In this document: one piece after another, positions 1-64,000 of the stretch
How positions within the stretch are numbered: the stretch's first letter is position 1
Layout of the letters: each line of letters begins with the position of its first letter
Program-made: the position numbers and the translations under genes
Assembly: GCF_003626755.1 (NCBI RefSeq)
Contig: NZ_RBCJ01000004.1
Span: 248,001-312,000, forward strand
From: Ulvibacterium marinum
GTDB lineage: Bacteria > Bacteroidota > Bacteroidia > Flavobacteriales > Flavobacteriaceae
DNA length: 64,000 bases
Direction: 5' to 3'
The notes under the pieces: model-generated
Told to the model about the DNA's origin: nothing
Databases searched by the model: none
Seen by the model: the letters and a program-made list of their open reading frames with translations, nothing else

Positions 1-1542
1 CGTTTTTCCCGCCATGGAAAAATTGGTGGAATACAACTTATGGCCTGTACCGTGTTTTTTTGACACTACATTGGCCAGTAGGTGTTGTACTTTTTCAACA
101 GTTTCCCGGGAACATATAGCGGGATTTATGACTTCTTTATCAAACTTTTGAATGGTCGTATTCCACTCCTTTACTTCTTTTATCAATCGTGGCTTTACCA
201 TTTCTCCGTCATTGGCAATGGCGTTGTAAAAGGACAGCACTTGCAATGGTGTCATTGAAACCTCATAGCCGTAGGCCATCTGGGCCAAGGAAAGGCCAGA
301 CCAGCCTTTTTCATCAGGATATCTAATTACAGGGGTGCCCTCGCCCTTTATAGGCAGCCCCAATTCCTGGTTTAATTGCATACTATATAATCGATCCACA
401 TATTTTTCCGGGTTTTCCTTATAACTTTCGTGAACCATTTTGGCAAAGGCCGTATTGGAGGAGACCTCAAATGCCTTGGCCAAGGAAATTTTGCCATACC
501 CTCCCCTTTTGGAATCTTTGATCCTATGTCTATAAATGCGCCAATATCCTCTTTCGGTGTCATAAACGTCACTGGTATCGATGACTTTATCCTCAAGTCC
601 CGCAACCAAATTCATTAATTTGAAGGTTGAACCTGGTTCATGGGACTCTCCAATGGCATAGTTTAGGCGCTCATAGTATTTTCCGGCCTCCGTTCTCCCT
701 AAATTGGAAATAGCCTTAACTTCTCCCGTCGCCGTTTCCATAACAATGACACAGCCATGATCGGCCTTATATTTTTCCAATTGGCCCAAAAGGGCATGAT
801 GGGCAATATCCTGTATATTGATATCAATGGTAGACACCACATCATAACCATCCTTGGGTTCTACGATGTTATCAAAGCCGATAGGCTTCCATTGTCCTTT
901 TGCTATTTTCTGCTTAAGGCGTTTCCCTTCCACCCCGCGGAGGTATTGCCCGAAGGCTCCTTCCAATCCTACACGGGTATAATACCCGTTTTCATCCACA
1001 CGCTCATAGCCCACACTACGCTCGGCAATTTTTCCCAAGGGGTGTTCACGCACTATTTTCTGCTCTATAATCAATCCCCCTTTGTAAGGTCCCTTCCGAA
1101 ACAATGGAAAATCTTTTACGGCCATGTACTCGGAATAATCCAAATTCCGAGCTATTAAGGCATATCTGTTCTTGTTGGCCTTTGCCTTTCTTAAAAGTTG
1201 TTGATAGTGGGAAGATGTCTCACCCAATAATTGAGCAAGGGCATCGGACAAGGGTTTTACATTTTCCTTGAAATCCGCATCTTTTACGGTAAGGGCATCA
1301 AAGCGAATGGTGTATTTGGATACCGAGGTGGCCAACAAACTCCCATCGTCCGAATAGAGGTTGCCTCTATTAGGCTCAATGGTAAATAGTTTTTCCGTGC
1401 GTTTATGGGCCAACTTCCTATACTTTTCGCCTTGCACCATCTGTATGTTCACCAATTTGAACAATACAGCGCCTGCAAACAGAAAAAGAAATCCTGTTAC
1501 AAAATATAGTCGTTTAAGTATGGTCTTATCGGTTACGGCCAC
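1..1542 (-). CDS. ftsI: Peptidoglycan D,D-transpeptidase FtsI (PBP3-like), 3'-truncated by the window
   Basis: Class B penicillin-binding protein that cross-links septal peptidoglycan in the periplasm. The start is GTG at 1542, sharing one base with the stop of the upstream ftsL-like gene. The frame stays open for 514 codons to base 1. An N-terminal membrane anchor (about residues 10-30) is followed by the dimerisation region. The transpeptidase motifs read in order: SxxK as STFK (Ser305, Lys308), then SSN, and the last visible residues AGKT are the beginning of the KTG motif, cut by the window edge. It is the fourth gene of the mraZ-rsmH-ftsL-ftsI cluster, so its function is very secure; only the C-terminus is missing. 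Confidence 0.95.
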   Translation of the reverse strand, partial: MAVTDKTILKRLYFVTGFLFLFAGAVLFKLVNIQMVQGEKYRKLAHKRTEKLFTIEPNRGNLYSDDGSLLATSVSKYTIRFDALTVKDADFKENVKPLSDALAQLLGETSSHYQQLLRKAKANKNRYALIARNLDYSEYMAVKDFPLFRKGPYKGGLIIEQKIVREHPLGKIAERSVGYERVDENGYYTRVGLEGAFGQYLRGVEGKRLKQKIAKGQWKPIGFDNIVEPKDGYDVVSTIDINIQDIAHHALLGQLEKYKADHGCVIVMETATGEVKAISNLGRTEAGKYYERLNYAIGESHEPGSTFKLMNLVAGLEDKVIDTSDVYDTERGYWRIYRHRIKDSKRGGYGKISLAKAFEVSSNTAFAKMVHESYKENPEKYVDRLYSMQLNQELGLPIKGEGTPVIRYPDEKGWSGLSLAQMAYGYEVSMTPLQVLSFYNAIANDGEMVKPRLIKEVKEWNTTIQKFDKEVINPAICSRETVEKVQHLLANVVSKKHGTGHKLYSTNFSMAGKT

Positions 1543-1865
1543 TAGTCTTCTTTAAGGGAGGTTACCTTTATTTTTTTTGGTGGGACTTCTGATGGATAAA
1601 GCTCTTTCTCCTCTACGATGTTCATTACCGTAGATTCCAATTTTAGGCGTTGTACATCGGACCGAACATCCACAAACTCGCTTCGTAATTCCTTTACTTC
1701 TTCGTTCAATGCGGCAATCTGATGCACCTTTTTATCGGCACTATGGGAGCTTCCGATCATTACCGTAGCTAGGAAGGAGGCAAAAATGATGAATAGCCAA
1801 TTCTTTGGCGCGTCACCACTTACTAAAAATTTCCCTTTTAATATGTCCAGTATTCCTTTTTTCAT
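1542..1865 (-). CDS. FtsL-like cell-division protein
   Basis: Small bitopic protein of 107 residues lying between rsmH and ftsI, the usual place of ftsL. A short cytoplasmic N-terminus leads into one membrane segment (about residues 23-40, starting NWLFIIF). A charged, heptad-like coiled coil follows (about 45-80), ending in a Lys/Glu-rich tail. In FtsL the coiled coil pairs with FtsB/DivIC in the divisome. Flavobacterial FtsL proteins share little sequence with E. coli FtsL, so the call rests on size, topology and gene order. The stop overlaps the GTG start of ftsI. Confidence 0.85.
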   Translation of the reverse strand: MKKGILDILKGKFLVSGDAPKNWLFIIFASFLATVMIGSSHSADKKVHQIAALNEEVKELRSEFVDVRSDVQRLKLESTVMNIVEEKELYPSEVPPKKIKVTSLKED

Positions 1866-1893
1866 CAGTGTTCAATAAATTCTTTTCTATGAA

Positions 1894-2787
1894 TCAAATT
1901 CTTTCCGCTATTCGTAATTTGGCACTCCGTGCCCTATTATTCATTCTAATTTCTTCTTTGGATGGAACTACCAGTCCTCCTACTTTTTTAAACGGCTCAC
2001 TTGTATTGCCATAAAAATCCTTTTCAGGATCTCCTTCAAACAGCCCGGCACGAATAAACCGTTTTACCAGACGATCTTCCAGGGAATGGTAACTAATAAT
2101 ACTCAACCTTCCCCCTTTATCCATTATTTCCGGAGTTTGCATCAAAAATTCCTTGATCGCCTCAATTTCTTGGTTCACTTCAATGCGAATGGCTTGATAA
2201 ATCTGTGCCAGAATCTTATGCTCCTTATGTTTGGGCAGGAATCCTTGCAAGGCATTTTTTAATTGTGCCGTGGTATTGATCGGTTCCATGCGCCGGTACT
2301 CGATCAAAGTACTCGCCAAGGCTTTGGCATTTCTCAAATCGCCATATTGAAACAATATCCTTTGCAATTCCGACGAATCGTAAGTATTCACCACATCATG
2401 GGCCGTAAGCCGGTTGCGCGTGCTCATCCGCATATCCAAATCCGAATCGAAGCGCGTTGAAAACCCGCGCTCGGCCTGATCAAATTGATGTGAGGAAACC
2501 CCAAAATCCCCAAGAATTCCATCTACTTTCCGAATGCCATAGAACTTTAAAAACTGTTTGATATACCGAAAATTCTCATTGATCAGAACAAATCTTTCGT
2601 CATCGATCCTATTCTCCAAAGCATCCTCATCCTGATCAAATGCAAACAGCTTTCCCTCATCTCCCAATCTTCCCAATATTTCCTTGGAATGCCCTCCGCC
2701 ACCAAAGGTTACATCCACATATACCCCATCTTTTTTAATACGGAGTCCATCTACGGACTCCTTTAACAGAACCGGATTATGATACAT
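1894..2787 (-). CDS. rsmH: 16S rRNA (cytosine(1402)-N(4))-methyltransferase RsmH (MraW)
   Basis: SAM-dependent methyltransferase that N4-methylates C1402 of 16S rRNA. The N-terminus MYHNPVLLKESV and the glycine-rich SAM motif VDVTFGGGGHS are diagnostic. Also visible are DFGVSSHQFD and the C-terminal SYHSLEDRLVK. I chose the ATG at 2787 (297 residues) rather than an in-frame ATG at 2835, because homologues begin at MYHNPV. With this start the gene overlaps the end of mraZ by 11 bases, which implies translational coupling. It is followed by the ftsL-like gene after 28 bases. Confidence 0.96.
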   Translation of the reverse strand: MYHNPVLLKESVDGLRIKKDGVYVDVTFGGGGHSKEILGRLGDEGKLFAFDQDEDALENRIDDERFVLINENFRYIKQFLKFYGIRKVDGILGDFGVSSHQFDQAERGFSTRFDSDLDMRMSTRNRLTAHDVVNTYDSSELQRILFQYGDLRNAKALASTLIEYRRMEPINTTAQLKNALQGFLPKHKEHKILAQIYQAIRIEVNQEIEAIKEFLMQTPEIMDKGGRLSIISYHSLEDRLVKRFIRAGLFEGDPEKDFYGNTSEPFKKVGGLVVPSKEEIRMNNRARSAKLRIAERI

Positions 2788-3250
2788 CGTCCTTGGGCTT
2801 TTCATTGCCCATGACCTTTCTGGCCAACTTTGCATTCTCCTCTGAAGGCGCCTTTATGGATTCCTCGTACAACGCCTTGTCCCATATTTCCAAGTTCTTG
2901 TTTATGGAGGCGAGTACCACCTCTTTCGTAATCCCCACGGTGGTAATCAGATTTTTAGGTATCAATAACCTTCCGGCACTATCTATCTCCACCGGCCTTA
3001 GTCCGGCCGTATACTTTCGTATGAACTCCAAATTTTCCGGTTCGTACCTGCTCTTGGTATTCAATTCCTTCATGACCGTATTCCATTCTCCCATAGGATA
3101 TAATTCCAAACAGTTATCGTACATGGAACGCTTAATAACAAAGCCCTCGTTGCGTATGGGTGTCATCTGGCTCAAAAGGGTAACTGGGAGCTTTACCCTA
3201 CCCTTGGCGTCTGCCTTGCAATCATATGTTCCAAAAAAATAAATATCCAA
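2777..3250 (-). CDS. mraZ: Transcriptional regulator MraZ
   Basis: First gene of the division and cell-wall cluster. MraZ is a ring-forming DNA-binding protein with two AbrB-like repeats that in other bacteria represses its own operon. Both repeats are visible: CKADAKGRVKLP near the start and EIDSAGRLLIP in the second half. No ATG precedes FFGTYDCKADAKGR at a sensible distance. The open frame runs further upstream to 3412, but that stretch covers the promoter and operator. I therefore take the TTG at 3250 (157 residues), which fits the family length. The TTG choice is inference. Confidence 0.88.
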   Translation of the reverse strand: MDIYFFGTYDCKADAKGRVKLPVTLLSQMTPIRNEGFVIKRSMYDNCLELYPMGEWNTVMKELNTKSRYEPENLEFIRKYTAGLRPVEIDSAGRLLIPKNLITTVGITKEVVLASINKNLEIWDKALYEESIKAPSEENAKLARKVMGNEKPKDDVS

Positions 3251-3279
3251 AGTATGGCCGGTTCTACTTTTTAATAACT

Positions 3280-3287
3280 CAAATATA
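3280..3287 (-). promoter_or_regulatory. mraZ promoter -7 element (TATATTTG)
   Basis: Exact match to the Bacteroidota -7 consensus TAnnTTTG on the minus strand, 29 bases before the proposed mraZ TTG start and just downstream of the 10-bp repeats. No well-spaced -33 TTTG box is present, so the upstream half of the promoter is not established. Confidence 0.55.
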
Positions 3288-3296
3288 TAGAAATTA

Positions 3297-3326
3297 TTAC
3301 CACAATTTACCACAAAAAACCACTTT
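3297..3326 (-). promoter_or_regulatory. MraZ-box-like operator: three tandem 10-bp repeats
   Basis: On the minus strand three consecutive 10-mers read AAAGTGGTTT, TTTGTGGTAA and ATTGTGGTAA. The core GTGGT therefore recurs three times with exactly five bases between copies. MraZ of E. coli and Mycoplasma binds tandem short repeats with this 10-bp period upstream of mraZ. The array sits ten bases upstream of the -7 box, where a bound MraZ ring would block initiation. The repeat structure is seen directly; its role as MraZ operator is inferred from family knowledge and position. Confidence 0.75.
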
Positions 3327-3676
3327 GTTAATAAAATCGATGTTTTTTGGAGCAAAATGAGGCTCTTTAAAAGCAATTCATTGTAAAAAAGGGGAATAGG
3401 CCGTCGCGGCACGGTTTAAAAAGTGGAAGCGTATTTTATCAGAGAAAGCTGTATTTGGAAGTTTTATTCCAACTTCTAGTGGATTTTGAAGCAGCCGACC
3501 GCTGTTTTTGTTAAGCTACACTTTTTATGATGTGTTTATGAATAAATAGTCTATATTTAAAATAATAAGCATGGGCAATCCGAGCTTTACGATTTCTATT
3601 TTTATAAAGCATGTGCTTCCTTCATCCCAATCATGATTTCTTTTATAGTACATTGTTAAAAAATGGTGGTTTTCGG
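3327..3676. other. Intergenic region between divergent mraZ and the surface module
   Basis: About 350 bases without a convincing gene. It contains a small inverted repeat at 3458-3476 (GAAGTT, seven-base loop, AACTTC). The stretch TATATTTA near 3550 resembles a -7 box but lacks the final G. I see no RNA gene. Open frames here are short and lack family features. Confidence 0.5.
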
Positions 3677-4414
3677 ATGATTATTATTCCAGCCATTCTC
3701 ATACTGCTACCTTTTACCAGTCCTGCACAGGCCGAAAAGGATTTAAGCTCCCACTACAATTGGTTCGATTCTCTTATCGGCATTGAAAATTTGGAAATGC
3801 ATTATGGCGCCGTTTATGTGGAAAAGCATAGGTCAAAAAGCAAAAAATCCAAGTTTTTTCCTTCCCCATATTTTTCACGGGGCCATGTGGTCATTGATAA
3901 TCTACCTTATTATTCGCTAAACCTGAAGTATAATATCTATGAGGATGAGCTTTTACTGCAAGTTGCAAACGAGTTTGGGGGGAAAGTGTTACAGCTCTAT
4001 AAAGAAAAGATCAGCAATTTTACCATTGCCGATTATACATTTATAAGAATTGACGGTTCCGAAATTAATAATGACGCAATTGATTCCGGTTTTTACGAAG
4101 TGGTCTTGGAAAAACCTTTATTTACTTTATTAAAGAGGTATCGAAGGTTATTGACAGAGCAATTGGGTGCAAATTTGATTTTTTATGAATTCGAAGCATT
4201 GGATCCTGAATTTGTGGTTCATTATAATACGGCATACCATCGCCTTAAAAAGATAGATGATGTAAAAGCGCTATTTCCACAAAACACGGTACAGCTAAAC
4301 AGTTTTATAAAAAATCAACCTTCGGGTTTAAGTTTTGAAAATCAGTTGAAATCCACATTCCTATTTATAGACTCCCTATCGAATAAAGAAAAGGATAAAG
4401 CCATGGACGAATGA
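3677..4414 (+). CDS. Secreted protein of unknown function, first gene of the TonB/DUF4249 module
   Basis: 245-residue protein that I cannot assign to a named family. The frame is open from 3611, but the ATG at 3677 gives a clean signal peptide (MIIIPAILILLPFTSPAQA, cleavage before EKD). The mature part is mixed alpha/beta with many Tyr, Phe and Lys residues, no cysteine pair and no membrane segment, so it is probably periplasmic. It overlaps the receptor start by four bases (ATGA), implying co-translation. Its partners suggest an accessory role in receptor function or signalling; this is inference from context only. Confidence 0.75.
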   Translation: MIIIPAILILLPFTSPAQAEKDLSSHYNWFDSLIGIENLEMHYGAVYVEKHRSKSKKSKFFPSPYFSRGHVVIDNLPYYSLNLKYNIYEDELLLQVANEFGGKVLQLYKEKISNFTIADYTFIRIDGSEINNDAIDSGFYEVVLEKPLFTLLKRYRRLLTEQLGANLIFYEFEALDPEFVVHYNTAYHRLKKIDDVKALFPQNTVQLNSFIKNQPSGLSFENQLKSTFLFIDSLSNKEKDKAMDE

Positions 4415-7176
4415 AGTTTTTATTCTTTTCCTTATTTGCATTGCTATCTTTTCAATGGTTAGCGGCGCAGACCGATACCACAAAAATAGACCTTGTTTTT
4501 ACTGATGCTTCCAGAATGGAGGTTTTGGAAAAGCTAGAGGAAGTTTCGGGATATCATTTATTCTTTGTAGAAGAATGGTTGGGCAACGATTTAATTTCTG
4601 GGTCCTATCAAAACTCTTCGGTGACCACCGTCCTTCAAGATGTATTTAAGGAAACCATTATCAATTTTTTTGTTCTGGACGATAGCAATATCATATTGAC
4701 CCGCAATACTATAATACGGGATGAGCTGCACCCTAGTTTTCATGAAGGGACAACCTCAACGCAAGAAGACACAACAGAATTATCCGAGGCTCCCTCCTAC
4801 TTTTACCTGGAAGAAAAACAAGATACGGGGCCGGATATAGAAACCGTACGCATTGGAAGGGAGCGGAAAAACATTGGCCGCCAAACGTTTACCCTATCCG
4901 GCCGTGTTCGGGACAAAACCACTGGTAAGCCTATTCAAAACTTGGCCATCGTGGTAAAAGGGGGCTCCAAGGGAGTAAGCACGGACGCCAATGGGTTTTA
5001 TAAAATAGAGCTTCCCGCCGGGGTAAACCTGCTCCAAACCAAAGGTATTGGTATAGAAACCTTGGAAAAAAGGATTATTATGTACAACAATGGCCAATTG
5101 GACTTTAACCCCGGTGAAAGTGCAGAGCAGTTGGATGAGGTAGTCGTAGAAAGCAATCGGTTGAGAAATGTAGAAAAGGTAGTTACAGGAGTGGTCGAAA
5201 TCGATATCGCCGAAATAAAAAGTATTCCCCTAGTGCTCGGGGAACGGGATATTCTTAAAACGGCCATAACGTTGCCCGGGATTACCAATGCCGGGGAAGG
5301 TGCCGCAGGATATAATGTACGAGGAGGAGGCACGGATCAAAATCTAATTCTTTTGGATAATGCCGTTCTTTATAATCCAGCTCATTTCTTTGGTATTTTT
5401 TCCGCCTTGAATCCCTTTACCACGGGTGCGGTTACCATTTATAAGGGAAGTATCCCTGCGGAATATGGAGGGCGCCTGTCCTCTGTCTTTGATATTACCA
5501 CCAAAGACGCCAACACCAAAAAGTTTTCCGGAGAAGCCTCCTTGGGGCCGGTTACCAGTAATCTTGTCCTAGAGGTGCCTATTGTAAAGGATAAATCCGG
5601 TATTCTGGTCGGGGGGAGAACCACCTACTCCAACTGGATATTGAGATCTTTGGATGACGAATCGCTAAGAAACAGCCAGGCATCATTTTATGATGTCATC
5701 GCAAAATATAACGACCGTATCAATGAAAGGAACAACATTTCGGCCACCGCTTACTTTAGTAGGGATGCCTTTAGTATTACATCGGATTCCATATTCAGCT
5801 ATAGCAATCGATTGATATCCTTAAAATGGAACCATCAAATCAATGAAAAAAACTCCGCCAATGTATCGCTTTCCAATAGCGAGTATGGTTTCGGTATTGA
5901 TTTTGAGAATAATTCCGATAGGGATTTCGATTTGGGCTATCGGATCAACGAGACAGAACTCAAATTGAACCTGCTAAAACTTGCAGGAAAATCACATAAG
6001 GTCAGCTATGGCCTGTCAAGCAAGTTATACCTTGTAGACCCTGGGGATATCGACCCTGTTGGTAGCCAGTCTATTATTGAACCCCTTAGTTTGCAAAGGG
6101 AAAAAGGATTGGAATCCGCCTTGTTCATTTCGGACAATTTTACGGTAAGTCCAAAATTGTCGTTTGATATAGGCCTACGCTATTCTTTCTATGCTGCACT
6201 TGGAGCATCGTCCCAAAGGATTTATGAGGCCGGATTACCTAAAAGCGAGGGAACCCTGGTAGAAGTTCAGGAATTTGGAAACAATGAAGTCATCAAAACC
6301 TATGGCGGTCCGGAAGGCAGGGTGTCCGGTCGTTACTTTTTAACCCCGGATTTTTCCGTTAAGGCCAGCTACAACAACACGCTTCAATACATACATACCT
6401 TATCCAGTAACACTACGGTATCGCCCACGGATACGTGGAAGTTGTCGGACATTAATATTGAGCCGCAAAGGGCCAATCAAGTTTCGTTGGGTTTGTTCAA
6501 AAACTTTGATGATAACCGGTATGAATTGAGCTTGGAGGGTTATTACAAAAGATCAAAAAATATTCTTGATTATAAGGTAGGGGCGCAATTATTGCTTAAT
6601 GAATCCATTGAGACCGAAGTATTACAGGGTGAGGGAAAAGCCTATGGTGTTGAATTTCTATTGAAGAAAAAGGAGGGCCGTTTAAATGGATGGTTGGGGT
6701 ATACCTATTCCCGTTCCTTTATAAAGTTGGATAGCGAATTTCCCGAAGAACGAATCAACAATGGAGAGTACTTTCCCGCTAATTTTGACAAACCCCATGA
6801 TATTAGTCTGGTAACCAATTACAAGCTGACCAAACGCTTCAGCTTTTCAGCAAATTTTGTATACCAAACGGGAAGGCCGGTTACCTTTCCAATAGGTTCA
6901 TACTTTCTGGATGGTGCGGAATATGCATTGTTCAGTGATAGAAATAAGTTTCGGATTCCAGACTTTTATAGACTGGACCTAAGTTTTAATGTGGAAGGGA
7001 ACCATAAGATCAAAAAATTCGCCCATAGCTTTTGGAATATATCGGTGTATAACGTACTGGGTAGAAACAATCCATTTTCAGTCTTTTTTGTCACCGAGGA
7101 TGGGTCGTTACAGGCTTTTAAAAGCTCCATTTTTGCTATTCCGGTGCCTACCATAACGTATAACTTTAAATTTTAA
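4411..7176 (+). CDS. TonB-dependent receptor with N-terminal STN and carboxypeptidase-like domains
   Basis: 921-residue outer-membrane transporter or transducer. Domains in order: signal peptide (to about 19, ending AAQ), STN domain (about 22-78) of the kind that signals across the envelope in FecA-like receptors, a linker, a carboxypeptidase-regulatory-like beta sandwich (about 160-240, LSGRVRDKTTGKPI), a plug (about 250-370, with YNVRGGGTDQNLILLDN), and a barrel ending in a terminal Phe (NFKF). The ligand cannot be read from sequence. It is coupled to the secreted protein upstream and to the DUF4249 lipoprotein 13 bases downstream. There is no SusD homologue, so it is not a standard glycan-uptake pair. 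No sigma/anti-sigma pair is adjacent although an STN domain is present. Confidence 0.92.
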   Translation: MKFLFFSLFALLSFQWLAAQTDTTKIDLVFTDASRMEVLEKLEEVSGYHLFFVEEWLGNDLISGSYQNSSVTTVLQDVFKETIINFFVLDDSNIILTRNTIIRDELHPSFHEGTTSTQEDTTELSEAPSYFYLEEKQDTGPDIETVRIGRERKNIGRQTFTLSGRVRDKTTGKPIQNLAIVVKGGSKGVSTDANGFYKIELPAGVNLLQTKGIGIETLEKRIIMYNNGQLDFNPGESAEQLDEVVVESNRLRNVEKVVTGVVEIDIAEIKSIPLVLGERDILKTAITLPGITNAGEGAAGYNVRGGGTDQNLILLDNAVLYNPAHFFGIFSALNPFTTGAVTIYKGSIPAEYGGRLSSVFDITTKDANTKKFSGEASLGPVTSNLVLEVPIVKDKSGILVGGRTTYSNWILRSLDDESLRNSQASFYDVIAKYNDRINERNNISATAYFSRDAFSITSDSIFSYSNRLISLKWNHQINEKNSANVSLSNSEYGFGIDFENNSDRDFDLGYRINETELKLNLLKLAGKSHKVSYGLSSKLYLVDPGDIDPVGSQSIIEPLSLQREKGLESALFISDNFTVSPKLSFDIGLRYSFYAALGASSQRIYEAGLPKSEGTLVEVQEFGNNEVIKTYGGPEGRVSGRYFLTPDFSVKASYNNTLQYIHTLSSNTTVSPTDTWKLSDINIEPQRANQVSLGLFKNFDDNRYELSLEGYYKRSKNILDYKVGAQLLLNESIETEVLQGEGKAYGVEFLLKKKEGRLNGWLGYTYSRSFIKLDSEFPEERINNGEYFPANFDKPHDISLVTNYKLTKRFSFSANFVYQTGRPVTFPIGSYFLDGAEYALFSDRNKFRIPDFYRLDLSFNVEGNHKIKKFAHSFWNISVYNVLGRNNPFSVFFVTEDGSLQAFKSSIFAIPVPTITYNFKF

Positions 7177-7189
7177 ACGTACTACATCT

Positions 7190-8395
7190 ATGAACGGGGA
7201 GCTCCTAAAATATAGCCAGATGATTTTTACCTTGCTTTGGGCATATATCATTTTGGAGGGCTGTACCGAACCTTTCTCACCGGATATACCTTTTTCGGAT
7301 AGTCTTCTAGTCGTAGATGCCACGATTACCAATGAATTAAAAACTCATGAGATTTTTTTGAGCAGATCCACTCAGGGAAATGAGGAGTCACAGGTAGAAT
7401 CCAATGCCACGGTCCGTATTGTGGATGATAGCCAACGACAATTTCCATTTACGGAAACGGAACCGGGCACCTACGTTTCAGACGTTATGTTCGAAGCCGA
7501 ACCTGACCGATTCTACCGCTTGTTGATTTCAACGGCCAGTGGCCGAGAATATGCCTCCAGCCCTACTGTGTTACCTCCCCAAACCGCGGAAATAACTGAT
7601 GTTTATGCAGATAGGACTACAACCGATAGTGGTCTGGATGGTATGGGCATCTTTGTCAATAGTTTTGACCCTACAGGGAATTCGATCTATTATAAATATG
7701 AGTATGAAGAAACCTACAAGATCATCGCACCAAAATGGAGTCCTAGCCAACTGGTGGCCGGTTCTGAAGAAAGTCAATCGGTGCTTGTGGTAGGAAGAGA
7801 TCCGGACAACGAGGAACGAACCTGTTTTGCCACGGAAAAATCAAATACCCTTGTTATTACGAATACTTCTGGGGTTGGAGAAGATCGGGTTACAGATTTC
7901 AATGTACGATTTATCAATAGGGACAATTTTATAATATCGCACCGGTATAGCCTACTGGTAAAGCAGTTTGTTCTATCCCGTGAGGTTTTTGAATTTTATG
8001 AGAAGCTGCAGGATTTTTCCGGTGTCGAAAGCTTATTTTCGGATAGTCAACCCGGTTTCATTGTAGGAAACATTTCTCCCCAGGACAACGGGGAGGACGA
8101 AGTCGTAGGTATTTTTGAGGTATCATCCGTTTCCGAAAAAAGGGTCTTTTTCAATTATTCCGATTTTTTCCCGGATGAGGATCTGCCTCCCTTTGTTAAT
8201 GAGTGCGGTCAGGTTACTTTTCCGAGCGGGTTTACTCCGACATTATATGATTTGGTCAAATCGAACAGGGTAAGCTATACGAACGAGGTTCGTAACGAAT
8301 TAGGAGCCTTGGAAGCATATATTGTTGTCCCTAGAATATGTGGTGATTGCACATTATTAGGGAGTAATGTTATACCTGATTTTTGGAAAGAATGA
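7190..8395 (+). CDS. DUF4249 family outer-membrane lipoprotein, copy 1
   Basis: 401 residues from the ATG at 7190. The signal sequence ends in a lipobox, IILEGC, so the protein is probably lipidated on the Cys of CTEPF. The start CTEPFSPDIPFSDSLLVVDATITNE and the beta-rich body fit the DUF4249 family, which is nearly always encoded after TonB-dependent receptors in Bacteroidota and whose biochemical function is unknown. An alternative ATG at 7220 would give a shorter signal peptide. It is followed with a four-base overlap by the 8392 gene. A close paralogue lies at 10455. Confidence 0.88.
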   Translation: MNGELLKYSQMIFTLLWAYIILEGCTEPFSPDIPFSDSLLVVDATITNELKTHEIFLSRSTQGNEESQVESNATVRIVDDSQRQFPFTETEPGTYVSDVMFEAEPDRFYRLLISTASGREYASSPTVLPPQTAEITDVYADRTTTDSGLDGMGIFVNSFDPTGNSIYYKYEYEETYKIIAPKWSPSQLVAGSEESQSVLVVGRDPDNEERTCFATEKSNTLVITNTSGVGEDRVTDFNVRFINRDNFIISHRYSLLVKQFVLSREVFEFYEKLQDFSGVESLFSDSQPGFIVGNISPQDNGEDEVVGIFEVSSVSEKRVFFNYSDFFPDEDLPPFVNECGQVTFPSGFTPTLYDLVKSNRVSYTNEVRNELGALEAYIVVPRICGDCTLLGSNVIPDFWKE

Positions 8396-10182
8396 ATACA
8401 AAAACGGTCACACAAAAACTATTTCCCCTTTGTGCGCTATTATTTTTGGCGCCAAATTTTAACCATGGGCAATACCAAATAAGTTCCAAAGAGGAAATCG
8501 AAGGCTTTAAAAGTATTCCCGGCGAGACTGTTTTTATCCATTACAATGACCCTTTATTGCTGGTAGGCGAGTATTTGTATTATAAATTGTACTGCCTAAA
8601 GGAAAACGACTTAACCCCCAGCCCTATTAGTAAAATGGGTTATGTAGAATTGGTGGGCGAGGACAAAAACTTGGTTTTTAGGCATAAGATACCGCTTACC
8701 TCTGGCATGGGGCAGGGAGATTTCTTTATCCCTACTACTGTCCCTACAGGGAATTATAAATTGATCGGCTATACTCAATGGATGTTCAATGCCGACCATC
8801 AGGATTTTTTCACCGCCGATATTAATATCATAAATCCGTATCAAGAACTTCCCAAAACCAAATCCTCCCCAATGGAGATCAGTAGACTTGACCAAAGCCC
8901 AAATGGACCCAACACTTCGGATTCATCCAAAGCACAACTGAAATCTACTTTTTTAAAAATCGAATCGGACAAGGAGAAATATGGGAAACGGGAAAGAGTA
9001 TCCTTAAGAATTAGTACTGGAACGGCTCCTGATCATGGAGATTACTCGCTTTCCGTACGTAAAACGTACGCTGAAATACCTAGTGCCAAAATCACGGCGG
9101 CCCAATTCTCCCTTAATGCCGATACCAGTAAAAAATCGCATGGTATGGCACTAAATAATCGGATTTATTTGCCAGAATTACGTGGTGAACTCTTATCGGG
9201 CCGAGTAGTTTCCAAAGTTGACAACACTCCTATGACCCATGGAAAATTGAGTCTTTCTTTTTTTGGGGACCATCCTGTCGTACAGATCGTAAATACAAAC
9301 GGGAAAGGTGTTTTTCATTCCAATCTTAACCAAATTGACAGAAGCGATCTTACTGCCTTACAGGTCTTGGGAAATGACAAAGAGCAATGGCTCATACTGC
9401 TAGACACCGTTCCCCGGCCCAACTATGACGAACTCGATTTCAAGGAATTTTCCATTTCCCAAAATCTAAATCCTTTGATTCTTGAGCACAGCATTCACAA
9501 TCAGGTTGAAAACGCCTATTTTGAACAAAAGGCGGACAGTACGGTGCGTATCAACCTAAAATTACCCGTTTACCATGCACTGGAGGAGACCTATATTTTG
9601 GATGATTATACGCGCTTTCCAACATTAAAGGAAACCGTAGTTGAAATAATCAATGGCGTACTGCTCAGGAAGGTCAAAGGTAAGTTCAAGTTTTTGGTAA
9701 GGAGCGATGAAAACTATCTTCTTGGCTCCGATGATACCCCATTGGTCTTAGTGGATGGCCTGCCATTGGAAGATCTTTCTAGCCTGGTGGCCTACGATGT
9801 TAACGGAATTGAACGAATTGGTATTTCCCGACACGAATATTATATAGGTCCGCAACTTTATAAGGGTATTGTGTCCATCAGCACCAAGGAAAATGATTTT
9901 TTATCCAAAACAAACCTAAATCATGTGCAGCAAGTAAAAATAGCAAGCCCCATTTCCTTAAAACAGTATTACTTTCAGGATTATGCGGACCAATCGGAAA
10001 CAAAACGATTGCCCGATTATAGGCACCAATTGTTCTGGAAACCTAATTTGGAATTGAAAAAAGAAGAGACTACCTTAATTTTCTATACCTCTGACAATAC
10101 GGGTGAATATGAAATATCGCTCGAGGGGTTCACCCAAGAGGGAAAACCTGTGTCAATTTCAGAGTACATACTTGTAGAATAA
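8392..10182 (+). CDS. Secreted macroglobulin-like protein with a plug-like C-terminal segment
   Basis: 596 residues. The ATG at 8392 overlaps the DUF4249 stop (ATGA). A signal peptide runs to about residue 26 (ending NHGQ). The N-terminal half has the beta-rich pattern of macroglobulin MG2-type domains (TVFIHYNDPLLLVGEYLYYKLY, then DFFIPTTVPTGNYKLIGYTQWMFN further on). Near residues 450-500 a segment reads LVLVDGLPLEDLSSL...GIERIGI, like a TonB-receptor plug but without any barrel. Proteins of this architecture commonly accompany DUF4249 and TonB genes in Flavobacteriaceae. Function is unknown; a periplasmic or surface partner of the receptor is likely. Confidence 0.75.
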   Translation: MNTKTVTQKLFPLCALLFLAPNFNHGQYQISSKEEIEGFKSIPGETVFIHYNDPLLLVGEYLYYKLYCLKENDLTPSPISKMGYVELVGEDKNLVFRHKIPLTSGMGQGDFFIPTTVPTGNYKLIGYTQWMFNADHQDFFTADINIINPYQELPKTKSSPMEISRLDQSPNGPNTSDSSKAQLKSTFLKIESDKEKYGKRERVSLRISTGTAPDHGDYSLSVRKTYAEIPSAKITAAQFSLNADTSKKSHGMALNNRIYLPELRGELLSGRVVSKVDNTPMTHGKLSLSFFGDHPVVQIVNTNGKGVFHSNLNQIDRSDLTALQVLGNDKEQWLILLDTVPRPNYDELDFKEFSISQNLNPLILEHSIHNQVENAYFEQKADSTVRINLKLPVYHALEETYILDDYTRFPTLKETVVEIINGVLLRKVKGKFKFLVRSDENYLLGSDDTPLVLVDGLPLEDLSSLVAYDVNGIERIGISRHEYYIGPQLYKGIVSISTKENDFLSKTNLNHVQQVKIASPISLKQYYFQDYADQSETKRLPDYRHQLFWKPNLELKKEETTLIFYTSDNTGEYEISLEGFTQEGKPVSISEYILVE

Positions 10183-10246
10183 TCAACTAAAATGACGCCT
10201 CTTAGTTCAAATATTTAGAATACAACAAATAAAGCCCCTTAATGAA

Positions 10247-10440
10247 CCAGTTTGGTTAGAGCTAAACTTGGAGAAAATCATAAAATCGGATATTTTACTC
10301 ATAACAATATATCCGAGAGCAACATTTTAGATAGTAATAAGGCATTTTCAGGGAATGTCGAGTACAGATTGCCGAAATTACGTATGAGTTCTGTTTTAGT
10401 AATTCTCTAGCCCATCTTAACCCATAGCTTTAAATTTTGA
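10247..10440 (+). pseudogene. Relic of a second TonB-dependent receptor 3' end
   Basis: This stretch aligns with the last about 200 bases of the receptor gene ending at 7176, with small deletions. The final codons line up one for one: the intact copy ends SSIFAIPVPTITYNFKF-stop, while here the frame reads SSVLVIL-stop-PILTHSFKF-stop. The motif CATTTTCAG and the GNHKI region also match. There is no intact frame. It lies in front of DUF4249 copy 2 exactly where a receptor should be, so I read it as what remains after a receptor gene was deleted. Confidence 0.8.
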
Positions 10441-10454
10441 ATCGCACCGTAGTA

Positions 10455-11651
10455 ATGAACAGGGGACCCTCAAAATATGGCAAAATGATTTTTACCTTTT
10501 TTTGGGTATACATTATTTTTGGGGGATGCACGGAACCTTTCTCACCGGATATACCTTTTTCGGACAGTCTATTGGTAGTAGATGCCACGATTACCAATGA
10601 ACTAAAAAACCATGAGGTTTTTTTAAGCAGATCTACCCAGGGAGACGAAGAGCCAGACTTAGAATCCAACGCAACGGTCCGTATTGTGGATGATAGCCAA
10701 CAACAATTTTCATTTACGGAAACGGAAACGGGCACTTATGTTTCAGACGTTATGTTCGGTGCCGAACCCAACAGGTCCTATCGTTTATTGATTACAACCG
10801 CCAGCGGCCGTGAATATGCCTCAAGCCCTGCTGTGTTACCTCCCCAAACCACGGAAATAGCAGATGTTTATGCGGAAAGGACCACCACCGAAAGCGGTTT
10901 GGATGGTATGGGTATCTTTGTTAACAGTTTTGACCCTACTGGGAATTCAATCTATTATAAATATGAATATGAGGAAACCTATAAAATTATAGCTCCTAGA
11001 TGGGTACCTTTTGGGTTTGCCATAATCAACGAGAATCCCCTTATCGTAGATGTTCGTTCTAGGCAAGGACAGAGAATCTGCTTTGCATCGGAAGAATCAA
11101 ATACCATTATTTTAACCAATACTTCTGGGGTTGGGGAAGATAGGGTAACCGATTTTAATATCCGATTTATCAATCGGGACGACTATATTATTTCGCATCG
11201 GTATAGCGTACTGGTAAAACAGTTTGTTTTGTCAAGGGAAGCTTTTGAGTTTTACGAAAAACTTCAGGATTTTTCAGGTGTGGAAAGTCTATTTTCAGAT
11301 AGCCAACCGGGCTTTATTGTAGGAAACATCTTCCCTCAGGACAGTGGAAATGATCGGGTAGTAGGTATTTTTGAGGTTTCGTCCGTTTCGGAAAAAAGAC
11401 TCTTTTTTAATTATTCGGATTTTTTTCCTGGTGAAGACCTTCCTCCTTTTGTTGATGACTGCCCTCCTGGATCTACTTCTGCCCCTGAATCCGAAGAACT
11501 TCTTCGATTAATCAGGGCAAACACTATAAGTTTCAGTAATTTCAACCAAAATCCTTCTCCGGGACAAGGGAGATGGTTTGTGCAGCCCAGGGTATGTGGG
11601 GATTGTACGGCATTGGGAACCGAAGCCATACCCGACTTCTGGGAAGAATAA
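10455..11651 (+). CDS. DUF4249 family outer-membrane lipoprotein, copy 2
   Basis: 398-residue paralogue of the lipoprotein at 7190, with long identical stretches in both DNA and protein (CTEPFSPDIPFSDSLL, SFDPTGNSIYYKYEYEETYK). The start ATG at 10455 aligns with the ATG of copy 1; an in-frame TTG at 10437 belongs to the receptor relic. The lipobox is IIFGGC. The two proteins differ most around residues 190-215 and at the C-terminus, which could mean altered binding. It has no intact receptor or macroglobulin-like partner of its own, so it either works with the intact module upstream or is on the way to loss. The reading frame is undamaged. Confidence 0.87.
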   Translation: MNRGPSKYGKMIFTFFWVYIIFGGCTEPFSPDIPFSDSLLVVDATITNELKNHEVFLSRSTQGDEEPDLESNATVRIVDDSQQQFSFTETETGTYVSDVMFGAEPNRSYRLLITTASGREYASSPAVLPPQTTEIADVYAERTTTESGLDGMGIFVNSFDPTGNSIYYKYEYEETYKIIAPRWVPFGFAIINENPLIVDVRSRQGQRICFASEESNTIILTNTSGVGEDRVTDFNIRFINRDDYIISHRYSVLVKQFVLSREAFEFYEKLQDFSGVESLFSDSQPGFIVGNIFPQDSGNDRVVGIFEVSSVSEKRLFFNYSDFFPGEDLPPFVDDCPPGSTSAPESEELLRLIRANTISFSNFNQNPSPGQGRWFVQPRVCGDCTALGTEAIPDFWEE

Positions 11652-11674
11652 GAAAATATGGATCAAGGGTTTGT

Positions 11675-11724
11675 GAAAGGGGGAAACGGATATTCATTTC
11701 CAAGTACTTCTTTGTAGAGTAATC
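11675..11724 (+). pseudogene. Relic of a second macroglobulin-like gene 3' end
   Basis: Directly after DUF4249 copy 2, an in-frame run GKRIFISKYFFVE followed by stop matches the last residues of the intact 8392 gene, GKPVSISEYILVE-stop. The DNA flanking the stop (GTAGAGTAATC versus GTAGAATAATC) also matches. Only the final few codons survive, so the rest of the gene was deleted. Confidence 0.75.
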
Positions 11725-11894
11725 GTTGTAGGGCACATTGTTATTCGCTCTTTTTAAAATTCCTTTTTTACTAAAAAAGTGCTTCCCCATTTTTTATATT
11801 TGGTAGGAAATAGGCAATGGTGCTAGAAAATTTAAGTTGGAACTTAAAAATCGTCGGCATACATACATATTCATAGCTATTGTAGGGAAATGTC

Positions 11895-11902
11895 TATATT
11901 TG
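11895..11902 (+). promoter_or_regulatory. -7 promoter element (TATATTTG) for the alpha/beta hydrolase gene
   Basis: Exact TAnnTTTG match, 25 bases before the ATG at 11928. No convincing -33 TTG box at 19-21 bases upstream. The preceding 11725-11894 holds nothing else that I can recognise. Confidence 0.5.
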
Positions 11903-11927
11903 CCAGCAAGCACCTGAAGTATCCTGA

Positions 11928-12692
11928 ATGGAAGAAAAGCTTACAACAGAAGGAAAATACCGGTATATCGAAGTAGGGGAAGGTGCCCCTATTATTATAT
12001 TACACGGTCTTATGGGAGGGTTGAGCAATTTCCATGGTGTTACCGACCATTTTCCCAAAAAAGGATATAAGGTTTTGGTTCCCGAACTACCTATTTATGA
12101 TATGCCGCTTCTAAAGACCAATGTAAAGCAGTTTGCTAAATTCTTAGAAGGATTTATCGAATTTAAGGGACTAAAGGATGTAATTCTGCTCGGGAATTCA
12201 TTGGGCGGCCATATAGGCCTCTTATATACTAAATTGTATCCGGAAAGGATAAAAGGATTGGTGATTACCGGAAGTTCCGGACTTTATGAAAGTGCCATGG
12301 GCGATGGTTATCCCAGGCGGGGAGACTATGAATTCATTAAGAAGAAGGCCCAGAACGTGTTTTATGACCCGGAAGTAGCTACCAAGGAGATTGTTGACGA
12401 GGTCTTTGCCACGGTCAATAACCGAAATAAGATTATAAAGACCTTGGCCATTGCCAAAAGTGCCATACGCCACAATATGGCAAAAGATCTTCCAAAAATG
12501 CATACCCCTACCTGTATCATATGGGGAGAGGACGACAACGTTACACCACCAAACGTAGCCGAGGAATTCCATGAGCTTTTACCGGATTCCGAGCTATTCT
12601 GGATCAAACAATGCGGTCACGCCCCGATGATGGAACATCCGGAGGAATTCAACAAGATTCTCGACGCCTGGCTGGAAAAACGCGATTTCTAA
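11928..12692 (+). CDS. Alpha/beta-fold hydrolase
   Basis: 254-residue cytoplasmic hydrolase without a signal peptide. The oxyanion region HGLMGG (26-31), the nucleophile elbow GNSLGG (Ser91), an acidic residue in WGEDD (about 203) and His231 in GHAPMMEHP form a complete catalytic triad of the alpha/beta hydrolase (MhpC-like) superfamily. The substrate cannot be told from sequence; small esters or C-C bond substrates are typical. It lies 12 bases before engB, so the two are probably co-transcribed, an order common in Flavobacteriaceae. Confidence 0.88.
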   Translation: MEEKLTTEGKYRYIEVGEGAPIIILHGLMGGLSNFHGVTDHFPKKGYKVLVPELPIYDMPLLKTNVKQFAKFLEGFIEFKGLKDVILLGNSLGGHIGLLYTKLYPERIKGLVITGSSGLYESAMGDGYPRRGDYEFIKKKAQNVFYDPEVATKEIVDEVFATVNNRNKIIKTLAIAKSAIRHNMAKDLPKMHTPTCIIWGEDDNVTPPNVAEEFHELLPDSELFWIKQCGHAPMMEHPEEFNKILDAWLEKRDF

Positions 12693-12704
12693 AAGTTTTA
12701 CCCG

Positions 12705-13319
12705 ATGAAAATAAAATCGGCCCATTTTGTGATGAGCAACTCCAAGGTGGCCCAATGTCCCAATGAACCCTTGCCGGAATATGCTTTTATCGGACGGTCC
12801 AATGTAGGCAAGTCGTCCTTGATCAATATGTTGGTACAACGAAAAAGCTTGGCCAAGACATCCGGACGGCCCGGCAAGACCCAACTGATCAATCACTTTA
12901 AAATCAATGACAATTGGTTTTTAGTAGATCTTCCCGGTTATGGTTATGCCCGTGTATCCAAAAAGGAAAAGAAGACCTTCCAGAAATACATTACGGACTA
13001 CTTTCTTAAGCGCAAACAATTAGTCTGTGCCTTTATATTGATCGATATTCGCCATGACCCCCAAAAGATAGATTTGGAATTTATGCAATGGATGGGGGAA
13101 CATGCCATCCCCTTTGCCATCATTTTTACCAAAGCGGACAAATTGAAACCACAGGACCAAGAGTCTCGAGCCGATGCCTATCTACAAAAGCTATTGGAGG
13201 GCGTTTGGGAAGAAGTACCTACCCATTTTATCACTTCGTCTACCAAAGGAACAGGGCGGGAAGCTGTTTTGGCCTATATTAATGCTATAAACGAGGAATT
13301 TAGGGAGCAGGTGAAGTAG
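12705..13319 (+). CDS. engB: Ribosome biogenesis GTP-binding protein YsxC/EngB
   Basis: 204-residue TRAFAC-class GTPase needed for assembly of the 50S ribosomal subunit. The G motifs are complete: G1 GRSNVGKSS (30-38), G3 DLPGYG (75-80), G4 TKAD (142-145) and a G5-like TSSTKGTG. The N-terminal KSAHFVMSN extension is typical of the family. The length is normal. It follows the alpha/beta hydrolase gene after 12 bases. Confidence 0.95.
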   Translation: MKIKSAHFVMSNSKVAQCPNEPLPEYAFIGRSNVGKSSLINMLVQRKSLAKTSGRPGKTQLINHFKINDNWFLVDLPGYGYARVSKKEKKTFQKYITDYFLKRKQLVCAFILIDIRHDPQKIDLEFMQWMGEHAIPFAIIFTKADKLKPQDQESRADAYLQKLLEGVWEEVPTHFITSSTKGTGREAVLAYINAINEEFREQVK

Positions 13320-13351
13320 GATGGTTGATAGTTAAGGTAACCATTTGCAAA

Positions 13352-13392
13352 ATAACAACTACCGCCAACTGACAACTAGCAACTGACAACTA
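13352..13392. repeat. Short tandem repeat, 14-bp period (CAACTGACAACTA)
   Basis: Two nearly perfect copies of CAACTGACAACTA start at 13366 and 13380, preceded by a degraded one (AACAACTACCGC). The last copy runs into the stop codon of the minus-strand gene at 13390. Simple repeats of this kind are seen between Flavobacteriaceae genes; no function is evident. Confidence 0.6.
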
Positions 13393-13758
13393 TTTTCTCC
13401 TTTCCGTTATCAACCCAATCAACACCCCTGCATCTTCCAACGTGTTCAATTCCTCTGTCTTTATAAAAACCTCCAGGTTTTCATCTACCAAAGCCAAGAC
13501 AATGGGAAAAGTAAACTTATAACCAAACTTTGACCGATATGCCTTGGCAAACTCGTCCCGATGCAAAAACTCAAGGTCCAAATCGGATTGTTTTCTAAAT
13601 TCCTTCCAAATCTTATTTTCGGTAAAGGCCCCATAGGTAATATCGCAGAGGTTGCATTCGTAGGTAGCCGGACTTAATATCTTGTGCGCCCCGTCTATCA
13701 ATTGGTTACGTAATCCGGAATCGGCATTGTAAATAAAGATGAGTTTTTCAAGTTTCAT
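13390..13758 (-). CDS. Conserved small protein with CxxC motif, function unknown
   Basis: 122 residues from the ATG at 13758 (MKLEKLIFIYNADSG); the frame is open upstream to 13800 without support. The start is a beta-strand followed by a helix, and ECNLC (Cys35, Cys38) could bind metal or be redox-active. There is no signal peptide or membrane segment. The composition is typical of the genome. I believe homologues are widespread in Flavobacteriaceae, but I know of no assigned function. It is divergent from the metallo-beta-lactamase gene at 13815. Confidence 0.75.
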   Translation of the reverse strand: MKLEKLIFIYNADSGLRNQLIDGAHKILSPATYECNLCDITYGAFTENKIWKEFRKQSDLDLEFLHRDEFAKAYRSKFGYKFTFPIVLALVDENLEVFIKTEELNTLEDAGVLIGLITERRK

Positions 13759-13814
13759 AGCATTCGAATTGAAGGGTAAAGATCTATATTTATAGCACAT
13801 AAATTATTCTTTTC

Positions 13815-14555
13815 ATGTACCGGAAATCCTTTTATGCACTTTTGGTTGTCGTCTTGGTATTTGTCCATGGTAGGTCACAAAAAACAACCGCTGCTTACAG
13901 TTCGGAAAATTTAAAGATAATTCCCTTAACGGAACATAGCTTTGTCCATATTTCGTATCTGAACGTACCTGAATATGGCCGAGTAGCGTGCAATGGTGCA
14001 ATTTATATGTATTCTGGCGAAGCCGTTGTTTTTGACACCCCTGTTGATGATGCCGTTTCCCGGGAGCTCATCCAATGGATTACGGAAACAAAGAAGCATC
14101 AGGTAACCGCTGTGGTCATCAACCATTTTCACAATGATTGTGTCGGAGGGCTGGCGTCTTTCCACGATTTGGATATTCCTTCTTATGCGAACCAACAAAC
14201 CTTGGTTTTGGCGAAGCAAGAGGGCCGTACGGTCCCAAAAGTAGGTTTTGAGAATACGATGGAGCTTAAGGTGGGTAACCAAATCGTAATAAACCGATTT
14301 TTTGGTGAAGCCCACACGCGAGATAACATCATAAGTTATGTTCCCAGTGAGGCGCTCCTATTTGGGGGCTGTGCTGTAAAGTCCATGGGCGCAGGCAAGG
14401 GAAACCTTGAGGATGCCAATATCGCGGAATGGAGTGCTACGATGGAAAAAGTAAAAAAGGCCTATCCCAAGGTACAAACCGTGATTCCAGGACATGGGAA
14501 TCCTGGTGGAATCGAACTACTGGAATATACCCAAAACATGTTTAAAAAGAAATGA
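13815..14555 (+). CDS. Subclass B1-like metallo-beta-lactamase
   Basis: 246 residues with an N-terminal signal peptide (to about residue 21), so periplasmic. All B1 zinc ligands are present and ordered: HFHND (His104, His106, Asp108), His167 in GEAHTRDN, Cys186 in GGCAVKS and His227 in PGHGN. Lys189 three residues after the Cys, and GNLEDAN after it, match the substrate-binding Lys224 and Asn233 region of B1 enzymes rather than B2, B3 or glyoxalase relatives. Hydrolysis of beta-lactams including carbapenems is therefore predicted but not shown. The stop overlaps the next gene by four bases. No mobile element is nearby, so it looks chromosomal. Confidence 0.85.
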   Translation: MYRKSFYALLVVVLVFVHGRSQKTTAAYSSENLKIIPLTEHSFVHISYLNVPEYGRVACNGAIYMYSGEAVVFDTPVDDAVSRELIQWITETKKHQVTAVVINHFHNDCVGGLASFHDLDIPSYANQQTLVLAKQEGRTVPKVGFENTMELKVGNQIVINRFFGEAHTRDNIISYVPSEALLFGGCAVKSMGAGKGNLEDANIAEWSATMEKVKKAYPKVQTVIPGHGNPGGIELLEYTQNMFKKK

Positions 14556-16180
14556 ATCTCATGATGAACAAATTATTCGTTACCTTAACCCTAGCCTGCC
14601 TGTTGTTTTCCTGTGCCGAAAAACCCAAAGAACAAATTCCGCCCGTGGAGGCACCCTTTTCCGATGTGGACACCCTGGCCATTAATGATTGGTGGAATCG
14701 GGGGGATAATCCCATCATCGATTTAAAGGTGGGCCGGGATAGTGTGGTCGCTTTTGGCATCTATACCGTGCACAACAAGGTTCTAAAATTATCGGCCCAG
14801 CTATACCCTTTATATCCTGAGGAGACCCGCGAGGTACGCTTGGAAATAGCCAAAAATGGAAAATGGACAGAAATCCAGAAACAACAGCTAAACGATATCG
14901 GTTGGTCCGCTTTGTTTCGCGTAGCCGATTGGGACGACACCCGGGACATCAAATATCGGATTCGTCATGGGGAAAAAGCCTTTTTTGAAGGGCTGGTCCG
15001 TAAGAATCCAACGGACAAAACGGAGATCAGTATTGCCGCCCTTTCCTGTAACTCCAATAAGGACCGGGGTATGCGCGAGAATTACGTACGAAACATCAAC
15101 CACCAGGATCCCGATATTATCTTCTTTGCGGGGGACCAGTCCTATGATCATACAGAACATACGGCGGCGTGGTTAAAATTCGGCCTACAGTTTAAGGAAA
15201 CCTTTCGAAACCGGCCCTGTGTTGCCATTCCAGATGATCACGATATTGGCCAAGGCAATCTTTGGGGCGAAAATGGTAAGGTCTCCACCTCCCCCGGAGG
15301 CCCGGATGGCGGCTACACCTACCACCCAGAATATGTAAAAATGGTGGAACGCTGCCAAACGGCCCATTTACCGGACCCTTATGATGCCACGCCCATAGAA
15401 CAGGGAATCGGGGTATACTATACCCATTTGATACTGGGAGGCGTAGATTTTGCCATTATCGAGGACCGCAAGTTTAAGTCGGGGCCCGAGGGGAAAATCC
15501 CGCAACAAGGCCCACGGCCCGATCACATCCGCAACCCGGACTATGATCCAGCCTCCATAGACCTTCCAGGACTTACCCTTTTGGGCGATCGCCAGCTAAA
15601 ATTTCTGGACGAATGGGGCGACCAAAACCCGGAGACCTTAAAAGTGGTACTTTCTCAGACCGGTTTCTGCGGTGGTGCGCATATCCATGGCTCCCTGGAC
15701 AATCGCCTCCATGCCGATCTGGATAGTAACGGCTGGCCGCAAACGGGACGTAACAAGGCTTTACGATTGATCAAAAAAGCCGGGGCGGTTCATATTGCGG
15801 GTGACCAGCATTTGGCCACGGTAATCCAACAGGGGATCGACGAATTTGGGGACGGCCCCTGGGCCTTTGTAGTCCCTGCCATTGTTAATGACTACTATAG
15901 CCGCTGGTGGTGGCCGGAGGACGAAAAGCCCGGAGCCCACCCCAACCCGGATACTTCCCTCCCCTGGACCGGGGACTATCTAGATGGGTTTCACAACAAG
16001 ATACGGATGATGGCCTATGTAAACCCGGAAAGTTCCTCCAGAGGAGGAGGCTATGGCCTGATCCGTTTCAATAAGACGGACCGAACCGCCACCTTTGAAT
16101 GCTGGCCCCGTTATGTGGACGTAACCCAAGCGGACGCTGATCAGTTTGAGGGCTGGCCCATCACCGTTTCCATGGAATAG
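14552..16180 (+). CDS. PhoD-like alkaline phosphatase/phosphodiesterase lipoprotein
   Basis: 542 residues. The signal peptide ends in LLFSC, so it is a lipoprotein with the acylated Cys near residue 21. Metal-binding motifs of the metallophosphatase core are visible: AGDQSYDH (about 193-200), PDDHDIGQGN (about 227-236) and a later AGDQH. The protein fits the PhoD-like family of Ca/Fe-dependent phosphodiesterases that release phosphate from nucleotides, phospholipids or teichoic-type polymers. It starts within the stop of the metallo-beta-lactamase gene, so the two are co-translated; a functional link is not obvious. Alternative in-frame ATGs at 14561 and 14564 keep the lipobox. Confidence 0.85.
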   Translation: MNLMMNKLFVTLTLACLLFSCAEKPKEQIPPVEAPFSDVDTLAINDWWNRGDNPIIDLKVGRDSVVAFGIYTVHNKVLKLSAQLYPLYPEETREVRLEIAKNGKWTEIQKQQLNDIGWSALFRVADWDDTRDIKYRIRHGEKAFFEGLVRKNPTDKTEISIAALSCNSNKDRGMRENYVRNINHQDPDIIFFAGDQSYDHTEHTAAWLKFGLQFKETFRNRPCVAIPDDHDIGQGNLWGENGKVSTSPGGPDGGYTYHPEYVKMVERCQTAHLPDPYDATPIEQGIGVYYTHLILGGVDFAIIEDRKFKSGPEGKIPQQGPRPDHIRNPDYDPASIDLPGLTLLGDRQLKFLDEWGDQNPETLKVVLSQTGFCGGAHIHGSLDNRLHADLDSNGWPQTGRNKALRLIKKAGAVHIAGDQHLATVIQQGIDEFGDGPWAFVVPAIVNDYYSRWWWPEDEKPGAHPNPDTSLPWTGDYLDGFHNKIRMMAYVNPESSSRGGGYGLIRFNKTDRTATFECWPRYVDVTQADADQFEGWPITVSME

Positions 16181-16373
16181 CCTGTACTATCAAAACGTAT
16201 CCCGATTTCCGTTTATAGTCGTTTGTAAATCCTTGTTTTCGTTCCCACCCGAGGCGGGCAAGTGTAAACAAGTACATCCAGTTTTTAGATGGGTATACTT
16301 GATTTTATGGAAAAATTGTAGGAATTTTATAGTATTGTTTATAGCCCTGTCGTTGCAAAGGAAAAATTACTGA

Positions 16374-17480
16374 ATGAATAGCATAATAATAGGAAATGGA
16401 ATAGACATTCAGTTCGGTGGATTTGAATATACAAACAGAAGCATAATTGAAAGAGCTTTACTCTACTTAAAAACTGGCGATTTTTCATCCGAAGTTTATA
16501 CAAAAGAAATTGAAACTTGGATTTATATTCTACATTCAGAGGTTCCAAATTTTTTAAATGGACATTATGACCAATTAGCTGTATTAAATGATGAGAAAGA
16601 AGAATTAGAAAGTTTCAAAAGAAACTACTCAAAAAATGTCTCTATTTCGGATATAGGTTTTGAATATTATTTTCTACTAAATGAATTACATTGTCGGAAA
16701 AATAAAATCACAAATCCAGAACGATATTATTTTCAAGAGTTTTTGCGGAGACTTTTTTTGGACTCTATATTTAACAAAGGAGAAATTAATAAGCTCTATT
16801 TAAAGTTCCCTGCCAAAGTTGTTAACTACATCAGTTCTTTTGATAATGTTTTTACAACAAATTATGATAGGAATGTTGAGTTAGCAACCGGTAGAAATGT
16901 ATTATATCTACACGGAGCATTCCACGTACTTGACCCAGTTTATGATTCTAATAGTTTTAGAAATCGATTATCTGATAAGCCTGCTGAACAAACACCAGTA
17001 GTTAAGGGATTTGAGCATACATTTTCCAATGCAATAACTGGAAGTTCAGGAGCGTTTAAACTTTTTGCAGCAAATCAACCTGAATTAGCAAATTCGGCAA
17101 TAGATAAATTTGCAAAAGGAATGCAAGAAAACCCAGAAATTAGTAGTCAAATTGAAGAATGGAGAAATTCAGATAATGATATTGTAAAAAAACTTTATGA
17201 AGCTATTATCCTAAAGACACAAGAACCTGATTTAGAATTTTCAATTGATTATTCTGTTAATAAACTTAAGTCTGTAGAAGGGAAAATAACATTTATTGGT
17301 TTATCACCGAATAATGATTCTCACATAATGAAAGTAATAAAAGGAAATATAAAAGTGGACACTATTGAATTCTATTATTTTGACAAACGAGAATCTAGAG
17401 ATATTAACCAGTTTTTCAATAATAAGAATGTCGTAACCGAAAGTATAGTTGACTTTTGGAATGAAAAAGCCAGCACATAA
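16374..17480 (+). CDS. SIR2-like domain protein, candidate stand-alone NADase of phage defence
   Basis: 368 residues, apparently cytoplasmic. Motifs in order: SIIIGNGIDI (Rossmann-type GNG, residues 3-12), FTTNYD (160-165, the place of the sirtuin TQN-x-D motif), LYLHGAFH (177-184, the sirtuin catalytic His) and FIGLSPNND (307-315). This order matches SIR2-like NAD-hydrolase domains such as those in Thoeris ThsA and DSR proteins; AbiH-type proteins look similar. The gene is markedly AT-rich: one 60-base line (16621) is 25% G+C against 52% in the neighbour upstream (16021). It stands alone between a PhoD-like and a sulfatase gene, as expected for a transferred defence gene. The domain is fairly sure; the defence role is inferred. 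Confidence 0.75.
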   Translation: MNSIIIGNGIDIQFGGFEYTNRSIIERALLYLKTGDFSSEVYTKEIETWIYILHSEVPNFLNGHYDQLAVLNDEKEELESFKRNYSKNVSISDIGFEYYFLLNELHCRKNKITNPERYYFQEFLRRLFLDSIFNKGEINKLYLKFPAKVVNYISSFDNVFTTNYDRNVELATGRNVLYLHGAFHVLDPVYDSNSFRNRLSDKPAEQTPVVKGFEHTFSNAITGSSGAFKLFAANQPELANSAIDKFAKGMQENPEISSQIEEWRNSDNDIVKKLYEAIILKTQEPDLEFSIDYSVNKLKSVEGKITFIGLSPNNDSHIMKVIKGNIKVDTIEFYYFDKRESRDINQFFNNKNVVTESIVDFWNEKAST

Positions 17481-17543
17481 TAATACTCAAAGCAAATAAG
17501 GTGGTAAGTGCTGAATGCAATGACTTTAGCATGTTTGCTAAGT
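17471..17543. other. Inverted repeats at the 3' boundary of the AT-rich gene
   Basis: CAGCAC (17471-17476, straddling the gene end) and GTGCTG (17508-17513) form a 6-bp inverted repeat with a long spacer. ACTTTAGCA and TTGCTAAGT (17523-17543) then form an 8-bp stem with one bulge. These may be a terminator or remains of the insertion boundary. There is no T-run and no known attachment-site core. Confidence 0.4.
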
Positions 17544-17573
17544 CCAACAAATCTTTTGGATTTGGCTTTTAAA

Positions 17574-19001
17574 ATGAGAAAGATGAAAATACTAGTACAA
17601 TTGATATTCGTTCTCACCTTGGGCATTTCCTCCTGTACCGCACCTCCTAAAAGACCTAATATCATCCTGGTCATGACCGATGACTTGGGCTGGTATGATG
17701 TAGGATTTAATGGGAACACTGTAGTAAAGACCCCTTGGTTGGATTCCCTGGCCTCGCAGGGGATAATTTTGGACCGATTTTACTCCGCTTCTGCGGTCTG
17801 CTCCCCCACCCGGGCCAGTGTGCTTACGGGAAGAAATTCGTTGCGGATGCATATTCCCACTGCGAATTCCGGGCATCTAAAGGACGAGGAAATCACCCTT
17901 CCCGAACTGCTCAAAAAAGCAGGCTATACCACAGGACACTTTGGTAAATGGCATCTCGGTACCTTGACCCAATCCGTTCTCGATGCCAATCGGGGCGGTC
18001 AGGAAAAGTTCCATTCCGATTATAGTATTCCTACCCAACATGGCTATGATAACTACTTTTGTACGGAATCCAAGGTGCCTACCTTTGATCCCATGGTCCT
18101 TCCCCTAACCTATGAGGCCGGGGAAAGCAAACGCTATGGTTGGAAAGCCGTCAAACATCCGGATTCCACCCAAGCCTATGGTACGGCTTATTGGACTGGG
18201 GAAAATCAAAGGGAGACCCGGAATCTAAAAGGTGATGATTCCAGCATCATTGTAGATCGCGTACTTCCGTTTATTGAAAATGCCCAAGAGGAAAATAAAC
18301 CGTTCTTTACCACCCTTTGGTTCCATACGCCTCATTTACCCGTTGTTAGCGATAGTGTACATCGAGCCTATTATCTCCAAAGCAATCTGGCCGAACAATT
18401 GTATTATGGGACCCTAACGGCTCTGGACGAACAAATGGGAAGATTATGGCAAATGCTGGAAGCCACAGGTGTGGAACAGGAAACCATTCTATTTTTTTGT
18501 AGCGACAATGGTCCCGAACGGGGAACGCCCGGAAGTGCCGGTGTTTTTCGGGAACGCAAAAGAAGCCTTCATGAAGGCGGGGTACGGGTTCCGGCCTTTG
18601 TCGTTTGGAAAAACGGTCTGGAAGGCGGGGAACGGATGGACTTTCCCATGGTCACCAGTGACTATCTGCCGACCATTCTGGATATTCTGGACATTCCCTT
18701 TCCCGATGACAGAGCCCTTGATGGCATAAGCGTTTTAAAGGTATTGGAAGGCAAAGCGGACAAAAGGTCCAATCCTATTGGATTTATCTATGGCTCCCAA
18801 ATATCCTGGGTAACGGACCAATACAAACTCATTGGTAATCAACAGCTAGAAAATTTGGAACTGTACGATTTGATTCGCGACCCATCGGAAAAAGAAAATG
18901 TGATTCAGGAATATCCCAAAATTGGGGAGCAATTGAAAGCGGATTTATCGGCCTGGCTAAACTCTGTTGAAAACAGCAAGAAGGGGATGGATTATCATTG
19001 A
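17574..19001 (+). CDS. Sulfatase (arylsulfatase family) lipoprotein
   Basis: 475 residues from the ATG at 17574. The signal ends GISSC, so it is a likely lipoprotein. The formylglycine motif CSPTRASVLTG (Cys76) is of the Cys type and needs anaerobic or FGE-type maturation encoded elsewhere. The metal site DD (36-37) and the second signature GYTTGHFGKWHLG are present. Substrates are probably sulfated polysaccharides, as expected for a marine flavobacterium. There is no SusCD pair beside it, so the substrate is open. An in-frame frame upstream of 17574 is unsupported. Confidence 0.92.
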   Translation: MRKMKILVQLIFVLTLGISSCTAPPKRPNIILVMTDDLGWYDVGFNGNTVVKTPWLDSLASQGIILDRFYSASAVCSPTRASVLTGRNSLRMHIPTANSGHLKDEEITLPELLKKAGYTTGHFGKWHLGTLTQSVLDANRGGQEKFHSDYSIPTQHGYDNYFCTESKVPTFDPMVLPLTYEAGESKRYGWKAVKHPDSTQAYGTAYWTGENQRETRNLKGDDSSIIVDRVLPFIENAQEENKPFFTTLWFHTPHLPVVSDSVHRAYYLQSNLAEQLYYGTLTALDEQMGRLWQMLEATGVEQETILFFCSDNGPERGTPGSAGVFRERKRSLHEGGVRVPAFVVWKNGLEGGERMDFPMVTSDYLPTILDILDIPFPDDRALDGISVLKVLEGKADKRSNPIGFIYGSQISWVTDQYKLIGNQQLENLELYDLIRDPSEKENVIQEYPKIGEQLKADLSAWLNSVENSKKGMDYH

Positions 19002-19086
19002 ACAAAATACCTGAAAATTGATGGAATACTCGTAAATTCAAGTTTTAGACATACATTGTATTTTAGACAACAAACGCTTCAAAATT

Positions 19087-19944
19087 ATGAGAACGCTAGT
19101 CCACCTTATCCTTATTGGCTTCTTCCCCGCACTGTTTTTTGCACAGGATACCCCGGTTGTCACTTCGGGGGAATTGATCAAGACCATCATCGAAAAAACG
19201 GGTTCCGCAGAGGTGCCCAATACCGTTGATGTCATTAAGGAGGGGGATCCGGAAACACCGGTAACGGGTGTAGTTACCTGTATGTTCGCTACCATGGAGG
19301 TTTTGCAAGAGGCCGTGGAGAAAAATTGCAACCTCATCATCACCCATGAACCCACCTATTACAACCATTTGGACCAAACCGAACAATTTCAGGAAGATTC
19401 CGTTTTCCTGGAGAAACAAAAATTTATCAAAGACCACAAACTGGTCATTTGGCGGTTTCATGACTATATCCATCGTATTCAACCTGATGGTATTGTTACC
19501 GGAATGACCGAGAAATTGGGGTGGGAAGAAAATAGGGACGCCGATAACCCCTATAAATTTACCTTTCCCCAAATCACCCTAAAAGAATTGTTGAAGAACA
19601 TCAAACGGACATTTCCTGAAAACGGTTTTCACGTGGTAGGCAATCCTGAAATGAAACTGTCAACCCTAATGTTCGTTCCTGGGGCATCCGGTAGTAGTGC
19701 CCATATTCGGCAATTGCGAAAGAAAGAGGTTGATGTGGTGGTGGCCGGAGAAGTACCTCAATGGGAAACCTATGAATATGTGAGGGATGCCAATACCCAA
19801 GGGAGAAAGAAAGCGATCGTGTTCATTGGGCATATTTACTCCGAGGGAAGCGGAATGAAATTTTGTGCCGATTGGATGCGCGAATTTGTTACGGATATTC
19901 CGATCCATTATATAGATTGTGGTTCTTCCTACTGGACTTACTGA
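19087..19944 (+). CDS. Exported Nif3-like dinuclear metal-centre protein
   Basis: 285 residues. A signal peptide (to about residue 20, ending FFAQD) precedes a Nif3-like fold: THEPTYYNH supplies the first metal-binding His, and WRFHDYIHR and GHIYSEGSGM(K) follow. Cytosolic Nif3/YbgI proteins are toroidal hexamers of uncertain hydrolase function; an exported version is unusual. It sits alone downstream of the sulfatase with an 85-base gap. The family call is good and the enzymatic role unknown. Confidence 0.82.
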   Translation: MRTLVHLILIGFFPALFFAQDTPVVTSGELIKTIIEKTGSAEVPNTVDVIKEGDPETPVTGVVTCMFATMEVLQEAVEKNCNLIITHEPTYYNHLDQTEQFQEDSVFLEKQKFIKDHKLVIWRFHDYIHRIQPDGIVTGMTEKLGWEENRDADNPYKFTFPQITLKELLKNIKRTFPENGFHVVGNPEMKLSTLMFVPGASGSSAHIRQLRKKEVDVVVAGEVPQWETYEYVRDANTQGRKKAIVFIGHIYSEGSGMKFCADWMREFVTDIPIHYIDCGSSYWTY

Positions 19945-20021
19945 TTCAAAATGGAATAGCCACGCTTTACACTTAGGATTAGGATAGTGCATATTAGAAC
20001 AGGAAGTTTTAATTTTGCCGG

Positions 20022-20585
20022 ATGCCTATGGAATTGGACTACATACAAAGTGCCATCAAGCAGTTTGAATACTATAAATCCGTTGGGGAACGTACGTTTG
20101 ACCAGCTCGATGAAGAAGACCTTTTCTGGCAATTCAATGCCGAATCCAATTCCATTGCCATAATCGTCAATCACCTGTGGGGAAACATGAAGTCGCGATG
20201 GACCGATTTCCTAACTTCCGATGGGGAAAAAGAATGGCGGAATCGGGATATGGAGTTTGAGTCCGTTATCCATACCAAAACAGAAATGATGACTAAATGG
20301 AATGACGGATGGGAATGTCTGTTCAGTGCATTACATTCGGTGAATACGGAAAACTTCAATACCGAAATTTTTATTAGAAATCAGGCACATACCATCGTGG
20401 AGGCCATTAATCGGCAACTGGCACATTATGCGTATCATATTGGACAAATTACCTATATCGGGCGAATGGTCAAAGGGAACGCATGGAAAAGCCTGACCAT
20501 CCCCAAGGGAAAATCGTCCGATTTCAATAAGGCCAAGTTCTCCAAAGGCAAACATGGCGGTCATTTTTCGGACGATGTTAAGTAG
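20022..20585 (+). CDS. DinB-superfamily protein, DUF1572 type
   Basis: 187-residue four-helix-bundle protein. The metal-site histidines expected for DinB-like proteins are visible in VNHLWGNM and in LAHYAYHIGQI. Its relatives act as thiol-dependent transferases or have no known function. A TAATTTTG -7-like box (20010-20017) ends four bases before the ATG at 20022, so the second ATG at 20028 (MELDYIQ) may be the real start, possibly leaderless. Cytoplasmic. Confidence 0.85.
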   Translation: MPMELDYIQSAIKQFEYYKSVGERTFDQLDEEDLFWQFNAESNSIAIIVNHLWGNMKSRWTDFLTSDGEKEWRNRDMEFESVIHTKTEMMTKWNDGWECLFSALHSVNTENFNTEIFIRNQAHTIVEAINRQLAHYAYHIGQITYIGRMVKGNAWKSLTIPKGKSSDFNKAKFSKGKHGGHFSDDVK

Positions 20586-20610
20586 CTATTAAAATGAGAT
20601 TTCAAAAATT

Positions 20611-21378
20611 ATGAGAAAAAACCTGTTCGTTCCAATACTTTTTATCGGCATAGTATTTTCCTGTAAAAGAGAACCTGATTTTTCGAAGACGCTCCAAGAG
20701 TACTACGACTTTGGATTACCTAAAATCGAAAGAAAGTGGTCCTATGATGAATTGGAGGGTTCGGCGAAACTCTTAGGAAGGTTGAAAGAAAAGGATTCCC
20801 TGCCACTTCCTAAACTGAACAGTAAAAAGTCCGGGAAGTACTTCAAAAGAATAATCTCCGCACTACCACGGCTAACCAATGGCGATTCGCTAAGCTACAA
20901 GCGTAAGACCCGGGATTTCTTTTTCTTTCAAAAAATTATAAAACGGTTGGTTTTCGTTTACGGCACTTCCGAAAAAGAACAGGAATACTATAGTAATGAA
21001 CTGATAGAATTCAATAAGCTTACCCTGGAGGAAGTAGCAAATATGACCCTGCTCTATTACGATACCATCGAACAAGGATCCGTAGACTATGCGGATCAAC
21101 TGGAAAGTAGTAGTGGACAGTTTCAAAGAAGCGTGCTTACCGTTCTGGAAGCTTCACTTCAAAACCATGAAAGTCATATGAAATACAAATCTGATGACAA
21201 AATAGAATTGGCAAGGACATTCTCCGAAAATGTTGCCAAGATTTGGCATCTTATCGATATCGATTCAAAGGAAAAGATTTTGGTGCAAGTAGTTAGTATA
21301 GCCGAGCAAAATGAAATAGGCAAAGTGCAAAGCATTTATTCAGATTTCCTAGAAACTATTGAATCCAAAGACCGATGA
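20611..21378 (+). CDS. Lipoprotein of unknown function
   Basis: 255 residues with the lipobox IVFSC (Cys18). The mature part is helical and rich in Lys, Glu and Ser, with no motif I recognise. It overlaps the phosphotriesterase-like gene by four bases (ATGA), so the two are co-translated and may share an envelope role. Codon use and base composition resemble its neighbours. Confidence 0.75.
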   Translation: MRKNLFVPILFIGIVFSCKREPDFSKTLQEYYDFGLPKIERKWSYDELEGSAKLLGRLKEKDSLPLPKLNSKKSGKYFKRIISALPRLTNGDSLSYKRKTRDFFFFQKIIKRLVFVYGTSEKEQEYYSNELIEFNKLTLEEVANMTLLYYDTIEQGSVDYADQLESSSGQFQRSVLTVLEASLQNHESHMKYKSDDKIELARTFSENVAKIWHLIDIDSKEKILVQVVSIAEQNEIGKVQSIYSDFLETIESKDR

Positions 21379-22400
21379 TGTCCAACAACATATGGCATCT
21401 GTTAATAATAGGCAGGTTCACATTACCGGCACTACTTTTCATCTTTTTACGGCCAAATCCAATATTGGGTCAGGAAACCATCCCCACGGTAAACGGATCG
21501 ATCCCTATAGAGCATTTGGGTTTTACTTTGACCCATGAACATATTATGTCCAATTTTGGGAAAGATCAAAGTGAGACATCTCTGTATAATGAAGATGCAT
21601 TGTTTGAGCAAGTTGTTCCCTACCTAAAGAAACTGAAGTCCTTGGGCGTGAACTCTATTTTTGATTGCACCACGGCCTATTTTGGAAGGCGCATAGACCT
21701 ATTGCAACATATAAGTGATTCCACAGGTATTCAATTGATTACCAACACCGGTTTTTATGGAGCAGCCAATGATCGCTATATACCTCCATTCGCTTATGAG
21801 GTCAGTGCCAAAAAAATCTCAGAAATTTGGATTGCTGAATTTCAAAAGGGCATTGACGGTACGGAGGTAAAACCGGGTTTTATAAAACTGGCCTTTGACG
21901 AAGGGGCCCCTTCTGAAATAGATACCAAATTATTTGTTGCCGGTATTTTGACCCATCTGAAAACTGGACTGACCCTTGCCGTGCATACAGGGGACAATCC
22001 TGAAGCCGTAGATCAACAACTTAAGCTACTAAAAAAACACAAAGTAAGTCCAAGGGCGTGGGTATGGGTGCATGCCCACAAGGTCGGGGATATAGACCGA
22101 TTGCTCAAAACGGCCGAACAAGGGGCTTGGATATCATTGGATGGAGCAAACACTTCCAATATAGTCCAATTTACGGAGACCCTAGTCCGGTTTAAATCCC
22201 AAAATCTTCTTCATAAAATTTTGCTCTCCCATGATGGTAACGGTTTTCCCCGGGGAGGTGAAATCAGGCAATTTGAAATCATCCCCAAGGCATTGATCCC
22301 GGCCCTACTTGCCCACGGCTTTACGAAAAAGGAAATTGATCAAATCATGGTGCAAAATCCCAAAAACGCATTTCGGATAACGGTTAAAAAAACAGATTGA
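21375..22400 (+). CDS. Phosphotriesterase-family hydrolase, exported
   Basis: 341 residues with a hydrophobic N-terminal signal (to about residue 33). The amidohydrolase metal ligands are all present: HEH (His54, His56), Lys171 in GFIKLAF for carbamylation, His204 in VHTGD, a His in VHAHK (about 233) and Asp287 in LSHDGNG. This gives a full binuclear site of the phosphotriesterase/PHP type. Many members are lactonases, so the natural substrate is not clear. An alternative ATG one codon later is possible. Confidence 0.88.
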   Translation: MMSNNIWHLLIIGRFTLPALLFIFLRPNPILGQETIPTVNGSIPIEHLGFTLTHEHIMSNFGKDQSETSLYNEDALFEQVVPYLKKLKSLGVNSIFDCTTAYFGRRIDLLQHISDSTGIQLITNTGFYGAANDRYIPPFAYEVSAKKISEIWIAEFQKGIDGTEVKPGFIKLAFDEGAPSEIDTKLFVAGILTHLKTGLTLAVHTGDNPEAVDQQLKLLKKHKVSPRAWVWVHAHKVGDIDRLLKTAEQGAWISLDGANTSNIVQFTETLVRFKSQNLLHKILLSHDGNGFPRGGEIRQFEIIPKALIPALLAHGFTKKEIDQIMVQNPKNAFRITVKKTD

Positions 22401-22411
22401 CCTTAGGAAGG

Positions 22412-22436
22412 AATAGGTTCTCTTGGTTCCTATTTT
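22412..22436 (+). terminator. Possible intrinsic terminator after the phosphotriesterase-like gene
   Basis: AATAGG (22412-22417) and CCTATT (22429-22434) form a 6-bp stem with an 11-base loop, followed by TT. It is short and AT-rich, so weak. Confidence 0.4.
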
Positions 22437-22536
22437 AAATTAGGTTGGTATGTACTCGCACTCCTTTTCTTGGACATATTCGGGCCTATTGCAATGGATT
22501 ATGGATTGCGATACACATTAACTTTTCGTAAATAAA

Positions 22537-22567
22537 TTGGGTAGAATAGTTTATCCCCCTATTTTTG
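22537..22567 (+). promoter_or_regulatory. glgP promoter (TTG, 20-base spacer, TATTTTTG)
   Basis: A TTG at 22537-22539 and TATTTTTG at 22560-22567 are separated by exactly 20 bases, matching the Bacteroidota promoter rule TTTG-N19-21-TAnnTTTG. The ATG at 22585 follows 17 bases later. Confidence 0.72.
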
Positions 22568-22584
22568 CGGCAAAAAAGAAATCT

Positions 22585-24240
22585 ATGGTAGCAACGGAAA
22601 CCCTTTCAAAATATAGTACTTGGCACCATCCCTATACCCCCGCCAAGGAATTCAATAAAAGAACGGCCTACTTTAGCATGGAGTTTGCCATCCATCAAGG
22701 TCTTAAAATATACTCAGGTGGACTAGGTTTTCTGGCAGGCTCCCATATGCGATCCGCCTATGATTTAAAGCAGAATATTGTAGGTATCGGTATGTTGTGG
22801 AAATATGGGTACTATGATCAGGGAAGAAATAAGGACCAGACCTTACAGACCAATTCCATAGAGAAAAATTACAATTTCCTGGAAGATACCGGATTAGAGG
22901 TTGAAGTAGAAATCAATGGCAATTCCTCTGTAAAGGTAAGGGCCATGGTATTAAGACCGGATACGTTCCGCTCCGCACCTATCTATCTTTTGACTACCGA
23001 TGTGGAAGGCAACGATTATCTATCCAGGACCATTACGGATTATTTGTACGATGCCAATGAGCAGACCCGTGTTGCCCAAAGTATTGTGTTAGGTATCGGT
23101 GGTGCCAAAATCGTTGAGCTTTTGGGAGGTACGGATGTCTATCATCTTAATGAAGGTCATGCCCTGCCCGCTTTCTATTATTTGAGAGATCGAGGTATAA
23201 AAAAATCGCAAATGGTCTTTACCACCCATACTCCGGAAAAAGGGGGAAATGAAGAGCGCGATGGATATCATTTAAATCATTTTGGGTTCTTTGGACGAAC
23301 ACTTTCCGAACCCGAACTTCAAAAGGAAATGGTGAACGGGAATATGATCAACTATACCATATCCGCCCTACGGATGGCGAAAAAGGCAAATGCGGTGTCC
23401 AAATTGCACGCCAAAGTGTCCAAGGCCATGTGGAACGGACATGGTGGTGCAAACAAGATTATTCCCATAACCAATGCCCAAAACCTAGAATTTTGGCAGG
23501 ACAAAGATTTCCAAAAGGCTTGGAAAAAGAAAGATACCAAAGCTTTTGTTAAACGAAAAATAGCCCTTAAAAAAGAGCTTTTCGAGCTAGTTTTGGACCA
23601 AACGGGAAAACTTTTTGACCCGAAAATATTGACCATTGTATGGGCAAGGCGCTTTGCAGGGTACAAAAGGGCCGATTTGTTGTTGTACGATATGCAACGG
23701 TTTCAGAATATCCTGAAAAACCAGAATTATCCCGTACAGATTATTTGGGCCGGAAAACCTTATCCCATGGACTTTTCTGCTATCGACACTTTCAATCATT
23801 TGGTAAGTTTCAGCAAAAATGTGTCGAATTTAGCGGTATTGACCGGGTATGAGATAGAGCTCTCCAAAAAGCTCAAAACAGGTTCCGATGTTTGGCTGAA
23901 TACCCCTAGGATAACCAGGGAGGCCTCGGGTACCAGTGGAATGACCGCGGCCATGAACGGCTCCGTTAACCTAACGACCAATGATGGGTGGATTCCGGAA
24001 TTTGCCAAGGATGAGAAAAATAGTTTTGTACTACCCGAATTGGAACACACGTTACCCATAGAGGAGCAGGACAAATTGGATAGTCAGCACCTGTATGCAG
24101 TTTTAGAGGATAAAGTACTACCCATTTACTATGAGAAACCGGAGGTTTGGCAGGAAATCGTTTTCCAAGCCATTACGGATGTAGTCCCGGAATTTACAAG
24201 CGAAAGGATGGCTCGCCAGTACTACAAAGAGCTGTATTAA
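22585..24240 (+). CDS. glgP: Alpha-glucan phosphorylase family protein (GT35)
   Basis: 551 residues from the ATG at 22585; the open frame extends upstream into the promoter, so longer starts are rejected. Short-type alpha-glucan phosphorylases release glucose-1-phosphate from glycogen-like glucans. Visible family features are YFSMEFA, SGGLGFLAGSH, HLNEGHA and FAGYKRADL. The C-terminal active-site motif reads EASGTSGMTAAMNG. In classical phosphorylases the residue after Met is the PLP-binding Lys; here it is Thr454, so either PLP is held differently or the protein is not a normal phosphorylase. It is transcribed alone from its own promoter. Confidence 0.88.
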   Translation: MVATETLSKYSTWHHPYTPAKEFNKRTAYFSMEFAIHQGLKIYSGGLGFLAGSHMRSAYDLKQNIVGIGMLWKYGYYDQGRNKDQTLQTNSIEKNYNFLEDTGLEVEVEINGNSSVKVRAMVLRPDTFRSAPIYLLTTDVEGNDYLSRTITDYLYDANEQTRVAQSIVLGIGGAKIVELLGGTDVYHLNEGHALPAFYYLRDRGIKKSQMVFTTHTPEKGGNEERDGYHLNHFGFFGRTLSEPELQKEMVNGNMINYTISALRMAKKANAVSKLHAKVSKAMWNGHGGANKIIPITNAQNLEFWQDKDFQKAWKKKDTKAFVKRKIALKKELFELVLDQTGKLFDPKILTIVWARRFAGYKRADLLLYDMQRFQNILKNQNYPVQIIWAGKPYPMDFSAIDTFNHLVSFSKNVSNLAVLTGYEIELSKKLKTGSDVWLNTPRITREASGTSGMTAAMNGSVNLTTNDGWIPEFAKDEKNSFVLPELEHTLPIEEQDKLDSQHLYAVLEDKVLPIYYEKPEVWQEIVFQAITDVVPEFTSERMARQYYKELY

Positions 24241-24291
24241 ACATTGTTAAAGCGAAGAATGAACAAAAAATCCAAAAATTATTCTATTTAG

Positions 24292-24313
24292 TTAGTTTAA
24301 CTTACTATATTTG
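24292..24313 (+). promoter_or_regulatory. Operator 1 (TTAGTTTAACTTA) and -7 box of the glutaredoxin-like gene
   Basis: The 13-mer at 24292-24304 is a near palindrome and matches sites at 24607 and 25382. It ends two bases before TATATTTG (24306-24313), a perfect -7 element. A protein bound there would block RNA polymerase. The MarR-type regulator encoded at 25418 is the obvious candidate; this is inference. Confidence 0.65.
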
Positions 24314-24348
24314 ACCTGGCAATAGTGCCATAACTAAAATTCATAAAA

Positions 24349-24588
24349 ATGAAAAAAGTAACATTTTACCACGCAGGTTGTCCCGTTTGTGTAAGTGCCG
24401 AACAGGAATTTTTAAACTTGGTAGATACTACCTCCGTAGATGTAAACATTGTCCATTTAGGAGAACAAAAGGACAAAATTTCAACTGCTGAACGTGCAGG
24501 TGTCCAATCCGTTCCCGCTTTGGTATTGGATAATGGCCATGTATTGCACATTAACCATGGTGCTACCTTGGAAGAGGTACGGTCTTAA
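24349..24588 (+). CDS. Small glutaredoxin/thioredoxin-fold protein
   Basis: 79 residues, cytoplasmic. The CPVC motif (Cys11, Cys14) follows the first beta-strand, and SVPALVLD carries the cis-proline of the thioredoxin fold. The length fits a minimal glutaredoxin-like domain acting as a disulfide reductase or redox relay. It is the first gene of a small set with the secreted protein at 24631 and the MarR regulator at 25418, all preceded by the same palindrome. This suggests a response to oxidative, sulfur or metal stress. Confidence 0.8.
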   Translation: MKKVTFYHAGCPVCVSAEQEFLNLVDTTSVDVNIVHLGEQKDKISTAERAGVQSVPALVLDNGHVLHINHGATLEEVRS

Positions 24589-24606
24589 AAAATTTGAGTT
24601 ATATTG

Positions 24607-24619
24607 TTAGTTTAACTAA
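24607..24619 (+). promoter_or_regulatory. Operator 2, perfect palindrome TTAGTTTAACTAA
   Basis: A 13-bp perfect palindrome around a central T lies 11 bases before the ATG at 24631. It matches operator 1 in 12 of 13 positions. No clear -7 box is seen between it and the gene. Confidence 0.65.
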
Positions 24620-24630
24620 TTATTTAAGGA

Positions 24631-25365
24631 ATGAAACTTATATACATAGTATGCGGACTAGTTTTTGGTACAATGGTCTGTAAAGGTCAGGTGATGAACG
24701 AATCTGCTGAATTCAAGGATTCGGAAAACCTGATGATCCAAAGTGCATCCGTTCTGCATGACACCGAATTGCAGCAATTGATATTTACGATAACGGTAAA
24801 GGGCCTTGCCGGGGTCAGTGTTCCTGAAAAAGTAGGTCAGATGGACGGCGCTCCGGTTTTAGGGTATGTCTTTCCGACCAACCTCTCCTCTACGGACGTT
24901 GGATTTTCCCAAACGGATGGCATTGTAGCATTGGCGTTGACCTCCCATCCCGATTTTGATGATACGCCTCTTTGGGATGAAAATGCAAATGCCATTTATG
25001 ATGACGATGGGGTGGTTTGGCATCCCCATTGGGTCATCTTAAAGGAAGATAAGCGTGTCACCGGTGGATTGAGTGTAAAACAGTTCCAGAAGGAAGATCC
25101 AAAGGTAAAACTGCCTCCTACCAATCCGGGTATGCCCATGTATATGGATTCCCCGGGTTTTCCTGTAATTACCAAAGGAAAAACCATAAAAGTGGTTGTT
25201 CCCCTTTACCGGATGAACCACCGTAAACAATTTAATTATGATGCGGTTACTGCATATATGCAGGTCAATACCTCAAAGATGGATGCTCCCTTGTTAGGTG
25301 TGTATTCCGTATACAGTATAGCTTCGGGAGACCTATCCTTGCCCTATACAGTATCCAACAACTAG
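24631..25365 (+). CDS. Secreted protein of unknown function in the MarR-linked cluster
   Basis: 244 residues with a signal peptide (to about residue 20, ending CKGQ). The mature protein is beta-rich and acidic, with His and Trp clusters (VVWHPHWVIL) that could bind a ligand or metal. No family name comes to mind. The palindrome directly upstream and the position between the glutaredoxin-like gene and the MarR gene suggest it belongs to the same regulon. Confidence 0.72.
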   Translation: MKLIYIVCGLVFGTMVCKGQVMNESAEFKDSENLMIQSASVLHDTELQQLIFTITVKGLAGVSVPEKVGQMDGAPVLGYVFPTNLSSTDVGFSQTDGIVALALTSHPDFDDTPLWDENANAIYDDDGVVWHPHWVILKEDKRVTGGLSVKQFQKEDPKVKLPPTNPGMPMYMDSPGFPVITKGKTIKVVVPLYRMNHRKQFNYDAVTAYMQVNTSKMDAPLLGVYSVYSIASGDLSLPYTVSNN

Positions 25366-25381
25366 TTTTTGCCCCAGGTAG

Positions 25382-25413
25382 TTAGGTAAACTAATTTCTT
25401 GGGGCTATTTTTG
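25382..25413 (+). promoter_or_regulatory. Operator 3 (TTAGGTAAACTAA) and -7 box of the MarR gene
   Basis: The 13-mer at 25382-25394 has half-sites TTAG and CTAA like operators 1 and 2. TATTTTTG at 25406-25413 is a perfect -7 box and ends four bases before the ATG at 25418, so the transcript would be nearly leaderless. The layout suggests autorepression. Confidence 0.65.
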
Positions 25414-25417
25414 TTTC

Positions 25418-26017
25418 ATGGAGACTTTTGACCCAGAATACCAAAACCAAAATATTGAGGGCAAGATCGTGGTTGCCCTGGAGCGTATTTCCGAGGCCTT
25501 CAAAGTCTTACTTTGGCAAAAAGGCAAGGAAAATCAGCTTACACCCATCCAATTGCAAATCTTGTTGTTTGTCAATTTCCATTTACCTGAGAAGTGCAAG
25601 GTCAATTATTTGGCCAAAGAATTCAATGTAACCAAGGCTACAATTAGTGAATCCATACGGCTATTGTTGAAAAAGGATCTCATTCTTAAAGAGACCGACC
25701 CTTCCGATACCCGAAGTTACTTTATCTACCTTACCGAAAAAGGAAAGGCCACAGTGCTAAGGACAAGTTCTTTTGCCCAGGCCATTGAAAAACCTATCCA
25801 CTCCTTCTCCGAGGATCAAAAAAAGATACTATTCCAAAGCCTATTACAACTTATCGAAAAACTGAATAAAGCGGACGTCGTCAATGTGCAGCGTATGTGT
25901 ACCTCCTGTCGCTTTTATGAATCCGGATCGGAAAACGATTATTGCAGATTGCTGGAAGAGAAGCTCTACCAAACGGATTTACGCATCGATTGTCCCGAAC
26001 ATCAAACGGTATTGTAG
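25418..26017 (+). CDS. MarR-family transcriptional regulator with C-terminal cysteine cluster
   Basis: 199 residues. A MarR-type winged helix covers about 15-150, with a recognition helix around NVTKATISESIRLL (70-83) and a wing with DPSDTRSYFIYLT (94-106). The C-terminal extension is not part of a standard MarR: it holds CTSC (161, 164), YC (176) and CPEH (192), four cysteines spaced as in a Zn or Fe-S site. This could let the protein sense metal or redox state. It is preceded by a copy of the palindrome found before the two genes upstream, so it probably represses itself and them. Confidence 0.85.
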   Translation: METFDPEYQNQNIEGKIVVALERISEAFKVLLWQKGKENQLTPIQLQILLFVNFHLPEKCKVNYLAKEFNVTKATISESIRLLLKKDLILKETDPSDTRSYFIYLTEKGKATVLRTSSFAQAIEKPIHSFSEDQKKILFQSLLQLIEKLNKADVVNVQRMCTSCRFYESGSENDYCRLLEEKLYQTDLRIDCPEHQTVL

Positions 26018-26066
26018 CTTTTCATGTAATCCGTTCCCTAAATTTAGGTAAACCCCTAAAAACTTG

Positions 26067-27392
26067 TTAACCCATTAGAAAGGGTTGACCCGTACTTTCC
26101 AATACGGCGAACCAAAATTCCCCCTCCAAGTCTATTTTCTTACGTCTACTGGTGACTTCGGATATGGGCAAATACACGAATTTATTGTTCAACCTACCCA
26201 CAACGAATTTCGTCTTTCCCGCCATTGCCCCATGAATGGCGTAATGGGCCAACCTGCTACAAAAAATACTGTCGCCTGCATTGGCCGGGGCACTACGGAT
26301 AATATAACTGGGATCTATATATTTAATGGTGACCTGCTTATCCATGGTCTTGAAATAGTTTCCTATTTCCGATTTTAGGAACGGGCCTATATCCTTGTGT
26401 TTTACATTGCCCGAGGCGTCCTTGGTTTCCGCACCATCCTCCGCAAAGAGATGTTGACCCGCACCTTCGGCTACCACAATGACCGCGTGATGTTTTGTCT
26501 CCAACCGATCTCTAAGGCTTTCCAAAAAACCGTTTTCACCATGTAATTGGAATTCCATTTCCGGCACCAGGACAAAATTTACCACGGGCATGGACATGGC
26601 GGCACAGGCCGCAATAAAACCGCTATCCCTTCCCATTAATTTTACGATCGAAACCCCGTTGTAAGCGCCCGTGGCTTCATTATGGGCATCCCGAATAATG
26701 GGACTGGCCATGTCAAAAGCCGTTTCAAACCCAAAGGATTTGTCTATTAAATTAATGTCATTGTCAATGGTCTTGGGAATGCCGACTACTGAAATTTTTA
26801 GACCTCGTTTTTGAATTTCCTCACCTATGGCATTGGCCCCTTTTAAAGTTCCGTCACCGCCAATGGCAAAAAGCATATCCACCTGATTATCTTCCAGGGT
26901 ATCCACCATATCGGAAACACTCTGGCCCCCTCGTGATGAGCCCAAAACCGTACCCCCGAACTCATGAATGTCCTTTACAACATCGGGCGTCAAATGCTTT
27001 AGTTTATGTCCATAGGAAGGAATAAGCCCTTCGTAACCATAAGGTATGCCCAATATGTTCTTTACCCCATAAAAGTAATAGAGCCCCATGACCAAGCTAC
27101 GGATAACGTTATTGATACCGGGACATAGTCCTCCACAGGTAACGATGGCAGCCGTGGTTTTTGGAGGATCGAACAATAACTTTTCCCGAGGACCGGCCTT
27201 CTGCAGGCAAAGGGGTTCATCATTTTCGGTCACACATCTATTAAATTCGCTTAGGGAAATGTTATAGAGCAGTCGATCTTTGTCCTGGACAAAATTAAAA
27301 ACTTTATCACCCTTTGTCTTACTCAAATGAAGTGGGGAGGGGAAAGTTGCCGTTCCCAAGTTTTCAATATCAAATTTTTTAGTGGAAGCCAT
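26067..27392 (-). CDS. 6-phosphofructokinase (long, plant/trypanosome-like type)
   Basis: 441 residues; phosphorylates fructose 6-phosphate in glycolysis. GGDGT (178-182) has Gly where PPi-dependent enzymes have Asp, pointing to ATP. PKTIDND (206-212) has Lys where classical bacterial ATP enzymes have Gly. This combination is that of the long ATP-dependent enzymes of plants and trypanosomes. CGGLCPG and the Rossmann-type N-terminus are intact, with an N-terminal extension of about 75 residues. ATP versus PPi use is inferred. It is convergent with the MarR gene; the 50-base gap contains the palindrome CCTAAATTTAGG. Confidence 0.88.
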   Translation of the reverse strand: MASTKKFDIENLGTATFPSPLHLSKTKGDKVFNFVQDKDRLLYNISLSEFNRCVTENDEPLCLQKAGPREKLLFDPPKTTAAIVTCGGLCPGINNVIRSLVMGLYYFYGVKNILGIPYGYEGLIPSYGHKLKHLTPDVVKDIHEFGGTVLGSSRGGQSVSDMVDTLEDNQVDMLFAIGGDGTLKGANAIGEEIQKRGLKISVVGIPKTIDNDINLIDKSFGFETAFDMASPIIRDAHNEATGAYNGVSIVKLMGRDSGFIAACAAMSMPVVNFVLVPEMEFQLHGENGFLESLRDRLETKHHAVIVVAEGAGQHLFAEDGAETKDASGNVKHKDIGPFLKSEIGNYFKTMDKQVTIKYIDPSYIIRSAPANAGDSIFCSRLAHYAIHGAMAGKTKFVVGRLNNKFVYLPISEVTSRRKKIDLEGEFWFAVLESTGQPFLMG

Positions 27393-27527
27393 AAAAAGTC
27401 TCGCTTTACTAGCATTTAGGACGTTAAATTTAAGGCTAAATCCATGAGATAAACAATGAAATTTGGGTGAAATGCCAAATGTTCATAAACCTACCGTATC
27501 AAATAGCAATACACCAACAAATGAAGT

Positions 27528-27863
27528 CTATTTTTTTAATTCCAGTTTTTCCGCAAAGTAGTCGCAGAAATCTTTCATAGTGGCCGTCATTTTTTCATCC
27601 TGTGTCGCTTTCATAAAAGTATCCGACAAGGAAACCAAAGTTTGATGAAAAAAAATCTTCATCTCATCCACAGGCATATCCTTGGTCCAAAGATCAATCT
27701 TTAGCGATTCCTTATTCTTACTGTCCCAAACCGACAGTAACATAGCCTTGGCCTCCTCATTATGGATACCTCCATCCTGTGCCGACCAGGAGAGTTCCTC
27801 TGGAACCCGGTTTTCATCCAGCCCTACTTTTAGTGTAATTTCCGAAGTGTGGAGTTTAGGCAT
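27528..27863 (-). CDS. gldC: Gliding motility protein GldC
   Basis: 111-residue soluble protein matching GldC of Flavobacterium johnsoniae in length and in features such as the start MPKLHTSEITLKVGLDENRVPE and the W-S-A-QDGG-I motif. GldC is needed with GldB for gliding and type IX secretion, but its biochemical role is unclear. It follows gldB after two bases, the standard gldBC order. Confidence 0.93.
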   Translation of the reverse strand: MPKLHTSEITLKVGLDENRVPEELSWSAQDGGIHNEEAKAMLLSVWDSKNKESLKIDLWTKDMPVDEMKIFFHQTLVSLSDTFMKATQDEKMTATMKDFCDYFAEKLELKK

Positions 27864-27865
27864 AA

Positions 27866-28864
27866 TTATTTTTTGGGTTTGTAGTTACTTTTTTTGAATA
27901 TTTCCTCAGCTGGCAAACTGAGCATCTGTTGTAGGGAAACCTCGTTCCGTTCCATAAAGGCCCGTACAATCTGCCAACCCAAATAGCGGCCTATACGTCC
28001 CGGGGACTCATTGTCCAATTCCAACCCGAACTTGGAGAAAGGCGCGGAATCCAGAAAACGTAGGCCTAGTTTATTATCCGTGGCATAGAGCAACTCACGT
28101 TCAATAAAATAGCGCCACATGGGCTCTTCGTTAAGATGTGCCCAGTCCAATTCTTCTTGGGAATAGCCAATGCGCTGGGCCTCCGATAAAAATGGAATCA
28201 GCCTGTCCTTTACATATAATTCCTTCCCATAATAGACCACTTGGGCCAAAAAGGTCCGGTCATCCGGCCTGGGCACCACTCGCTTTGCAAAAGCACTGGC
28301 TACATCACTTACCAAATACTTTTTATCCATACCCGCTGAAATGTAGTTGGATATGCGCTCGTAGAACTTATGTCCTGGGCCCAGGTAGTTATCGAGTCCT
28401 AATAAAAGCAAGCTATCTGTAAGAATGACACGGTTCTCGTAATCCACGTCGGACGTAACCGTAACGATTTTAGGAATATTGAACCGGGGAAAATAATATT
28501 TAATATGTTTAAAGAGTAGTTCTAAATCGGCTTCTTCTTGTTCGAAGTTGGAAAATTCATGGTCTACTTCCTCTAAAAGTTCTATTTGAATAGTATCCTT
28601 TAATTTAGCTACCCATACGCTATCCGAATATTGAGCAGGAAAGAGATAGGGATATGTCTTTTTGAGCAGTGGCAAATCCGATGGTTCCGCCTTGGCAAAT
28701 TCTTGGTCAAAACGGGAGATTTCTAAATTTAGGTCTATTTTATTGACCGCCTCCGTGATTTTTGCATTGTCATTACAGCCTAAAAGAAGGGAAGAAATTA
28801 AGAAAAGGGTAAAAATGTACTTTCCCATATGAAGTAATCCTGTTTCCATTTTCTTTTTAGACAT
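27866..28864 (-). CDS. gldB: Gliding motility lipoprotein GldB
   Basis: 332 residues from the ATG at 28864, with alternative ATGs at 28849 and 28828. The lipobox LLLGC places the acylated Cys at residue 30 (18 from the last ATG). The body contains the GldB-type segment EISRFDQEFA and YPYLFPAQ. GldB is an essential gliding lipoprotein of the cell envelope. The -7 box at 28886-28893 allows any of the three starts. It is transcribed divergently from nadE, with gldC downstream. Confidence 0.93.
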   Translation of the reverse strand: MSKKKMETGLLHMGKYIFTLFLISSLLLGCNDNAKITEAVNKIDLNLEISRFDQEFAKAEPSDLPLLKKTYPYLFPAQYSDSVWVAKLKDTIQIELLEEVDHEFSNFEQEEADLELLFKHIKYYFPRFNIPKIVTVTSDVDYENRVILTDSLLLLGLDNYLGPGHKFYERISNYISAGMDKKYLVSDVASAFAKRVVPRPDDRTFLAQVVYYGKELYVKDRLIPFLSEAQRIGYSQEELDWAHLNEEPMWRYFIERELLYATDNKLGLRFLDSAPFSKFGLELDNESPGRIGRYLGWQIVRAFMERNEVSLQQMLSLPAEEIFKKSNYKPKK

Positions 28865-28885
28865 CTAGGCTTTATTTTTATCGGG

Positions 28886-28893
28886 CAAAGTTA
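28886..28893 (-). promoter_or_regulatory. gldBC promoter -7 element (TAACTTTG)
   Basis: Exact TAnnTTTG on the minus strand, 21 bases before the first gldB ATG, in the 53-base gap shared with nadE. No -33 box at the right distance. Confidence 0.5.
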
Positions 28894-28917
28894 ATCGTTT
28901 CGTTAATAAAGAACAGC

Positions 28918-29706
28918 ATGCAGACCGAAAAGGTAATAATCCATATTGTACAGTGGTTAAAGGATTATGCTACAAATGCCAAAATGAAGGGTTTTGTAAT
29001 TGGTGTATCTGGAGGTATAGACTCCGCCGTAACATCCACCTTATGTGCCAAAACAGGCCTAGATGTTTTATGTCTGGAAATGCCCATCCATCAATCCTCA
29101 AAACAGGTGAGCAGGGCAAACAACCATATTGACTGGTTGCAGGAGCATTATTCCAATGTGCAAAGACAACCGGTAAACCTTACGTTGGTATTCGATAGTC
29201 TTATTAAGGCACTTCCGGATGTGGCCGATGAAGAAAGTCGTTTTATGTCATTGGCCAATACCCGCGCACGCCTACGCATGACCACCTTATACTATTTTGC
29301 GGCCTTAAAGGGTTATTTGGTGGCAGGCACAGGTAATAAGGTTGAGGATTTTGGAGTAGGCTTCTATACCAAATATGGGGATGGTGGAGTGGATTTAAGT
29401 CCCATTGCTGATTTATTGAAAACGGAAGTCTATGAAATTGCAAATTACTTGGGCGTTAACGAGGAAATTATCCAAGCGGCCCCAACGGATGGCCTGTGGG
29501 GCGACAACAGAACTGATGAAGATCAAATAGGCGCTTCCTATCCAGAATTGGAATGGGCTATGAAAATGGATGATGAAGGAAAGGTAGTGACTGACTTTTC
29601 TGGCCGTGAAAAGGAAGTTTTTACTATATTTAAGAAATTAAACTCGGCCAATCAACATAAAATGAAGCCGATACCCGTATGTGATATTCCGGAAATGTTA
29701 AAATAA
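28918..29706 (+). CDS. nadE: NH3-dependent NAD+ synthase
   Basis: 262 residues; amidates nicotinic acid adenine dinucleotide to NAD with ATP and ammonia. The PP-loop SGGIDSA lies at 31-37. The protein lacks the N-terminal nitrilase-type glutaminase domain, so it should use free ammonia. GTGNKVEDFGVGF and the acidic DGLWGDNRTDEDQ are typical of NadE. It is divergent from gldB and followed by a response regulator after 172 bases. Confidence 0.95.
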   Translation: MQTEKVIIHIVQWLKDYATNAKMKGFVIGVSGGIDSAVTSTLCAKTGLDVLCLEMPIHQSSKQVSRANNHIDWLQEHYSNVQRQPVNLTLVFDSLIKALPDVADEESRFMSLANTRARLRMTTLYYFAALKGYLVAGTGNKVEDFGVGFYTKYGDGGVDLSPIADLLKTEVYEIANYLGVNEEIIQAAPTDGLWGDNRTDEDQIGASYPELEWAMKMDDEGKVVTDFSGREKEVFTIFKKLNSANQHKMKPIPVCDIPEMLK

Positions 29707-29878
29707 ACCACTCAACTAATAATCAAGTAGATAAATCGAATAATATTCAAAAAATAAGGCTTTTTAATAAAAAAAAACCATTTTTGTTTACGAATTCAGA
29801 TAATTAAACCTTACATTGCATGTCAGTTTTTTTGGACTTCTGCATATTTGGGTATATTTATAGACTAAAACTAGCGAA

Positions 29879-30508
29879 ATGATCAAAGTATTAATTGCTG
29901 ACAACCACCCTATCATTCGGATGGGTGTAAAACATGTATTGGAATCTGCCTCAGGTTTTGAGGTAGTTGAAGATGTTTCCACTACATCCGAGCTTTTTGA
30001 AAAACTGGAACGAATTACCCCTGATGTCGTTATGCTGGAAATGGATATTCCAGAAATAAACGGCATCGCTACCTTGCGAAGGATTAAGAAAGAGTATCCC
30101 GATGTGAAAGTGTTGATGTACAGCGGGCAGTCCGAAGACGTATACGCACTGAGTAGCATTAGGGCCGGTGCATTCGGTTATTTATCAAAAGCCTCGGATA
30201 TAGATTATATTATTTCCGCAGTGCGAAAAGTAAGCGAGGGGAATATGTTCATCACCAATGAACTTGCTCAAAGGCTGGCATTTGACGAAGGAACTCAAAG
30301 ACCAAGGAGGTTCTTTAGGAAACTTTCTACCCGAGAGGTGGAAGTTCTTAAACTATTGGCCAGCGGAAAACGAAATAAAGATGTTGCCATTGGCCTTAAC
30401 TTAAACGAAAAGACCGTAAGTACCTATAAGGCACGTTTAATGAAAAAGTTGAATGTGGATAACATGGTAGACCTTTTACAACAGGCCAAGGCTTTAGAAT
30501 TGTATTAG
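29879..30508 (+). CDS. NarL/LuxR-type response regulator with Glu at the phosphoacceptor site
   Basis: 209 residues: receiver domain (1-120) and LuxR-type helix-turn-helix (about 145-205, LSTREVEVLKLLASGKRNKDVA). The conserved receiver residues Asp8, Ser82 and Lys104 are present, but the phosphorylatable Asp is replaced by Glu54 in VMLEMDIPEING. Glu often mimics a phosphorylated Asp, so the protein may be constitutively active or controlled without a kinase. No histidine kinase gene is adjacent. An imperfect promoter (TTTG, about 18 bases, TATATTTA) precedes the ATG. A strong terminator follows. Confidence 0.9.
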   Translation: MIKVLIADNHPIIRMGVKHVLESASGFEVVEDVSTTSELFEKLERITPDVVMLEMDIPEINGIATLRRIKKEYPDVKVLMYSGQSEDVYALSSIRAGAFGYLSKASDIDYIISAVRKVSEGNMFITNELAQRLAFDEGTQRPRRFFRKLSTREVEVLKLLASGKRNKDVAIGLNLNEKTVSTYKARLMKKLNVDNMVDLLQQAKALELY

Positions 30509-30528
30509 AGAGCGGTAAACATCTATAA

Positions 30529-30570
30529 CAGAGGCCCCAAAAGGAAAACTTTTGGGGCCTCTGTTTTTTT
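30529..30570 (+). terminator. Strong intrinsic terminator between the response regulator gene and dnaG
   Basis: A perfect 15-bp stem (CAGAGGCCCCAAAAG, loop GAAAA, CTTTTGGGGCCTCTG) is followed by seven T. It terminates the plus-strand response regulator transcript. Its T-run touches the stop codon of dnaG on the other strand. Confidence 0.93.
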
Positions 30571-32548
30571 ATGATAGTACCCGATTCAATTTTTTATTCA
30601 GCAATTTGTTCAATTGCAGGTAGTTCATAATTTCCTCCAAGGTCTCATTATTGTTACCGTTATTTTCATGGGTATTGTTCTGAAGGGCCTCCATCCGTTT
30701 TTTGATCAAATAACATCGTAAGGTCAAAATGGTCTCGCTGACCAATTGGCCCACTCCGGTCTTTTTATCCTTAGGGTAGATGTCCTTTCGCTCCCAATTA
30801 TGTAGGGCGTACTTTTCCTCTTCCATGAGTATGGATGAAATCTCTTCTACCATTTTCTGATCAAGATCCGAGATAAAAGTACGTATTGAAAAATCCTCAT
30901 TTTCATTTAACTGTTCTATCAATTTGTAGTAGATGTTTCGAAACTGTTCGTTGGTGAGTTCTATTTCATCTTCCTGAAGGTCCAAATAAATCTTTTCATA
31001 GACCTTGGCCTCCAAGGACTCCGGTTCCAATATCAAATCGCCCTCCTCGTTTTCCTTTAGGACCAAATCCTCAAACTCTTGCTGGTCGTTCCCATACAGC
31101 AAAAGCATTTCAATAATCTTCCGTTCCAACTCATATTGTACATCTACCTTTTCAACCGTAACCTGATTTTTTACAACATCAAAGGCCTTTTGTTCCGGTT
31201 TGGCCTTTTTTGCGGCATCAGCCACCTCTTTTTTACCGATTTGGGCCAACGTACTGAACAGAACGTTCTCGGAAACGTTCATAATCTGGGCGCATTCCTG
31301 AATATAGATCTCCCGTTTTATGGCATCAGGGATCTTTGCTATGCTATTGACAATATCCCGAACCGTCTCTGCCCTTTTTATGGGATCATTGGAAGCTTCT
31401 TCGGCCAATAAATTTGCCTTAAATTGAATGAAGTCCTTGGCGTTTTCCTGCAAGTATTGCAAGACCTCCTCCAACTCATTGTTCTTAGCAAAACTATCTG
31501 GATCTTCACCCTCCGGAAAGGTACAGATCTTTACATTCATACCCTGCTCCAAAATCAAATCGATACCGCGTAGGGAAGCTCTTAATCCCGCGGCATCCCC
31601 ATCGAACAGAACAGTGATGTTTTTGGTGAGCCGATTGATCAAACGGATCTGTTCCGGAGTAAGGGCGGTACCACTAGAGGACACCACATTGCGAATGCCC
31701 CTTTGATAAAACTGAATAACATCTGTATAGCCCTCTACCAGATAGCAATTATCTTCTTTGGCGATGGCTTGTTTGGCGAAGTAAATGCCATAAAGCACTT
31801 TGCTCTTATGATAAATTTCACTTTCGGGCGAGTTTAAGTATTTGGCCGCTTTTTTATCATTGGTTAAAATACGCCCCCCAAAACCAAGAACTCGCCCACT
31901 CATGGAATGGATTGGGAACATGACCCGTCCCTTAAATCGATCAAATTTTTTGGGAGTATTAGGGTTTTGGGCATCTTCTTTAACAATGGTCAATCCGGTC
32001 TTTTCCAAATACCCCAACTTATACCCATTTTCAAGGGCAGCTTTGGTAAATCCGTCCCATTGATCCAGACAATAGCCCAAACAGAATTTTTTAATAGTCT
32101 CATCGGTAAAGCCACGTTCCTTGAAATAGCTTAGCCCTATAGCCTTGCCCAATTCCGATTCCCAGAGCATTTCCGAAAAGTGTTTCTGGGCAAATTCGGA
32201 AACCAGATACATGCTTTCACGTTCATTGGCCTCTGCCTTCTGTTCGTCTGTGCGCTCGGTTTCCTCTACTTCGATATTGTATTTTTTGGCCAAGTATTTT
32301 ATGGCCTCAGGATAGGTAAAATGCTCGTGTTCCATTAAAAAGGCCACAACATTGCCTCCCTTACCGCTGCTAAAGTCTTTCCAAATCTGTTTTACCGGTG
32401 AAACCATAAAGCTCGGAGTACGCTCATCGGTAAAGGGACTCAGTCCTTTGAAGTTGGAGCCCGACTTCTTTAACTGCACAAAATCACCGATGACCTCTTC
32501 CAAACGGGCGGTCTCGTATACTTGGTCTATGGTAGATTTTGAAATCAA
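30569..32548 (-). CDS. dnaG: DNA primase DnaG with degenerate zinc-binding domain
   Basis: 659 residues; makes RNA primers for replication. The TOPRIM core is intact (EGYTDVIQF, then VLFDGDAAGLRAS), as is the RNA-polymerase domain before it. In the N-terminal CHC2 region the fold sequence is recognisable (GLSPFTDERTPSFMVSP), but all four zinc ligands are replaced: Ser37, Thr40, Asp58 and Ser61 stand where E. coli has Cys, His, Cys, Cys. The C-terminal helicase-binding part is divergent, as in other Bacteroidota. A -7 box lies 21 bases upstream. Confidence 0.95.
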   Translation of the reverse strand: MISKSTIDQVYETARLEEVIGDFVQLKKSGSNFKGLSPFTDERTPSFMVSPVKQIWKDFSSGKGGNVVAFLMEHEHFTYPEAIKYLAKKYNIEVEETERTDEQKAEANERESMYLVSEFAQKHFSEMLWESELGKAIGLSYFKERGFTDETIKKFCLGYCLDQWDGFTKAALENGYKLGYLEKTGLTIVKEDAQNPNTPKKFDRFKGRVMFPIHSMSGRVLGFGGRILTNDKKAAKYLNSPESEIYHKSKVLYGIYFAKQAIAKEDNCYLVEGYTDVIQFYQRGIRNVVSSSGTALTPEQIRLINRLTKNITVLFDGDAAGLRASLRGIDLILEQGMNVKICTFPEGEDPDSFAKNNELEEVLQYLQENAKDFIQFKANLLAEEASNDPIKRAETVRDIVNSIAKIPDAIKREIYIQECAQIMNVSENVLFSTLAQIGKKEVADAAKKAKPEQKAFDVVKNQVTVEKVDVQYELERKIIEMLLLYGNDQQEFEDLVLKENEEGDLILEPESLEAKVYEKIYLDLQEDEIELTNEQFRNIYYKLIEQLNENEDFSIRTFISDLDQKMVEEISSILMEEEKYALHNWERKDIYPKDKKTGVGQLVSETILTLRCYLIKKRMEALQNNTHENNGNNNETLEEIMNYLQLNKLLNKKLNRVLS

Positions 32549-32568
32549 GGCAAAATAAGTCTAGCAGG

Positions 32569-32576
32569 CAAATATA
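32569..32576 (-). promoter_or_regulatory. dnaG promoter -7 element (TATATTTG)
   Basis: Exact TAnnTTTG on the minus strand, 20 bases before the dnaG ATG. No -33 box at canonical spacing. Confidence 0.5.
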
Positions 32577-32627
32577 GCCCGTATCCATAAATATAAGCTA
32601 AAATGTAGCTTTATAAAAGTCGACCTT

Positions 32628-33329
32628 TTATTTGCCCTGTGGAACTTTAGCCACCTGCATTCCCACAGTCAAAAGCCATAGGCAAATACCAATTTCCCCA
32701 ATGGCAGAAGGAAGACCTACAATTGTAGCCCCCAAAGTATCTCCATAACTTTCACAAAGAAAATAACCCAAAAAATCAATGAGATATCCGAAGCAGCCCA
32801 ACATCAACATGATTCCCAAAAATTTCGGAAGAAATCCTGATTGGTACACCAAATACCCAAAGGGAAACAACCATAGTCCCCAAAATATGTGGGCCACCAA
32901 ATCTCCATTGTTACTGGATTTTAGAAGTAGCATTACTTTTGCATATAGCTCGTCCGAATTAAAAGCCTTCAAGGATTCCGGATCATGAATCAAAGTAAGT
33001 ACATCTATTTTGTACGCTATACTAATATATGAAATGGGCACGCTGACAAGGGCTAGGACCACCATTAGCACTGCATGATTTTTGTTGACCTCCTGAAACA
33101 ATTTGTACAAAGTCAGCGGTAGGAATATAAAACATGTAAAGCATACCAAACCACTTAGTATCCCCAATCGGAAAAGGTTTTCTGAGGCCTTGATATTTTC
33201 AACGGTCCTCCCTGCATTGTCCCAAACAATAAGTTCCGAGGGTACATAAAGTAAACTAAACATGCCGCTTAATATGAGAACGAGGTAAAATGCCCCGGCA
33301 ATTCTTGCCGTTTTTTTAGTAGATTCCAT
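32628..33329 (-). CDS. DUF4386 family membrane protein
   Basis: 233 residues with about six hydrophobic segments in the inner membrane. The start, ARIAGAFYLVLILSGMFSLLYVP, and the segments SGLVCFTCFIFLPLTLYKLF and HIFWGLWLFPFGYLVYQSGFLPK fit the DUF4386 family. No function is known. It stands alone between dnaG and a divergent zinc-ribbon gene. Confidence 0.85.
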   Translation of the reverse strand: MESTKKTARIAGAFYLVLILSGMFSLLYVPSELIVWDNAGRTVENIKASENLFRLGILSGLVCFTCFIFLPLTLYKLFQEVNKNHAVLMVVLALVSVPISYISIAYKIDVLTLIHDPESLKAFNSDELYAKVMLLLKSSNNGDLVAHIFWGLWLFPFGYLVYQSGFLPKFLGIMLMLGCFGYLIDFLGYFLCESYGDTLGATIVGLPSAIGEIGICLWLLTVGMQVAKVPQGK

Positions 33330-33402
33330 TTGCCACTATTTTTATTTACTTGCTAAATCAATTTGTTATTCTTCCAATATCTTTGTTGAAGATTCTTGTG
33401 TT

Positions 33403-33654
33403 ATGATACTTTTTTTTGGTACTCGTCCTGGAAAAACCAAACTAAAAAGCCTGTCAGGTGTTCGGTGCCCTCATTGTGATCAGACCGGAACTTTGACCGT
33501 TTCCATAGTTTCAAACTATTTTCATTTGTTTTGGATTAAGCTATTTAAAATTTCCACTTCAAAAATTGCGGAATGCTCCCATTGCAAACGTGTTTATTAT
33601 AGGAATGAATTTACCTTGGAAATGGAAAATGCCATGGGTATGAATCAAGAATGA
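33403..33654 (+). CDS. Small zinc-ribbon protein
   Basis: 83 residues. Two CxxC pairs, CPHC near residue 22 and CSHC near residue 58, make a zinc ribbon. Between them lies an aromatic hydrophobic stretch (YFHLFWIKLFKI) that may be membrane-associated. Similar short zinc-ribbon proteins are widespread in Flavobacteriaceae with no known function. Confidence 0.78.
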   Translation: MILFFGTRPGKTKLKSLSGVRCPHCDQTGTLTVSIVSNYFHLFWIKLFKISTSKIAECSHCKRVYYRNEFTLEMENAMGMNQE

Positions 33655-33666
33655 ACGGTTAAGATC

Positions 33667-33686
33667 CGCCTCGGATAAAAGAGGCG
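33667..33686. terminator. Hairpin between convergent genes
   Basis: CGCCTC, eight-base loop, GAGGCG. It lies between the zinc-ribbon gene and the barrel-protein gene and may terminate either. There is no strong T-run. A related GC-rich motif (CCCGAGGCGGG) occurs at 16248-16258. Confidence 0.4.
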
Positions 33687-33703
33687 AACCTTATTTCACC
33701 TCG

Positions 33704-34771
33704 TCACAAGTCGCACCGAAGGCCCAAAGAAATGTTTCGTTGCTCTACTATAGCATCTTTAAAAATCGGGTTCAAATCGTATTTTATATAGAGCAGTACG
33801 CTATCGAACCCAGCATAGGCGCTAAGCCCGTACACAAAATTTGTAGTATTATATCCCCTTTTCAGCTTGTCTTTTACATTTTCCCCAGCTCGGTCGTATT
33901 TCAACTTTTGGCGGGTACCCAAATTAAATCCTCCATACCCACCAATACCCAGTCGAAATTGGTTTTGCACGGAGTATCGAATGGTATTTTCCGTTTGCCT
34001 AAACCTCGATGGGCCAAATTCAAAATGAACGGGAAAAACCAGATTGTCCATACGGAATTTTGATTTTCTAAGCTCAAATTCAAATTCCTGCAACTCTGCT
34101 TGACCTTCATCATTGATGACAAAATATTGATTGTCCTTGGGTTTTAGACCGTTGAATTGAAAGGAAAGTCCATAGGTGAAGCGCATAAAATTAGAGTTAT
34201 CGAAAACTCTCGTACGCCATACCCATCCCATTTCAAAAAATCGGCTCCCCCCCATTTTATAGGGTGAATCGTCAAGGGATTGACCATCTATAATGGCATT
34301 GTTAAATCCTACAGCGATTACTGGATCGGAATATGTACGACGGTCATATTTTGGAGGTTTATTATTCTTCTCGAAAACATGCCATGGTTTCCCATCTACG
34401 TTAATGCTGATTCCCGTTCCATCATCAATAATGGAAAAGCCTTTTTCCTCCTCGAGCACAGCACCCTGATTACGTTGCAAAAGGGCAATTTTGTTATCGA
34501 TAATGGCATGTTTGTTTTCAATATTCAATGCTCTTAATTTTGCGGCATTTTCCTTTAGGACCCTTGCTTCTTCCGCTGTTAGGTTGCCATTATCCAATCT
34601 TCTGTTAATCTCCTCCACCTCTAATTTTAAGGCTTCCTTTTCTTGTTGGGTAATCTTGATCTTTTGCTCTTTCAGAGCTTCAATTTTTTCCTCATTCCAT
34701 TCCTGGGCGACAACATGGTTCATAACCAAGGAAACTAGAATTAAGGTCAAATAAAAAACAATGGTTCTCAT
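33704..34771 (-). CDS. Outer-membrane beta-barrel protein with N-terminal coiled coil
   Basis: 355 residues with a signal peptide (to about residue 22, ending VVAQ). Residues 25-100 are strongly heptad-like and charged, a coiled coil. From about 145 on, alternating beta-strands rich in Phe, Tyr and Gly (FMRFTYGLSFQFNG) suggest a small barrel ending in LGLRCDL. It lies downstream of the ECF sigma factor and its membrane partner, with 84 bases between, and may be part of that regulon. No family name is certain. Confidence 0.72.
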   Translation of the reverse strand: MRTIVFYLTLILVSLVMNHVVAQEWNEEKIEALKEQKIKITQQEKEALKLEVEEINRRLDNGNLTAEEARVLKENAAKLRALNIENKHAIIDNKIALLQRNQGAVLEEEKGFSIIDDGTGISINVDGKPWHVFEKNNKPPKYDRRTYSDPVIAVGFNNAIIDGQSLDDSPYKMGGSRFFEMGWVWRTRVFDNSNFMRFTYGLSFQFNGLKPKDNQYFVINDEGQAELQEFEFELRKSKFRMDNLVFPVHFEFGPSRFRQTENTIRYSVQNQFRLGIGGYGGFNLGTRQKLKYDRAGENVKDKLKRGYNTTNFVYGLSAYAGFDSVLLYIKYDLNPIFKDAIVEQRNISLGLRCDL

Positions 34772-34802
34772 ACTTGTTTGTTTTTGAAATGTCCCTCCCC
34801 TG

Positions 34803-34825
34803 TCTCCCCGACAGTTGCGGGGAGA
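34803..34825. terminator. GC-rich hairpin after the sigma-factor partner gene
   Basis: TCTCCCCG, seven-base loop, CGGGGAGA: a perfect 8-bp stem in the gap between two minus-strand genes. No T-run follows on the minus strand, so it could be a terminator, a processing site or a repeat element. Confidence 0.45.
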
Positions 34826-34855
34826 GAAGAAGGAAATCTATTAATGATTGATGAA

Positions 34856-35632
34856 TTAATTATTCCGGTCCGCTACGGCCGTGCGCACCTTCATAAAACC
34901 GGTTTTTAATTTTTCGAAAATCTGATCCCTAAAGGATTGATCTAGCTCATCCTCTACCTGCGTCAACAGGGCCATGGCATCCACCCTTCCATTATCCCGG
35001 AAAAGCTTTTCAGCAATTATTTCCCGTTGTGCCTTCTGCAACAGCGAATCTAACTCGGAATCCGAGACTGTTCTATTTTTTTGTTCCAATACATCTACCC
35101 GCGCCACGACTTCCGCTATTTTGGTATTAATGATATCTTCCGAATCTTTACTTAAAATTTCACTTTCAACTTCTTTGTCTCCCTGTGTATTTGTGGAAAC
35201 CATACTTGTTTTTACATCCTCCAAGGTTTTTTTCTTGATTGTTTTCTGTTCGTTTGGAAAATTCACGGATTCTTCCAAAGACTTTTCTACGACCAAATCC
35301 TCATTCGTATCGACTACCCTATTCCCCTCTCCGAAGGTCTTTTCATCCGTTGCTTTTTTTAACGTATCCTCAACTTTGTCATTTTCACTATCCGTATTTA
35401 CGATTTCAATATCAGGATTCACCATAGGTCTTTGAGAGCCCAAATACACCAAAGAGACTATCAAAAGACCCATAAAACTCGCTGCAACACCATACCAAAG
35501 AAAACGATTTGATTTTGGTCTTGGAGCTCCTTCCAAACGATCGACCACCTTTTGCCAGGCCTGGGATGATGGTTGTAGTTCCCTTTGCTCCAATTGTTTT
35601 TTGATATGCTTTTCAAAATTATTCGGTTCCAT
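34856..35632 (-). CDS. Membrane-anchored partner of the ECF sigma factor (anti-sigma-like)
   Basis: 258 residues. A short cytoplasmic N-terminus (about 1-42) is followed by one membrane segment (about 45-66, FLWYGVAASFMGLLIVSLVYL) and a long charged, Glu/Lys/Ser-rich periplasmic region ending in helices. This topology is that of a single-pass anti-sigma factor, although no zinc motif (HxxxCxxC) is present. The start overlaps the end of the sigma gene by 14 bases. Function is inferred from topology and context. Confidence 0.72.
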   Translation of the reverse strand: MEPNNFEKHIKKQLEQRELQPSSQAWQKVVDRLEGAPRPKSNRFLWYGVAASFMGLLIVSLVYLGSQRPMVNPDIEIVNTDSENDKVEDTLKKATDEKTFGEGNRVVDTNEDLVVEKSLEESVNFPNEQKTIKKKTLEDVKTSMVSTNTQGDKEVESEILSKDSEDIINTKIAEVVARVDVLEQKNRTVSDSELDSLLQKAQREIIAEKLFRDNGRVDAMALLTQVEDELDQSFRDQIFEKLKTGFMKVRTAVADRNN

Positions 35633-36185
35633 ATCCTATGATATTTTGTTTCTTTAAACTCTGTTGCAATAATTTCCTGGCCTTGAATAGTTGTGATTTT
35701 GAAGTACTCTCCGTAATGGAAAGCATTTCAGCTATCTCTTGATGCTTGTACCCTTCTACCGCGTACAGTACAAAAACGGTCCTATAGCCTTCCGGTAGGG
35801 CATCGATCATGGTTTGTATATATTCGATGTCCAATTTTGAAGAGGCATCAGAGACGGATTTTCCACCATGCCTTTCGTATACCGTATCATCATAGACTAC
35901 AAATTGTTGTTTCCGTAAATAGGAAATACTCTCCCTAATCATGATTTTTTTTATCCATCCTTCAAAACTGCCTTGGTGACGGAAAGTTTCGAGACCTTGA
36001 AAAACCTTAACAAAACCATTGACCATAACGTCTTCCGCAAATTGCAGGTCTTTAATGTATCTTCTACATACCCCGAGCATTTTGGGTGCAAATTTTTCAT
36101 AAAGGCGTTGTTGCGCATCCCGATTGCCGGAGGCTGCCCTTTCTATAAGCTGCTTTTCGTTTTTATAAAAAGAAATGATTTTCAA
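35619..36185 (-). CDS. ECF RNA polymerase sigma factor
   Basis: 188 residues with regions 2 (about 20-90, FAEDVMVNGFVKVF and FEGWIKKIMIRESI) and 4 (about 130-180, LPEGYRTVFVLYAVEGYKHQEIAEML). Region 4 supplies the -35-binding helix-turn-helix. There is no sigma 3 region, so it is an extracytoplasmic-function type. It is coupled by 14 overlapping bases to the membrane-anchored partner downstream. A 17-bp palindrome lies 112 bases upstream. Confidence 0.92.
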   Translation of the reverse strand: MKIISFYKNEKQLIERAASGNRDAQQRLYEKFAPKMLGVCRRYIKDLQFAEDVMVNGFVKVFQGLETFRHQGSFEGWIKKIMIRESISYLRKQQFVVYDDTVYERHGGKSVSDASSKLDIEYIQTMIDALPEGYRTVFVLYAVEGYKHQEIAEMLSITESTSKSQLFKARKLLQQSLKKQNIIGYGTE

Positions 36186-36296
36186 TTTTATAAAAGGGGT
36201 TTTTGGTTGTCTACTATTTCTATAGACGATTTAGTAAAGGAAAACGTTGCCTGGAAAGTTGATTTTTTTTTTGAGGTCTTTCATGCAAGGCCCTTA

Positions 36297-36313
36297 ATAT
36301 GAAAATTTCATAT
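36297..36313. promoter_or_regulatory. 17-bp perfect palindrome ATATGAAAATTTCATAT
   Basis: Eight bases each side of a central A are self-complementary. It lies between the stop of the polyprenyl synthetase gene (36335) and the ECF sigma gene start (36185). It could be an operator for the sigma operon or a terminator stem. It is too AT-rich to be a strong terminator. Confidence 0.45.
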
Positions 36314-36334
36314 CAAAAACAGAGCCATTCCACT

Positions 36335-37312
36335 TTACTTTTTTCTATCCACTACATAATTTACCATAAGCTCAAGGGAGCTTTTGTAATCCGAAGATGG
36401 GTATGTGTCCAAAAGTTTCAAAGCCTCTTCCTTAAAATCGAGCATTTTTTGTACGGCATATTCCAATCCGCCTCTTTCCTTTACGAAAGCGATTACTTGC
36501 TTCACCCTCGTTTTGTCTTTATTGTGATTTTTTACGGAATTGATCAACCATCTTTTTTCCGATTTGGAGCAGTTGTTAAGGACATAAATTAGAGGTAATG
36601 TCATCTTTTGTTCCTTAATATCTATCCCGGTAGGTTTCCCAATTTTCTCTTCTCCATAGTCAAAGAGATCATCCTTTATTTGAAAGGCCATGCCACAGAG
36701 TTCCCCAAATTTTCGAAAGGTTTCCACATCCGGTGAATCGGGTTTTACGGAGCACGCACCCAGACTACAACATGCAGCAATTAAAGTAGCCGTTTTTTGG
36801 CGGATGATATCATAATAGACTTCTTCGGTAATGTCTAGCCGTCTTGCCTTTTCGATTTGCAACAACTCTCCCTCACTCATTTCCCGAACGGCTACGGAAA
36901 TAATCCTGAGTAGGTCAAAATCTCCATGGTCAATGGACAATAACAATCCTTTTGATAATAGATAATCGCCGACCAAAACAGCAATTTTATTTTTCCATAA
37001 TGCATTAATGGAAAAGAACCCGCGCCGTTTGTTACTTTCATCCACAACATCATCATGCACCAAAGTAGCCGTATGAATAAGTTCTATAACGGAGGCACCC
37101 CTATATGTTCGTTCATTTACCTCGCCCTTGTTCAATAACTTTGCGGTCAAAAAAACGAACATAGGCCGCATTTGCTTGCCTTTTCGGTTTACAATATAAT
37201 ACGTAATGCGATTAAGGAGTGCTACCTTGGAGGACATGGCAGTATGGAACTTTTTCTCAAAAAGTTCCATTTCACTATCTATAGGTTCCTTTATTCGGGA
37301 TACTGTTTTCAA
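36335..37312 (-). CDS. Polyprenyl diphosphate synthase (octaprenyl-type)
   Basis: 325 residues. Both aspartate-rich motifs are present: HDDVVDE (Asp87, 88, 91) and QIKDDLFDY (Asp214, 215, 218). It condenses isopentenyl units onto a prenyl diphosphate for the menaquinone side chain, probably in the cytoplasm or at the membrane. Bulky residues before the first motif (ELIHTATLVHDD) lack the large aromatic pair of short-chain enzymes, so a long-chain product is likely. It lies downstream of rlmN after a 201-base gap that holds nothing else obvious. Confidence 0.93.
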   Translation of the reverse strand: MKTVSRIKEPIDSEMELFEKKFHTAMSSKVALLNRITYYIVNRKGKQMRPMFVFLTAKLLNKGEVNERTYRGASVIELIHTATLVHDDVVDESNKRRGFFSINALWKNKIAVLVGDYLLSKGLLLSIDHGDFDLLRIISVAVREMSEGELLQIEKARRLDITEEVYYDIIRQKTATLIAACCSLGACSVKPDSPDVETFRKFGELCGMAFQIKDDLFDYGEEKIGKPTGIDIKEQKMTLPLIYVLNNCSKSEKRWLINSVKNHNKDKTRVKQVIAFVKERGGLEYAVQKMLDFKEEALKLLDTYPSSDYKSSLELMVNYVVDRKK

Positions 37313-37513
37313 GAAGTTTGGTTTCTATCGCGTTGGATTTGGAAAGATAAAAATAAAATAAGGAAAAGAAGAGGAGTTCTGTGGGCAGTTGCAGTATTCG
37401 GTGGGCATAGGATTATTTTTGTAAACCTTCAAGTTAGACCATTTAACGCCTTGAGTGAAAACGAGGGTTCTCTACATTGTACTGAAAATCGCCAACTGCA
37501 ATTGCTTATTCTT

Positions 37514-38554
37514 TCAGCGTTTATTTGCCAATTGGCCACATGCCGCATCAATATCCTTCCCCCTGGAACGTCTAACGGTAACTACAATTCCGTTTTGCTC
37601 TAAAGTGTCCACATATCTCTCCAGTGCGGCATTTGAAGCTTGCCGAAACTTACCATCATCGATTGGATTATATTCGATAAGATTAACCTTGGAGGGCGCA
37701 AATTTGCAGAAGTCTACCAAGGCATCCACATCCTTTTGTGTATCATTGATACCTTCCCAGACCACATACTCGTAGGTGATTCTACTTTTGGTCCTGGCAT
37801 ACCAATATTGCAAGGATTCCCGTAGGTCGGTTAAAGTAAATGTGGCATTAAAGGGCATTATGGATGTCCGTATTTCATCAATGGCAGAATGAAGGGATAC
37901 TGCCAAATTGAATCTAACCCCATCGTCTGCCATTTTTTTTATCATTTTGGGAACTCCCGATGTAGAGACTGTAATGCGTCTTGGGGACATTCCGAGCCCA
38001 GTGGGGGAGGTTATCTTATCGATAGCCTTTAACACATTGTTGTAATTCATCAAAGGTTCGCCCATTCCCATAAATACAATGTTGCTCAACGGTCGGTCAA
38101 AATATAGCCTACTCTCGTTATCAATGGCCACCATTTGGTCGTAGATTTCATCAGGATTCAGATTGCGCATCCTTTTTAAACGTGCCGTAGCACAGAACTT
38201 GCAGTCCAAACTACAACCTACCTGGCTGGAGACGCATGCCGTGGTCCGATTTGCCGTAGGAATTAAAACAGATTCCACCACCAACCCATCATGCAATCGT
38301 ACAGCATTTTTTATGGTACCGTCCTTGCTGCGTTGCATTTGATCTACGCGAATGTGATTGATTACAAAAAACTCCTCTAAAAGTTTTCGGGTATCCTTGG
38401 AAAGATTTGTCATCACATCAAAGGAGTGTGCGGATTTCTGCCAAAGCCATTCATAGACTTGATTGCCGCGGAAAGCTTTATCACCTTGGTCCGTGAAAAA
38501 ACCGCGTAATTGTTCCTTGGTAAGGGCTCGTATGTCTTTCTTTTTTGTTTCCAA
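37514..38554 (-). CDS. rlmN: Dual-specificity 23S rRNA/tRNA adenine C2-methyltransferase RlmN
   Basis: 346 residues. Radical-SAM cysteines CSLDCKFC (Cys114, 118, 121) bind the 4Fe-4S cluster. VFMGMGEPLMNY and the late RGKDIDAACGQLA with the methyl-carrying Cys are characteristic. It methylates C2 of A2503 in 23S rRNA and A37 in some tRNAs. It is separated from queA by a terminator hairpin. Confidence 0.95.
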   Translation of the reverse strand: METKKKDIRALTKEQLRGFFTDQGDKAFRGNQVYEWLWQKSAHSFDVMTNLSKDTRKLLEEFFVINHIRVDQMQRSKDGTIKNAVRLHDGLVVESVLIPTANRTTACVSSQVGCSLDCKFCATARLKRMRNLNPDEIYDQMVAIDNESRLYFDRPLSNIVFMGMGEPLMNYNNVLKAIDKITSPTGLGMSPRRITVSTSGVPKMIKKMADDGVRFNLAVSLHSAIDEIRTSIMPFNATFTLTDLRESLQYWYARTKSRITYEYVVWEGINDTQKDVDALVDFCKFAPSKVNLIEYNPIDDGKFRQASNAALERYVDTLEQNGIVVTVRRSRGKDIDAACGQLANKR

Positions 38555-38571
38555 TACGTGAAAAGATAAAA

Positions 38572-38606
38572 AATCCTGCCGAACCGATGATTTGGTAGGC
38601 AGGATT
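38572..38606 (-). terminator. Intrinsic terminator of queA
   Basis: On the minus strand AATCCTGCC, 17-base loop (with inner ACC/GGT pairing), GGCAGGATT followed by TTTT. It lies between the queA stop and the rlmN start. Confidence 0.82.
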
Positions 38607-38628
38607 CCTATAATTTGTTCGAACCTTC

Positions 38629-39678
38629 CTATATAATCAACATGGCATCTCCATAGGAATAGAAACGATATCCCTCCAAAATAGCTTCTTTATAGGCCCT
38701 TTTCATGAGATCGTGACCAATAAAGGCAGACACCATCATCAGCAATGTAGATTTGGGTAAGTGAAAATTGGTAATCATACAATTGGCGATACTGAAATCA
38801 TAAGGTGGGAAAATGAATTTGTTGGTCCACCCGTCAAACGTATTTAGCGTTTGTTCGGAAGAAACCGCACTTTCCAATCCCCGCATTGCCGTAGTACCCA
38901 CTGCGCATACTTTTTTTCTTTTCTCCTTGGCCCGGTTCACCACTTCTGTTGCCTTTTCGTCTATGATCAATTCTTCGCTATCCATTTTATGTTTGGAAAG
39001 ATCCTCTACCTCAACGGGATTAAAGGTTCCCAAACCAACATGCAAGGTCAATTCCGCAAAATTTACCCCTTTGATTTCCAAACGCTTTAATAAATGCTTG
39101 GAAAAGTGAAGTCCAGCCGTCGGAGCTGCCACAGCTCCTTCATGTTTGGCATAAATGGTCTGATAACGTTCCTCATCCTCCGGTTCCACACCCCGCTTAA
39201 TGTATTTTGGCAAGGGCGTTTCCCCCAATTCCCGAAGTTTCCTTCGAAAATCGATATAAGCCCCGTCATATAAAAAACGTAGGGTCCTTCCCCTGGATGT
39301 TGTATTGTCAATAACTTCGGCTACCAGGCTTTCGTCATCCCCAAAATATAGTTTATTGCCTATTCGGATTTTACGTGCTGGATCTACCAAAACATCCCAC
39401 AGTCTTTGTTCCTCGTTTAATTCCCGTAATAAAAATACCTCGATACGGGCTCCTGTCTTTTCCTTATTTCCGTATAACCTTGCCGGAAAGACCTTGGTGT
39501 TGTTCAGGACCATAACATCGCCTTCGTCAAAATAATCGATAAGATCCTTGAACATCTTGTGCTCTATTTTGCCAGAATCCCTATGGATTACCATTAATTT
39601 GGACTCATCTCTATTTTCAGTTGGGTATTCTGCCAATAGGTCCTTAGGAAGTTCAAAATTGAAGTGCGATAATTTCAT
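38629..39678 (-). CDS. queA: S-adenosylmethionine:tRNA ribosyltransferase-isomerase QueA
   Basis: 349 residues; transfers the ribosyl moiety of SAM to preQ1 in tRNA to make epoxyqueuosine. [31 protein letters not shown] and [15 protein letters not shown] are classic QueA motifs. The gene has its own well-formed promoter 34 bases upstream and a terminator downstream, so it is likely monocistronic. Confidence 0.95.
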
Positions 39679-39711
39679 GTAAGTGAATTAAGTTAGTCAT
39701 TTTTGCGGCTG

Positions 39712-39743
39712 CAAATATACAATGTGGCCATAGGGGTTGTCAA
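39712..39743 (-). promoter_or_regulatory. queA promoter (TTG, 21-base spacer, TATATTTG)
   Basis: On the minus strand TTG (39743-39741) and TATATTTG (39719-39712) are 21 bases apart, a full match to the Bacteroidota consensus. The ATG at 39678 is 33 bases further. Confidence 0.75.
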
Positions 39744-39766
39744 GTAAAACAAGGATTAAATACGAA

Positions 39767-40996
39767 TTATGATTTTCGTATGGTTAGACCCAGTATTTCC
39801 AGGTCTTTCCAAAAATCAGGATAGGATTTAGAAACCACTTCGGCATCGTTTACATATATTGAAGTTTTCATGGCCAAAGGTGCAAAGGCCATGGCCATTC
39901 TATGATCATTATAAGTGTCTATAGCCACATCCTTGTTCATTTGGTATGACGGACGCAATATCAAATCCTTATCCGATACGATTATATCCGCACCCAATTT
40001 GGAGAGCTCCGTATCCAAAGCTACCAATCTATCGGTTTCCTTTATTTTTAGGGTATGCAAGCCTGTAAGATGACATCCTACTCCCAATCCAAAACACGTA
40101 ACCGCAATAGTCTGCGCGGTGTCCGGAGCATTTGAAAGTTCCAGATTCAAATTTTCAGGTTTTAAGTCTGCCACCTTTCTTAGGCTGATTTCATTTTCCC
40201 TGAAATCGGTGTCCACCCCCCAATTTTTGTAAATCCCCGCAAGCACACTATCACCCTGCAGGCTATTTTTTTTATAAGATGATAAGATAACTTCGGAACC
40301 AACAGTACTAAGGGCAACTATACTGTAGAAATAAGAGGCAGAGCTCCAATCTGATTCCACCACCAGGGTTTTTGAATTCACGGACTCTTCCGGATATACC
40401 TTGATCTTATTTCCTTCAAAAGTGGTCCGTACTCCAATTTGCTCCAATAAGGCCAAAGTCATCTTTATATAGGGAACAGATGTAATTTCCCCTTTCAAGT
40501 CCAATTCCAGACCATTTCCCAGACCCGGTGCAACCAGCAACAATGCAGAAATATATTGGCTACTGATATTGGCAGGAAGGCTTACTTTATTTCTGGTCAG
40601 TTTTTTCCCTTTAATTCTTATTGGTGGATATCCATCGTTCTTTTCATATGCAATCTCGGCCCCTAATTTGTGTAGCGCATCCACTAGAACTTTTATGGGA
40701 CGCTCGGTCATACGTCGTGAGCCTGTAAGAAGAACTTCCTTGCCTTCCTGTGAGGCAAAGTAGCCTGTAAGAAATCGCATGGCCGTACCGGCATGATGGA
40801 TATCCACAACACCCTTACTTGTATTCAGTCCTTTTTGCATGACTTGGGCATCATCGGAATTGGATAGGTTGTCAATCCCGATATTAGGGTACAACGCTTG
40901 TAACAATAACAAACGGTTGGACTCGCTTTTTGAGCCTGTAATCCGAATATTGGATTTTAGTAATTTGGTTGCAGGAGGAGATAGGTGTAGTTTCAA
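39767..40996 (-). CDS. aroA: 3-phosphoshikimate 1-carboxyvinyltransferase (EPSP synthase)
   Basis: 409 residues; joins phosphoenolpyruvate and shikimate 3-phosphate in the shikimate pathway. The N-terminal KSESNRLLLLQAL, HAGTAMRFLTGYF and LTGSRRMTERPI, and the later KETDRLVAL and NDHRMAM, are the standard substrate-binding motifs. It is not next to the aromatic operon at 47496-51465. Its nearest upstream neighbour is the MazG-like gene 37 bases away. Confidence 0.95.
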   Translation of the reverse strand: MKLHLSPPATKLLKSNIRITGSKSESNRLLLLQALYPNIGIDNLSNSDDAQVMQKGLNTSKGVVDIHHAGTAMRFLTGYFASQEGKEVLLTGSRRMTERPIKVLVDALHKLGAEIAYEKNDGYPPIRIKGKKLTRNKVSLPANISSQYISALLLVAPGLGNGLELDLKGEITSVPYIKMTLALLEQIGVRTTFEGNKIKVYPEESVNSKTLVVESDWSSASYFYSIVALSTVGSEVILSSYKKNSLQGDSVLAGIYKNWGVDTDFRENEISLRKVADLKPENLNLELSNAPDTAQTIAVTCFGLGVGCHLTGLHTLKIKETDRLVALDTELSKLGADIIVSDKDLILRPSYQMNKDVAIDTYNDHRMAMAFAPLAMKTSIYVNDAEVVSKSYPDFWKDLEILGLTIRKS

Positions 40997-41033
40997 TCTT
41001 ATGCGGTTCTAGTGCTAAGGTGCAAAGATAGTA

Positions 41034-41360
41034 CTATTTGAGCTTTTTGTTGTTTTGGTGTCTGTCATGATCCCGTTGGGTCTTCAATGCCAATTTTTCA
41101 TCGAAAGCTTTCTGCAAATCTACATTCGTCTGATTTGCCAAACAAAGGACCACAAAAAGGACATCTGCCAATTCCTCTCCTAGATCTCTTTCCTTATCGG
41201 ATTCCTTTTCGCTCTGCTCTCCATACCTTCGGGCAATGATACGGGCCACCTCCCCTACCTCTTCGGTAAGTTGGGCCATATTTGTAAGTTCGTTAAAATA
41301 ACGTACGCCGTGCTGTTTTATCCAATTATCTACTTCCTGCTGGAGTTTCTTGAGAGCCAT
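41034..41360 (-). CDS. MazG-like nucleotide pyrophosphohydrolase
   Basis: 108 residues. The EExxE...ExxD metal site of the all-alpha NTP pyrophosphatase superfamily is visible: LTEEVGEVAR and LGEELADVLF. It would hydrolyse nucleoside triphosphates, possibly aberrant ones. Its start overlaps the end of the DUF3857 gene by 35 bases, so it is probably translated by coupling. Confidence 0.88.
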   Translation of the reverse strand: MALKKLQQEVDNWIKQHGVRYFNELTNMAQLTEEVGEVARIIARRYGEQSEKESDKERDLGEELADVLFVVLCLANQTNVDLQKAFDEKLALKTQRDHDRHQNNKKLK

Positions 41361-43377
41361 TTGCCGTAGTTTTGGATAAAACTACTTTTTCTGCTTCTTT
41401 TTCCACTATCTTTTTGTAGAATTCTTTTAAATTGTGATAATCTACGGCAGGAATAATGGCCGCATTCATCTTCAAATCTGCCAAAACCTGGATCTTATTA
41501 CCTTGAGCTATCACTTTATAAATAAAACTTGCCGTTTTATTGGGTAAGCCTAACTTTATATCTGCCGGTAATGTCTCGATTTCGTATCCCTCCGGTATGG
41601 AAATATTGACCACCATTTTTTCTTCCCAGGGATACGCATAATCTATAGGGTAATTTCTTTCGTCCAATTTAAAGGGGTTTTCGGTCATAGTACTAGTAAA
41701 CAAGGGGTTAAAGTACATTTTATCCCCTACTTTTGCTATCTGACCTTCCATAGTAAAACTCATGTTTTCCATAATGGCCTTGCCTATGGTCTCGTTATTT
41801 TTCACCGCGTATTCCCCGATTTCCATACCTACATTGGAGGATTCCAATTTTTCCAGATAAGAATCTTCTTGTACGCCATTGAACTTGTTCCTGAACTCGT
41901 ATGCCTTAAAATCGGTGTATGTCTTACGCATCCTGCCTTTGATCCCGCCATTTTGGTCTAGGGCAACGGTACAATTGGAATTCTCCTTGGAAACTATTTT
42001 GGGCATTACTGAGACGCTATTGAAGCTTCCATCTTTTTTTATCAACTTTCCATACCAGTTCAGCGCATGTACAGGTAATACGTTAGGTTTGGTATATTTG
42101 TTGGAAGCATCCAAAAGCACAATGTTGTCATTCAAGGAGACGGAAGCTACCACATAATTAAAGCCTCTTCGTGTGGGAAACATGGGCACTCCATGGTCCC
42201 TAGTGCTTATGAGCACGGGATTGGCCTCTAGACCTGCTTCGTTAAGCATGGCGGTCAACATCAGATTGATGTCCGCTATGTTACCGCTGCGATCTTCATA
42301 GGCCTTTTTAACACCTTTATCGGTATAAAACCCCGCCATACCATTCCAATTCATATGGTTTTGAACATACTGAAAAATAATCGCTGCCTTTTCCACCTCA
42401 TCGGTTCTATCCGCAATAAGGGTCTGAAGATCTTCCTTGAAATATCTTTTTTGGGCAAGTTGACCCCCAAAATTACGACTTTCATAAATTGTCTTGATTA
42501 CCTTCTCCCAGGTAGTGGTATAACTTTTTATAGGGGATTGTGGAAACTTGGTATACTGCAATTCATACAACACAGCGCTTCTATAGTTGTTCATGTTATT
42601 AACATGAGGTTCCTCTTTTAGGGCAGGCACATCTTGCATTGTATAGTTGGTAACATTAATAATATAATTCAGGTTGGAATTGCTGAAGGTGGTAGTTGTG
42701 TTATATTTTCCTCTTCTCTGCTTATCGGTAAAGGTGATGGTCCCACCTTCGGTACCCGTTTGAGGATTAAGAGGCAGATATCCTTTCATGGTGGGTTTAA
42801 AAACAAAGTATTCCGGGGCCCTAATGGAAATCTCCTGATATTTGATGGGGATGTCATATTGCATGGCTATTTCATCAATAATCCAATAAAAGGGGGAGTG
42901 GATTTGGTATTCGTATTCAACTACACTACCAACTTTTACGTTGGGCATGGTAAATTTTTCTTCGTTGTAATACTCGTTCAGTTCGGTTGTAAACTCTCCT
43001 TCTTTGGACAATTTATGCTTTCTAATTTCCCCATTTTCCAAACTATAGGTAAATGCCTTCAATCCACTGATGGTCTCCTTGTCCCCATTGTCCTTGGACA
43101 ATTTTTCTATTACCGTGGCATATTCAAATCCTTCCGATTTATAAATTTTTACTCGCTCATGGATAGAGGTAACCAATTTAAAACCAAGGGATTGCTTGTA
43201 TTCAAAACGAATATTTTTATATCGATACAATACCGCGGCAACGGCAGAAGAATCTTTTTCATACACTTCTTCCCTAAGTTCGGCTTCCGATACTTTTCCA
43301 AATTTAACTTTCTGAGCCAAGACATCGTTGGCAATTAGGGCGACAAAAAGACATAGACTGATTTTGAGGTTTTTCAT
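41326..43377 (-). CDS. DUF3857 / transglutaminase-like protein lacking catalytic residues
   Basis: 683 residues with a signal peptide (to about residue 21, ending VLAQ). A DUF3857 domain (about 45-220) precedes a transglutaminase-like core (about 320-430) and a beta-rich C-terminus. Compared with the paralogue next door, the catalytic Cys is Ile367 (SGNIADIN against YGDCKGLS) and the catalytic His is Tyr408 (FNYVV against GNHVI); Asp423 is kept. It is therefore probably a non-catalytic binding protein in the periplasm. The two DUF3857 genes form a pair with a 26-base gap. Confidence 0.85.
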   Translation of the reverse strand: MKNLKISLCLFVALIANDVLAQKVKFGKVSEAELREEVYEKDSSAVAAVLYRYKNIRFEYKQSLGFKLVTSIHERVKIYKSEGFEYATVIEKLSKDNGDKETISGLKAFTYSLENGEIRKHKLSKEGEFTTELNEYYNEEKFTMPNVKVGSVVEYEYQIHSPFYWIIDEIAMQYDIPIKYQEISIRAPEYFVFKPTMKGYLPLNPQTGTEGGTITFTDKQRRGKYNTTTTFSNSNLNYIINVTNYTMQDVPALKEEPHVNNMNNYRSAVLYELQYTKFPQSPIKSYTTTWEKVIKTIYESRNFGGQLAQKRYFKEDLQTLIADRTDEVEKAAIIFQYVQNHMNWNGMAGFYTDKGVKKAYEDRSGNIADINLMLTAMLNEAGLEANPVLISTRDHGVPMFPTRRGFNYVVASVSLNDNIVLLDASNKYTKPNVLPVHALNWYGKLIKKDGSFNSVSVMPKIVSKENSNCTVALDQNGGIKGRMRKTYTDFKAYEFRNKFNGVQEDSYLEKLESSNVGMEIGEYAVKNNETIGKAIMENMSFTMEGQIAKVGDKMYFNPLFTSTMTENPFKLDERNYPIDYAYPWEEKMVVNISIPEGYEIETLPADIKLGLPNKTASFIYKVIAQGNKIQVLADLKMNAAIIPAVDYHNLKEFYKKIVEKEAEKVVLSKTTANGSQETPAGSR

Positions 43378-43403
43378 GATTAGAAGTTTTGAGGTTTCGG
43401 GGT

Positions 43404-45317
43404 TTAAAGGTTGGTTTTGACAATTACTACTTGGGCATTGTCAGCTGAAGCAATCTTCTTTCTAAAATTGCGGTAGTTGGCATATTCCTCCTTGGGATGT
43501 GTTCCTTTTTTGAGGAAAAAACTGCGTTTGTAATTTAAGGTATTGGTTTCTGAATTGTAATCAAGTTCCATGGTATAAGTGCCGAATGGAGTTTCAAGCT
43601 TTGTATTCTCTGGAAGAGCTTCAACTGCATATCCATTGGGCATAGCTATCTCAAATGCATCCTCATCCAAAAAACCTCGTTGTATTTCCAAGGGTAATTT
43701 CCGATTTCTATAACGTTGGGGCACATAGCTATTCTTATTGAAGGCATTGGGAGCAAACAGAATTCTCTCCCCACTGATGGAAGCATAGTTTTTTGCAGAG
43801 ACCTCTACCACCTCTGTAAATCGAATTTCCTCACGATCATTATCAAATTCGTAGCTGTGAAGATTAAGGTTATTCACCTCGCTCCAATAATCCTTATAAT
43901 GCTTGCTAATCTTGTCCTTTGATTTTTCCTCAAGGGTAAAACGATTGTCATACTGCACGCCTTCAGTAGCAATAACCACTTTACCGGATATTGAGCCATC
44001 TTCCAAAACATTAAACTTTGCCTTGGTCGATTGATGGTTCTGTTTGTTATTATAGGCCACTGTGGATACGAGTTCGCCTCCTTCCGGCTTTACCACAAGA
44101 ACCTTACGGTCATCCGTAAAGTCGCCCACAAAACCAAAAGGATGAATTTGGGAAGTGCAATCTATCCAATAGTATTTGTCCTCATATGGAATGGCCAAGA
44201 TAACATGGTTGCCCTGTCTCAGGTCGGCAAAGTCTTCCTCAAAATCCACTTTTCTTGGGCCTGCTTCCACTACCGTATAATAGGAATCCACGCCCACTGC
44301 CTCCAAAAGAGCTTTGGTATAGTTGGAGAGACCTTTACAATCCCCATATTTAACACGGTCCACCTCAATGGCACTAATGGGCCTAAAGCCTCCAATACCT
44401 ATCTGAACACTGATATATCTTGTGTTGTCCTGTACATACTTATAAATCACTTTCGCTTTTTCCAAATCATCCTCAATACCGTTCACCAGATTTCTGGCCA
44501 TGGTTCGGGTTGCTTCCGAAAGTTCCGTACGTCCTTTTAAAAGTGAATTGTTGACCCATGACCCCAATTGGTTCCAGTCATCCACGTCTCCATCAAAGCC
44601 TTTATAGTGAAAATGTTCCAATCGTACCAAAAGTTTTGGTCCCATGCTACTATAATCCGGACTATGTACCTCACTTTTTACGGCAGGAAGGTGTTGGGCG
44701 GTATAAATGATACGACCTTTCCTTTCTTCTTTTTCAATAGGAAAATCATCCAAATTGTATTCCTTGATGACCGGTTTCAAGTCGCTTGAGGCGTAGGTAA
44801 TCTCATAATGGCTCTTTTCCACACTCGCCAAATATCCCGATAAAAAATACCAAGAGGGAAAAACACCAGTATCACTGGTCTCCACTTCATAGGAAAATTC
44901 CATAGTGTAAGGATATTGTATTGGGGTATAGGAATACGTAAGCAATCTATCATCTATATAAAGGGAAATACCATCCGCAGCACTAACATCCCGAAAATCC
45001 CTTTTCTTTAGGTGTTCTATTTCTTTCCCCATTTTATCGTACACATAGGCTTCTATATGCTTTATCTTTTTGTCACTGTCATAGAAAACACGGGGGCTGG
45101 CATATCTGTTGCCCATTTTGTTCAAAACCGTTACCACTTGTTTTACGGTATATACCATTCTATTCCTGGCTTCCACGTGTATTTGCATTTCATCTAGGCG
45201 AACCACGGCGTTCGCATTTTCCACAAGGGTTTTATCCAATAAAAGGGCTTGATAGTTGGATTTTTGTCCAGAAACGATACATACCAGAAAAAAGGATGTA
45301 AGGAGGAGTAGGCGCAT
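43404..45317 (-). CDS. DUF3857 / transglutaminase-like protein with intact triad
   Basis: 637 residues with a signal peptide (ending IVSGQ). DUF3857 at about 40-220, transglutaminase-like domain at about 280-400 and a C-terminal beta domain. The triad is complete: Cys327 in YGDCKGLS, His371 in GNHVILAI and Asp386 in YYWIDCTS. Members of this group are thought to act as periplasmic peptidases or cross-linking enzymes, but I know of no proven substrate. It is upstream of the catalytically degenerate paralogue at 41326. Confidence 0.87.
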   Translation of the reverse strand: MRLLLLTSFFLVCIVSGQKSNYQALLLDKTLVENANAVVRLDEMQIHVEARNRMVYTVKQVVTVLNKMGNRYASPRVFYDSDKKIKHIEAYVYDKMGKEIEHLKKRDFRDVSAADGISLYIDDRLLTYSYTPIQYPYTMEFSYEVETSDTGVFPSWYFLSGYLASVEKSHYEITYASSDLKPVIKEYNLDDFPIEKEERKGRIIYTAQHLPAVKSEVHSPDYSSMGPKLLVRLEHFHYKGFDGDVDDWNQLGSWVNNSLLKGRTELSEATRTMARNLVNGIEDDLEKAKVIYKYVQDNTRYISVQIGIGGFRPISAIEVDRVKYGDCKGLSNYTKALLEAVGVDSYYTVVEAGPRKVDFEEDFADLRQGNHVILAIPYEDKYYWIDCTSQIHPFGFVGDFTDDRKVLVVKPEGGELVSTVAYNNKQNHQSTKAKFNVLEDGSISGKVVIATEGVQYDNRFTLEEKSKDKISKHYKDYWSEVNNLNLHSYEFDNDREEIRFTEVVEVSAKNYASISGERILFAPNAFNKNSYVPQRYRNRKLPLEIQRGFLDEDAFEIAMPNGYAVEALPENTKLETPFGTYTMELDYNSETNTLNYKRSFFLKKGTHPKEEYANYRNFRKKIASADNAQVVIVKTNL

Positions 45318-45401
45318 TGGTTTAGGTCGGAGGTTAAGTACTTACAACGCAAAGTACCAAAATTTCTTACATTTATCCATTACAAAATCGATAAATGTCC
45401 T

Positions 45402-45854
45402 TTATTCCCTGTTCTTTGTATCTATAACGATGGTAACGGGACCATCATTCAATAAATCTACTTTCATATCGGCACCAAAAATTCCTGTTCCCACTTTTTT
45501 ATTTAAATCCATTTCCAATTGTTGCACGAATTTTTCATACAAGGGAATGGAAATATCAGGTTTTGCGGCTTTTATGTAAGATGGTCTATTTCCTTTTTTG
45601 GTAGATGCATGTAAGGTAAATTGACTGACCACTAGAGCAGTGCCATCGATATCTAGTAATGAGCGATTCATTACCCCTCCTAAGTCGTTAAAAATACGGA
45701 GGTTTACAATCTTTCGTGATAGCCATTCAATATCTTCCTTCCCATCGGCGTCCTCTATTCCTAATAATACAAGAAGACCTGCCTCGATTTTTGAAACCTC
45801 GTTTCCTTCTACGGTTACACTGGCCTTAGATACTCTTTGAATCACTGCGCGCAT
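45402..45854 (-). CDS. dtd: D-aminoacyl-tRNA deacylase
   Basis: 150 residues; removes D-amino acids (and Gly) mischarged on tRNA. The start MRAVIQRVSKASVTV, the SQFTLHASTKKGNRPSY motif and the late GPVTI are family signatures (SQFTL and the cross-subunit GPVT). It follows rsgA after 42 bases, probably in one transcript. Confidence 0.95.
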   Translation of the reverse strand: MRAVIQRVSKASVTVEGNEVSKIEAGLLVLLGIEDADGKEDIEWLSRKIVNLRIFNDLGGVMNRSLLDIDGTALVVSQFTLHASTKKGNRPSYIKAAKPDISIPLYEKFVQQLEMDLNKKVGTGIFGADMKVDLLNDGPVTIVIDTKNRE

Positions 45855-45896
45855 ACTCCAATTCTAAACCTTCCTTCTAAAAAAGGCATATTTGGT

Positions 45897-46850
45897 CTAA
45901 TCCATTTTTCCATAATTATCCATTCTGTACGTATCATCTTGGCCAGTAACCATTTGCACATAACTTCGATACCTGCTCCAAGATACCTCATCCTTTTCCA
46001 AGGCCTCCTTAACCGCACATTTTGGTTCGCCCAAATGCAGGCAATTATTAAATTTACAATTGTTCTTGATCCTAAAAAATTCCGGAAAGTAGTCCCCTAT
46101 TTCGTCCTTATCCATGTCCACCATACCAAAACCCTTTATTCCTGGTGTATCAATAATGCGTGCATCGAAACTCAGATCAAACATCTCGGCGAATGTAGTA
46201 GTGTGTTGTCCTTGAAGGTGTTGTTCGGATATTTCGGCAGTCTTAATGCTCAAAGAAGGTTCCAATTTATTGATCAAGGTAGATTTGCCCACTCCTGAAT
46301 GACCCGAGAACATGCTGGTTTTATCGAGCATCAATTCCCTGACCTGATCGACATTTCTTCCGGTTTTTGCAGATATGCCGATACAGGTATATCCCACATT
46401 TTGGTAGAGGTCGATCAAATATCTTACCTCGGCCGACTCTTCCCTGCCATAACTGTCCATCTTATTGAACAACAAAACGGTTGGAATGTCATAAGCTTCG
46501 GCAGTCGCCAAAAAACGGTCTATGAAAATGGTGTGGGTTACAGGGTTGTTCAAAGTAATTATCAAAAAGACGTGATCTAAGTTGGCGGCAATGATATGGG
46601 TCTGTTTGGAGAGGTTTACGGATTTTCGAATAATATAATTTTTCCGGTCTTCGATTTCAGAAATAATTCCGATGGTTTCGTCCCCAATTAGTTCTATCTC
46701 GAATTTCACCTTGTCCCCGACCGCAACCGGATTTGTGCTTTTGATACCTTTAATGCGAAATTTTCCTTTAATCCTACATTCATAGAACGCTCCGCTATCC
46801 GTTTTGACGGTATACCAGCTCCCTGTAGATTTATACACAACTCCCGTCAT
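45897..46850 (-). CDS. rsgA: Small ribosomal subunit biogenesis GTPase RsgA
   Basis: 317 residues with an N-terminal OB fold and a circularly permuted GTPase: G4 FNKMD comes first, then G1 GHSGVGKST and G3 DTPGIKGFG. The C-terminal zinc motif with Cys and His (CKFNNCLHLGEPKC) is intact. It assists late 30S maturation. The start is 46850. A TATTTTTG -7 box lies 33 bases upstream and overlaps the divergent promoter region of the next gene. Confidence 0.95.
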   Translation of the reverse strand: MTGVVYKSTGSWYTVKTDSGAFYECRIKGKFRIKGIKSTNPVAVGDKVKFEIELIGDETIGIISEIEDRKNYIIRKSVNLSKQTHIIAANLDHVFLIITLNNPVTHTIFIDRFLATAEAYDIPTVLLFNKMDSYGREESAEVRYLIDLYQNVGYTCIGISAKTGRNVDQVRELMLDKTSMFSGHSGVGKSTLINKLEPSLSIKTAEISEQHLQGQHTTTFAEMFDLSFDARIIDTPGIKGFGMVDMDKDEIGDYFPEFFRIKNNCKFNNCLHLGEPKCAVKEALEKDEVSWSRYRSYVQMVTGQDDTYRMDNYGKMD

Positions 46851-46882
46851 TACGTCTAAAAATTCATCATGGATAGTTCGGG

Positions 46883-46924
46883 CAAAAATACCGATTTTTC
46901 TTTTTAAGATTCGCGGTATCTTTG
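46883..46924. promoter_or_regulatory. Divergent -7 promoter elements for rsgA and the 46950 gene
   Basis: TATTTTTG on the minus strand (46890-46883) faces rsgA, and TATCTTTG on the plus strand (46917-46924) faces the 46950 gene. Both match TAnnTTTG exactly. Neither has a well-spaced -33 TTG. Confidence 0.55.
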
Positions 46925-46949
46925 GGCCAATTCTAACAATTAAATCATA

Positions 46950-47399
46950 TTGAAAATGAAAAAAAATCTATGTATTATCTGTCTGGCCATCTTTGCTACC
47001 TTTGAAATCCACGCCCAACAATATAAGATAATAACCAGTGTAGAATCCATTGTGCCAAGCGGAATAGGCCGGTCTCGAATTATCGACGCCCAAGAAGAAA
47101 AGGATTTTGCGGAATACACTTCAGAACAGACGGAGGAGGATAACACAAGGAACAAGTCCAAGCGAGGGAATATTCGGGTAAAAAACTTTGAGGAAACGAA
47201 GCTTCTAAATTTTTACAATATCGCTGGAATCCGTTTTCAGAATATTGCGGCCAATGATGCGGTCACCTCCTCCAAATTAACGGCAATGGCAGCTGATGGT
47301 TGGGAATTGGTATTTGTATCGAGTGCCGTTGAATCCGATGCAGGGGATAAGGATGGCCAAGGTATCTTTATTACCCGGTATGTCTTTAAAAAGGATTAA
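46950..47399 (+). CDS. Secreted protein with DUF4177-like C-terminus
   Basis: 149 residues with a signal peptide (ending IHAQ, about residue 22); the start may also be two codons downstream at 46956. The C-terminal half resembles the small DUF4177 fold, with a conserved DGWELVFVSS followed by a closing strand (FITRYVFKK). The middle is charged and low-complexity. Periplasmic; function unknown. Confidence 0.72.
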   Translation: MKMKKNLCIICLAIFATFEIHAQQYKIITSVESIVPSGIGRSRIIDAQEEKDFAEYTSEQTEEDNTRNKSKRGNIRVKNFEETKLLNFYNIAGIRFQNIAANDAVTSSKLTAMAADGWELVFVSSAVESDAGDKDGQGIFITRYVFKKD

Positions 47400-47435
47400 T
47401 AAACTTTTGGGGAAATACAATGAAGTATAAGGGCA

Positions 47436-47477
47436 AAGCAATCTGTTCGTTTTAAACACCAAATGAACAGATTGCTT
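47436..47477. terminator. Hairpin between convergent genes, 13-bp perfect stem
   Basis: AAGCAATCTGTTC, 16-base loop, GAACAGATTGCTT. It lies between the stops of the secreted-protein gene and the DAHP synthase fusion and probably terminates both. T-runs are short on either strand. Confidence 0.65.
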
Positions 47478-47495
47478 CACTCGCCTTTGACTGTT

Positions 47496-48578
47496 TTAGG
47501 CATTGATGATCTTTTCCTGATGGTTTATGGATTCCTGATGGATGGCCTTGAACATTTTTAGTACAAATTCCTCACTCAATCCTTTGGATTCACCTTCCAA
47601 AATCATTTTTCCTAAAATGGAGTTCCACCGATTGGTTTGAAGCACCGCTACATTGCGTTGCTTTTTAAGTTCCCCAATGCCATCTGAAACTTTCATGCGT
47701 TTTCCAAGCATATCAATCAACTGATTGTCGATAATATCTATTTGGGCCCTTAGGTTATTCAACCGACTATTGTACTCTGCCTCCTTATCGGTCTCCTTTC
47801 TAATTTTTAGATCTTCCATAATTTGTACCAATCTTTTGGGTGTCACTTGTTGCGCTGCATCACTCCATGCATTGTCCGGGTCATAGTGCGTCTCGATCAT
47901 CAATCCATCAAAATTTAGATCCAGTGCGGTTTGGGAAACATCAAAGATCATGTCCCTCTTTCCGGTAATGTGGGATGGGTCGTTGATAATGGGCAAGTCC
48001 GGAAATTTGGTCTGCAACTCAATGGCCAATTGCCACTCCGGAATATTTCGATATTTGGATTTTTCATAGGTCGAAAAACCACGGTGGATTACCCCCAGCT
48101 TTTTAATGTTGGCCGTATACAAACGTTCCACGGCACCCAGCCATAAGGAAAGGTCGGGGTTTACCGGATTCTTTATCAAAACAATCTTATCGGTACCTTC
48201 CAGGGCATCGGCAATGTCCTGTACAATAAATGGGCTCACAGTAGAACGGGCACCTATCCACAACAAATCAATATCATGTTCCAGGGCCAGCTCCACATGG
48301 TTTCTGTTGGCAACTTCAGTGGCCGTTTTTAACCCGGTTTCCTCTTTTACCTTTTGCAACCATTTTAGGCCTAATGCACCTACACCCTCAAAATTTCCAG
48401 GACGCGTACGAGGTTTCCATATACCTGCACGATAATAATTTACATCCGTATCCTTCAGATCATGGGCAATCCTTAATACTTGCTTCTCAGTTTCCGCACT
48501 GCAGGGTCCGGCAATCACCAATGGATGTGGAAGTTCCATATCGTTCAACCATTTTCTCAATTCCTTTGTATTCTCCAT
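47496..48578 (-). CDS. Bifunctional 3-deoxy-7-phosphoheptulonate synthase / chorismate mutase
   Basis: 360 residues. The N-terminal about 260 residues are a KDO8P-synthase-type DAHP synthase (HPLVIAGPCSAETE, YRAGIWKPRTRPGNFEG, DPSHITGKRD). The C-terminal about 90 residues are an AroQ-type chorismate mutase (LNNLRAQIDIIDNQLIDML, GLSEEFVLKMFKAIHQESI). The fusion catalyses the first step of the shikimate pathway and the branch to prephenate. It is the last gene of the pheA-aminotransferase-tyrA operon, one base after tyrA. In this fusion type the mutase part often mediates feedback by prephenate. Confidence 0.93.
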   Translation of the reverse strand: MENTKELRKWLNDMELPHPLVIAGPCSAETEKQVLRIAHDLKDTDVNYYRAGIWKPRTRPGNFEGVGALGLKWLQKVKEETGLKTATEVANRNHVELALEHDIDLLWIGARSTVSPFIVQDIADALEGTDKIVLIKNPVNPDLSLWLGAVERLYTANIKKLGVIHRGFSTYEKSKYRNIPEWQLAIELQTKFPDLPIINDPSHITGKRDMIFDVSQTALDLNFDGLMIETHYDPDNAWSDAAQQVTPKRLVQIMEDLKIRKETDKEAEYNSRLNNLRAQIDIIDNQLIDMLGKRMKVSDGIGELKKQRNVAVLQTNRWNSILGKMILEGESKGLSEEFVLKMFKAIHQESINHQEKIINA

Positions 48579-48579
48579 G

Positions 48580-49440
48580 TTATTGTTTGTTAAGTGGTAT
48601 TCCTTTTAGTATTTCCTTTATTTTATTCGTATTGTCCATTTCAGTATAAATGCCCTTGTAATCATTCTCCAAAAGGAGCTCTTTGAACGCTTCCAAGTTT
48701 TGGATATAATCCTCCAATATTTCAACTACATTGTCCTTGTTCTGTTCAAAAATAGGCGTCCACATGGCCGGGGAACTTTTGGCCAGACGCACCGTACTTT
48801 CAAATCCACTACCGGCCATATCAAAAATATCCTTTTCGTTCTTCTCCTTTTCAATTACCGTTTTACCTAACATGAATGAACTGATATGCGATAAATGTGA
48901 TACGTACGCAATATGGCGGTCATGTGCCAGCGGATTCATATATCGTATTCGCATACCCATTTCCTGAAATAGTCCCAGAGCCCGTTCCTGCAATTTAAAA
49001 GCAGTTTTTTCCACTTCACAGATAATATTGGTCTTACCGTTGTATAAGCCTTCCATAGCTGCTGATGGGCCGGAAAACTCCGTTCCGGCAATGGGGTGAC
49101 AGGCCAAAAAGTTCCTACGTTTGGGATGGTTCTCCAAAGTTTTGCAAATCAAACTTTTGGTAGATCCACCATCAAAGACTACACAATCATCGTTAATGGC
49201 ATCCAAAATTTCCGGTAATTTCTCTGCCAGGGCATCTACTGGAATACTCGCAATGACCATATCCGCTTGCGTTAAATCCTGATAACCGGATTTTACATCA
49301 ATTATACCCAACGATAGAGCTTCGTCTAGATGGGACGTATTGGTATCCACTCCGAAAATTTTCGAGTCGGGACGTAATCTTTTTATATCCTTTGCAAAGG
49401 AGCCTCCAATTAAACCTATACCTATAACGAATATGTTCAT
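48580..49440 (-). CDS. tyrA: Prephenate dehydrogenase
   Basis: 286 residues; oxidatively decarboxylates prephenate to 4-hydroxyphenylpyruvate for tyrosine. The NAD-binding fold begins MNIFVIGIGLIGGSFAKDI. The catalytic His region HPIAGTEFSGP is typical. There is no chorismate mutase domain; that activity is in the next gene. It lies between the aminotransferase gene (55 bases) and the DAHP synthase fusion (one base). Confidence 0.92.
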   Translation of the reverse strand: MNIFVIGIGLIGGSFAKDIKRLRPDSKIFGVDTNTSHLDEALSLGIIDVKSGYQDLTQADMVIASIPVDALAEKLPEILDAINDDCVVFDGGSTKSLICKTLENHPKRRNFLACHPIAGTEFSGPSAAMEGLYNGKTNIICEVEKTAFKLQERALGLFQEMGMRIRYMNPLAHDRHIAYVSHLSHISSFMLGKTVIEKEKNEKDIFDMAGSGFESTVRLAKSSPAMWTPIFEQNKDNVVEILEDYIQNLEAFKELLLENDYKGIYTEMDNTNKIKEILKGIPLNKQ

Positions 49441-49495
49441 TTTCTAGCTGTTAGACTTTTCCAAATCAATACAGGAAAGTTCCATTTTTCCATTT

Positions 49496-50641
49496 CTAAA
49501 ACCGATCTATTGCCTCCTTAATCTTATCTTCTTTTACACAAAGCGAAAACCGGATATAACCTTCACCGTTGCTCCCAAAAATGGTGCCCGGTGCTATAAA
49601 AACACCATTATCGTACAACACCTCATCAATAAATTCCTCGGAAGATTTGCTTCCTTCCGGCAATTTGGCCCATACAAACATACCCGCAGCATTCTTATCA
49701 TAGGTACAGTTTAACTTATCCACTAAGTCGAACATCAATTGACGTCTGGATGCATAAACGGCATCCAATTTTTTGAACCATTCATCTCCGCTTTGCAATG
49801 CCGTCACCGCCCCTTGTTGAATTCCATAGAACATTCCCGAATCCATATTGCTTTTTATCTTCAACACGGCATTTATATGCCTTTCGCTGCCCATTACCAT
49901 ACCCACACGCCAACCTGCCATGTTAAAGGTCTTGCTCAATGAATTAAGTTCCAAGGCAACCTCCTTGGCTCCTTCTACCTGTAAAATACTTGTGGGGTGT
50001 TCGTTCAACACAAAACTATATGGATTGTCATTGACCAACAGAATCTGATTTTCCTTGGCAAACGACACCAATTCCAGCATTTTTTCATGTGTTATGGTAG
50101 CTCCTGTAGGCATGTTCGGATAGCTGATCCACATTAGCTTTACCTTGGAGAGATCCTGACTTTCCAAAGCTTTCAAGTCCGGCAACCATTCGTTGGCTTC
50201 TGTCAGGTCATACTTCACGGGAACGGCACCTACCAGTTTAGTGACGGAAGTATAGGTAGGATATCCGGGATCAGGTATCAATACTTTATCCCCAGTGTTC
50301 AAAAAAGCCAGGCTAATGTGCATTATTCCTTCTTTGGAACCCATCAATGGCAAAATCTCGTTTAATCCGTCCAGGGAAACCCCAAATTTGGATTGATAAA
50401 AATCGGCCATGGCATTCCTTAATTCAGGTAATCCCTGATAACTTTGATATTGATGCGCACCAAACTCCCCCAACACATTCTGAAGTGTGTTCACCACCTC
50501 TGGCGAGGGATCTAAATCGGGACTCCCAATACCCATGTTGATAATAGGTCTGCCCTCTGCTACAAGTTGACGTACCTCTCGCAACTTCTTGGAGAAATAA
50601 TATTCCTCAACCGTTTTTAATCTTTCCGCTGTTTGTATCAT
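49496..50641 (-). CDS. PLP-dependent class I/II aminotransferase, probably aromatic
   Basis: 381 residues of fold type I. The PLP Lys is Lys237 in SLSKTFNMAGWR; NPYS and the Arg in RFSL fit the family. Length and sequence resemble LL-diaminopimelate-type and prephenate or aromatic aminotransferases. Its place between pheA and tyrA suggests it transaminates phenylpyruvate and 4-hydroxyphenylpyruvate. It overlaps the pheA stop by four bases. Confidence 0.88.
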   Translation of the reverse strand: MIQTAERLKTVEEYYFSKKLREVRQLVAEGRPIINMGIGSPDLDPSPEVVNTLQNVLGEFGAHQYQSYQGLPELRNAMADFYQSKFGVSLDGLNEILPLMGSKEGIMHISLAFLNTGDKVLIPDPGYPTYTSVTKLVGAVPVKYDLTEANEWLPDLKALESQDLSKVKLMWISYPNMPTGATITHEKMLELVSFAKENQILLVNDNPYSFVLNEHPTSILQVEGAKEVALELNSLSKTFNMAGWRVGMVMGSERHINAVLKIKSNMDSGMFYGIQQGAVTALQSGDEWFKKLDAVYASRRQLMFDLVDKLNCTYDKNAAGMFVWAKLPEGSKSSEEFIDEVLYDNGVFIAPGTIFGSNGEGYIRFSLCVKEDKIKEAIDRF

Positions 50642-51465
50642 AATCGGGCATTTTTATATTCCCCTATGACCTTAAAATTTTCGGACATAATCTCCAAAAG
50701 CGATTTGGCCTTGGCAAAATTATCATATTGTTCAAAAGTAACGTCCACGAAAAAAGCATATTTCCAAGGGGTCTCTATTATGGGCAACGATTGAATTTTG
50801 GTCAAATTAAGGTTACAATCGCTCATCACATTGAGGACCGTTGCCAAACTGCCTCTTTTATGGTCGGTTTCAAATCTTAGGGATGCCTTATTTATTTCGT
50901 CCTTGGGGAGTTCCTTGTTCTTGGTTTTTACAATGATAAATCTTGTAGCATTGTTCTTTATGGTCTGTATCTCCTTGGCAATAATCTTTAAGCCATATAG
51001 TTCGGCGGCTACTTGAGGCGCAATGGCAGCGATACCCTTTAAATTATGCTCCTGAATTTGCTTGGCCGTTTCGGCAGTATCCACATCTTCCACCATTTTA
51101 ATATGGGGTTGCGTCTTCAAAAACTCCCTACATTGTAACAGGGCCATAGGATGGGTACGAACTTCTTTTATATCTTTAATTTGCTGACCTTCCAAAGCCA
51201 TCAAATGGTGGTGAATGTTCAAATAATGTTCCCCTATAATATGCAAGCCGTTGTCATATACCAGCGCATAATTGGGAATAATAGATCCTGCTATGGAATT
51301 CTCAATGGCCATAACACCTTTGTCTGCAGAACCATCCAACAAGCGGTCTACCAATCCGTGAAAGGAAAGACACTCCACTAAATCCACACCACCCTGAAAG
51401 TATTCCCTTGCTACCTGATGGTGGTTGGATCCCTTTATTCCCTGTATGGCTATTTTCAAACTCAT
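50638..51465 (-). CDS. pheA: Prephenate dehydratase
   Basis: 275 residues; converts prephenate to phenylpyruvate. The N-terminal two-lobed dehydratase domain covers about 1-180 (AIENSIAGSI and NNATRFIIV present). The C-terminal ACT domain (about 190-270) has RGSLA in place of the GALV element and QSLP in place of the ESRP element that bind Phe in regulated enzymes. It is the first gene of the aromatic operon. The attenuator 70 bases upstream indicates control at transcription by charged tRNA. Confidence 0.94.
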   Translation of the reverse strand: MSLKIAIQGIKGSNHHQVAREYFQGGVDLVECLSFHGLVDRLLDGSADKGVMAIENSIAGSIIPNYALVYDNGLHIIGEHYLNIHHHLMALEGQQIKDIKEVRTHPMALLQCREFLKTQPHIKMVEDVDTAETAKQIQEHNLKGIAAIAPQVAAELYGLKIIAKEIQTIKNNATRFIIVKTKNKELPKDEINKASLRFETDHKRGSLATVLNVMSDCNLNLTKIQSLPIIETPWKYAFFVDVTFEQYDNFAKAKSLLEIMSENFKVIGEYKNARL

Positions 51466-51534
51466 TTTACACTATCTGACGATTCCCTTGGCCCATTCCT
51501 GGCATTCTATTTTCATGAAAAATGGGAAATAAAA

Positions 51535-51598
51535 AAGTCCCGTTTTTCACGGGACTTCATATTATATTTTTGTTTTCAATATACTACAACAGTCCCTT
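51535..51598 (-). promoter_or_regulatory. Transcription attenuator of the pheA operon (terminator and antiterminator)
   Basis: On the minus strand AAGTCCCG (51557-51550), loop TGAAAAA, CGGGACTT (51542-51535) runs into TTTT, an intrinsic terminator. AGGGACT at 51597-51591, inside the leader-peptide codons, can pair with AGTCCC of the terminator's 5' arm and so prevent its formation. If the ribosome stalls at the Phe/Tyr codons (51643-51608), the antiterminator forms and the operon is read. If it reaches the stop, the terminator forms. The sequence elements are seen directly; the mechanism is the established one for leader-peptide attenuation. Confidence 0.88.
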
Positions 51599-51655
51599 TC
51601 CTCCTTTAAAAAAGAAGTAAAAGTAAAAACCGTTCCAGAAATATTGTTTTGTCAT
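51584..51655 (-). CDS. Leader peptide of the pheA operon (pheL-like)
   Basis: A 23-codon frame, ATG at 51655 and TAG at 51586-51584. Residues 5-16 read YFWNGFYFYFFF: six Phe, three Tyr and one Trp in twelve positions. It lies 119 bases upstream of pheA and is followed by a terminator hairpin that overlaps an alternative pairing with the end of the leader. The product is not expected to have a function of its own. A near-consensus -7 box (TACATTAG) lies upstream near 51671-51678. Confidence 0.88.
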   Translation of the reverse strand: MTKQYFWNGFYFYFFFKGGKGLL

Positions 51656-51806
51656 TATGCTATAAAACTTCGGCTAATGTACTAATTAAATTTAAAAATC
51701 AGGTTTATGCCTCTTCTTTTTTTGATTTTCTAAGAATTAACGTCAATCCTTGTCCATTTATTTTTCAAAATCTAGTTTTAATGCGAATTATGCACGTTAT
51801 ACAAAC

Positions 51807-51833
51807 AACAAGGATAAGGCAGGAATCCTTGTT
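51807..51833 (+). terminator. Hairpin upstream of gldA (AACAAGGAT / ATCCTTGTT, then TTT)
   Basis: A perfect 9-bp stem with a nine-base loop followed by TTT in the plus direction, 96 bases before gldA. No plus-strand gene ends here, so it may be a premature terminator controlling gldA or the end of a small RNA. A -7 box TATTTTTG (51902-51909) downstream of it could serve gldA. The rest of 51656-51928 holds nothing I can name. Confidence 0.6.
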
Positions 51834-51928
51834 TTTAACCCTAAGTACGTGTTTTTTCAATAATCTTCATAGATATACGGAGGTCTTAATGCTATTTGCT
51901 ATATTTTTGAAAAAAATCAACGAAACCA

Positions 51929-52822
51929 GTGTCCATTGTCGTAAAAAACATTACCAAAACGTTCGGGAACCAAAAAGCCTTGAACGATGTCTCCTTCGAT
52001 GTGAAAAAAGGTGAAATCGTAGGGTTTTTGGGGCCAAACGGTGCGGGGAAATCTACTTTGATGAAGATTTTGACTACCTACCATGAAGCAGATGAAGGGG
52101 AAGCCATGGTAAATGATTTTGACGTTCGTACTGATAAGAAATCTGTCCAAAGGAGTATTGGGTACCTACCTGAACACAACCCCTTGTATTTGGAACTATA
52201 TGTAAAAGAGTATTTGGCCTTCAATGCCGATGCCCATAAGGTGGACAAGAATCGTATAAAGGAAATTATTGAACGGACGGGACTGCAACCGGAGGCTCAT
52301 AAAAAGATAGGTCAACTTTCCAAAGGATATCGACAACGGGTAGGTTTGGCAGCGGCACTATTGCACGACCCGGATGTACTCATTTTAGATGAGCCCACTA
52401 CGGGGCTGGATCCCAATCAACTGCTAGAAATCCGAAAACTTATAAAGGAAATTGGAAAAGAAAAGACCATATTGTTGTCCACCCATATCATGAAAGAAGT
52501 AGAGGCTGTTTGTGATAGAGTATTAATTCTGAACAAAGGGGTCCTAGTCGCCGACAAGAAGCTGAACGATCTACGAGACGAAGAGCAACAGGTCATCGAG
52601 GTAGAATTCGACTACCGTGTAGAAGAAGCTTTTTTACAAAAACTTCCGCATGTTTCCCTGGTTAAAAATACAGGAGGTTTTGTGTATGAAGTTACTTTTA
52701 GTACCTCCAAGGATATGCGTCCGGCCATTTTCGATTTCGCTCATGACAATCAGCTCAAAACATTACAGTTAAGCCGAAAGAACAGAAATTTGGAAAGCTT
52801 GTTTACCGAACTGACCGCATAA
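51929..52822 (+). CDS. gldA: Gliding motility ABC transporter ATPase GldA
   Basis: 297 residues with a GTG start at 51929. Walker A GPNGAGKST (35-43), signature LSKGYRQRVGLAAALLHDP, Walker B VLILDEPTTGLDP and the switch His (LLSTHIMKEVE) are complete. The overall sequence and the C-terminal about 80 residues fit GldA of the GldAFG transporter, required for gliding in F. johnsoniae. gldF and gldG are not in the window. gldB and gldC are at 27528-28864. Confidence 0.85.
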   Translation: MSIVVKNITKTFGNQKALNDVSFDVKKGEIVGFLGPNGAGKSTLMKILTTYHEADEGEAMVNDFDVRTDKKSVQRSIGYLPEHNPLYLELYVKEYLAFNADAHKVDKNRIKEIIERTGLQPEAHKKIGQLSKGYRQRVGLAAALLHDPDVLILDEPTTGLDPNQLLEIRKLIKEIGKEKTILLSTHIMKEVEAVCDRVLILNKGVLVADKKLNDLRDEEQQVIEVEFDYRVEEAFLQKLPHVSLVKNTGGFVYEVTFSTSKDMRPAIFDFAHDNQLKTLQLSRKNRNLESLFTELTA

Positions 52823-52857
52823 ACACCCTATAGGAATTTCTACCTGCCTCCAAAAAC

Positions 52858-53325
52858 CTAAAACTTTAAGGCCAATCCAATCCCATACTCATTACTGGTA
52901 GGAGCTAAGAATAGAGATGTTTTTTTCCCTAGACTATCATTATATTCCAAAATGGCCATCTTTTTATTTTTCATTGCCGAATGAAAAAAAATAGAGCTGA
53001 TTATTCCGGTACCGGCAGTGGCAATTAGTGGTCCCGTAAGCGGCTCATTATCATCCAAATTTGAAAGTAGCCAAATAGCAGAACCAAAATTTGCTGTCCC
53101 GGCAATCAATGCACCCACCATATTTTTCTTGGATTTTTGCCAATGTAAGGCCGAGGCCTGGTTCTCCTTCATAATAGCATCAATCTCCTTCCAGGTTAGC
53201 GGTTCTTTGTCCTGATAAAACTTATCGCCCCACATTCCAGGAAAAACGGTGATTTCTTGCGCGGATAGGTTTGTGGCACAGATACTCAATATAAACAAAC
53301 AAAGTAATAGTCGAAAAGTTTTCAT
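52858..53325 (-). CDS. Exported protein of unknown function
   Basis: 155 residues with a signal peptide (ending NLSAQ, about residue 22). Two weak hydrophobic stretches (about 69-87 and 95-112) contain small residues, as in glycine-zipper-like segments. The C-terminal strands suggest association with the outer membrane (GIGLALKF end). It is downstream of gldA in the opposite direction and upstream of nothing obvious. No family is recognised. Confidence 0.68.
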   Translation of the reverse strand: MKTFRLLLCLFILSICATNLSAQEITVFPGMWGDKFYQDKEPLTWKEIDAIMKENQASALHWQKSKKNMVGALIAGTANFGSAIWLLSNLDDNEPLTGPLIATAGTGIISSIFFHSAMKNKKMAILEYNDSLGKKTSLFLAPTSNEYGIGLALKF

Positions 53326-53372
53326 TCTTTTTTTGTTTAAAGATATGTATTTTTAATTAAACAAAAAATGAA

Positions 53373-56300
53373 TTAACCTTGATCTAACAAATCAGAAAAC
53401 CTACTTACATATCCATTAAATTCCAAAGTTTCGTTTTCATAGATTTCGGAGTCTCCATTTTGCTCAAGAATATCCAGGAGCCTCTGATGGGCTTGCAAAT
53501 CTGCAAGTGCCTCTTCTATATTATCATACTTTTCTTCTAAGGGTAATGCCAGATTATATTTGAACCTTTCCTGATAAACAGTTTTTAGCTTATGATACAG
53601 TTTCCGGGCTTCTTGGGTGTCCCCCACTTTGTAGTAACCATCAAGAAATGGTTCCACAAAAGTGTAATATCCAAAATGTTCCATTGGAACATTGGTCATC
53701 GCCATATCAATGATTTCCTTCGCCTTTTCAAATTTATTCTCCTCTAATAGATTTTCCAATAAACGGGCCAATACGATACGATGGGTTACTCCAAACTGTT
53801 TTCGGGTCTGTGGATCATGATAAATATTTGGGCTTCCAGAATTGCCCCACTCCCATTTCTTGACAATAGTGTACATTAATTCGGAATCCAGCCGACCTTT
53901 CTCAAAAATACTTTCGTTTTTGGTCCTTATTGGTACCAGCTTGTAGACAAGGCCGTCCAACTGAAGATAATCACTCATCCAGATATACTCCTCTTCATCA
54001 AAACTTCCCCCGGAAAAATAAATAGGCCGCTCCCAATCGTTATTGGCCAGGATATCCAACATGATTAAATTACTTTTTCTGATGCCGGTCTCGGGAAGGT
54101 CAATGTCGATATAATCGACTATCTGTGAAGAGTCTTTTACCTTGACCAACCCAGCAGCCAAGACCTTTTCCTTATTTACCGGAATTCGTATTTTGTTCGT
54201 AGGATAAAATACGGCATCCAAATATTCCTCAGAAAAATTGCTAATATCCCTTCCTTGTTTTTCAAGCAACTTTTTCACTTTGGTTTGTGGGTGGTCGCTA
54301 GCTACCCATTTCAAAAAATCTTGGATGGGCCATCTTTTGTCCGTTATTGGGGCATAATAAATAACTTCCCTGGAACCATAGGTATAGTTATCATGGGTCA
54401 GTTGGGAAGGAATTGGGTCACTTTCGTAGGCCTTGCGTTTCATTTGATCGATATACCATGAAAAATTTAAGTACCCAGATATAATCGTGCGGGTATCCGT
54501 TCTATAATTCTCAATTTCCTGGGTGTACCAAAGCGGAAAAGTATCCATATCTCCTATGGTGAATAGGATTGCCCCTGCATTTTCCTGTGTAGAATCAAGA
54601 TAAGCCTTGGCCATGGCCAATGCCGTATATCGATTGGAACGATCGTGATCGTTCCAATTCTGTTGTGCCATGAGTATGGGAACTGCCATTAAGCAAATAA
54701 CGAGGAGAATGGGAAGGCCAACTTTTGGTTTAACAAATTTTCTAATTTCCTCAAAAAGGCCGTATACCCCTAGACCTATCCATATAGCAAAAATGTAAAA
54801 GGAACCCACTAGCGAATAATCCCGTTCCCGAGGTTGAAAAATAGGTGGATTGGTATAAAATTGGATGGCAATTCCAGTGAACACAAAAAAAACGAACAAC
54901 ACCCAAAATTGCTTGGGGTCTTTGGAAATCTGAAATACAAGCCCAATGATTCCTAAAAGGAGCGGTAAAAAGAAATAGGTGTTTCGGCCCTTATTGTATA
55001 GGTCTTCCGAAGGAAGGTTTTCCTGACTGCCTAAGCGGAAACTATCAATTGCCTTGATTCCACTAAGCCATTCCCCGTTACCATCAAAACGACCCTGTTC
55101 ATCGTTCTGCCTTCCTACAAAATTCCACATGAAATAACGCCAGTACATATAACCTAACTGAAAGTGGAATAAATACTTGATGTTTTGCCATAAGGTGGGA
55201 GGTTTCACAATAATCCAATTGTCCATTTCCCTTAGAAAACGTACATATTGGTCAGCTTCTATGAGTCCGTCGGCATTTTTCTTTCGAAAATCGCGAACCA
55301 CATCCCTCAATTCAACATCAGTCTGGAATTCAGGTTTTATCGTAAAATCCAATACCCCATAGTAACGTATGTAGTTCTCAGCATTCTGCTGGCTCCACAT
55401 TCTAGGCAAAAAACCTGTGTGATCTGGACTTGAACTTTGCGAAGCACCTTTATACTGATTAACAACTTTATATTTTCCCAGTTTCTCATCGCGTTCGTAT
55501 TTTGGACTATCGTCCTTGGGAGGATGGTCAGAAGCGAACATATCCGAATAATAGGCCCCATAAAAAGGACTATCGGTACTCGGATATTGTTCCCTATTGT
55601 AATAGGCCAGCAGTGAACGGGCATCCGAGGGATCGTTTTCGTTGATTACCACATCCTCACTTGCGCGAATGGGCAATAGTAACCAGGAGGAAAAGCCAAG
55701 GGCCAAGAATAGGATAGAAAGTATACTAGTATTTGCAGACCTATATTTCCTTCTTTGGGTGTACCTAAGGGTAAAATAGAAAAAGAACGCCAAAAGTATT
55801 CCCATAATAATGCTCCCAGAGTTAAAAGGCAACCCTATAGAATTCACAAAGAATACCTCGCTCCATCCAAATAGTTTCAACATATAGGTTAATAAAAACT
55901 TAAAGACCAATAACAATATGACCACCGCGAGGACATTGGCCAGGATAAAATTCTTAATTGTAATGACTTTATATCGTTTAAAATAAAAGAGTAGTACAAT
56001 GGAAGGAATAGCCAAAAAACCCATAAACTGAATACCAAAGGTCAGGCCCGTTATAAACGAAATTAGAATAAGCCACTTGTCGCCCCTTGGCGTATGTAAA
56101 CTGTCCGTCCATTGAATCCCCATCCATAGCAACAAGGCCATAATCAAGCTGGCCATGGAATAGACCTCTGTCTCGGTCGCATTGAACCAAAAACTATCCG
56201 AAAAAGTAAAAGCTAGGGATCCCACCACTCCACAACCCAAAATACCGATATATTGACCTTTAACGGTCACAGCGGTTTTCAAGACCAGCTTTTGGGCAAG

Positions 56301-56606
56301 ATTCGTAATGGTCCAAAAGAGGAACAGTATAGTAAACGCGCTGGATACAACTGAAACATAATTCACCATAAGCGCTACTTCATCGGGAGCCGTTGCAAAT
56401 AATGCGAAAAATGATCCAATCATTTGAAGGAGAGGTGCACCTGGAGGGTGGGCAATTTGTAATTTGGCTGAAGTGGCTATATATTCACCAGCATCCCAAA
56501 AACTTACGGTAGGTTCAACGGTAAGTACATAAACACTAAGGGCGATACCAAAAAGAGTCCAACCCAGAAGGACGTTCCACGTATCAAATTGCTTTAGGGT
56601 CATCAA
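53373..56606 (-). CDS. DUF2723 protein, membrane O-mannosyltransferase-like
   Basis: 1077 residues with about a dozen membrane segments in the N-terminal 600, a periplasmic part and a helical-repeat C-terminus. The start VEPTVSFWDAGEYIATSAKLQIAHPPGAP (given in part: FWDAGE, HPPGAP) carries the acidic and His residues of the active loop in the GT39/DUF2723 type. Such proteins are likely to transfer sugars from lipid donors to exported proteins. Flavobacteria O-glycosylate many envelope proteins, so that is a plausible job. Monocistronic as far as can be seen. Confidence 0.85.
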   Translation of the reverse strand: MMTLKQFDTWNVLLGWTLFGIALSVYVLTVEPTVSFWDAGEYIATSAKLQIAHPPGAPLLQMIGSFFALFATAPDEVALMVNYVSVVSSAFTILFLFWTITNLAQKLVLKTAVTVKGQYIGILGCGVVGSLAFTFSDSFWFNATETEVYSMASLIMALLLWMGIQWTDSLHTPRGDKWLILISFITGLTFGIQFMGFLAIPSIVLLFYFKRYKVITIKNFILANVLAVVILLLVFKFLLTYMLKLFGWSEVFFVNSIGLPFNSGSIIMGILLAFFFYFTLRYTQRRKYRSANTSILSILFLALGFSSWLLLPIRASEDVVINENDPSDARSLLAYYNREQYPSTDSPFYGAYYSDMFASDHPPKDDSPKYERDEKLGKYKVVNQYKGASQSSSPDHTGFLPRMWSQQNAENYIRYYGVLDFTIKPEFQTDVELRDVVRDFRKKNADGLIEADQYVRFLREMDNWIIVKPPTLWQNIKYLFHFQLGYMYWRYFMWNFVGRQNDEQGRFDGNGEWLSGIKAIDSFRLGSQENLPSEDLYNKGRNTYFFLPLLLGIIGLVFQISKDPKQFWVLFVFFVFTGIAIQFYTNPPIFQPRERDYSLVGSFYIFAIWIGLGVYGLFEEIRKFVKPKVGLPILLVICLMAVPILMAQQNWNDHDRSNRYTALAMAKAYLDSTQENAGAILFTIGDMDTFPLWYTQEIENYRTDTRTIISGYLNFSWYIDQMKRKAYESDPIPSQLTHDNYTYGSREVIYYAPITDKRWPIQDFLKWVASDHPQTKVKKLLEKQGRDISNFSEEYLDAVFYPTNKIRIPVNKEKVLAAGLVKVKDSSQIVDYIDIDLPETGIRKSNLIMLDILANNDWERPIYFSGGSFDEEEYIWMSDYLQLDGLVYKLVPIRTKNESIFEKGRLDSELMYTIVKKWEWGNSGSPNIYHDPQTRKQFGVTHRIVLARLLENLLEENKFEKAKEIIDMAMTNVPMEHFGYYTFVEPFLDGYYKVGDTQEARKLYHKLKTVYQERFKYNLALPLEEKYDNIEEALADLQAHQRLLDILEQNGDSEIYENETLEFNGYVSRFSDLLDQG

Positions 56607-56683
56607 AGAGTTTCCTACAAAGAACCTTCAGAAAAGAATAGAATGGTATTTGAAATAGTCGGATTTAGGTACTAGTACCCGTG

Positions 56684-57460
56684 CTAATTTTGTAGTTTTT
56701 GTAACAACTCTTCACGACCGGATACATGTAACTTGCTGTAGATATTGGTAATATGTGTTTTGACGGTGCTAATGCTAATAAAAAGTTCGTTGGCGATTTC
56801 CTTGTTGCTCTTGCCTTGTAGGATAAGGCCTTGAATATTCCTTTCCTGTCTGCTTAAACCTACTATTGGCAAACCTTTTCTTTTACGTTGCATCCAAAGA
56901 ACAACTAACACTAGCCCAATACTAACAAATCCCAGCAACCCAATGACCAGTTTACTGTTCCTGTATTTGTTTTCCACTACTTCCGTGGTCAAAAAGGCCA
57001 GTTTGTTTTCCAAAAAGAGGTATTCCGAGCGATTTATATTGCTTTTCTTAAGTTTTGTAAGAAGAGTCATATAGTAATCCGGGTTTTCGGTAATATCCAA
57101 CTCAAGCAGGTTTTTATCTTCCAAAATTTTGAGCGCCAGTAATTTCACCCTCAATATTTTGATCGAATCGCGTGCGTAATCCCTAAATTCCGATTCTTGC
57201 ACTTCTTGAGTAGATGTTGAAGCATTTAACCGTGTTTCGAAGTGTTTTAATTTCTTCCATTCCCCGATTTCAAGATTGTCATAGTCGTCTCCAATTCCTT
57301 CAATGTAGTTATCCAAAGGCACAGTATCTGTCTGGGCGTGTAAATTTATCGTTGCCCAAAAGCAGAAAACCAGTCCGTATATAGTTAAAATTCTCAAACC
57401 CCTAATTGATTTGTTTAAATTTCTATAAAATCCGGGAAGCATGCAAATTTGATAAAACAT
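56684..57460 (-). CDS. Membrane-bound LuxR-type transcriptional regulator
   Basis: 258 residues. An N-terminal signal or anchor (to about residue 43, ending NLHAQ) is followed by a helical periplasmic region, one membrane segment (about 171-192, VIGLLGFVSIGLVLVVLWMQ) and a cytoplasmic LuxR-type helix-turn-helix (about 200-258, LSRQERNIQGLILQGKSNKEIA). It could pass an envelope signal directly to DNA. It overlaps the end of the serine hydrolase gene by 38 bases; the real start may be the ATG at 57442. Confidence 0.83.
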   Translation of the reverse strand: MFYQICMLPGFYRNLNKSIRGLRILTIYGLVFCFWATINLHAQTDTVPLDNYIEGIGDDYDNLEIGEWKKLKHFETRLNASTSTQEVQESEFRDYARDSIKILRVKLLALKILEDKNLLELDITENPDYYMTLLTKLKKSNINRSEYLFLENKLAFLTTEVVENKYRNSKLVIGLLGFVSIGLVLVVLWMQRKRKGLPIVGLSRQERNIQGLILQGKSNKEIANELFISISTVKTHITNIYSKLHVSGREELLQKLQN

Positions 57461-58544
57461 CTATCACCTTATCCAGCTCGGTTTGTACCTTGGGATCTGT
57501 GCAGTTTATCAAAATGGCAAACACCATCTGCTGCTCCGGGTAAACAAAAAAATTGGAATATCCACCCACTCCATTGCCCCTATGACCATAAAAATGTCCG
57601 CCGCATTTATCCTCACTTACCTCCCAGCCCAAACCATAATATGTAGAATTGCCATTAATTTTTCCTGAGTTTAAAAATTGTGATACTATTTCTTTATCCA
57701 CAATCTTATCATCCAAATACGCCTGGCCCAGCTTTGCAATATCCTCCGTAGTAGAAAGGTAACCCCCTCCTGCCATTTTGTAATAGTTATTCACTGGAAT
57801 AGACTTTCGAAAACCCTTGCGGTTTTTGGAGTAAAACGTGGAAAGGTCGAAGTTGACAGAAGTCCTTCTTCGGTTCATGTCCCAAAAACTGTGGTCAGGT
57901 GGGTATTCTGCAAAAGTATGGTCCATTCCTATGGGTAAGAGTACTTTTTGTTTTACATAATCCTCAAAGGCCATACCACTGGCCTCTTGCATGGCAAGTG
58001 AGATCAACACCCAATCAAAACTAGTATAGTGATAATTTGTTCCGGGTTGGAAGAGTAGATCATCATCCTTAAAAATTGAGATACTTTCCTTTATGGAATA
58101 CGATTCGTTGAGTCCATACTCCTTTCCGCGATACCCACGAACGCCTGCAGTATGGCCCGCCAATTGACGAATGGTAAAATCCCATTGTTTTTTAGGGAAG
58201 TACGGCACATACGCATAAAATGAGGTATCCAGGTCCATAATGCCCTCATTGACCATATGGGTCAAGGCAGTTGCGGCTATGGGTTTGGAGACACTAGCAA
58301 TACGAAAAATGGTCTTTGTAGGCTCTACTCGAGTTTTTTGGTCCAAATCGGCATACCCATATCCTTTTTGTAACAGGACTTCACCTTGTTTTAAGACAGT
58401 AATGGAAATACCTGGTACCTTGCGTTCATTGACCAAGGCAGCTAAAATGGTATCTGCTTTGGACAAGCCTTGCAATTCACTAACGTTCCCAACCACCTTT
58501 TTTCGTGACATGAAATTTTTAAGGAGTTTGAGGATAGGGTTCAT
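57423..58544 (-). CDS. Serine hydrolase of the beta-lactamase / D-Ala-D-Ala carboxypeptidase family
   Basis: 373 residues from the ATG at 58544 (an ATG at 58511 is also possible). SVSK (Ser84-Lys87) is the nucleophile motif, HYTS (about 180) takes the YxN place and HRG near the end (FYGHRGNG) the KTG place, as in class C-like esterases and peptidases. No signal peptide is obvious, which is unusual for the family. It lies between a GIN-domain lipoprotein gene (seven bases upstream) and the membrane LuxR gene (overlapping), probably one operon. Confidence 0.87.
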   Translation of the reverse strand: MNPILKLLKNFMSRKKVVGNVSELQGLSKADTILAALVNERKVPGISITVLKQGEVLLQKGYGYADLDQKTRVEPTKTIFRIASVSKPIAATALTHMVNEGIMDLDTSFYAYVPYFPKKQWDFTIRQLAGHTAGVRGYRGKEYGLNESYSIKESISIFKDDDLLFQPGTNYHYTSFDWVLISLAMQEASGMAFEDYVKQKVLLPIGMDHTFAEYPPDHSFWDMNRRRTSVNFDLSTFYSKNRKGFRKSIPVNNYYKMAGGGYLSTTEDIAKLGQAYLDDKIVDKEIVSQFLNSGKINGNSTYYGLGWEVSEDKCGGHFYGHRGNGVGGYSNFFVYPEQQMVFAILINCTDPKVQTELDKVIDVLSNLHASRIL

Positions 58545-58551
58545 TCAGTGG

Positions 58552-59301
58552 TTATTGAAAAATCAACCGTCCATTAAAAATCTCCTCCATAGCGACCTCT
58601 GTAGGTCGGTTAAAACTAATAACGTCTCCCGTACCCTTAATTACTCCCGTCAGGGACAATTGTGGGTTGATGAGCATATCATTGGAACCCCTATGGTTCA
58701 AATCGATATTCTCTGCTATTAGGTTTTCTGCCTCGATTCTGGAATCTCCCGCTGCAATATTGAGGTTAAGGTCTTGCACTGCTCCTCTTAATCTGAAATA
58801 GGCAATGCCATTAGCGGCCACACTGACGTTTTCAGAATTCACTTCCAAATCAAATTCGCCATCCGTGGTTTCCGTTTCAGGGTTTACAAAGCTCTCGGAC
58901 AATAAAGTAAGACTTGGATAGGCCAGTATCCCATCGCTCCGAATAGGAAAACCCGTACTGCTTCGAATCTCGGAAATATTGGGAGAGGTAACGTATACCG
59001 TAGTCAATCCATATTCTCGAAAAAAGTTACATCCGTTTTCATTGCGCAATAGTAATCGGTCGCCTTCCAAGGTAGCCGTCACCTCTTCCCGAAGAAATTC
59101 ACCGGTTTCTATTTCTACCTTTTGGATATCACCTTGCTTTAGTACCATATTTATATTTTCAAAAACGGTAATTTTAGAAAAGTTGGGCAGCGTAACTTCT
59201 TCTCGGATAATATCACCTGCGTTTTGAAGGCAATCCGGGGCGTTCTCACTGTTGCAACCTAAAATCAGAATACTGCATAATACCCGTATTGGTGAATACA
59301 T
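58552..59301 (-). CDS. GIN-domain (DUF2807) lipoprotein
   Basis: 249 residues from the ATG at 59301; the frame runs to 59352 without support. The lipobox ILGC makes it a lipoprotein. The mature part is a right-handed beta-helix-like GIN domain (FSKITVFENINMVLKQGD, then repeated strands with RSDGILAYPSL). GIN-domain proteins are thought to be envelope adhesion or sensing parts; no function is proven. It is the first gene of an operon with the serine hydrolase and the membrane LuxR regulator. Confidence 0.82.
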   Translation of the reverse strand: MYSPIRVLCSILILGCNSENAPDCLQNAGDIIREEVTLPNFSKITVFENINMVLKQGDIQKVEIETGEFLREEVTATLEGDRLLLRNENGCNFFREYGLTTVYVTSPNISEIRSSTGFPIRSDGILAYPSLTLLSESFVNPETETTDGEFDLEVNSENVSVAANGIAYFRLRGAVQDLNLNIAAGDSRIEAENLIAENIDLNHRGSNDMLINPQLSLTGVIKGTGDVISFNRPTEVAMEEIFNGRLIFQ

Positions 59302-59368
59302 ACTCGCCCATAGTCGATTGAAAAAAATTAAATTCCAAATCCTAAATTCCAAAACTTCTGCCTTTTCT

Positions 59369-59406
59369 ATTTCTTACTTCCCACTTCATTTCTTACTTCC
59401 AACTTC
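59369..59406. repeat. Direct repeat, 19-bp period (ATTTCTTACTTCC...ACTTC)
   Basis: ATTTCTTACTTCC starts at 59369 and again at 59388, each followed by six bases ending ACTTC. A similar purine-rich stretch (GAAATAGGAAATACGAAAT) lies at 60536-60600 at the other end of the neighbouring gene. No gene or known element. Confidence 0.6.
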
Positions 59407-59418
59407 GTACTTTGTATT

Positions 59419-60516
59419 TTACAACCGTATGCCTACACCAAATTCCAATGCTTCGGCCTTGGCTCCGTGGGATTTTAGCGTTAACGCACCAAAAACTTTT
59501 CTTCCAAAATAGCGTTTTAAGCCTATTCGATTGTACATACGTCCTTCAAAATCGAACGGATAGTATATATAATACCCCAATTGGGTAACCACGGACATTT
59601 TATTGATAAAAAGCTCATGTCCCAAAAACAACCCTGCCCTTTTATAATCTGTATTTTCTGCAACTTCCATTTCTGGAAAGGAAGTACTTTGAAACCTAAT
59701 CAATTCCTTAAGGAAATTGGAAAAGAAGATATCCCCCCCGAATTGGATGGCACTCTTTCTCCCAAGTCGTTTATCTACATAACCCGAAAAAATAAAGAAT
59801 CCGTATTGGCCCAAATCGATAACATCGCTTTCATTGAGTCCCATGCGAAATGCAACATTGTAGCGAATGGGTTCCGTGACTTTCTCTTTTTCCCTTGGAA
59901 TGTATTGTACTTCTCCGTCATCACCAAAGGTATATGTAAGTCCGGCATTAAAAGCCAGAGTATTGGTAGAGGTATTGGGTGCCCTAAAATTGGCATTGGA
60001 ATAATGTAGAAGGGAAATCCCTGCCTTAAAACCCAACCTCTTAAATATGTTTTCCTTATTATAATTTAACATTAAGTACGTGGAACTCAACAAGTGGGAT
60101 CCGTACGCATTGTTACGAAAGTTTTGATTTTTATCGTAGGGGTTTGTATTGTAGGCAATACCCTGTCCTATTCGAAGTTGTAAGTTCCGCTTGAAAAAAT
60201 AGAAGTTATAGTGGGCATATAAGCCAAGATTCTCACCTAAAGTACTATTGTTCATATTCTGGTATACAAAGGAGTACCCGATATCCGGATAATTATAGAG
60301 TTGCTGCCATTCTTTGTCACCAAAGGTTTTTTGATTGAATCCGACAATAAAACCCGTGGGATGTTCGGTTATTAAATGTGTAATATCAGGATTATGTAGT
60401 AGGATAGAACCATAAAACGGGTCAACATCCAAGGTAAATCTTTTAGGACCATCCGTATCTTGAGCGAACGAAAACGAGGCCAAAATCAAAAAAATGGGGA
60501 ATAACCTTTGGTTCAT
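59419..60516 (-). CDS. PagL-like acyloxyacyl hydrolase (lipid A 3-O-deacylase family)
   Basis: 365 residues from the ATG at 60516; the frame upstream to 60624 runs through a repeat-like stretch and is rejected. A signal peptide (to about residue 19, ending SFAQ) is followed by an outer-membrane barrel. The catalytic motif LLHYSNANF contains His171 and Ser173, as in PagL (HxSN). PagL removes an acyl chain from lipid A; longer Bacteroidota members are common but their substrate is not proven. The C-terminal strand ends FGVGIRL. Confidence 0.8.
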   Translation of the reverse strand: MNQRLFPIFLILASFSFAQDTDGPKRFTLDVDPFYGSILLHNPDITHLITEHPTGFIVGFNQKTFGDKEWQQLYNYPDIGYSFVYQNMNNSTLGENLGLYAHYNFYFFKRNLQLRIGQGIAYNTNPYDKNQNFRNNAYGSHLLSSTYLMLNYNKENIFKRLGFKAGISLLHYSNANFRAPNTSTNTLAFNAGLTYTFGDDGEVQYIPREKEKVTEPIRYNVAFRMGLNESDVIDLGQYGFFIFSGYVDKRLGRKSAIQFGGDIFFSNFLKELIRFQSTSFPEMEVAENTDYKRAGLFLGHELFINKMSVVTQLGYYIYYPFDFEGRMYNRIGLKRYFGRKVFGALTLKSHGAKAEALEFGVGIRL

Positions 60517-60736
60517 GGAATGTAAAGGTAAACACGAAATAGGAAATACGAAATTTGAACAGGAAATAAGAATAGCGAAGAACAACGAAAAAGTATAAAA
60601 GTGGAAGTGCCAAGCCGAAATCAAAAATCGGTATAGGGACTAAAAAGGTAAGCAGTAAACCGGTGCAGCATTAGCTTTCAATACCACTACCCCTATATTC
60701 TAAATCTCAGCATCCCACATCCAATATTGAACAAAC

Positions 60737-61690
60737 CTAAAACACAGCCTCGGCGATTGCCTTTATATTGTCCGATTTTCCCATGGAGTAATAGTGTAAT
60801 ACCGGAACACCCGCCGCTTTTAGTTCCTTGGACTGTTCTATAGCCCATTCTATGCCAACGATCCGCACCGCCTTATTATCCTTACAGACCTCCACGGCAT
60901 CAATAAGATCCTGAGGCAAATCTATTCGGAATATTGGTGGTAATAGCTGTAAATGCCTTTTTACCGCAATGGGTTTAATTCCGGGGATTATCGGGACATC
61001 AATACCTATTGCCCTGGCTTGCTTAACAAATTCAAAATACTTTTTGTTGTCGAAAAACATCTGGGTTACCACATAATCTGCCCCTGCATCCACTTTTTCC
61101 TTTAAGCGCTTCAAATCGGTTTTTAGGGATGGGGCTTCCAAATGTTTTTCAGGATAACCGGCTGCACCAATACAGAAATCGGCACAATGATCCGTTTCTA
61201 CAACTTCATGAAGGTATTCCCCACAGTTGAGGTTTTGGATCTGTCTAATCAAATCAATTGCATAGGGATGACCCCCTTTGGTAGGTTCAAAATATTTTTC
61301 CTCCTTCATGGCGTCTCCTCTCAATGCCATTACATTATCTATCCCCAGATAGTGACAGTCTACCAAAAGGTATTCCGTTTCCTCTTTGGTGAACCCTCCA
61401 CAAAGCACATGGGGAACCGTATCCACGTCGTATTTATGCTTTATTGATGCGCAAATACCAACGGTACCAGGACGCATACGGGTAAGTTTTTTGTCCAACA
61501 ATCCATCACGATCAATGTATACATATTCCTCTCTAGATGTAGTTACGTCTATAAATGGAGGCTCAAATTCCATTAACGGGTCAATGTTGTTATATAGTTC
61601 TTGAATGCTCCGTCCTTTTACCGGAGGTATGATTTCAAAGGAAAATAGAGTGTTCCCGTTTGCTTTTTTGATATGATCTGTGACTTTCAT
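60737..61690 (-). CDS. metF: Methylenetetrahydrofolate reductase
   Basis: 317 residues; reduces 5,10-methylene-THF to 5-methyl-THF, the methyl donor for MetH. FSFEIIPPVKG, MALRGDA and TQMFFDNKKYFEFV match the family TIM barrel with FAD. It lies 178 bases after the metH stop in the same direction, and the two work in consecutive steps of methionine synthesis. Confidence 0.95.
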   Translation of the reverse strand: MKVTDHIKKANGNTLFSFEIIPPVKGRSIQELYNNIDPLMEFEPPFIDVTTSREEYVYIDRDGLLDKKLTRMRPGTVGICASIKHKYDVDTVPHVLCGGFTKEETEYLLVDCHYLGIDNVMALRGDAMKEEKYFEPTKGGHPYAIDLIRQIQNLNCGEYLHEVVETDHCADFCIGAAGYPEKHLEAPSLKTDLKRLKEKVDAGADYVVTQMFFDNKKYFEFVKQARAIGIDVPIIPGIKPIAVKRHLQLLPPIFRIDLPQDLIDAVEVCKDNKAVRIVGIEWAIEQSKELKAAGVPVLHYYSMGKSDNIKAIAEAVF

Positions 61691-61701
61691 TTTAATTGGT
61701 T

Positions 61702-61754
61702 GTCACCCTAAGCGCTCGCCTGTACACTTTGTCCGGCAGGCAGTCGAAGGGCTG
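61702..61754. repeat. REP-like hairpin element between metH and metF
   Basis: GTCACCCTAAGCG (61702-61714) and AGTCGAAGGGCTG (61742-61754) flank an insert with inner arms GCCTG and CAGGC. The outer CCCT and AGGG can pair. It resembles the CCCTGAGCG...AGTCGAAGGG intergenic element I know from Bacteroidota genomes, here with an insertion. It may act as a terminator or mRNA stabiliser. Confidence 0.5.
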
Positions 61755-61868
61755 TTTCAGTTATATTTAGTTTCCGTTATATTTTGCATCGGTGTTCCAT
61801 TGTTCTAAGACAGGGTCAAAGGCTTTGCTATAGTCCTACAAAGACATTTCTAGGGGACTATTTTTATA

Positions 61869-64000
61869 TTAATCATCTGCTATGTTCGGTGCGAGCCATT
61901 TGCTTGCTTCTTCAAATGATATCTCCTTTCGTTCAGCAAAATCCTTTACTTGATCTTCCTTTATTTTTCCAAGTCCAAAATATCTTGCTTCTGGATGCCC
62001 AAAATAATATCCGCTGACCGATGCTGCCGGCCACATGGCCAAGCTTTCCGTTAACTTTACCCCGATATTTTTTTCAACTTCCAATAGTTTCCAAATCGTT
62101 AATTTTTCCAGATGATCCGGACAGGCGGGATAACCTGGTGCAGGGCGTATCCCTTTATACGATTCCTTAATCAATTCCTCGTTGCTTAAATTTTCGTTAT
62201 TTGCATAGCCCCAATATTGGGTTCTTACTTCCTTGTGCAAGTATTCTGCAAAGGCCTCCGCCAAACGATCGGCCAGTGCCTTCACCATTATTGAACTATA
62301 ATCGTCATGCTCTTCTTCATAGGCCGTAGCCAGTTCCGAAGTACCGAATCCGGTACTTACGCAAAAACAACCCATATAATCTTGTTTGCCGATTTCTTTG
62401 GGAGCAACAAAATCGGATAAAGCAAAATTAGGAACGCCGGCCCGCTTTTTTAATTGTTGCCTTAACGTCCTAAAAATAAATTTTTCGCCCTTGGTCAATA
62501 CTTCAATATCATCGGTATTGATGGTATTCGCCGGAAACAATCCAAAAATCGCTTTTGCCTTTAACAATTTTTCATTTACAATTTTTCCCAACATTTCCTG
62601 GGCATCTTCAAATAACTCGGTTGCTTGTTCACCAACCACATCGTCTGTAAGGATATTAGGATACTTTCCGTGTAAATCCCAACTTCTGAAAAAAGGCGTC
62701 CAATCGATATAATCTATTAAAAGAGATAGATCCAAGTTCTCGATAATCTGTACGCCCTTATGGTTAGGCTCGATCAATTCGGTTTCCGCCCAATCGATTT
62801 GGAACTTATTTTCTCGTGCTTCATTTAGGGTTAAATACTCTTTTTGCTTGGTGCGTTTTAGAAATTTATTCCGGAATTCCTCATAATCTTCCTTAATACC
62901 ATTCTTATAGGTTTGCGAAGTCTCCTTCTGAAGTAAATCGCCTACAACCGTAACGGCACGTGAAGCATCGTTGACGTGTACTACCGCATTCTTGTACTGC
63001 GGATCTATTTTTACAGCTGTATGTGCCTTGCTGGTTGTGGCACCTCCAATCAACAAAGGAACCTTAAAATCCTGACGTTCCATTTCCTTGGCGAGATGCA
63101 CCATTTCATCCAGTGACGGCGTGATTAATCCGCTTAACCCTATTACGTCGACCCTTTCTTCAATTGCGATCTTAATTATCTTCTCTGGCGGTACCATTAC
63201 TCCCAAATCAACTATTTCATAGTTGTTACAAGCCAAAACTACACTTACAATATTCTTCCCGATATCGTGCACATCGCCTTTGACCGTCGCCATTAATATT
63301 TTTCCAGCTGAATTGGAATCCCCAACTTGAGGGTTTTTTAATTTCTCCTCCTCAATAAATGGAAGAAGGTAAGCAACCGCCTTTTTCATGACCCTTGCCG
63401 ATTTTACTACCTGGGGCAAGAACATTTTTCCGCTCCCAAAAAGATCACCGACCACGTTCATTCCGGTCATCAAATGACCTTCGATTACTTCAATAGGTTT
63501 ATCGACGCTTTGTCGGGCCTCTTCCACATCGGCTTCTATGTATTGGTCAATTCCCTTTACCAACGCACGTGTAATCCTATCTTGTAAGGACTCCTCCCGC
63601 CATGATAAATCTACCTTGCTTTCCTTGGCCTTGCCAACAACAGTTTCGGCAAAATCCAACAAACGTTCCGTGGCATCGTCCCTCCGGTTTAAAATGACAT
63701 CCTCCACGCGCTCTAACAAGTCTTTGGGAATATCGTCATAGACCTCGAGCATTGTTGGATTTACAATACCCATATTCATCCCGGATTTTATGGCATGGTA
63801 TAGGAACACGGAGTGCATTGCTTCCCTAACCGGGTTATTGCCTCGAAACGAAAACGAAACATTGCTGACCCCTCCGCTAACACTGCAATAAGGAAGGTTC
63901 TCACGCACCCATTTGGTAGCTTCGATGAAATCCAATGCATTACGTTTGTGTTCGTCCATTCCCGTAGCGACTGGGAATATATTGAGGTCAAAAATGATAT
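61869..64000 (-). CDS. metH: Methionine synthase MetH, cobalamin-dependent, 5'-truncated
   Basis: At least 710 residues; the frame continues past the window edge, so the in-frame ATG at 63959 is internal. Visible are the end of the pterin-binding domain ([23 protein letters not shown]), the cap domain, the B12-binding domain with DVHDIG (axial His at codon 63269-63267) and GLSGL, IGGAT, and the C-terminal activation domain ([12 protein letters not shown]). The missing N-terminus is probably the rest of the pterin domain; in Bacteroidota the homocysteine domain is often a separate gene. It transfers the methyl group of 5-methyl-THF to homocysteine. Confidence 0.96.

Follow-up and report, generated by a model that had tools for sequence, protein, structure and literature searches.

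Leader-peptide attenuation is a classical mode of control of amino-acid operons, represented by the trpL- and pheL-type attenuators of Escherichia coli. For the phylum considered here, Lopatovskaya et al. 2010 is said to treat Bacteroidetes. Among the elements described in this phylum, RF01692, the Bacteroid-trp motif, has been presented as a trp leader in Bacteroidetes in the relevant part of Weinberg et al. 2010 (PMC2864571), and the pertinent passages on Bacteroides thetaiotaomicron mention 5′ untranslated regions with short frames "reminiscent of leader peptides" (PMC7366714). The closest precedent comes from Flavobacterium psychrophilum, for which the relevant section of a 2021 study describes strong indications of leader-peptide attenuation upstream of amino-acid operons, together with structured 5′ elements before pheA and hisG that are conserved in the family and match no Rfam entry (PMC9723704). 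Here, we analysed a 64,000-nucleotide stretch of Ulvibacterium marinum DNA (the window) and its relatives, and we propose that the element preceding pheA is very probably a ribosome-mediated transcription attenuator of the leader-peptide type for the pheA operon.

Leader frame, operon and terminator in the window

A sequence-only reading of this DNA had described a 23-codon frame with ten aromatic residues among residues 5–16, and we recovered precisely this frame on the minus strand at 51655-51584 (MTKQYFWNGFYFYFFFKGGKGLL), with an ATG at 51655, 23 codons and a TAG stop, and found it conserved in relatives. Its sensing block, leader codons 5–16 (YFWNGFYFYFFF, 51608..51643, minus strand), contains 10 aromatics in 12 positions (6 Phe, 3 Tyr and 1 Trp); the frame is both short and rich in codons for the end products of the operon. 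When the 906 ATG frames of 12–45 codons on both strands of the window were compared, this was the only one with 10 aromatics in 12, the next best having 7; likewise, none of 2000 dinucleotide shuffles of the leader region had more than 7. The start codon is preceded by A at both −3 and −6, positions presented as initiation determinants for F. johnsoniae in the relevant part of an earlier paper (PMC6847099); A occupies −3 in 113 and −6 in 94 of 158 leaders. The leader frame, its aromatic content and its operon context are confirmed as real.

The operon itself occupies the minus strand and comprises pheA (prephenate dehydratase, PF00800; 50638..51465, start at 51465), a class I/II aminotransferase gene (PF00155; 49496..50641), tyrA (prephenate dehydrogenase, NF006307 over cut-off; 48580..49440) and a gene for DAHP synthase fused to chorismate mutase (PF00793 and PF01817; 47496..48578). 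All 78 loci with sufficient sequence retain this gene order. On the same strand, rsgA (45897-46850 of the window) lies downstream of these genes, and it is likewise downstream in 49 of the 78 named loci having at least 3.8 kb of downstream sequence.

Upstream of the leader, we found a promoter −7-like box (TACATTAG, 51674..51681, minus strand) 26 nt before the ATG, with one mismatch to TAnnTTTG, the Bacteroidota −7 consensus given in the corresponding section of PMC9723704; its position would place the transcription start probably near 51667. Of 69 non-redundant loci, 44 have the pattern TANNTT[AT]G at 10–48 nt before the start codon of the leader, most commonly at a distance of 26 nt; shuffled sequences gave a mean of 4.8 such loci and a maximum of 10. 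With this promoter-like box conserved just before the leader ATG, transcription probably begins with the leader. A scan of 51300-52000 for sigma-70-type promoters revealed nothing above chance (2 sites versus 2.3 expected, both on the plus strand).

Between the leader frame and pheA lies an intrinsic terminator hairpin (GAAGTCCCGTGAAAAACGGGACTTT, 51558-51534, minus strand) of 10 bp counting the outer pair, whose T-run continues below 51534; without the outer pair, the core comprises AAGTCCCGTGAAAAACGGGACTT plus T-run at 51557-51535. The terminator claimed by the sequence-only reading was thereby verified. Two terminator-like sites were detected in 51300-52000 against 0.4 expected, the plus-strand site being the same stem without a T-run. 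Because the neighbouring ABC-transporter gene (51929+) is divergent, the hairpin does not terminate any upstream gene on its own strand. The leader region as a whole folds with a z-score of −5.55, and none of 200 shuffles was equally stable.

Folding of the window further suggested a competing structure. Region 2 (GGGACT, 51596-51591, minus strand), within leader codons 20–22, would form the 5′ strand of an antiterminator, and region 3 (AGTCCC, 51556-51551, minus strand), the 5′ arm of the terminator, could pair with either region 2 or region 4. The earlier proposal of an AGGGACT/AGTCCC antiterminator was correct in that GGGACT can pair with AGTCCC, but it understated the extent of the pairing: an A/U-rich helix carries it beyond six pairs, to −14.4 kcal/mol. 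In silico, this competing helix starts just past the aromatic codons. The predicted leader hairpin pairs the aromatic codons, part of the sensing block forming its region 1, with the antiterminator strand, and region 2:region 1 pairing was predicted in 58 of 69 loci when the ribosome was absent. With a ribosome placed at codons 14 and 16, the antiterminator stage reached −14.4 kcal/mol, and for stalls at codons 5 and 10 the best fold also included the antiterminator. Once the 3′ arm of the terminator was added, the terminator became the most stable fold in all five ribosome placements (for example, −17.5 versus −14.4 kcal/mol). As the final fold favours the terminator, the antiterminator would have to act through the order of synthesis rather than through final stability.

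Distribution of the element and of matching leaders

To delineate conservation, we searched for PheA in 60 genomes spanning the own genome, genus, family and order, obtained a match in 44 and took 30 loci. A leader (at least 5 aromatics in 12) plus terminator was present near pheA in 28 of the 30, drawn from the own genome, family and order, and in 29 once locus L013, in which a 110-bp tandem repeat displaces the leader–terminator pair by some 520 nt, was read further upstream. This repeat, with 3.8 copies at 978-1394 of L013 between attenuator and pheA, features a G+C-rich inverted repeat. At L023, pheA lies close behind a different reading frame, and its upstream region showed no leader. The search for aromatic frames upstream of pheA in other Flavobacteriaceae, which the sequence-only reading had put forward as a check, had a clear outcome in a public-genome scan: among the best 80 of at least 589 loci, which represent the nearest relatives and are mostly titled Flavobacteriaceae or its genera, leader and terminator were found in 79 of the 79 with upstream sequence. 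L053 was the one locus lacking upstream sequence, and L040 and L061 are apparently the same records as L007 and L008; 34 loci among these best 80 of at least 589 carry the leader and are titled Flavobacterium.

At greater distances, PheA matched in 128 of 148 genomes of the phylum set and in 62 of 217 of the class set; a Pfam PF00800 search found the gene in 43 of 148 genomes, indicating that the missing class matches were not a failure of the query. PheA was matched in 23 further families of the class, not counting the own family and f5. Of these, 12 showed a clear leader and terminator (f17, f18, f19, f22, f23, f48, f52, f59, f75, f78, f84 and f94), three a weak or incomplete leader or terminator (f49, f61 and f74) and seven no leader (f58, f64, f67, f68, f92, f100 and f104), in a tally that reflects our own reading of the sampled genomes, with f66 represented by a fragment only and G230 and G307 left out. 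In two genomes of f22, the leader lies 3.6–3.7 kb upstream (L125 and L126), with pheA behind an aroA-like gene as judged by eye. Of 194 regions upstream of pheA, 158 were positive for both leader and terminator under a loose detector. Among the 36 negatives are L145-L159 (15 regions, 14 from other classes plus L158 from the same order), eight of f58, L053, L125 and L126. An aromatic frame with no terminator passing the filter was seen in L143, L225 and L227, another search locating a terminator in L143; L226 has a terminator without an aromatic frame; and L023, L161, L236, L238, L240 and L241 have no leader upstream of pheA. The element was absent from all eight f58 loci, two of which were read to about 4 kb upstream, and from L161, read to 3.5 kb. 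Sixteen more distant regions (15 from other classes, one from the same order) comprised 13 without an aromatic frame and three with a weak one. The leader of L160, with a spacing of 85 nt and the only terminator among the distant regions, was taken as a chance match.

When 45 genomes were searched with a covariance model of the pheA element at an E-value cut-off of 0.05, the model hit a single place in the genome of the window (E 1.1e-18). It matched in 35 genomes, the best match lying just upstream of pheA in 30 and the other five being weak (E at least 8.5e-4); among 35 PheA-bearing genomes, five gave no match at pheA (G025, G040, G044, G047 and G053). The sequence-only reading had named homologues without a conserved aromatic frame or terminator as the observation that would speak against it, and the outcome was favourable, with frame, terminator and antiterminator conserved across the family and over a large part of the class.

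Several loci depart from this pattern. G040 and G053 (same order, f5; loci L158 and L372) yielded PheA matches far weaker than those of their order mates (E 5e-40 and 9e-40); in the tree, the G040 PheA joins the other-class type, and no aromatic leader lies upstream of its gene. L130, L132 and L133, from other classes, combine a Bacteroidia-type PheA (branch support 100% SH-aLRT) with an aromatic leader, and a topology placing their PheA sequences in a single clade with 19 from other classes was rejected on a quick tree (AU p 0.006); they represent either transfer of the operon with its leader or contamination. Two serial aromatic leaders precede pheA in L142, L239, L144 and L230 (families f19, f78 and f23), and in L142 and L239 each of the two is followed by its own terminator.

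Across relatives, the leaders range from 16 to 40 residues, with variable N- and C-termini, and chiefly the aromatic composition is kept. Phe and Tyr were both present in all 69 non-redundant leaders (means, 5.1 Phe and 3.5 Tyr), and 36 of these also had one or more Trp codons. Leaders of matching composition were found before other amino-acid operons when loci for hisG, trpE, ilvD and thrA were collected from the same family and order. Under a stricter criterion of 6 in 12, an FYW leader with terminator preceded pheA in 28 of 30 loci, and His-run leaders with terminators preceded hisG in 20 of 20 (L178-L197; own genome, MRNTATHHHFYTCSQAR), as did Trp-run leaders with terminators trpE in 19 of 19 (L273-L291; own genome, MKNLKVNTWWWNNLRQEA). 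Branched-chain (ILV) leaders preceded ilvD in 6 of 15 loci with full upstream sequence under the strict criterion (own genome, MDKNPNINNVLLVVCLGG); the strict and loose counts over all 17 loci were 6 and 10, and the base of 15 omits L203 and L206, which lack full upstream sequence. Threonine leaders were found before thrA in 0 of 14 loci, and none of nine criteria gave a leader in the 12 that remain when L336 and L340, whose start was not found, are excluded. With a terminator demanded, each off-target combination of leader type and operon was seen in 0 or 1 loci, except for the Cys/Met criterion at trpE (2 of 19). At L279, two Trp-run frames precede trpE, and a terminator was found for the first.

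These patterns bear on what would set the stall. A nascent peptide arrested in the exit tunnel, as with TnaC, could account for the retention of a compact, bulky aromatic block; yet the order of residues is unfixed, Phe and Tyr swap between loci, and the matching runs of His ahead of hisG and of Trp ahead of trpE suggest that codons are sensed, which renders peptide-dependent arrest very unlikely as the alternative to codon starvation.

Pairing, spacing and the proposed mechanism

Region 2 and the terminator arm were found to co-vary. The observed combinations of region 2 and arm were GGGACT with AGTCCC, GAGACT or GAGGCT with AGTCTC, AGGATT with AATCCT and AGGACT with AGTCCT, a three-way co-variation that arises because the 3′ arm of the terminator must match the same 5′ arm as region 2. 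In 99 unique loci, the duplex of region 2 with its own arm averaged −10.8 kcal/mol against −7.8 for permuted partners (sd 0.21; 0 of 10000 permutations), and in 70 loci of less than 75% identity the values were −12.0 and −8.66 (sd 0.26; 0 of 20000); the 70-locus set includes L160, which the 69-locus set used for spacing, folding and promoter analysis leaves out. A clear TCCCG or TCTCG arm was present in 83 of 142 loci, and the matching region 2 motif accompanied it in 60 of 61 and 21 of 22, respectively, although the other motif was also nearby in 16 and 1 of those loci; L117, by exception, combines a TCTC arm with a GGGA region 2. A tree-aware test of these 83 of 142 loci, in which the 59 with other arm sequences were set aside, counted six changes each of arm and region 2 and was underpowered (sign test, p 1), with only two independent pairs on well-supported branches. 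Among the 29 unique loci whose titles name Flavobacterium, 22 have a weak core pairing of −5.9 to −7.8 kcal/mol.

The same co-variation tells against the view that the frame encodes a small functional peptide, for instance a membrane peptide, and merely adjoins a terminator. Such a peptide would explain why the frame is kept across much of the class and why its Phe/Tyr runs are hydrophobic; however, it is composition that is kept while the length and both termini vary, the C-terminal codons track the terminator arm (GLL with AGTCCC, ETLYV with AGTCTC, EDC with AATCCT) rather than a peptide motif, and the his and trp operons have His and Trp leaders of their own. We therefore regard this explanation as extremely improbable.

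In a 68-row alignment, RNAalifold detected no conserved helix other than the terminator, one lineage group being misregistered there: 13 of the 68 rows place C opposite C at a core column, and region 2 of one lineage group is shifted by one column. Owing to this misalignment of region 2, we chose the alignment-free duplex tests over pair counts. Control of the terminator by a ligand-binding leader (T-box or riboswitch) or an RNA-binding protein, with a passive aromatic frame, would suit the strong structure of the leader, but it is scarcely probable given that no Rfam family, T-box included, matched the window or any of 20 related pheA loci at its gathering score, and that the terminator is the only conserved helix in this partly misregistered alignment.

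Spacing was evaluated in the 69 loci. From the last aromatic codon to region 2, the median distance was 10 nt (interquartile range 8–12, range 3–17), and from the end of region 2 to the stop codon it was 3 nt (interquartile range −2 to 8). When the last aromatic codon occupies the A site, the front edge of the ribosome falls at about the start of region 2, and a ribosome at the stop codon covers region 2 with its footprint. The spacing is thus fitting for a region 2 that would be freed by a stalled ribosome and covered by a finished one. With a ribosome on the last aromatic codon, the RNA preceding the 3′ arm of the terminator folded at a mean of −15.2 kcal/mol, compared with −7.5 for shuffled sequences, and the folding z-score was below −2 in 54 of 69 loci. 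With the ribosome at the stop codon, the mean was −0.7 kcal/mol, the remaining RNA being shorter, with almost nothing left to pair.

In the attenuation that we propose, RNA polymerase would initiate about 10–15 nt ahead of the leader start codon, and the leader would be translated by a ribosome. Under a shortage of charged tRNA-Phe or tRNA-Tyr, and possibly also of tRNA-Trp, the ribosome would stall in codons 5–16 with its front edge just before region 2, allowing the region 2:3 antiterminator to form before region 4 is made, and polymerase would continue into the genes for PheA, the aminotransferase, TyrA and DAHP synthase/chorismate mutase. When amino acids are ample, a ribosome at the stop codon would cover region 2, regions 3 and 4 would pair, and transcription would end near 51530; without translation, the leader hairpin (region 1:region 2) would likewise favour termination. 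We infer promoter use, translation, stalling, read-through and the amino-acid response of the pheA leader from its sequence. Because the operon serves the synthesis of Phe and Tyr, and its DAHP synthase supplies all three aromatic pathways, a mixed aromatic sensor is the simplest reading. Collectively, frame, terminator, competing antiterminator, spacing, co-variation and operon context support the interpretation as an attenuator with which the sequence-only reading had begun, on the strength of sequence and comparison.

A broader picture, to which we give roughly even chances, is that of a class-wide aromatic sensor of Bacteroidia, a mixed Phe/Tyr leader joined by Trp in about half of the lineages, that would act as an OR gate for any aromatic shortage, would belong to a set of phe/tyr, his, trp and partly ilv attenuators working without Shine-Dalgarno pairing, would be present in tandem in some lineages and would travel with its operon into other classes.

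Comparison with known systems

In a permissive 351-nt search, the top Rfam match was RF01859 (Phe_leader), which we take to be a proteobacterial family; the whole model aligned, at 28.5 bits (E 0.007) against a gathering score of 55, as the first of 21 mostly chance matches, and the window element is not assigned to it. The comparison with Rfam leader families that had been envisaged at the outset thus returned no family at cut-off on the pheA leaders tested. RF01692 gave no match in the window or in 20 pheA loci and is likewise not the family of this element; it matched 8 of 16 trpE loci tested, the trp leader of the window's own genome (L275) not among them. Rfam matches to hisG leaders numbered 0 of 8 loci tested. 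RF01692 resembles the pheA element as a leader-peptide attenuator in Bacteroidetes and differs from it in having Trp codons, before trpE.

The 5′ element before pheA of F. psychrophilum shares gene, position and family with the element of the window, and also the absence of an Rfam match; the section of that paper concerned with it contains neither a leader sequence nor an antiterminator and does not trace the element outside the family (PMC9723704). Among open-licence papers, we found no prior account of the anatomy, co-variation, spacing or class-wide spread of the pheA element. The remark in the sequence-only reading that such an element is rarely annotated in Bacteroidota must therefore be narrowed, since the RF01692 trp leader and, from the section just cited, the F. 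psychrophilum pheA element were already known; for the remainder it stands.

The present analysis takes a hint published for a single fish pathogen and develops it into a defined element whose parts are named and can be tested, and which occurs in many families of the class. Viewed alongside the His and Trp leaders, it points to ribosome-stalling attenuation as a main control of amino-acid operons in Bacteroidia, despite ribosomes that ignore Shine-Dalgarno sequences, and these leaders constitute natural reporters for any transcription–translation coupling in the phylum Bacteroidota.

Relative to the E. coli trpL/pheL type, the element shares a frame of regulatory codons, the alternative 1:2, 2:3 and 3:4 pairings and a terminator before the first gene. 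Unlike that type, it mixes Phe and Tyr codons, and in 36 of 69 leaders also Trp codons, within one leader, and unlike in the E. coli host, initiation in Bacteroidia proceeds without Shine-Dalgarno pairing, according to the relevant parts of two papers (PMC9976891, PMC6847099). The kind is known and the pheA element had been noticed previously; the element is ordinary in kind, real and well supported, and its interest lies chiefly in its spread and in its host phylum.
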